Made by a program: the position numbers and the translations under genes. The notes under the pieces were generated by a model. It made no database searches. It saw nothing but the letters and a program-made list of their open reading frames with translations, and was not told the DNA's origin. DNA of 23,266 nucleotides. Origin: a virus. Positions 1 through 23,266 of this stretch are shown piece by piece; position 1 is the stretch's first letter, and each line of letters begins with the position of its first letter. The stretch spans positions 1 through 23,266 of the IMG/VR virus record IMGVR_UViG_3300049181_000110; one strand, written 5' to 3'.

Positions 1-489
1 GTCTAAGCCACCTTGTTCATGAGTAGGAGCTCCCGAAGCAACCCTCTTAAGATTATAGTTCTTATCTGTTACTATCTCTCCCGCTCCTCCTGCGCCGGTA
101 CCATCTCCCTCAATCTCCGCCTGAACATATCTGCCGGCTCTCATTCCTCTCTTAGCTTGAGGAACCAGGTAATCCTGACCTCCTGTTTGATCTGCCATAT
201 ATCCTTGTTTTGTTGCTAAAGTATCTACAAATCCGTTGTATGAAGTAGCTGCATCATATTCGTTCTGCTCATATCTCTGTCTTTTCTTAGCTGCCATATT
301 ACCCCCTATATAGCCGGCAATACCTCCTACAGCTCCTCCGATAACAGTCCCCCAGGGTCCTATTACAGAACCCATAGATGCACCGGTAGCTGCTCCGGAT
401 AAAGCAGCCTGGCCAGATGACTTAAATACTTGCTTTTTTGTTCTTGGAGTTACTTCTTCAACTTTCTGTACTCCATATATATTATCCAT
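1..489 (-). CDS. Partial glycine-zipper virion protein, probably cargo/ejection type (C-terminus cut by window edge)
   Basis: An open frame starts at ATG 489-487, two bases after the stop of the muzzle gene, and runs 163 codons to the window edge without a stop, so only the N-terminal part is present. Residues 26-66 are Gly/Ala-rich with glycines at 32, 36, 40 and 44 and again at 52, 56, 59 and 63. This GxxxG series is a glycine zipper, which packs helices in membranes. A basic segment (KKRQR, 68-72) follows. Residues 153-162 read GAPTHEQGGL, resembling a short G-x-P-S-H-x-Q-G-G motif I recall from phage virion proteins. In crAss-like phages the gene after the muzzle protein encodes virion proteins including capsid cargo, so a protein ejected into the host envelope is plausible. 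That role is inferred from the zipper and the position; a structural tail protein is the alternative. Confidence 0.75.
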   Translation of the reverse strand, partial: MDNIYGVQKVEEVTPRTKKQVFKSSGQAALSGAATGASMGSVIGPWGTVIGGAVGGIAGYIGGNMAAKKRQRYEQNEYDAATSYNGFVDTLATKQGYMADQTGGQDYLVPQAKRGMRAGRYVQAEIEGDGTGAGGAGEIVTDKNYNLKRVASGAPTHEQGGLD

Positions 490-491
490 CG

Positions 492-3400
492 TTATCTGTA
501 GTTAGGTTCAAAAATAGTCTTTATACCTCTCAGGACAAATTGTCTTCCCGGTACATTATTATAGGTGTATCTGAAACAAGCCCAGTTACCTTTGATACGC
601 TCCCTTTCCCAATAAGCATCATCTATCGGTACCATACCTCCCTGAGGAACATAAATATTATTAGGGCTAAAGATAGGACTGGTCCGATCAACAACAGAAT
701 CTCTCGGTATTGCAATACGATATTCTCCATTTCTGTACTTTATTAAAGTTTGTCCTTGAACGGGTTCCGTATCAAAATCATTGCCTGAGATAAGACTAAC
801 TGTTCCACTATTTTGGTTATCGTTGTAAACTTGTAAAGTAGAGAATGCATCATCTCTTACTCTTACTCCTTCATCTGAATCAGAGAGAATAGCTATGTTG
901 TTGAAAGTCTTACTTGGTCCGGCTGCACATACAGTCTCTACAACTGACTCATACATGGTACCAAAGAAGCTTCCCTTCTCTCCTATATTCATTTCCCAAA
1001 GATCTGCATTATCCTGGTTTCTAACAAATAATACCCTGTTATCAAAGGATATAATTGCAGAAGGATAATAGCTATGGAAACTATCCCAACTTTCATTGAT
1101 CATACTATAAGTTATACTAAAAGGAGAAGTTCCTCTCTTAACTAAGAAGTATCTTCTGAGCTTATAGTCATATCCCCCCAAACATCCTATACCCATAAAA
1201 GGGTTATCTATAAGATGAGCATTATCTGTAGTTATATTACCAAGACTGAACTTTCCATCCTGACTTATAATACCTTCTCCAAGATTCTTATGGAAGTAAG
1301 TAGACATACCATCTTGGCTTATCTCCTTAAGGAAAGTTCCCTCCTTACCTTGTGCCAGACAGAATACCTTACCCTGTAATAAATCAGGGAATATATAACC
1401 TATCTGAGTATGAGTACCGGCATGTTGACTTATAGTTCCAGCAAATCCTCCTTCAGTAGTTGTAACTTCCCTACTCGGTCTTGCAAATAAAGAGCCAGTC
1501 CCAAGTACTACATCTGAGATATTACCCTGAAGTGTAGCTGCCGGCTCTGCAAAAGTTCTCCAAAGAGATTTAGGAGTATGAAGGTATAAGCTATCATTCT
1601 CCACAAAGCTATTCCATATAGGACCGGTATGAGAAGGTAGGTCATAGTAGTTATTAACAGGGAATATTCTGTATGCATCTATAACAGAGTCTTCCGGATT
1701 CTGCTCACTATATATGGTTCTGTTCTCAAATCTTGTAACTATTACCTGAGTAGATCCTTTAATAAAGAACTCCTTAGTATCATTCTCATAACTGTATAAT
1801 CCGTTGTATGCAGATATATTTCCAAGATATCCATAGAACTTACTGAGCATATCGGAAGCTTTAGGATTGTTAGGAAAATAATCCTGAGTATCCAGATTAG
1901 ACGGTTTATGTCTGTAGTAAGTATTGATATCAGACTCTACAAAGAAATAGGCAGCTTCTCTAAAATCAAATCCTTCAGCTGTGTTAGGTCTATCCGGGTC
2001 CGGCCCTGCTCCATCTATATGGAAATAATCTCTTCTTGAGAAAGTTTCAGTTTCATTCTCTGCATAATGAGGTCTGTGAACTGCTTTACCTAACCTTCTA
2101 TGATAAGGATATTTAGTAAGTATGTTGGAAGTATTATAAGAGAACTTGGTTATAAAGGTATCTCCGGAATACACACCGGCATATTCTCTGATAAAAATAG
2201 TCTGACCAGGATCAAATCTTTCAAGCGGAATAAACTTAGCCTGAGTAAGATCTCCATATTGACGAGCGTTAGGTATCTCAAGATTATAGAGGTAGTTAAC
2301 TACATCTGTCTCAGATCCCACAGCTAACCTGTCTCCTGCAGTATAGTTATTAGGATCCGGTCCGGGTATAGGAACACCTTTACAGAATTCTCCTACGTTA
2401 GTATTAGAGTTCTTACAATAGCTGTCAAAACAAAGTTTGTTCTTATCCCAGACTACAGCTGTATTGAACCAAGTAAGAGGCATTCCACTCCCATCCTGAA
2501 GATCATCATCCATCTTAAGTTCTAAACCTCCAGGATTCCAACGAGTACAAAGTCTGTTAGGATCATTTGTATCAGGAAGTAAAGCTGTGTTTCTTCTTTT
2601 ACCAGGATCTACATATTGCGCCGCAAGTATACTTCTGGCTCCTACATCCGGTAGTTCATACTCTTTGTAGTTACAGAACATATCTATGTAAGCCCAGTTA
2701 TTCATCCAGTCTTTACCTGCAGCACCTTTCCAAACTTCAGCCATAAAGTTTAAGACCTTAGCCTTACCTTTTATCTTAAGTATTGGGTTAAGTTTACCGG
2801 CTGCAAGTATTTCAGCAGCCGGTTTATATGAAGTTTGAAGTATAGTTTCAGGTGATCTGAATATACATCTATTGTGTCTTATATCTGTATTTCTCTTAGT
2901 ACCTTCAGCATAAGTGGGAGAACCATCTCCTACGTCTGAAGCACCTGGATAAGCTATACCTTTTTGAGTACCTGCCTGAGCATCTCCTTCTTTCTGAAGA
3001 TTAGCTGAAGTCTTGACTATAGCCCGGAAATGATTAAAGAAAGGCATCTCCATAAGGTTATAGTCATACTTAACATTACCTTCTAAAGTACCGGTTACGT
3101 TTCCATTATCGTCAAAGTGATCAGCAGACTCAACGAGTTTACCTACTATTCCTTGAGCAAAGATAGATTTGTTAGTCTCAGAGTTACGTCTTTCTCTTAC
3201 AAAGATTATCTCAGCAACATTAGAAAGTATATCGGTTGGAATAGATTGAAGGAACTCAAACTTTAGACTTATTAATCTGATGTATGTAGTAGTCCCGGAA
3301 ACCCTGTAATGTGGTTCCTGAGCCGTACTTGGCATGACATGGTGAAGAACTCTTCTATCAGACCTGGGTTTCGGCTGCAAATCTATCACATCAAGAGGTG

Positions 3401-5531
3401 TACTATCACCTTCTTCCGGACCCGGGAAACTTTGTATAAGAGGATATTCAGCTGTTGATACATAGGTACCAAGCAGCCCTGAAGTATTACCTGTATTACC
3501 TATAGGACTTGGCGAAGGGTTTTTACCTTCTGTAACCGGAATACCAGTGATACTTGATACAGATCCTATATCTGTTTTATCATTACCTGGAATATGATAG
3601 ACAAAGCTTGTAGTTCCATCCTTATAAAGCAGGAAGAATCCTAAAGAATATACCTCGTCTCTTCTGTAAGTCTTTTTCTCAAAGGTGAATCTTTCGTCTA
3701 TATAATCTGTGAAAGTACTTGAAAAACTCTCCGGAGTTGTTGCTGTACTTGTTGTATCCTCTGTAAGGTTCTCATAGTTCTTATTAGAATCGGCATCGCT
3801 GCCGGTAGTATATACTTCTCCTGAGTCAGAAAAGATATCTCCTATGTATAACTCATCTTCTGTAGTGAGAACATCTACACCGAAGGTTAGAGTTATAATA
3901 TTTCCCGATATAGAAACAGCAGTAGGGTTAATTAAAGTAGCTGAAGTAGAACCTCCTGATATAGTAGTGGAACCACTTGTACCACCTCCTACAACAGTAA
4001 TGTTCTTTCCGTTACCGGTACCAGTACCTATCCAGTAAAGTTTAAGATTAGAACCATTAAGGACAGCCGCATAGTTTACGTTATCCGGGTGGTTATTTAT
4101 AGCGTTAATCAGGTTAACTGTACTATCCAGGTTGGAAGTAACAGCTAAAAATGTATCATCTGCTCCTGTTCCCGGACTTGTTTCTCCGGTAAAGGTTATA
4201 TCACCTGCCCCAGCTGATTCAAGTGTTATAGTAGTCCCAGCAGCTACAGTAGCAAAAGTAGTTATACTAAGAGTAGCAAAACCTTTACTATCATTTCTGC
4301 GAAGTTCAAAATCGGTAAGACTTGGGGATTCCACATTCTTACTCATTCTTATGAAGACTTTATCTGCCTCAGATATAATAGGACCAGTTTGTTTATAGAA
4401 ACCGGTTGAAGAAGCACTACCGCTTTCTTCCCTATTACAGTAAGCTACCTCTTCAATCTCATAACTAACCTTTACATTGTTGGCAATTTCCTGAAGAGTA
4501 TCACTCTCTTCAATAGCTTCAGATAGGTTAGATAGGAAAAGAGTATTATCTTTCTGTTCTATACATTTAGCTCTGTTATACGCTATAGGAACATCTATAA
4601 GCTCTTCTCTTGTTATCTTGACATCTTCTATAGTAGCACCTGTAAAAGTGTATTCTATAGTATCAGAAGTGATAGGTATAGAAGATACAACAGAAGATTG
4701 AAACACCCCTGTCTCATTATAGCTTATTGCTATAATCTGTAGTTCTCTATACTTGGTATCTATGTTAGAGATCTTAAGAACTATGTTCTTATTGATCTCA
4801 GAATCATTATAGAACTGACCATGGTAAGCATTAACTCCTGCAGATCTCTCTGAAGGCACCATAGGTATGAAGTTACAAGGTAAACCAAAAGAAGTAAAGC
4901 CTCCGTTTTCTGTAACATATCTTGTAACAAAGGAATATACACCAGGTTTAATGCTACCCTGCACTCCTTCTTTAATCTCTTTTAAACCTATTCTTGGTAT
5001 AGACTGATCAAATACAAGTCTAGCAGTTTCTTTAGCTTCTCCAACTTTAGGAGGATTGTCCAAATCTATTCTACCAAAAGGATTAAGGTTATCAGTATAA
5101 TATAGTATTCTGTGACTATCAATAGTCTTCCTTGCCCTGCAACTTACAGGGTGAGTAACTTTAAAGCCTAACTCCGAGTTATCAACAGGAACAGTTCCAT
5201 CAGGATTAGCTGGAGCCACAGGATGATAAAAACCATAATCATTATGGGGAGATCCGTCTTCCCGAATATATCCTACCTGACTATGACCAAGATTATCAGC
5301 CAAAACAACTATAATGTCTATATTAAGTACTCTGTAACCAATAACTTTAAAGCCGGCAGGAAAGCTAACTTCACTAAACAAAACTGTACCACTTTCGTTA
5401 GTAACGGAATACATGTTTCCGTCCTTAGATAAAGGAGTAAAGTTCAGACTATATCTTGTAGTATTAGCTGGTTGCATTGAAGGATGAACATCACTATTCA
5501 TCCCATCTATAAGGCGATTAATTTCTTCCAT
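492..5531 (-). CDS. Giant tail 'muzzle'/tail tubular protein (P22 gp10 / T7 gp12-like position)
   Basis: A 1679-residue protein, the largest in the window. It starts at ATG 5531, overlapping the stop of the preceding tail stabilisation gene by 14 bases. The opening residues (MEEINRLIDGMNSDVHPSMQ) and the sequence that follows, with repeated beta-rich segments, resemble the long distal tail protein of crAss-like phages that forms the muzzle at the tail tip and occupies the place of P22 gp10 / T7 gp12. Residues of about 410-565 are unlike the rest: they are rich in Gly, Ser, Thr and Ala and look like a beta-sandwich domain inserted into the core fold. There is no signal peptide or membrane segment. 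It follows an IHF-like and a P22 gp4-like gene, the standard Crassvirales order, and is followed by a glycine-zipper gene. Assignment rests on size, order and overall resemblance; the exact family name is not verified. Confidence 0.82.
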   Translation of the reverse strand: MEEINRLIDGMNSDVHPSMQPANTTRYSLNFTPLSKDGNMYSVTNESGTVLFSEVSFPAGFKVIGYRVLNIDIIVVLADNLGHSQVGYIREDGSPHNDYGFYHPVAPANPDGTVPVDNSELGFKVTHPVSCRARKTIDSHRILYYTDNLNPFGRIDLDNPPKVGEAKETARLVFDQSIPRIGLKEIKEGVQGSIKPGVYSFVTRYVTENGGFTSFGLPCNFIPMVPSERSAGVNAYHGQFYNDSEINKNIVLKISNIDTKYRELQIIAISYNETGVFQSSVVSSIPITSDTIEYTFTGATIEDVKITREELIDVPIAYNRAKCIEQKDNTLFLSNLSEAIEESDTLQEIANNVKVSYEIEEVAYCNREESGSASSTGFYKQTGPIISEADKVFIRMSKNVESPSLTDFELRRNDSKGFATLSITTFATVAAGTTITLESAGAGDITFTGETSPGTGADDTFLAVTSNLDSTVNLINAINNHPDNVNYAAVLNGSNLKLYWIGTGTGNGKNITVVGGGTSGSTTISGGSTSATLINPTAVSISGNIITLTFGVDVLTTEDELYIGDIFSDSGEVYTTGSDADSNKNYENLTEDTTSTATTPESFSSTFTDYIDERFTFEKKTYRRDEVYSLGFFLLYKDGTTSFVYHIPGNDKTDIGSVSSITGIPVTEGKNPSPSPIGNTGNTSGLLGTYVSTAEYPLIQSFPGPEEGDSTPLDVIDLQPKPRSDRRVLHHVMPSTAQEPHYRVSGTTTYIRLISLKFEFLQSIPTDILSNVAEIIFVRERRNSETNKSIFAQGIVGKLVESADHFDDNGNVTGTLEGNVKYDYNLMEMPFFNHFRAIVKTSANLQKEGDAQAGTQKGIAYPGASDVGDGSPTYAEGTKRNTDIRHNRCIFRSPETILQTSYKPAAEILAAGKLNPILKIKGKAKVLNFMAEVWKGAAGKDWMNNWAYIDMFCNYKEYELPDVGARSILAAQYVDPGKRRNTALLPDTNDPNRLCTRWNPGGLELKMDDDLQDGSGMPLTWFNTAVVWDKNKLCFDSYCKNSNTNVGEFCKGVPIPGPDPNNYTAGDRLAVGSETDVVNYLYNLEIPNARQYGDLTQAKFIPLERFDPGQTIFIREYAGVYSGDTFITKFSYNTSNILTKYPYHRRLGKAVHRPHYAENETETFSRRDYFHIDGAGPDPDRPNTAEGFDFREAAYFFVESDINTYYRHKPSNLDTQDYFPNNPKASDMLSKFYGYLGNISAYNGLYSYENDTKEFFIKGSTQVIVTRFENRTIYSEQNPEDSVIDAYRIFPVNNYYDLPSHTGPIWNSFVENDSLYLHTPKSLWRTFAEPAATLQGNISDVVLGTGSLFARPSREVTTTEGGFAGTISQHAGTHTQIGYIFPDLLQGKVFCLAQGKEGTFLKEISQDGMSTYFHKNLGEGIISQDGKFSLGNITTDNAHLIDNPFMGIGCLGGYDYKLRRYFLVKRGTSPFSITYSMINESWDSFHSYYPSAIISFDNRVLFVRNQDNADLWEMNIGEKGSFFGTMYESVVETVCAAGPSKTFNNIAILSDSDEGVRVRDDAFSTLQVYNDNQNSGTVSLISGNDFDTEPVQGQTLIKYRNGEYRIAIPRDSVVDRTSPIFSPNNIYVPQGGMVPIDDAYWERERIKGNWACFRYTYNNVPGRQFVLRGIKTIFEPNYR

Positions 5532-6360
5532 CTAAGTTATGTCTACCTTTCCCCATAGTTCTATATAAATTCCTTTCAGGACTAACATCTGGCACCAGAC
5601 TTAACCATATATTCTTTATTCTCTCCATACCTTCTCTATCCGGCATATTAGCTGCGGCTCTCGCCTGAACACAGTAGTAGTCCCACTTATCTTTACAATA
5701 TTCCATATCCTGCATCCTTGGGTTCTTTAATAAGCTTGGATCTCTCATACTTAAGTGATAAGCAACCTTCCAGAATAAAGCGTCTCTAAAGCTTACATTA
5801 TCCGGTACAAGAGGCCAACCTCTTTCATCCACCGGTAAAGCAAGATATTGTAGCCTTATTATTCCAGTTTCAAAAGCAGTCGTAATACGATTGAAATTGA
5901 TGTTATAGTCAGATGAAGTAAAAGCATTCGCAGTAACATCTCCAAAAAGATTCTTGTTGTGGGATAACCCGGTAACAGTCGTCTCAACCACATTGCTACT
6001 TTGAGCCAGACCAATTCCTGTATACAAAGAATTCTTTTCGTAATCCGACAACGTCGAGAAATCAACCCCCAGCTTTTCCAGAGTTGCCATAAAACTACCG
6101 CCATAAAACCCAGAAGGTGCGCTAACTGAACATCCGTTAAGCATTCTGATAACTTTATATAAGTCGCAAGGGAGCAATCCCTGATAGTTTTGTATAAGTA
6201 CATTGCACTCCCTTTCTTCAAACTGGTAGTAAGATCCTATGTGCTCAAGAGCATCTGCCATCCATTCTATAAAATCTGAGTAGGGTATTTCCTGACTCAA
6301 ACCAAGATCTGTGATGATCTTGTTGATTACTCTATCTATCTTCTCTAAATTATATATCAT
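5518..6360 (-). CDS. Tail stabilisation / neck ring protein (P22 gp4-like)
   Basis: A 280-residue soluble, mostly helical protein. In crAss-like phages the gene just before the giant muzzle gene and just after the IHF-like gene encodes a homologue of the P22 gp4 tail accessory (stabilisation) factor, which extends the portal to form the neck. Visible features that fit are a helical N-terminus (IYNLEKIDRVINKI, residues 2-15), a Trp-containing helix near residues 29-31, a middle Asn/Ser/Thr-rich stretch (about 115-160), and a C-terminal half rich in aromatic and charged residues ending in RGRN-type basic sequence. Its ATG (6360-6358) overlaps the TGA of the upstream gene as ATGA, so translation is probably coupled. 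The call depends on position more than on a diagnostic motif. Confidence 0.75.
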   Translation of the reverse strand: MIYNLEKIDRVINKIITDLGLSQEIPYSDFIEWMADALEHIGSYYQFEERECNVLIQNYQGLLPCDLYKVIRMLNGCSVSAPSGFYGGSFMATLEKLGVDFSTLSDYEKNSLYTGIGLAQSSNVVETTVTGLSHNKNLFGDVTANAFTSSDYNINFNRITTAFETGIIRLQYLALPVDERGWPLVPDNVSFRDALFWKVAYHLSMRDPSLLKNPRMQDMEYCKDKWDYYCVQARAAANMPDREGMERIKNIWLSLVPDVSPERNLYRTMGKGRHNLDGRN

Positions 6361-6803
6361 CTTGAAAAGAATCTTTTATGTCCACCGGGTTGTTTAAATA
6401 TCTCAGATACCTTCCAAGCTTCACTTCCAGAAGCTCTAAAAGAATAGTAGATCAGATTTTTCATCACATACTTTCTTCTTGACCAACTTATCATGCCCAC
6501 GTATCCATCTGAATGTATGTTGGTAAAATATACTTTCTTGCCTAATTTCTTAGTTGTATGATGATCCAGGATAGGTTTATCCGGATCTTTCTTAGTCTTC
6601 TTTACCCAAAGAGTTCCACAGTTAAAAGGTAAAGGAAAAAGTTTACCTTTGCAGATTTCTTCTATAATCATCTTATTAAAAGCATAACAGATATCCCGGT
6701 ATTGCTTTTTAGTCATCTGATATTCTTTCCCTCTACTAAAGTGTTTCTCTTTGTAGAACTTATAAGCATGATCTAAACTATATCCTTTACTGACCTTTGG
6801 CAT
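6357..6803 (-). CDS. IHF/HU-like protein of the crAss virion module
   Basis: A 148-residue very basic protein. The core resembles the HU/IHF fold: a helical segment (residues 31-53, TKKQYRDICYAFNKMIIEEI) leads into PLPFNCGTLWVKK (58-69). That matches the position of the conserved G-F-G-x-F-x-V strand before the DNA-binding arm in HU/IHF. It is longer than HU (about 90 residues), with an extra basic C-terminal region (SWSRRKYVMKN, then KQPGGHKRFFSR). An IHF-like gene between the connector gene and the P22 gp4-like gene is a known feature of crAss-like phages. It could bind packaged DNA or act as a structural ring/neck component. It overlaps the upstream gene by 17 bases and the downstream one by 4 (ATGA). 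Confidence 0.75.
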   Translation of the reverse strand: MPKVSKGYSLDHAYKFYKEKHFSRGKEYQMTKKQYRDICYAFNKMIIEEICKGKLFPLPFNCGTLWVKKTKKDPDKPILDHHTTKKLGKKVYFTNIHSDGYVGMISWSRRKYVMKNLIYYSFRASGSEAWKVSEIFKQPGGHKRFFSR

Positions 6804-7497
6804 TCTTCATGAGGGTTAAAACCTGATCTAAACTATCATTCGTTACATCACTTGGGAAAGATCTAAGAATCCTTAACTCTGTTTCTGCAACAAGCTTTAC
6901 TATAGTATCTACATGATGAAGAGGTAAACTATATTCAAAATCCATAGTTTCAAAGACAGAGGAGCAATCCAGGTTATTCGCAGGGCATTCGCAAACTTTA
7001 AAGTGTTCTGCTACATAAGGATCCTCAAAGACACCTCTTATGTAAATCTCATCTAACATAAGGGTAGGAGGATCTAAGATATAGATAAATCCATTCTCAT
7101 AGTACCACTTAGGTTCTTTTGATGTGAACTTTCTTCCTCTTGACCAGAATGAGGTGGAGGAATATATCTTTGTAAATGGTCTTCCATCAGATAAGCCTAC
7201 ATAGGATATGTTCAGGCCGGTATGAGTCTCAAGTGGTTTAGGTATCTTCTTCTCAGTTCTCAGACCACATACACTCTCACAACAGTCTTTATCAGACTGA
7301 ATTAGACTTACTTTACCTAAGTTCTGAGTATAAAGCTCAATATTAAACCTACCCTTTTCCTGATCCTGTTTAAGTAACTTAGCCCTGTAATATCCGATCA
7401 TAAAAGCTATCTGAGTGTCGGAGACATTCGAGTCATCAGACTCCAGACCTCCGGCCATAAGGTTCTTTATATTGTAAACTATCTCAGATAAAAGCAT
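6787..7497 (-). CDS. Neck/connector-type virion protein, first gene after the terminator
   Basis: A 236-residue protein beginning MLLSEIVYNIKNLMAGG. It has a helical N-terminal part (1-50), a beta-rich middle with several aromatics (about 95-150), and a helical C-terminus (LHHVDTIVKLVAETELRILR, about 190-210). This helix-beta-helix layout and the place between the capsid genes and the IHF-like gene match the ring/connector proteins of crAss-like virions. Cys residues cluster near 72-77 (CCESVC) and 168-178 (CECPANNLDC), which is unusual for a cytoplasmic phage protein. It is the first gene after the terminator at 7527-7556 and may have its own promoter: TATCTTTA lies at 7510-7503, 5 bases before the ATG. 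The exact ring position is unknown. Confidence 0.65.
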   Translation of the reverse strand: MLLSEIVYNIKNLMAGGLESDDSNVSDTQIAFMIGYYRAKLLKQDQEKGRFNIELYTQNLGKVSLIQSDKDCCESVCGLRTEKKIPKPLETHTGLNISYVGLSDGRPFTKIYSSTSFWSRGRKFTSKEPKWYYENGFIYILDPPTLMLDEIYIRGVFEDPYVAEHFKVCECPANNLDCSSVFETMDFEYSLPLHHVDTIVKLVAETELRILRSFPSDVTNDSLDQVLTLMKNAKGQ

Positions 7498-7502
7498 AGA
7501 TG

Positions 7503-7510
7503 TAAAGATA
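7503..7510 (-). promoter_or_regulatory. Possible Bacteroides-type -7 box before the tail block
   Basis: The minus strand reads TATCTTTA, 7 of 8 matches to the Bacteroides -7 consensus TAnnTTTG. It shares TGTATCTTT with the stronger candidate at 22844-22837. It sits between the terminator at 7527-7556 and the ATG at 7497, where a new promoter would be expected. It is only 5 bases from the ATG, so the transcript would be nearly leaderless, and no clear -33 element is visible. Confidence 0.35.
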
Positions 7511-7526
7511 CATAGAATAAAGACAT

Positions 7527-7556
7527 AAAAAAAGGGAGACTCTCGCCTCCCTTTTT
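7527..7556 (-). terminator. Intrinsic terminator closing the head block
   Basis: Minus-strand sequence downstream of the 420-residue structural gene (stop 7574) forms GGGAG/CTCCC with an 8-base loop, followed by seven T. The flanking A5/T5 tracts extend the stem to ten pairs. Because it carries A-tracts before and T-tracts after on both strands, it could work in either direction, but no plus-strand gene is present. Confidence 0.85.
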
Positions 7557-7573
7557 AGTTGAAAAAGTTACTA

Positions 7574-8836
7574 TTACATAGTAGACAGTGCAGTAAATCC
7601 ACACACTGTAGAAAAGTATCCGTTTAGCAAAGCAAGGAATCTGTTGTTACCTGCAGTAGCATCTGCCTGGTTAGATCCTGTAGGGATATAGATCTCAGTT
7701 GAAAGAGGAGCTCTATAAGTATCCTGGAAGTCTCCATTAAGAATCTCAGCATGTTGGATGATCACGGTAGCATAACCTTGGTCAACTACAACTTGAGAGT
7801 TGATTCTCTTGTCTGTGATACTCAGCTTAGCTGTGTCTCCCCAGTATCCTTTAGCTTTTTCTTCTCTTGCAGCAACCTGCTTCCAGTATCCAATACCAGG
7901 GTTAGCTTCAGTAGTAGTTACAGTAGCTTTAGACTCTACATTCCTGTCATCTGAATCAGCAAATGAAGCTACAAAAGTCATGAAGCTGTATTCATCGAAA
8001 GGCTCGTTAGCAGCTCTGTAGATCTTTGAATCCTGAGCTACACCTGTGATCTTGAATCCCCACTCAGTAACTACAGTCATCTTACCGATGTTAGCAGCCA
8101 AAACCGATCCTGATGTTCCTTTGTAAACAACATCAAGTTTATAGGTGTTAGCATCAACCACAGACTCAATAACATACACAGGGCTTGCATAAGTAGTACC
8201 ACCGATTCTGATGATATCTCCTGCAGCGTATCCGTGACCTGTATGAGCTACAGTTTTACTTCCTTTAGTTACTGTTGCACCGGCAGCGTTAGCTGTGAAA
8301 GTACCATTACATACTCTTTCAAGTTTGATCTTATCAGAGATAAAGTCATAGCCAAGTTCTTTCTGATCAGCAAGCTTAGCTATATAAGCTGCTCCAATTT
8401 GTTCAGTTGCAGTAGCAGATCCAGGATAATCAAGATCAATCAAAGTTGGCTTTTGACCATGTACTCTGTGTGAATCTTTGATTCTGATTCTTAATCTGTA
8501 CTCAGTATCAACATCTATGTTAATACCGGTACCTGAAGTTCCATTATACCCTACGTAGGAAACCTGCTCCGATGGCGCAGTGTAAGCTTTGCCTGAATAA
8601 AGGGAGACAGTATTTCCTTGAATAGGGGAAGACAGGATCGCAATACCTGGGGCAATTCCCATAGCTATTCTAACTCTTTCAAGTTTTGGCAAAGCCGCAG
8701 CTGCCGCAACTGTAGTAATAACTGTGCCGTTTTCTGAAAGCAACAGTAAGTCTCCCTTAACTATGCTAGGAAGGGATGTTCCGGTAGTAGTACCGTCACC
8801 AATAAGTACTCGCTCTACATATTTGTATAAGCTCAT
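7574..8836 (-). CDS. Structural protein with internal FCCH-like beta domain, possibly an auxiliary capsid protein
   Basis: A 420-residue protein without Cys clusters or membrane segments, rich in Ala, Gly, Thr and Val, as many major virion proteins are. The N-terminus (MSLYKYVERVLIGDGTTTGT) and C-terminal part (RAPLSTEIYIPTGSNQADA, near 376-395) look like one conserved fold. Between about residues 175 and 258 lies a separate segment with alternating beta pattern (TVAHTGHGYAAGDIIRIGG, then VYVIESVVDANTYKL). It resembles the H-G-(F/Y)-x-x-G-D-x-(V/I) pattern of short FCCH-type beta domains seen in phage tail and fibre proteins. It is followed directly by an intrinsic terminator, which suggests a separately controlled, abundant product. 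Auxiliary capsid protein, head fibre or tail protein are all possible. Confidence 0.65.
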   Translation of the reverse strand: MSLYKYVERVLIGDGTTTGTSLPSIVKGDLLLLSENGTVITTVAAAAALPKLERVRIAMGIAPGIAILSSPIQGNTVSLYSGKAYTAPSEQVSYVGYNGTSGTGINIDVDTEYRLRIRIKDSHRVHGQKPTLIDLDYPGSATATEQIGAAYIAKLADQKELGYDFISDKIKLERVCNGTFTANAAGATVTKGSKTVAHTGHGYAAGDIIRIGGTTYASPVYVIESVVDANTYKLDVVYKGTSGSVLAANIGKMTVVTEWGFKITGVAQDSKIYRAANEPFDEYSFMTFVASFADSDDRNVESKATVTTTEANPGIGYWKQVAAREEKAKGYWGDTAKLSITDKRINSQVVVDQGYATVIIQHAEILNGDFQDTYRAPLSTEIYIPTGSNQADATAGNNRFLALLNGYFSTVCGFTALSTM

Positions 8837-8862
8837 CGTATTCTAAGTTTATAGGTTAAAAA

Positions 8863-9588
8863 TTATTCCACTTTTTGAACATTCACCAGTTCCTGGGTTT
8901 GAGTCCTGGGAGACCCAATATTTTCGAGAGCAATCTGAATCGCTATCTGTAGTATCTCTTTATGAGTATGTTCATTAAGATCACACTCTACTTTAGGTTT
9001 ACCATAGCTTCCTAAACAAACCTGTGCAGGTTTCTTAAGATATGTAAGCAGCACTGCTTCAACTGAAGCTTCCGGAGCCACCCAAACAAACAAATCTCCA
9101 TCTTCAAAGAAAGATAAGGCTTTACCTGATCTTGGCTTATTAAAAGGATCTCCTTTTACAGCTTCTATATCATCTTGTTGAACAAGCTTTGAATCTATGT
9201 AAGATTGGCAAGTACCTATCTTGGACTTAACTCCACACTTAAGGAATAACATGTAAACATCCGGGCCGGCTATACTAGCTGCTTCATCTGTATATATTGT
9301 ACCTAAGTCGGCTCTATAGATCTTCTGACCAGTCAGAGTATAATAGTCTACCAAACTGACCTTACAGAACCCGGACTTTACCAGGTTCTTAAGATCATCT
9401 GTTCTTTTCTGACTTTCTTCAAATCCAGCTCTATAGATATTGTTCTGTCCATAACGAGTTTTGACAAAGCGATCTATCGCAGTATTAAGATATATATCTA
9501 TCTCCTGAGGTAGAAACTCTGGATAAGAAGAGGAATCTGTCTTATCCAAGTGTACTTTAAATTCTTTATGAAACTGTTCTATGATCAT
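8863..9588 (-). CDS. Head-tail connector / ring protein candidate
   Basis: A 241-residue protein. The N-terminus (MIIEQFHKEFKVHLDK, then EIDIYLNTAIDRFVKTRYG at about 29-47) is a helix typical of tail connector proteins that dock under the portal. A beta-rich middle follows (about 75-190, with LFVWVAPEASVEAVLLTYLKKP at its end), then a C-terminal helix (HKEILQIAIQIALENIGSP). This helix-beta-helix architecture is shared with the 236-residue protein at 6787-7497, so the two may be distant paralogues forming stacked rings. Its ATG overlaps the TGA of the preceding gene as ATGA (9585-9588), implying coupled translation. The function is inferred from architecture and location. Confidence 0.65.
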   Translation of the reverse strand: MIIEQFHKEFKVHLDKTDSSSYPEFLPQEIDIYLNTAIDRFVKTRYGQNNIYRAGFEESQKRTDDLKNLVKSGFCKVSLVDYYTLTGQKIYRADLGTIYTDEAASIAGPDVYMLFLKCGVKSKIGTCQSYIDSKLVQQDDIEAVKGDPFNKPRSGKALSFFEDGDLFVWVAPEASVEAVLLTYLKKPAQVCLGSYGKPKVECDLNEHTHKEILQIAIQIALENIGSPRTQTQELVNVQKVE

Positions 9589-10400
9589 TTAACTGCCTTT
9601 AGGGCTTTTTGTAATCCAAGGTAAACTGTTGAGTTTTCAGGAGCTTTTAGATAATCCAAAGCTTCATCCAAGGTATCTCCTAACCTGATATCTTCAAAGT
9701 AAAGAGGTTGACTTAAACCTTCTCCCATTGTCTGCTTTTTCACGATACCTTCCCGGATTAGCTTAAGCACAAAGATCTTTTCTTTAGCTTTACCATCTCC
9801 TACAGTATCCAAGAATTTCTTAGGATCTTTCTCTACGATCTTTCCTATTCTATCCTTGATAACTTCCTTATCAGTATCTTCTGCTCCGTGAGCTATCTTA
9901 CCAAGTAAGTACAAAGCATCAAGCATATCACTGTGAGTCATCTGAGCAAATTGAGACCAAGCTTTCATCTTGATATCTCTGCTTACATTATTCTCCTTAG
10001 CTTCTATAGCTTCGTTAGTCATAATATACTCAGCTCTTGCATTCCTTTTAACTTCTTCCGGACTTTTGCATACTGTAGGATCAGCTGATAACAGCTTTAT
10101 CTTAAGTGCTTCAAGAGGTCCTTCACTAGCATCTATAGTTAAACCTCCTTCAGGAATAGGTATTCTATAATTATCCCAGAACTTTCCTTCCGGAGACATT
10201 GATCCTGGTTCAAGGTTAAGTTTCTTTTCAAAGTCGGCTGCTTCTTTTTCTGTTAAGCCTGTGTTTAATCTACCACTCTTAGTTAGAGCAGGTACCCATT
10301 TATCAGCACAGTTATCGTACTTGGGTTTTAATTTGTTAGTCTTAGGATCAATCGCTCCCCAGCTAACTGACTTGTCTACTTTCTTAATCGTTACTATCAT
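9585..10400 (-). CDS. Conserved virion-module protein downstream of the major capsid gene, function unknown
   Basis: A 271-residue, charged, largely helical protein with many Lys and Glu residues. The first 60 residues contain a possible beta strand followed by CADKWVPALTKSG. The middle (about 85-170) reads as helices around RNARAEYIMTNEAIEAKE and AWSQFAQMTHSDMLDALYLL. The C-terminus (RLGDTLDEALDYLKAPEN) is also helical. I do not recognise an enzymatic motif. A protein of this kind right after the major capsid gene is common in Bacteroidetes phages and could be a capsid-associated or assembly factor. The preceding gap holds a strong hairpin with a GAAA loop (10419-10442), which may set expression of this gene below that of capsid protein. 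Confidence 0.6.
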   Translation of the reverse strand: MIVTIKKVDKSVSWGAIDPKTNKLKPKYDNCADKWVPALTKSGRLNTGLTEKEAADFEKKLNLEPGSMSPEGKFWDNYRIPIPEGGLTIDASEGPLEALKIKLLSADPTVCKSPEEVKRNARAEYIMTNEAIEAKENNVSRDIKMKAWSQFAQMTHSDMLDALYLLGKIAHGAEDTDKEVIKDRIGKIVEKDPKKFLDTVGDGKAKEKIFVLKLIREGIVKKQTMGEGLSQPLYFEDIRLGDTLDEALDYLKAPENSTVYLGLQKALKAVK

Positions 10401-10418
10401 TTTCCTGTCTTTTAAGTT

Positions 10419-10442
10419 TAAGGGGAGATTTCTCTCCCCTTA
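10419..10442 (-). promoter_or_regulatory. Perfect 10-bp RNA hairpin with GAAA tetraloop after the major capsid gene
   Basis: The minus-strand transcript reads TAAGGGGAGA-GAAA-TCTCCCCTTA: ten perfect pairs closed by a GNRA-type loop. It starts 5 bases after the capsid stop codon (10450-10448). What follows (AACTTAAAAG) is not a T-tract, so it is unlike a classic intrinsic terminator. An mRNA-stabilising 3' structure or a partial attenuator for the next gene is more likely. Confidence 0.7.
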
Positions 10443-10447
10443 CAAAT

Positions 10448-11914
10448 TTAGATTATTCTCATGATAAGTTCACCACAACTTGTTGGATCTTCTACCATAA
10501 TTCCGCACTGGGCCAGGAAGTGAACTTCATAACCGTCAATACCAGATGATCTCTGAACATTGATTCCTTTAGCTACTCCACCAAATGGATCGGTAGAACC
10601 GCAAACATGCCACATAGCCATATCAGAATCCTTCATAGCCATCTTTCTGATGTTAGACTTACCGTTCTTAGTACCGAAGTTCAAGATAGTAAATCTGTAA
10701 GATTCAAGCGGCTTCAAAGATACAGGATGTAATGTTCTGTGTCTTGTAGTGTCGTCATAAGGAGGGAACTCCTTAACAGTAAGCTCGATGTTATTCAAGA
10801 ACTTAACAGTCTGAAAGTATCCATCAAAAGTTAAGCTGTCTCCTTTACCGGTAATGAATGTACCAGAGTTAGTAACAGTAATGTTGTTACCTTTAGCATG
10901 TTCTTTGATAGCTCTGTCAAACTCTTTCAATCCCATTTTACCAGTAAGAGCTACAAACTTCTGATCACCACCCCACTTGTTAGCAGCATAAGTTAAATCC
11001 AAAAGGAACTCGTCCAAGATCTCATATGTTAACTTGGTGTAGTATCTTTTATTGGAAGGAGAGATTTGTTGTCTGAAACCTGCACCATGGTAAACCGGTC
11101 TCTTGTTCTCACCTTGTAACTTCACGTATCCATTTTGATCTTTGTTGTAGATACTGTAGATGTAAGAGTTATCAAGTTCTTTGTACCACTTAGCCATAGC
11201 AGTCCACTCAGCAAGCTTAGTCCAAAGTTTAGTCTTTTGACTAGGATCTGCTGGATTGTAAAGCTCGATGATCATAACTGCCTTAGCAGCTTCTCTTGAA
11301 ACCTTAAAAGTCTTACGTAAAGTACTGATGTGGTTACGTAACTTGTAAGGAGTAGAGTAACCATGACCTCCACCTTTCATTGAGTATTCCTCAACAGTTG
11401 AGTTATCTTTTGACCATCTGGCCCCAAGAGTAATCATCAAAGGATCAATAAAAGATTCCGGGTTAGGATCGTTCAACTGTACAGTATAGACATAACCAGA
11501 TCCCTGAGGATATGGATCTCTTATAACGTGTACACTTGTTCCATCATCTGCCACAAGGTTATCTGATACCTCAAACTCATTATCCGCAAGGATAATTCTG
11601 AAAGGAAATCCTCCATAACCGGGAGTGCCTCCTGCAGCATCCGGGGATGTTTCAGCTATTTCGATAGCCTTATCTGACTGAGAGTGTAGATCCCACTCAT
11701 ACTCTCTATTAGTTATAAAGGTAGTATTTCCGATACCGCCAGTTAAGAGAGAAAGAACATTGTTCTCCTGAATACCGAACGCATAAGCCAATACAGATCC
11801 AATCTTTTCAGGCTCTGTAAGATACGCATTCGACAAGTGGTTACTCTCCGTCAGGCCATGGAAATCCCTTGATTGGTATACCTGTAAAGGTGATACATTG
11901 GTTTTACTCGCCAT
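10448..11914 (-). CDS. Major capsid protein (HK97-fold, crAss-like)
   Basis: A 488-residue protein that forms the icosahedral shell. It has the look of the crAss-like major capsid protein: an N-terminal arm (MASKTNVSPLQVYQSRDFHG), a segment around SLLTGGIGNTTFITNREYEW (residues 55-74), a long helix (LWTKLAEWTAMAKWYKE, near 230-246, compatible with the HK97 spine helix), and the KWGGDQKFVALTGKMGL stretch near 312-328. Size and position, directly after a coiled-coil acidic scaffold-like gene and downstream of portal and terminase, are as expected. It starts 23 bases after the scaffold gene's stop. A GAAA-capped hairpin just after its stop may stabilise the mRNA. A host GroEL paired with the phage GroES-like protein at 22008-22307 may be needed to fold it; that is inference. 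Confidence 0.88.
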   Translation of the reverse strand: MASKTNVSPLQVYQSRDFHGLTESNHLSNAYLTEPEKIGSVLAYAFGIQENNVLSLLTGGIGNTTFITNREYEWDLHSQSDKAIEIAETSPDAAGGTPGYGGFPFRIILADNEFEVSDNLVADDGTSVHVIRDPYPQGSGYVYTVQLNDPNPESFIDPLMITLGARWSKDNSTVEEYSMKGGGHGYSTPYKLRNHISTLRKTFKVSREAAKAVMIIELYNPADPSQKTKLWTKLAEWTAMAKWYKELDNSYIYSIYNKDQNGYVKLQGENKRPVYHGAGFRQQISPSNKRYYTKLTYEILDEFLLDLTYAANKWGGDQKFVALTGKMGLKEFDRAIKEHAKGNNITVTNSGTFITGKGDSLTFDGYFQTVKFLNNIELTVKEFPPYDDTTRHRTLHPVSLKPLESYRFTILNFGTKNGKSNIRKMAMKDSDMAMWHVCGSTDPFGGVAKGINVQRSSGIDGYEVHFLAQCGIMVEDPTSCGELIMRII

Positions 11915-11937
11915 AGTCGTATATTAAATTAAAGTTG

Positions 11938-13038
11938 TTAAACTATCCAGTTAATCCCTTTTATAGGATTGTTTTCAGATCTCTTCACATCTGTACCGCC
12001 TCTCTTACCAGAAGCATTAGTATCAGTGAAGTTATCCAGTTTCTTCTTAAGCTTTAGGGTTTGCTTTGTAGCAACTTCCTTAGAAAGCTTTTCTTTGTTG
12101 AATCCAGTCATGGTAAGATATGCATAAAGCAACCTCTTTTCCTCATTGTCATCTTTAACAAACTGAGTCTTTTCTCCATCAACCTTCTTCGTAATGTAAT
12201 CGTAAAGCTTTTGAGCTTCACCCTTTTCTATCTTAAAGCCGGCAATCTCAGTAATATTGGTTACTTTGTTCCTAAACTCATCCGCTGCTTTAACTGCTTC
12301 CTGCTCTTCTTTTATCTTCTTCGCTTCAATCTGAGCAATTTTGGTTTCCTTCTCCTTCTCCTGAAACTTAATAAGTTTCTTCTGAGCCAATTCAGCCTGC
12401 TTCTGAAGTAGTCCACCTTCTTTATAGTCCTTTATAGTTTCTTCAACCTCGTCTTTCTCAAGACCTTGAGTTAACAACCAGTCTTCTATAATGTTGATCT
12501 GGTTCTTTTCAATAGGTGCTCCGGAAGTATTAACCAAAGGAACTTTACTATAATCAACCTGATCTTCTATTTCAAAGAAATCATCGATAGTTCCACCTTT
12601 CTTAAGAATGTCTACAAGTTTTCTTGCATCCTCCGGTAAAGATTGCTCATAGCTTTCTATGGCTTTCTTCTTGTTGAATTCTATAATTTCCTTTAATCCT
12701 TCAGGAGAAGCTTCATATTCCTTCTCAGGATCAAACTCTACAACTCCAAGATTAACTAATTCCTGTAGAACAGGTTCGTATGATACCTCTTTAGGTTCAT
12801 CTTTTGTTTCAGGAGTTTGGGTTTCAGTTTGAGTCTCCGTCTGAGTTTCTTCAACCTCAGTATCAGTTATCTCTTCAACTTCTACTTCTGTTACTTGATT
12901 ATCCAACTCTGTGATATCAGTCACAGCTTTGGTTAAAGTGTCATCTTCTTCTTTAGGTTTAGCTTCAAACATCTGAGGAGTTATACCCCAAAGATCTAAA
13001 ACATTATCCTTATTTTCGTCTTGTCCCTGTCTTGACAT
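11938..13038 (-). CDS. Scaffold-like acidic coiled-coil protein
   Basis: A 366-residue, highly charged, Cys-free protein located between portal and major capsid genes, the usual place for a phage scaffolding protein. Residues 28-85 are very acidic and contain a short Thr-Glu/Gln tandem (TQTETQTETQT, 65-75). Residues about 203-260 form a long Lys/Glu coiled coil (QKQAELAQKKLIKFQEKEKE onward). The C-terminus is basic and ends KGINWIV, which could be a capsid-binding tail as in other scaffolds. It starts 85 bases after the portal stop, the largest gap in the head block. TAACTTTG (13050-13043) lies 4 bases before the ATG but is too close to be a convincing promoter. Function is inferred from composition and context, with no sequence motif to confirm it. 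Confidence 0.65.
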   Translation of the reverse strand: MSRQGQDENKDNVLDLWGITPQMFEAKPKEEDDTLTKAVTDITELDNQVTEVEVEEITDTEVEETQTETQTETQTPETKDEPKEVSYEPVLQELVNLGVVEFDPEKEYEASPEGLKEIIEFNKKKAIESYEQSLPEDARKLVDILKKGGTIDDFFEIEDQVDYSKVPLVNTSGAPIEKNQINIIEDWLLTQGLEKDEVEETIKDYKEGGLLQKQAELAQKKLIKFQEKEKETKIAQIEAKKIKEEQEAVKAADEFRNKVTNITEIAGFKIEKGEAQKLYDYITKKVDGEKTQFVKDDNEEKRLLYAYLTMTGFNKEKLSKEVATKQTLKLKKKLDNFTDTNASGKRGGTDVKRSENNPIKGINWIV

Positions 13039-13122
13039 AGTTCAAAGTTAAGTTAGTTTATTAAATATGTTCATAAAGTTCATGTACTTTTAGAATAAAT
13101 ACTCCGAGATGACGGAATAATG

Positions 13123-15525
13123 TTACTTCTCACCTGAGGTTTTATTACTAAGTTTTATCTTTTCTATCTTTTCCTTGGCTGCAATCTCCTTCTCTTTAAG
13201 GGCTCTGTCCTTATCATTTTCGTTTCTCTCATGATCCATCTCTCTTTGTCTAAAGGTAGATTCCTGATTGAGCTTCTGTTGTTCAAGAAACACCTTACCT
13301 TGTTCAACTGCTTCCAAGGCTCCCGAGTCTGCGGTATCAGTATCGAACCCAATAGTTTTGATAATAGCTTCTTCAAGTCTGGCATCTCTATCTTTTTGGT
13401 TTTCTTCTCTCTCAAACTGTCTATCAAGCTCTCTTTCCTCAGCCTGAGCTTGTAACTGCATCTGTGCAGTTTGTTTTTGCATTTCAACTTGTTGTTGATC
13501 TCTCTGATGTTTAGCAGCTTCAGACTGTCTTATCAACCCACTCAATTCAGAGATTGAGTTAGACTTATACATAGTGATTACGTCTGAGAAACTAACTGCT
13601 CCCGAAGATAAAGCTTTTTCAGCAAGACTTTCAAGTTTCTTGAAGATCATTGTATCGTTGCTTGAATCAGATACGAATACTCCATAGTCTGAATCAGCAA
13701 ACTTTTCCATATCAAGTTCTGTAGATATCCTCTGGACATCATCAACTATGAAGTGGAGTTTCTTTTTATTGGGGAATGCAAACTTAGAAGTCTCTATAAC
13801 CTGGGTATACACTACCTTCTTAATCTCGTTGTGAATATAGAACCATGGCTCGGTTATATGTGAACTTTGAGTAACAGATCTCTCAACACCGCTTGCAGTC
13901 TCTGTAGCTGAAGTAGCGCCCTCTCTCTGAGGAGTAATACCCACTACTTTATCCATAAGCTGTTCAATCTTACCAAGAATATTGATGTACTGACCAACAG
14001 CCTGAGACAAACTCATATCCACAGCATTAAACTGATTGAACTTGCTGGTAGCATCCTGGTTCTTACCTTTACCTTCTTCAAAAGAGTTGATAAAAGCTAT
14101 ACCAACGTTGTCGAATAACTGAATCCACTTATCCAGATCTATACCCTCAGACTTAGGAATCTGAGCAATATCCATGATAAACTTCTTACCCTTAGCTTTA
14201 GCAAGCTCAAGTTCAAGACGATACCAAACTATATTGTATAAGTATTGATGAGGTTTAAGTAAATCAACTAAACTTGTTTGAGCTGAGTTGGTAGAGTTAT
14301 AGATCCTACCAATATAAGGCAGTTTAACCTCACTTGGATTATCCATAGATCTGGTTTGATTGGGCATCGGTTCTATAGGACCATAAAATCCATCACCGAT
14401 CTTAGTACCTCTCCACAGATATGGTATCCATCTCCATTCAACTTTAACTCCATAGGCTTCCATCTCAGGAGTCAATTCAAAGGTTTCGTCTACTATATTG
14501 CTTTGTTCTTCTCCGTTCTCATCCGGGAATGTAACAAAACCTATCTGATGCATTGATTTCCATACACAGTGCGATACCAGATAATGAGAACCACTCATAC
14601 GAGATGTTCCTTCATAGTGTGATATATCACTTTGAGTATAAGCAAACCCCGGCATCATACCATTGATGTTTGGTCTGGCTATACCTTCATCAAGTTCTTT
14701 AACCTGCGCCTCTGTAAGATACTCGCCAAACTCATCAAGAATCTGGCCGGCCGTCATCCATCTGTCTTCCCTAAACCAATCTCCGTCTTGAATCCAAGGG
14801 TTATCCGGATTCCTATCAAACTCACAGTTAAGAGGATTACATACTCTAATTTTCACATCTCCATTGACTATACCAACGTAGTATATCTCTTCAGCTGCAA
14901 TCAAAGCATGTTCCCAACCTTCATTAAACTTTAGTTTGAGATTCTCCTTGTGTTTTATGTAAGTGAGGATATCATTACCCCACTGTTCCCTTATATCCTT
15001 GTAATTATACTGGGCCCACTTGTCTACTTCTGGGAAATCCTGAGGAACTTCTCCTCCTGTAGGAGCTTCAAGTTCTGCCGGATCTATACCAATAGCTTTA
15101 GCAAACTGAACCTGAGCAACATAAAGAAGCATATCCTTCTTCATCTTTTCCTTGTTAGATACAGCCTCACCATTAGTAGCTATAACCTGAGCTTCAAACT
15201 TCCTATTAATCTCTTCACCTTTGAGTAAGTTTAGCTTGTTAACTATCAGGTTGATGTCTCTCATCCTGGCCGGCTGACTGGCTTTATCTTTTAGACCCCA
15301 CGGATCAGTTACATAGGAAGTATCTTCTTCATCAAAAATAGAGTTAACTAAGTTATAGTTAGTCTGTTTACGCTTCCAGCTTGATCTTCCATCAGACATA
15401 CGAGATCCGCTCATGGAGCATATAGCATCCACAGATTGTTCCCTCCATTGTTTTCCTTTCTTTTTTAAAGAAAGCTTCTGAGGAGGAAGAGATGTAAAAA
15501 GATGTGAACTATAAAAGTCTGACAT
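13123..15525 (-). CDS. Portal protein
   Basis: An 800-residue protein forming the dodecameric DNA entry channel. It begins one base into the stop of the terminase gene (overlap of 1 base, TAATG-type junction), as portals often follow TerL. The central region (RMRDINLIVNKLNLLKGEEI near 87-106, and GITPQREGATSATETASGVE near 527-547) resembles portal proteins of the crAss-like/P22-type class, where the latter segment precedes a conserved S-rich patch (QSSHITEPW). From about residue 670 to the end lies a long Gln/Glu/Arg coiled coil (HQRDQQQVEMQKQTAQMQ and beyond), matching the barrel-like C-terminal helices of long portals. Length is within the range of crAss-like portals. Small frames inside this coil on the same strand are composition shadows. 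Confidence 0.85.
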   Translation of the reverse strand: MSDFYSSHLFTSLPPQKLSLKKKGKQWREQSVDAICSMSGSRMSDGRSSWKRKQTNYNLVNSIFDEEDTSYVTDPWGLKDKASQPARMRDINLIVNKLNLLKGEEINRKFEAQVIATNGEAVSNKEKMKKDMLLYVAQVQFAKAIGIDPAELEAPTGGEVPQDFPEVDKWAQYNYKDIREQWGNDILTYIKHKENLKLKFNEGWEHALIAAEEIYYVGIVNGDVKIRVCNPLNCEFDRNPDNPWIQDGDWFREDRWMTAGQILDEFGEYLTEAQVKELDEGIARPNINGMMPGFAYTQSDISHYEGTSRMSGSHYLVSHCVWKSMHQIGFVTFPDENGEEQSNIVDETFELTPEMEAYGVKVEWRWIPYLWRGTKIGDGFYGPIEPMPNQTRSMDNPSEVKLPYIGRIYNSTNSAQTSLVDLLKPHQYLYNIVWYRLELELAKAKGKKFIMDIAQIPKSEGIDLDKWIQLFDNVGIAFINSFEEGKGKNQDATSKFNQFNAVDMSLSQAVGQYINILGKIEQLMDKVVGITPQREGATSATETASGVERSVTQSSHITEPWFYIHNEIKKVVYTQVIETSKFAFPNKKKLHFIVDDVQRISTELDMEKFADSDYGVFVSDSSNDTMIFKKLESLAEKALSSGAVSFSDVITMYKSNSISELSGLIRQSEAAKHQRDQQQVEMQKQTAQMQLQAQAEERELDRQFEREENQKDRDARLEEAIIKTIGFDTDTADSGALEAVEQGKVFLEQQKLNQESTFRQREMDHERNENDKDRALKEKEIAAKEKIEKIKLSNKTSGEK

Positions 15526-17795
15526 TATCTAAAGATTTTTCCACTTAAGGCTCTTTGTAAGAATGGATCCATTCCTTTATCTGCTACAGCTTCTTCTACT
15601 TTGTGATTTAAGAACTGAAGTCTGTTTAAGATAGTAAGCATGAAAGCTATCACCCGGTCAAAGTTACCTTCTTTGTTGTAGTATATAAGCTCCTTTAATA
15701 AAGGCACACTGTAGATCTTATGCAAGTTTAATCTACCATCTCCTGTCTCAGTCTGTAACCAATCTCGGGTATATATCTCTAACTCTGATTTGATAGTGTC
15801 AGTCATATGTATACCATAAGATCTATCTACAGTACTTCCTTTCGTAGCCTTAAGTATAGTTGGAGTCTTATTAAGCAAATATAGAGAGTTTTTGTGAGAA
15901 AAATGCATCTTCAAAGTATTTCTCTCGTTCTCATAAAGATCCCTGGCATTATAGTATAACAATAACTTACGAAGAGTTTCATGGTGCTCTTCTGCAGTTC
16001 CAGGTCTGGCTGTATACTCTGCAACCGGCCATTCATAGATTCCATCTGCCGTGTAAAAAGTCTTATAGATAAAAGTAGATCCTAAAGAAGCTGTATTCTC
16101 AGCTCTATCCTGATCATAAGGGTCAGTGCCGGCAAGGTAAAGTCCATAAGGAACCTGACCTTCTATCTTTAGAGGATGCTCCCATATCTGAATACATCCC
16201 TGAGTATCTTCTCCCGGCTTCATCTTATAACCACAAGGATTTAACTTACCGGTTAAATCAGGCTTCCAGTATAAATCCAAAGTAGATCCCGGCTTCCATA
16301 CAAGCTCTCCACATTGACCAGATACAAAAGCATCTTGTTTGTTGGAAAGCAACCAGTTCATATGATCTTTAAGCTCTGCTGTAGGAAAGATGTTAGCTCC
16401 TTTAATAAGGAAAGCTTCAGAAGGAACCCGGGGGTTATTCTGCATCTCCTTGTATAGCTTCAACTTAGACTTACCGGCTTGCAGATCATTTCTTATCTTA
16501 TCTACCTTTTTGGTAGCTTGAGTCATATTAGTTCTACCTTCGCTATCCTTGAACTCATTTAAACCAAGTTCATAAGGTACAAAGAATCCTATATCTCCTG
16601 TATCTTCCCATACATCCTGAAACACAAGACAATCATATTCTTTAGGGCTGTTAAATACTTCCATAGCAGCCTCAGATTTTCCACCTTCCATGTTACCACC
16701 AGTACCAAACATGTAGATAGAACCATACTTAAAGGAACCGTTATAGGTTGTATCTTTCATCTGAGCTAAAGCTTCTTTAAGAATATTAAAGAAACCAACC
16801 TCTTCAATCACACCTAGAGAAGTTCTTATACCGTTACCGGCTTCTGCATCATCTTTAAAAGTTCTATGATGTATCTTAGATCCGGTACCTTTCTTAACCC
16901 ATTGTCCTCCAACCTTAACTTCATAAGCACTTTCGATATGATTCTTTCCTGAATACCAAGAACCCATCCATTGCTTAGCAAGAGGACAAGGATAGGTAAG
17001 CTTTCCTATAGTTTGGGATCCAGGAAGATTATTCATAGCAAGAGCAACCTTATCTAGTAACTCCTTACTATACTTACCATCTATAGCTCCTACTAAAACG
17101 TCAGTAGTAACTTCTATCTTATTCTTACGCTTTTGAAGTAGATCTTCGTAGTCGTATCCTCCATCAAACAAGAAGGTAGGAAGAACCATACCACCACTCG
17201 CCCAGTACGATTTACCAGACCCCCGACACTCTATGTCTATAACATTGTAGGCAGGATTATGGAAAAGAGGTTTACCAAGATTAACTGAATGAATAGTTCT
17301 AAGATAATCTCTGGCCCGAACATACTTCTTAAGTTGACCTTTTTTATCAAATGCTTGAGCCGGCAGGGTTGATAATAAGAAAGTTCTATCCTCTGGACTA
17401 AGAAGATTCAGGTTCTGTACTTCTTGTAGACAAGTATATTCATCATCTCCTTCGAATCCTGAGAACCCCCGGGCCTCCATAAACACATAAGCTTTCTCCC
17501 ATTCAAGATCTCTGAGGAAAGGACGAGCAACTATCTTAGCTTTAGCCCTATCATTTTCACTCAATCTTATCTTACAGAAGTTAATATAGAAGTATAAAGG
17601 TCCCGGCATCCATTTACCCTCGAACCAATATCCTTCCATACATCTCTTCTTCATCTCTCTCCAGTACTCACGATAAGCAACTGACTGAGGATGATAGACT
17701 TCAAGATCATGTACAAAGTTCTTATTACTTACCCACTTACTATGTTTACCTTCGTCCTTATAATCCTTCTCGTTGTTTCTTGGATCTATTCGCAT
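15525..17795 (-). CDS. terL: Terminase large subunit, ATPase plus nuclease (TerL)
   Basis: A 756-residue DNA packaging motor protein. The ATPase half shows a Walker A (ECRGSGKS, residues 189-196) and a Walker B with the catalytic glutamate (LGVIEE, 327-332), followed by a coupling-type segment (YMFGTGG, 361-367). The C-terminal RNase H-like nuclease shows its first acidic residue in YLAGTDPYD (Asp558), and a final Asp in NFDRVIAFML (Asp713) at the expected spacing. An intermediate acidic residue is likely in the ENERN segment (622-626). All expected catalytic residues are present, so the enzyme should be active. The start at 17795 overlaps the preceding small HU-like gene by 38 bases; the upstream sequence AAGAGAAT is only weakly Shine-Dalgarno-like, as is usual in Bacteroidetes. 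Confidence 0.93.
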   Translation of the reverse strand: MRIDPRNNEKDYKDEGKHSKWVSNKNFVHDLEVYHPQSVAYREYWREMKKRCMEGYWFEGKWMPGPLYFYINFCKIRLSENDRAKAKIVARPFLRDLEWEKAYVFMEARGFSGFEGDDEYTCLQEVQNLNLLSPEDRTFLLSTLPAQAFDKKGQLKKYVRARDYLRTIHSVNLGKPLFHNPAYNVIDIECRGSGKSYWASGGMVLPTFLFDGGYDYEDLLQKRKNKIEVTTDVLVGAIDGKYSKELLDKVALAMNNLPGSQTIGKLTYPCPLAKQWMGSWYSGKNHIESAYEVKVGGQWVKKGTGSKIHHRTFKDDAEAGNGIRTSLGVIEEVGFFNILKEALAQMKDTTYNGSFKYGSIYMFGTGGNMEGGKSEAAMEVFNSPKEYDCLVFQDVWEDTGDIGFFVPYELGLNEFKDSEGRTNMTQATKKVDKIRNDLQAGKSKLKLYKEMQNNPRVPSEAFLIKGANIFPTAELKDHMNWLLSNKQDAFVSGQCGELVWKPGSTLDLYWKPDLTGKLNPCGYKMKPGEDTQGCIQIWEHPLKIEGQVPYGLYLAGTDPYDQDRAENTASLGSTFIYKTFYTADGIYEWPVAEYTARPGTAEEHHETLRKLLLYYNARDLYENERNTLKMHFSHKNSLYLLNKTPTILKATKGSTVDRSYGIHMTDTIKSELEIYTRDWLQTETGDGRLNLHKIYSVPLLKELIYYNKEGNFDRVIAFMLTILNRLQFLNHKVEEAVADKGMDPFLQRALSGKIFR

Positions 17796-18012
17796 ATTCT
17801 CTTAACATATCTGCTTTCTTTTTCACCATAGCTCTACGGCCAGGTTTAACTCTAAACGTTCCAAGATATTGAAACCGAACTTGTTCATCATTTCCAGCAA
17901 TGATCACTGATCTTAGAAAATCAAACTGTGAATCTGCCACCTTCTCTACTACTTCAAGAGGTAATCCAAACTTCTTAGCAAGCTCCTTATAATTCTCTCT
18001 ATATTTTCTCAT
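17758..18012 (-). CDS. Small HU/IHF-like basic protein upstream of terL, small-terminase candidate
   Basis: An 84-residue, strongly basic protein. Residues 8-38 are two helices and residues 45-63 (VRFQYLGTFRVKPGRRAMV) resemble the HU/IHF strand and arm, where HU has a G-F-G-T-F-x-V-R motif followed by Arg-rich arm residues and a Pro. The length is close to HU (about 90), although the N-terminal dimer helices are only roughly matched. Its ATG overlaps the TGA of the 189-residue gene as ATGA, and its end overlaps terL by 38 bases, so it is coupled to terminase. A DNA-binding protein in this slot could be a small terminase subunit or a packaging cofactor. HU-like is a visual resemblance only. 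Confidence 0.6.
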   Translation of the reverse strand: MRKYRENYKELAKKFGLPLEVVEKVADSQFDFLRSVIIAGNDEQVRFQYLGTFRVKPGRRAMVKKKADMLREYANRSKKQREGL

Positions 18013-18578
18013 ATCAATCCCGCATCATTTAATGACTCCTGACTTCCCCCTTTACCTTGGACATCTGCATCTTCAAGATCTAAGGTCTTCAAGGCTTTAC
18101 TATAAAGAGTCCATATCTTCTCACTATTAGCTATCATATCGTCTAAGAGTTTAGCTGTTCCACCTACCATCTGACCTCTTTCATTCTCTACTCCAAGACT
18201 GTATGGAGTAGCCCTTATAAACTCTCCTCTTTCCTTAAGCTTCTCTTCCAATCCTCTTAACTCTCTTTCTCCCACAGTCTCTACTGTATTAAGATAGAAT
18301 GTCCTTAGAGCTTCTACCTGCTTCTTATTCTTAGCATAGTAAGTCTTATCTCCATAGTAATCTTCAAAGACTAAGTCTATCTTGTTGTTAGGCCCAGTCT
18401 CAGGAAGATTAAAAAAATCACTCCCTCTCTTCCATATAAGATGAATAGTCCACATAAGCTTGGAACTTTTGTCCTTGTTTTTACTCTTATCAGAATCATA
18501 GAGCTCCTTGGTAGGACCGGCTATAGTCAGATCAGAGAATACACTCCAGAAGTTAATATCTTTATCAAAAACTTTCAT
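18009..18578 (-). CDS. Conserved phage protein upstream of terminase, function unknown
   Basis: A 189-residue soluble protein. The segment KSSKLMWTIHLIWKRGSDFF (about residues 37-56) followed by NLPETGP resembles a conserved protein I associate with the packaging neighbourhood of Bacteroidetes phages, with a helix ending in Asn-Leu-Pro. The middle (about 85-115) is a Lys/Glu/Arg helix, and the C-terminus (SKALKTLDLEDADVQGKGGS) is acidic then flexible. There is no enzyme motif. It starts at the ATGA overlap with the 49-residue gene upstream and ends with another ATGA overlap into the HU-like gene. A small terminase or packaging adaptor role is possible, on position alone. Confidence 0.55.
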   Translation of the reverse strand: MKVFDKDINFWSVFSDLTIAGPTKELYDSDKSKNKDKSSKLMWTIHLIWKRGSDFFNLPETGPNNKIDLVFEDYYGDKTYYAKNKKQVEALRTFYLNTVETVGERELRGLEEKLKERGEFIRATPYSLGVENERGQMVGGTAKLLDDMIANSEKIWTLYSKALKTLDLEDADVQGKGGSQESLNDAGLI

Positions 18579-18724
18579 ATATTTATTAAAACCATACCTG
18601 TTTTATTAAAATACTTAATCCAATCCTCTACACTTATACTAGGATGAGACATATCCATCATAACCCGAGGATGTTTATTCCTTAAGGCTTTCTTAAGCTT
18701 TCTAGGTAACCTATACTTCTTCAT
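18575..18724 (-). CDS. Hidden 49-residue basic protein, unknown function
   Basis: A short frame of 49 codons plus TGA. It starts MKKYRLPRKLKKALRNKH, with a net positive N-terminus, and continues MMDMSHPSISVEDWIKYFNK to a hydrophobic end (GMVLINI). Both ends are exact ATGA overlaps: its ATG (18724-18722) overlaps the stop of the cysteine-rich gene, and its TGA (18577-18575) overlaps the ATG of the 189-residue gene. That double fit is strong evidence it is translated. I do not recognise it. The basic head followed by an aromatic helix could bind nucleic acid. Confidence 0.7.
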   Translation of the reverse strand: MKKYRLPRKLKKALRNKHPRVMMDMSHPSISVEDWIKYFNKTGMVLINI

Positions 18725-18933
18725 ATCCACTTGTTTTCAGGACACTTACATTCATCACACTTAACTTTAGAAGGCATATAACAACCACACTTACCACAGA
18801 TATTATTCTCCAGGAATGAGCAAGTCTTGCATATCTCCCAACGATCCTTCCAAGTCTGCTTCTCTTTCCTGACTCCCGTTTTGACTAAAGTCAAATTCTT
18901 CCATCCGCTTATTATATTCTTTAAGGGTTTCAT
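18721..18933 (-). CDS. Cysteine-rich zinc-ribbon-like small protein
   Basis: A 70-residue protein with eight cysteines at 35, 38, 46, 49, 51, 59, 62 and 64, arranged as repeated CxxC pairs in RWEICKTCSF, NICGKCGCYM and KCDECKCPENKW. This is a zinc-ribbon or rubredoxin-like metal-binding layout and is common in small phage proteins whose N-terminus reads like IISGWKN here. The first 30 residues overlap, in another frame, with the 3' end of the 125-residue gene (18803-18933, 131 bases). The start at 18933 was kept because the N-terminal sequence looks typical for such proteins. It ends in an ATGA overlap with the 49-residue gene. Function is unknown. Confidence 0.7.
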   Translation of the reverse strand: MKPLKNIISGWKNLTLVKTGVRKEKQTWKDRWEICKTCSFLENNICGKCGCYMPSKVKCDECKCPENKWI

Positions 18934-19180
18934 ACTCTCTGATCTTTTTACTTAAGTTTAGATACCTTGTTGCCCACGCCCTGGCTTTATCAAGCTGCTT
19001 TATTTCTTCTTCCGGAGTAGTAGTCACTTTAAGCTTTGGTCTTCTCTTGTTATGAAAGGCCATTTCCTTCTTATAAAACTTCAATCTCTTTCTTCTTTCA
19101 GCTCTGTTGAACCCTTCTGCTTTATCGATTGTTAAGCTGGTATCTTCTGTAAACTTATCTTGCTCATGCATATACATCAA
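18803..19180 (-). CDS. Basic-to-acidic helical protein of unknown function, 3' end overlapping the zinc-ribbon gene
   Basis: A 125-residue protein. Residues 23-48 (EGFNRAERRKRLKFYKKE and following) are a strongly basic helix with the NRAERR motif seen in small phage proteins. The middle is mixed and the C-terminus (from about 88) is acidic (KRMEEFDFSQNG, then ADLEGSLGDMQDLL). Four possible ATGs lie at 19180, 19177, 19174 and 19171; the last overlaps the stop of the upstream winged-helix gene least and is an equally plausible start. Its final 43 codons are read in a second frame by the downstream Cys-rich gene. I find no enzymatic motif. Confidence 0.6.
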   Translation of the reverse strand: MMYMHEQDKFTEDTSLTIDKAEGFNRAERRKRLKFYKKEMAFHNKRRPKLKVTTTPEEEIKQLDKARAWATRYLNLSKKIREYETLKEYNKRMEEFDFSQNGSQEREADLEGSLGDMQDLLIPGE

Positions 19181-19520
19181 ATTTAAAGGTTAACTCTTTT
19201 CTTGGTATAAGTCTTGGATCTATAAACATCCCTTCAGGACTTTCCCGAAGAACTTTTTTCTCTATAAGTTGTGTTCTATAATTGAACATCCCTTGATTAG
19301 ATAAGCTAAGTTTAGCTTTAATCTCAGACATAGTCTCTTTAGAGAATAATATTTTGTTGAGATAAGGTTGCTTAAGTCCTGCTTCTTCCATAGAAAGATA
19401 CCTATCAAGAAGCTCTTTAAGAAACTCTATCTCCTTATCTGTCAGCCTTAAACCTCCGTTCCAGATGTTTATGTAGGCTATAATGAATTGGTCTTTATTG
19501 ACCCTTGCCTTTAACTCCAT
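19164..19520 (-). CDS. Winged-helix DNA-binding protein, RepL-like distant relative
   Basis: A 118-residue protein with a winged-helix look. Helices occupy about 27-43 (TDKEIEFLKELLDRYLS) and 60-90 (SKETMSEIKAKLSLSNQGMF is the turn-plus-recognition region), and residues 95-105 (SPEGMFIDPRLIP) form a wing. The order resembles that of the 149-residue RepL-like protein at 20363-20812: Lys/Glu helix, L-S/G-[IL]-x-x-Q, then L...G, and [IN]-[DN]-P. They could be paralogues. Such proteins bind DNA; a role as regulator of late genes or of phage-plasmid maintenance is possible. It overlaps the small gene at 19511-19672 by 10 bases. Confidence 0.6.
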   Translation of the reverse strand: MELKARVNKDQFIIAYINIWNGGLRLTDKEIEFLKELLDRYLSMEEAGLKQPYLNKILFSKETMSEIKAKLSLSNQGMFNYRTQLIEKKVLRESPEGMFIDPRLIPRKELTFKFDVYA

Positions 19521-19672
19521 GCGATCTTTACTATTAATAGGAATCTCTTATTCCTTGTGATATATATAGTATGATCTTGGTATACTCCCTCTGAAATATA
19601 GAAGGGTATATCTTTCATCATCCTGTAAAATATCTCTTCCAGAGTATCATATACATACTTTACTTCTTTCAT
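19511..19672 (-). CDS. Hidden 53-residue protein, unknown function
   Basis: A short frame of 53 codons plus TAA that fills the gap between the phosphoesterase and the winged-helix gene. It begins MKEVKYVYDTLEEIFYRMMK and ends FLLIVKIAWS. The ATG (19672-19670) overlaps the TGA of the phosphoesterase as ATGA, and its end overlaps the next ATG by 10 bases. It is aromatic-rich with a basic, hydrophobic C-terminus. No homology is recognised. It may be a small cytoplasmic or membrane-touching protein. Confidence 0.65.
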   Translation of the reverse strand: MKEVKYVYDTLEEIFYRMMKDIPFYISEGVYQDHTIYITRNKRFLLIVKIAWS

Positions 19673-20376
19673 AGATTACCATCCCAATTACCTTTACTAT
19701 CGAGGAACATAGGAATCAAGCGAGGTCTACCGTTGATCACTATCCCTGTCCCTAATATAGGTCTATTTGGGTTAATTTTGTTATACTCGAAGGCTAATTC
19801 TTCATTATCTATCAAGCAACCTACGTTCATCCCCCATATTAAACCTCCTGGAGAATTATAGTAACCTATCCTGAAGTCTTCATGAAAGTGACCTTGTACA
19901 ACATTGCAACCAAGGGATCTGGCATAAACTTCTGAATTCTTTTTCGATCCATGACAAACGAAAATATCTTTTCCAACGTTCTGCTTTAAGATGAGGCTGG
20001 TGTGCCACTTCCATTTTTCACCATCAACTCCAAGAATCTCATGGTATGGCTTCAACACATGTCTTGGCATACCTGATGTTTTAGCCCTTCTATATACCAT
20101 AGAGCCATGATTGGAGTGAAGGAGGTCCATAACAGGGAACAGTTCTTCCAGCTGTTTTATTGTGGCACATCCCCTTATCAACTCTATTCCTGCAGAGTCA
20201 AGATCAGGATCGCTGTCATGATAACTAAGAGCATGATAGTCAAGTTCATCTCCGACACAGACGATTCGGTCTGGTTTGAATTCCCTCTTGATCTCTGAAA
20301 GGAAAGCAATAGTATCTTTATGATGGTAAGGAGCGTGAGTATCACTAATAAAGAGGATACGATCATTTTGTTTCAT
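19669..20376 (-). CDS. Calcineurin-like metallophosphoesterase
   Basis: A 235-residue enzyme of the metallophosphoesterase superfamily, hydrolysing a phosphoester using two metal ions. The full motif set is visible: D-x-H in ISDTHAP (Asp12, His14), GDxxD in VGDELD (42-46), an NH pair in SNHGS (89-90), a CHG segment (His142) and GHxH in QGHFHED (His163, His165). Usually the third motif is GNHD/E; here it is SNHG, so the substrate may differ from typical nucleases. Such genes are found in many phages for nucleotide or nucleic-acid processing, but the specific substrate cannot be told. It overlaps the RepL-like gene by 14 bases and the next small gene by 4 (ATGA). Confidence 0.85.
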   Translation of the reverse strand: MKQNDRILFISDTHAPYHHKDTIAFLSEIKREFKPDRIVCVGDELDYHALSYHDSDPDLDSAGIELIRGCATIKQLEELFPVMDLLHSNHGSMVYRRAKTSGMPRHVLKPYHEILGVDGEKWKWHTSLILKQNVGKDIFVCHGSKKNSEVYARSLGCNVVQGHFHEDFRIGYYNSPGGLIWGMNVGCLIDNEELAFEYNKINPNRPILGTGIVINGRPRLIPMFLDSKGNWDGNL

Positions 20377-20812
20377 CTATCTTATACTTAAATAACAAGT
20401 CTATACGCTTTTCTCTTAGAAGTTTGTTACGCTCATCTGTAGTCCCCTTCCAAAAATGCTGAGGATTTATTATATACTCTCCTCTATCTCCGCTCAATAA
20501 TCCTGCAGTCTTCAGTCTGTTGATAGAATTAGAAAAGCTTTGAGGTTTAATTCCAAGCTTATCTATGATCTCCTTCCTATCTTTAGGAGTTAACGCAACC
20601 CTACCGGTATTAAATACAGCTTTGGTGCATAATATTGAAAGAACTTTTATATCACTAGGTCTGGCCAACTCGCACACAGCATTCATACCTGATAAAAAAG
20701 TTATATAAAACTCCTCAGAATTCTTAGAAGATACCGTAAAAGTCTTCTCTATAGTAGTAACCTCCCCTGTTCCGGTGTTAACCGTCTCTGTAATTCTGGT
20801 GAGTTTCTTCAT
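20363..20812 (-). CDS. RepL-like winged-helix replication/DNA-binding protein
   Basis: A 149-residue protein with a helical N-terminal half and a winged helix in residues 77-121. The recognition part (KEIIDKLGIKPQSFSNSINR) is followed by LKTAGLLSGDRGEYIINPQH, which matches the C-terminal pattern of RepL-family plasmid/phage replication initiators: L...G-L-L...G-x-Y-x-[IV]-N-P and then a Lys-Gly. Crassvirales are known to carry RepL-like genes. If functional, it could start episomal DNA replication, which would bear on the carrier or pseudolysogenic state described for this group. It could instead be a transcription regulator. It precedes the phosphoesterase with a 14-base overlap and sits 16 bases after the preceding gene. 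Confidence 0.65.
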   Translation of the reverse strand: MKKLTRITETVNTGTGEVTTIEKTFTVSSKNSEEFYITFLSGMNAVCELARPSDIKVLSILCTKAVFNTGRVALTPKDRKEIIDKLGIKPQSFSNSINRLKTAGLLSGDRGEYIINPQHFWKGTTDERNKLLREKRIDLLFKYKIDETK

Positions 20813-20828
20813 TTTATTCTATAGTGTA

Positions 20829-21068
20829 TCAGGTTCTTAATTTTAACTCACCTTCTGTAACTTCTCTTTCGACAAGATCTTCACAGGCTACTACGTACTT
20901 TATATGGTTGTTATTCTCTACAATAAACCCAACAACCATTCCTGACTGTCCTCCAACCTTGAAAACAACCACATCTCCATAACAGAAGGCTAAAGGAATC
21001 TCTACTATCTGCCGGATTAATCTTGTACCAACATCCAGTCGGTTCTTTTCCGAAACTTTTTTAGCCAT
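20829..21068 (-). CDS. Small SH3/KOW-like beta protein, unknown function
   Basis: A 79-residue protein. After a basic N-terminus (MAKKVSEKNRLDVG) the sequence alternates beta strands and Gly turns: YGDVVVFKVGGQSGMVVGF (about 30-48), then IKYVVACEDL, and ends with TEGELKLRT. This resembles a compact SH3-like barrel such as KOW modules, which bind nucleic acids or proteins, but the resemblance is only to the general pattern. Its start overlaps the Tad2-like gene by 52 bases in another frame. No alternative ATG lies nearby, so the overlap may be real. Confidence 0.5.
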   Translation of the reverse strand: MAKKVSEKNRLDVGTRLIRQIVEIPLAFCYGDVVVFKVGGQSGMVVGFIVENNNHIKYVVACEDLVEREVTEGELKLRT

Positions 21069-21202
21069 GGTGTATCAAGTATTTGTCCATCTTTAGTCAT
21101 AACCAGGATTTCTCCATCCTGAACGAACCAGTAACCACCCCACTCCGGGAGTCTTACTTTCCTCCCCTCGTTTAGGGCGTTCATGGCTTCGTTAAAGTTC
21201 AT
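21017..21202 (-). CDS. Tad2/DUF2829-like small protein, candidate Thoeris anti-defence
   Basis: A 61-residue protein. The start MNFNEAMNALNEGRKVRLPE, then WGGYWF (residues 21-26) and the end TPWLKKFRKRTDWMLVQD match the DUF2829 pattern: M-x-F-x-E-A-x-x-A-L-x-x-G-x-x-V-x-R-x-x-W at the N-terminus, and a Trp followed by D-W-x-x-V at the C-terminus. Tad2, a DUF2829 protein, blocks the Thoeris system by sequestering the cyclic ADP-ribose-type signal. The protein here is shorter than SPO1 Tad2, which I recall at roughly 90 residues, so the middle loop is reduced and the ligand pocket may differ. It lies one base after the preceding gene's stop. Anti-defence activity is an inference from the family. 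Confidence 0.6.
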   Translation of the reverse strand: MNFNEAMNALNEGRKVRLPEWGGYWFVQDGEILVMTKDGQILDTPWLKKFRKRTDWMLVQD

Positions 21203-21203
21203 A

Positions 21204-21458
21204 TTATCTTCTATTGTATAAAAGTGTAAGATCTTCTTTAGCTTTTTTAACTCTATCTTTCATAGAAATGTCTAAATTATCAGAAGACATGTGTTGCTTG
21301 ATATATGTTTCTATAATAAAATCTAAGAAACTATTTGTAGCATCGTTTATATTAGAACGTTGTTTTTCTAAGTTAACTATGTAGTCTTCAAGAGACTTTA
21401 TCTTATCTTTTAATCCCTCATAAGTAGAGAGTTTCAACTTAACTGTCTCATCTTTCAT
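21204..21458 (-). CDS. Short coiled-coil protein, unknown function
   Basis: An 84-residue, charged protein. Residues 1-40 (MKDETVKLKLSTYEGLKDKI, then LEDYIVNLEKQRSNIND) have heptad-like Leu/Ile spacing suggesting a coiled coil. A hydrophobic aromatic segment (FLDFIIETYIKQH, about 44-56) follows, and the C-terminus is Lys/Arg-rich (KDRVKKAKEDLTLLYNRR). Oligomerisation is likely. No family is recognised. It is linked upstream by an ATGA overlap to the hidden Cys-rich gene and downstream by a 1-base gap to the Tad2-like gene. Confidence 0.55.
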   Translation of the reverse strand: MKDETVKLKLSTYEGLKDKIKSLEDYIVNLEKQRSNINDATNSFLDFIIETYIKQHMSSDNLDISMKDRVKKAKEDLTLLYNRR

Positions 21459-21634
21459 CTCTTCTTCTTAGTTTTCTTAGGTTGGGAAGGTCTACTTAGT
21501 CTCGGTTTATCATCATCCAAGGTAGACTTTACATCTTCAGACTTAATTTCCTTAGCTCCAACTGAAGCAAAAGGACAGTTACCATTACAAGTACAGCTAA
21601 TATCTCTTACTATCTCACAATATTGCCCTTTCAT
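21455..21634 (-). CDS. Hidden 59-residue Cys-motif protein with basic tail
   Basis: A frame of 59 codons plus TGA lying between the 89-residue gene and the coiled-coil gene. Cys6, Cys14, Cys16 and Cys20 (YCEIVRD, then SCTCNGNCPF) could coordinate one metal ion. The rest is a linker and a Lys/Arg-rich tail (PKKTKKKR). Both ends are ATGA overlaps: ATG 21634-21632 with the preceding stop, and TGA 21457-21455 with the next ATG. The basic tail resembles that of the first gene of the operon (KPKKKKTN). The function is unknown; nucleic-acid binding is a guess from composition. Confidence 0.7.
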   Translation of the reverse strand: MKGQYCEIVRDISCTCNGNCPFASVGAKEIKSEDVKSTLDDDKPRLSRPSQPKKTKKKR

Positions 21635-21900
21635 AGGTCAGGATATAGTTTAACATTACACTTTTCTTCACCTTGTTCACCTAAAGTTAACAAGAAACTA
21701 CAAGCAATAGTGTAAGTCTGAACTATCTGTTGACATCTAAGTTGAACAAAGATAGTGGATGACTCCAAAGAAGGGTGTTTAATAGAGATTTCATTGCCAG
21801 TTCTCTTGTAAATGTAGTATTGTATAACTTTTATAGCCGCTTCTAATGAAGTTGGTACACTACTTTTGGCTATTACTAAGGCTTCTGTTAAATTAAGCAT
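21631..21900 (-). CDS. Unknown 89-residue protein
   Basis: A small protein starting MLNLTEALVIAKSSVPTSLE. A helix-rich first half (to about residue 38) is followed by an Ile/Val-rich segment (IFVQLRCQQIVQTYTIACSF, about 50-69) and an acidic-basic end (EEKCNVKLYPDL). Two cysteines (56, 67) are in the hydrophobic region and one near the end. It may interact with a membrane or form a small beta/alpha fold; neither is certain. It overlaps the hidden 40-residue gene by 8 bases and the next by 4 (ATGA). No family is recognised. Confidence 0.5.
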   Translation of the reverse strand: MLNLTEALVIAKSSVPTSLEAAIKVIQYYIYKRTGNEISIKHPSLESSTIFVQLRCQQIVQTYTIACSFLLTLGEQGEEKCNVKLYPDL

Positions 21901-22015
21901 CGTATCCGGTTAAAGTTGCCACTGGAAGCCAGGTTTCGTGGAGATAAATCTCTATACCTCCACGTTTAACTCTGAACTTTTGGAAATCTAAGTAAAATAT
22001 TATCTCCTTAGTCAT
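21893..22015 (-). CDS. Hidden 40-residue protein, unknown function
   Basis: A frame of 40 codons plus TAA. It begins MTKEIIFYLDFQKFRVKRGG and ends TLTGYDA. The ATG overlaps the end of the GroES-like gene by 8 bases and its stop overlaps the next gene start by 8 bases. That packing and the lack of any other content here support it as real. It is beta-like with aromatic residues. A hairpin (21937-21964) lies within it. Function is unknown. Confidence 0.55.
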   Translation of the reverse strand: MTKEIIFYLDFQKFRVKRGGIEIYLHETWLPVATLTGYDA

Positions 22016-22307
22016 CTAATTTACAAAGAATATCTGATTCCCGGATAATGAAGAACTCTTCTTTACCTTCGATCTTAAGATCTTGTAGATTTCCTCTGTG
22101 GGAGATCAATACTTTGTCACCAAGGCTGGTAAAATCAGAGGTCTGATTACCTTTGGCTGCTATAATTACCGGTTTTCCCTGTTGAATATGCTGAATAACC
22201 AAGTTAGACTTAGTTTGTGCATTGAGGATAATATCCTCAGGGAAGATATTATTGGGTACTGCTACCACAATATATGAAGCATATGGGATTATTCCTATTC
22301 CACTCAT
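22008..22307 (-). CDS. GroES-like co-chaperonin
   Basis: A 99-residue protein, about the length of GroES. The C-terminal half gives the clearest match: GDKVLIS (63-69) corresponds to the GroES GDxV(I/L)F strand and FFIIRESDILCKL (85-97) to its V-L-I-M-x-E-S-D-I-L-A. In the mobile-loop position, PEDIILNAQ (23-31) carries Ile-Ile-Leu at 26-28, comparable to the Ile-Val-Leu tripeptide that GroES uses to bind GroEL. The dome-loop region appears reduced. T4 gp31 does the same job for the T4 capsid protein, so the likely role here is to help host GroEL fold the major capsid protein. No GroEL is in the window. It is the second gene after the promoter, two bases from the upstream stop. Confidence 0.78.
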   Translation of the reverse strand: MSGIGIIPYASYIVVAVPNNIFPEDIILNAQTKSNLVIQHIQQGKPVIIAAKGNQTSDFTSLGDKVLISHRGNLQDLKIEGKEEFFIIRESDILCKLDD

Positions 22308-22309
22308 AA

Positions 22310-22798
22310 TCAGTTAGTTTTCTTCTTTTTAGGTTTGTCTTCTTGGGTTTTAACTACTTCAGTGGTGCCAGTAGTATCTTCAGTTGTAGCTGCAGGATCG
22401 ATTCCAACTACATAGGTAACTGCACCTGTATTAAAGATGTCTCCTTCTTTAACTTCTACCGGAATCGAAGGATTACCTACAGGTTCAAACTTAAGTCCTT
22501 CCGGGGTATATTCAGCTACTATATTAGCTTCAATAGGCTTAATGTTCTCTAATCCTGCTACTTCAAGATTAAAATCATCTTCTACAGAGTTAGATAGAGG
22601 CTTAATATCTTCTATAGACTCTCCGGGGATAACGGCTCCATCTATATCTTTGAGTTTTACAACCACTGTAGCTTTACCGGCATAGTTAGATATGCCTATA
22701 ATCTCAAACTCTTTCTCTGAATTTTCCACTACAATAGTGACTTCATCTTGTGGGGTTCCCTGTTTATTCAACTGGGAGATAATATTTCCTTTATTCAT
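22310..22798 (-). CDS. First gene of the late operon, acidic protein of unknown function
   Basis: A 162-residue acidic protein with a basic end. The N-terminus (MNKGNIISQLNKQGTPQDEV) followed by alternating beta residues to about 50 looks like a small compact domain seen in unrelated phage proteins. A beta-rich middle (about 75-130) follows, then a Thr/Glu-rich linker (PAATTEDTTGTTEVVKTQED) and KPKKKKTN. The ATG is at 22798, with AAAGGA 6 bases upstream as a ribosome-binding site (22810-22805). It is the only gene in this operon with such a site plus a promoter-like sequence nearby. I do not recognise a family; a virion-associated or DNA-mimic role is conceivable but unsupported. Confidence 0.6.
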   Translation of the reverse strand: MNKGNIISQLNKQGTPQDEVTIVVENSEKEFEIIGISNYAGKATVVVKLKDIDGAVIPGESIEDIKPLSNSVEDDFNLEVAGLENIKPIEANIVAEYTPEGLKFEPVGNPSIPVEVKEGDIFNTGAVTYVVGIDPAATTEDTTGTTEVVKTQEDKPKKKKTN

Positions 22799-22804
22799 TT
22801 TATG

Positions 22805-22810
22805 TCCTTT
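22805..22810 (-). promoter_or_regulatory. Ribosome-binding site for the first operon gene
   Basis: The minus strand reads AAAGGA, six bases before the ATG at 22798. Other starts in the window lack a clear Shine-Dalgarno match, so this one stands out. Confidence 0.5.
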
Positions 22811-22836
22811 TATCGGTTTAACGTCGATTTCTTCAT

Positions 22837-22867
22837 CAAAGATACACTAAAAAGTGTAAAAAGTAAA
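22837..22867 (-). promoter_or_regulatory. Promoter candidate for the leftward operon, TAnnTTTG box
   Basis: On the minus strand TATCTTTG (22844-22837) is an exact match to the Bacteroides -7 consensus TAnnTTTG. About 17 bases upstream is TTTACT (22867-22862), a loose match to the -33 element. Transcription would start a few bases downstream, giving a leader of roughly 30 bases. A palindrome (ACACT-AAAA-AGTGT, 22844-22857) touches the -7 box and could be an operator. Confidence 0.6.
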
Positions 22868-22882
22868 TTTTGAAAGTGTAAA
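22851..22882. repeat. Two direct copies of AAAGTGTAAA, 22 bp apart
   Basis: The plus strand has the same 10-mer at 22851-22860 and 22873-22882, start-to-start distance 22 bp, which is two helical turns. They lie over and just upstream of the promoter candidate, so they may bind a regulator on one face of the DNA. Confidence 0.6.
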
Positions 22883-22885
22883 GAT

Positions 22886-22946
22886 ATACTCGGTGTGTAA
22901 TAGAGATATACTCACACCGAGTATAACATATACTCACACCGAGTAT
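22886..22946. repeat. Operator-like cluster of three repeats, ATACTC-ACACC-GAGTAT
   Basis: Two exact 19-base direct copies of ATATACTCACACCGAGTAT lie at 22906-22924 and 22928-22946, 22 bp apart. Each contains a 6-base inverted repeat (ATACTC/GAGTAT) around ACACC. A third, opposite-facing copy (ATACTCGGTGTG, 22886-22897) is the reverse complement of CACACCGAGTAT. This looks like a binding array for a dimeric repressor or activator just upstream of the late promoter. Confidence 0.7.
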
Positions 22947-23200
22947 GTCGAAAACGCTGTAACCCTTGGTATCATTGAGAAACTTCAATCTTGCTCTTCT
23001 TATCTGATCTAGGGATATATAACTATATAATCTTATAAAAGAGTTTTATGGTTTACTATAGTTTTCCTCTGGACTTCTGAGGTTGAGGATCAGTTTCCAT
23101 AGCAGCTATAGTATCAATGGTAGACTAAGGATCACTATACCCCTCCGGGGAACTATACCCTCAACTTTTTGGTATTTCTCAGAAACTTAGGTTATCTATA
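22947..23200. other. Non-coding stretch between the operator array and the low-quality end
   Basis: About 250 bases with no convincing gene. It contains an AT-rich stretch (23016-23034), two imperfect copies of ggtat-N5-agaaactt (22968-22985 and 23171-23188, 13 of 18 matching), and a candidate gene remnant on the minus strand (23053-23160). Confidence 0.5.
23053..23160 (-). pseudogene. Possible C-terminal gene remnant interrupted by TAG
   Basis: The minus-strand frame reads GYSSPEGYSDP, then an in-frame TAG (23127-23125), then STIDTIAAMETDPQPQKSRG followed by KL and adjacent TAG-TAA (23058-23053). A TGA lies upstream at 23163-23161. The tail sequence has the look of a real protein C-terminus. 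With TAG read as glutamine the frame would be longer, but the upstream TGA and nearby low-quality sequence make this uncertain. Confidence 0.2.
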
Positions 23201-23266
23201 ACCCCCCCCCCCCCGGGGGTTTTTTTGTGTGGGTGGGGGTGGGGGGGGGCGCAGTGAAACCGCCCC
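23201..23266. other. Homopolymer tail, probable sequencing/assembly artefact
   Basis: The sequence ends with 13 C, 5 G and 7 T in succession, then long G runs. Such a composition is not seen anywhere else in the window and resembles poly-G read-end artefacts. Confidence 0.75.

Follow-up and report, generated by a model that had tools for sequence, protein, structure and literature searches.

The late operon and its leader

The DNA analyzed here (the window) comprised 23,266 nucleotides, positions 1 to 23,266 of the IMG/VR record IMGVR_UViG_3300049181_000110. It held the late operon of a crAss-like phage on the minus strand, and the array described below forms the leader of this operon. The TerL, portal and capsid genes stood in the Crassvirales order, TerL matched Crassvirales members, and the nearest named phages by TerL belonged to the Crassvirales (phi14:2, 34%). 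The operon began with a gene without known function, followed by genes for a GroES-like protein, a RepL-like winged-helix protein, a metallophosphoesterase, a second winged-helix protein, a HU/IHF-like protein (a weak match), TerL and further structural proteins. The GroES-like, winged-helix and TerL genes were syntenic with those of cr55_1. The genes discussed below are as follows.

22310-22798, minus strand: first gene of the late operon, 162 aa, no assigned function
22008-22307, minus strand: GroES-like co-chaperonin (weak matches, E 5e-4 and 3e-3)
20363-20812, minus strand: RepL-family winged-helix protein, 149 aa, proposed binder of the array
19164-19520, minus strand: second winged-helix protein, 118 aa, a distant RepL paralogue kept also in RepL-less Crassvirales
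15525-17795, minus strand: large terminase subunit (TerL), 34% to Cellulophaga phage phi14:2

Three minor features of the window and its relatives were also recorded. A 61-aa product (21017-21202, minus strand) resembled PF11195, the Tad2-like anti-Thoeris domain, with E 2e-4 and a score short of the curated cutoff. The end of the contig, 23202-23249, held C and G runs (CCCCCCCCCCCCCC...GGGGGTGGGGGGGG) that were unlike the remaining record and are possibly an assembly artefact. The terminase genes of two relatives, L003 (2900-6181) and L005 (8075-11527), carried intein-like insertions and encoded 1093 and 1150 aa, against about 756.

RepL is a known crAssphage gene with a presumed replication role (PMC7551546, PMC10136315). 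The 149-aa protein of the window matched PF05732 with 23.2 bits, just above the cutoff of 20.3, and 12 of 14 relatives matched this family too (best E 2.8e-9). In four relatives' records that have RepL, it was present once each. The 118-aa protein was also found in phages without the array. The predicted folds of the 149-aa and 118-aa proteins had mean pLDDT values of 74 and 94, respectively, and fold searches gave best Z scores of 7.8 and 8.2 to staphylococcal RepA initiators; CRP-type winged helices were also alike. These scores are at about the level of common arrangements and appear too ordinary to decide function. A sequence search of the PDB returned weak matches only. The "capsid protein" gene that occupies RepL's position in cr55_1 was considered as a candidate and proved not to be a RepL relative.

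Five sites in one register

The sequence-only reading of this DNA had placed a late control region at 22837-22946, with two separate pairs of repeats that share a 22-bp spacing. The elements it listed were all present: two copies of AAAGTGTAAA 22 bp apart (22851-22860 and 22873-22882), two exact 19-base direct repeats ATATACTCACACCGAGTAT, also 22 bp apart (22906-22924 and 22928-22946), an inverted third copy in the form of a 13-nt exact arm (22885-22897), a palindrome touching the -7 box (TACACT-n4-AGTGTA, 22843-22858) and an exact TAnnTTTG promoter on the minus strand. We located the following features in the leader.

22995-23003, minus (operon) strand: conserved upstream element ATAAGAAG(A/G)
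22930-22946, minus strand: site 1, 17-bp palindrome ATACTC-ggtgt-GAGTAT, type A; centre 22938; exact in the relative L025
22908-22924, minus strand: site 2, 17-bp palindrome identical to site 1; centre 22916, 22 bp from site 1
22886-22902, plus strand: site 3, inverted copy ATACTC-ggtgt-GTAATA with a single good half; centre 22894, 22 bp past site 2
22865-22880, minus strand: site 4, TACACT-ttca-AAATTT, type B, with a single good half; centre 22872.5, 28.5 bp upstream of the -7 box
22858-22865, minus strand: TACTTTTT, 21 bp upstream of the -7 box
22843-22858, minus strand: site 5, 16-bp palindrome TACACT-tttt-AGTGTA, type B; centre 22850.5; its final TA is the TA of the -7 box
22837-22844, minus strand: -7 box TATCTTTG of the Bacteroidota type TAnnTTTG, predicted promoter of the late operon, 38 bp before the start codon

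Each exact 19-mer contains the 17-bp palindrome of sites 1 and 2, and the proximal AAAGTGTAAA copy overlaps one half of site 5. When the centres of the sites are read instead of the edges of the repeats, all five fall in one register, with successive gaps of 22, 22, 21.5 and 22 bp. The array is a single ladder instead of two pairs. Three of its sites (1, 2 and 5) are complete palindromes, and sites 3 and 4 have one good half each. The half-sites of the two supposed pairs also look alike (TAC[AT]C), and a relative (L014, below) combines both half-site types within one palindrome. A division into two pairs for two regulators was not supported. The spacing of two helical turns, which would place the sites on one face of the DNA, was supported.

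The best lag in the leader was 22, with 28 of 40 identities, and this score was reached by none of 200 dinucleotide shuffles. The array was also the top-scoring tandem 6-5-6 palindrome of the whole window. The 19-mer did not occur again within three mismatches in the record, which is a 23-kb fragment, and neither the window nor the leader DNA matched any of 50,697 phage records.

Promoter elements

The exact TAnnTTTG box was also found in L005, L012, L015 and L017, and the -7 boxes of L013, L021 and L025 were one mismatch from the consensus. A -33 element TTTG was absent about 20 bp upstream of the -7 box in the window; TACTTTTT occupies that place. In L013, L015, L017 and L021, a sequence TACTTTT(A/T) again preceded the -7 box by 20-22 bp, and it is possible that this motif acts as a -33-like element. 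The upstream element ATAAGAAG(A/G), in the same strand as the operon, also preceded the array in L013, L014, L015, L017 (twice), L021, L025 and Dulem virus 41 (twice); no copy was seen in the L004, L005, L012 and L020 leaders. We also tried the upstream element TAGATNAGATAAGAAG as a route to new leaders. Of the contig stretches that it returned, at least 119 in number, most were unrelated and none supplied a new leader.

In L012 (6108), L017 (5105), L020 (1713) and L043 (1872), a -7 box stood about 4 bp before a start codon, suggesting that these mRNAs may be leaderless.

Conservation of the ladder in relatives

Relatives were collected from IMG/VR by TerL and portal profiles, and about 12 of them had the leader inside the contig. 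Their leaders carried the same kind of ladder. In L025, whose terminase is 56% identical to that of the window, the exact 17-bp palindrome and a second copy with one changed base stood 22 bp apart before the homologous operon, and the palindrome core was reversed relative to the window. The exact 17-mer occurred in only two stretches of IMG/VR, L025 and L029. L029 was rejected as a relative; its copy lay within the phage tail genes of an unrelated prophage, and this coding match looks like chance. A stricter pattern of two full palindromes at 22 bp matched nothing in IMG/VR, because the first copy in L025 has one changed base.

The other relatives differed in site sequence. L013 and L017 had sites of the type TATAAC-n5-GTTATA at 22-bp spacing, and L017 had one hybrid site, TTACTC-ggtgt-GTTATA. 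Three GTATCC sites at 21 bp were found in L015, four sites at 20-22 bp plus TACACTTGTAAGTGTA in L014, three TACACT sites ending in TACACTTCCAAGTGTA in L005, and TACAC boxes at 21-22 bp in L021. One palindrome of L014 contained both half-site types. L004, L012 and L020, which have a divergent RepL, showed weak versions of the array only, and the array was absent from the leaders of the RepL-less phages phi14:2, cr55_1 and cr118_1. The L005 contig came from a search with the TACACT pattern, which also returned five contigs of uncertain kinship, L006-L009 and L011. A lack of conservation in related genomes had been named as a result that would refute the proposal; the relatives keep both the sequence and the spacing of the repeats.

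A different tandem palindrome (TTGTACAAAACGTACAACTCG in L020) with 21-bp spacing was observed in another region of L012 (2677-2712) and L020 (1112-1147).

Period and phase

We surveyed 50 lags in 12 crAss-like leaders with RepL by a motif-free test. The peak was at lag 21 (z = 6.1), and lag 22 had z = 2.9. Seven other leaders had no signal at lag 22 and a weaker one at lag 21 (z 2.4), mainly from L023. The signal of L023 was ignored, the supposed leader having proved to be coding. As 21 is a multiple of three, stray coding sequence could raise lag 21 but not lag 22.

A leave-one-out dyad profile aligned on the -7 box had its main peak 28 bp upstream, followed by peaks at 7, about 50 and about 71 bp. 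The phase of the sites was locked to the -7 box when compared with circular shifts, with P = 0.0002 for seven genomes and P = 0.0012 for the four with an exact TAnnTTTG; the latter value is the safer one, since the matrix was built on half-sites picked visually among symmetric sites and the use of three inexact -7 boxes entails a choice. The proposal that this is a control region of the late operon was supported.

Arrays at RepL loci outside Crassvirales

Similar arrays, with a period of 21-22 bp, were found immediately upstream of RepL genes in unrelated replicons. In Sodalis phage phiSG1, TTACTC-n5-GAGTA sites at 22 bp lie directly before the RepL gene, with the same half-site, geometry and spacing as in the window. 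Nine identical palindromes at 22 bp precede the RepL gene directly in Erwinia phage LS-2018a (L206, 1208-1400). In a Helicobacter (H. cinaedi) plasmid, TACACC-n5-GGTATA occurs four times with 22-bp spacing. The repeats of a Campylobacter plasmid are AT-rich, palindromic and spaced at 21 bp, and an Aeromonas plasmid has three GTCACT-n5-AGTGAC sites; this last plasmid also carries repB, a possible owner of its array. Klebsiella phage KP13MC5-1 (L207, 949-1031) has four AAGTAC-n5-GTACTT sites. It is a T4-like Slopekvirus whose RepL gene is annotated as hypothetical, and its RepL gene and four-site array are perhaps an acquired replicon. Arrays were also present in Pseudoalteromonas phage HS5, a Priestia plasmid and Dulem virus 41. 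A clear 6-5-6 palindrome unit was seen in seven of the 12 arrays examined; it was not seen in HS5 nor, by the same measure, in the Campylobacter plasmid.

A best lag of 21 or 22 with at least 27 of 40 identities was found at 10 of 15 RepL loci, compared with 9 of 2863 control windows. The array was absent at the other five loci (Vibrio 1.148, Alteromonas R22Y, a C. helveticus plasmid, bajarodino virus 51 and a p-crAssphage relative), and the C. coli RepL plasmid pWestmill 11 has been reported without iterons (PMC11389370). Thus, the array is common at RepL loci and not universal. No repeat-array site for RepL proteins was found in the literature searched, which excluded subscription papers. 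The association of such arrays with RepL genes is the strongest evidence that the array may be read as belonging to RepL.

The array as a candidate origin

In the genome of the near-complete relative L025 (G001; 89.6 kb), the array stood at the GC-skew minimum and at the junction of divergent transcription, and the doubled site was the top tandem palindrome of that genome. The skew is not independent evidence, because its minimum coincides with the switch in gene direction. Iteron-like tandem repeats at a spacing of 20-23 bp near an initiator gene were present in the window (22 bp), though 2 kb from repL; in the other replicons, the array directly adjoins repL. Unlike iterons that all point the same way, the repeats differed in orientation: site 3 is inverted and the core is reversed in L025. 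This feature is less meaningful for sites that are palindromic. A DnaA-like box (TTATCCACA, at most one mismatch) was not found near seven arrays, and phage origins do not all have a DnaA box. Windows of 40 bp near the arrays reached about 80-90% AT, in genomes that are AT-rich anyway.

Such arrays occur beside RepL genes on plasmids and unrelated phages, and in L025 the array coincides with the skew minimum and the divergent junction; both observations make it a candidate origin and probably a RepL iteron locus. A RepL-family protein and the same arrays at unrelated RepL genes mean that a replication role should be weighed as seriously as promoter control. An initiator made from the late operon would act late, which counts against an origin role. 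In crAss001, replication and late transcription start in the same interval (PMC10136315). This fits a common switch but is no proof of one.

Interpretation of the array

We hold with moderate confidence that the array comprises five sites for RepL dimers that act on the late promoter, and that it is also a candidate origin. On the sequence evidence, it probably controls the late promoter. RepL, made from the same late operon by a gene 2 kb downstream of the array, would occupy successive sites as dimers, two turns apart on one DNA face and presumably with cooperativity. The array reaches into the late promoter and keeps a constant phase with the -7 box, so that late transcription should respond to the occupancy of the sites by RepL. 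Site 4 would be at the position of an activator (about -42, taking a start about 6 bp past the -7 box) and could activate at lower RepL levels. Site 5, which overlies the -7 box, would block the promoter at high RepL. The overlap of site 5 with the -7 box leads us to expect autoregulation with a repressing ceiling.

More tentatively, the two roles might form a combined switch. RepL on one ladder would start late-phase replication at the replichore junction and also set the transcription of the 60-kb late block, which would tie genome copying to virion production. The RepLs of phages and plasmids from several bacterial phyla would read a common class of 17-bp 6-5-6 palindromes with a strict period of 21-22 bp. 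We regard this as possible, with the balance somewhat against it.

The array might instead serve transcription only, as the operator ladder of a RepL-derived autoregulator of the late operon without a replication role. The phase-lock to the -7 box, the overlap of site 5 with that box and the position of the RepL gene within a late structural operon all suit this explanation, as does the report that crAss001 late genes switch on at 30-60 min (PMC8375218). Yet it leaves unaccounted for the same arrays beside RepL genes on small plasmids and the array at the skew minimum; the RepL family name and the fold likeness to RepA_N initiators (Z 7.8-8.2) also speak against it but are not decisive. We consider it rather unlikely.

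Two regulators had been proposed originally, with the two winged-helix proteins of the operon as candidates. In such a scheme, the ATACTC sites would be read by the RepL-type protein and the TACACT sites by the 118-aa protein. There are indeed two half-site types and two paralogous winged-helix proteins, and a winged-helix protein of the same operon is still the likely binder. Separate regulators are, however, quite improbable given that the five sites share one 22-bp register, that half-sites are mixed within single L014 palindromes and that phages without the array also keep the 118-aa protein. A site for packaging or other DNA handling (pac/TerS or partition), near the promoter by accident, has a very slight probability: the repeated sites share the operon with the terminase gene and a TerS-like ring could conceivably read them, but that gene is 5 kb away and the association tracks RepL, on plasmids as well. 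Chance repeats are refuted by conservation across genomes and by a lag-22 score that no shuffle reached, even though the leader is AT-rich and a single 6-n5-6 palindrome with two mismatches would be expected by chance.

The preferred reading, five RepL dimer sites that also form a candidate origin, bears on two questions. The replication start of crAss-like phages has been described as unknown (PMC10136315), and no regulator of crAss-like late promoters was named in the literature searched. For both questions, the array offers a 110-bp target and a named protein. The wider pattern would supply a rule for the sites that RepL proteins recognize, and with it a means of detecting their arrays in many phages and plasmids. 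CrAss-like phages count among the most abundant human gut viruses, which gives the control of their late genes general interest.

Comparison with known systems

Theta-plasmid Rep proteins often autoregulate as well as initiate. The iteron origins of these plasmids (22-bp tandem repeats upstream of repB, PMC3632715) resemble the array in having tandem sites at 21-22 bp upstream of the gene for a DNA-binding initiator. In contrast, the sites of the window are palindromic, in either orientation and in register with a promoter -7 box, its initiator-type gene comes only after 2 kb of a long structural operon, and the iteron function for RepL is putative.

Like the sites of the array, the O-protein iterons at the origin of lambda are palindromic, measure about 17-19 bp and follow one another at about two turns. 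They are read by a winged-helix protein, as is proposed for the array; unlike the array, they lie inside gene O. No relationship between RepL and O is established, and no unwinding element is defined in the window. The lytic replicon of P1 (RepL/oriL, PMC9948254) shares with the case described here an initiator named RepL (a likeness by name), an adjacent GC-skew switch and AT-rich DNA, whereas P1 oriL is placed inside repL and no iteron array is described there (PMC9948254). Operators of the CRP/FNR or MarR type are alike in being palindromes for winged-helix dimers, with sites at about -42 and -63, and the winged helix of CRP resembles that of RepL. They differ in that RepL has no sensor domain and the window has five sites in a continuous two-turn ladder. 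Among the arrays found here, the nine-site array of Erwinia phage LS-2018a makes a convenient test system.
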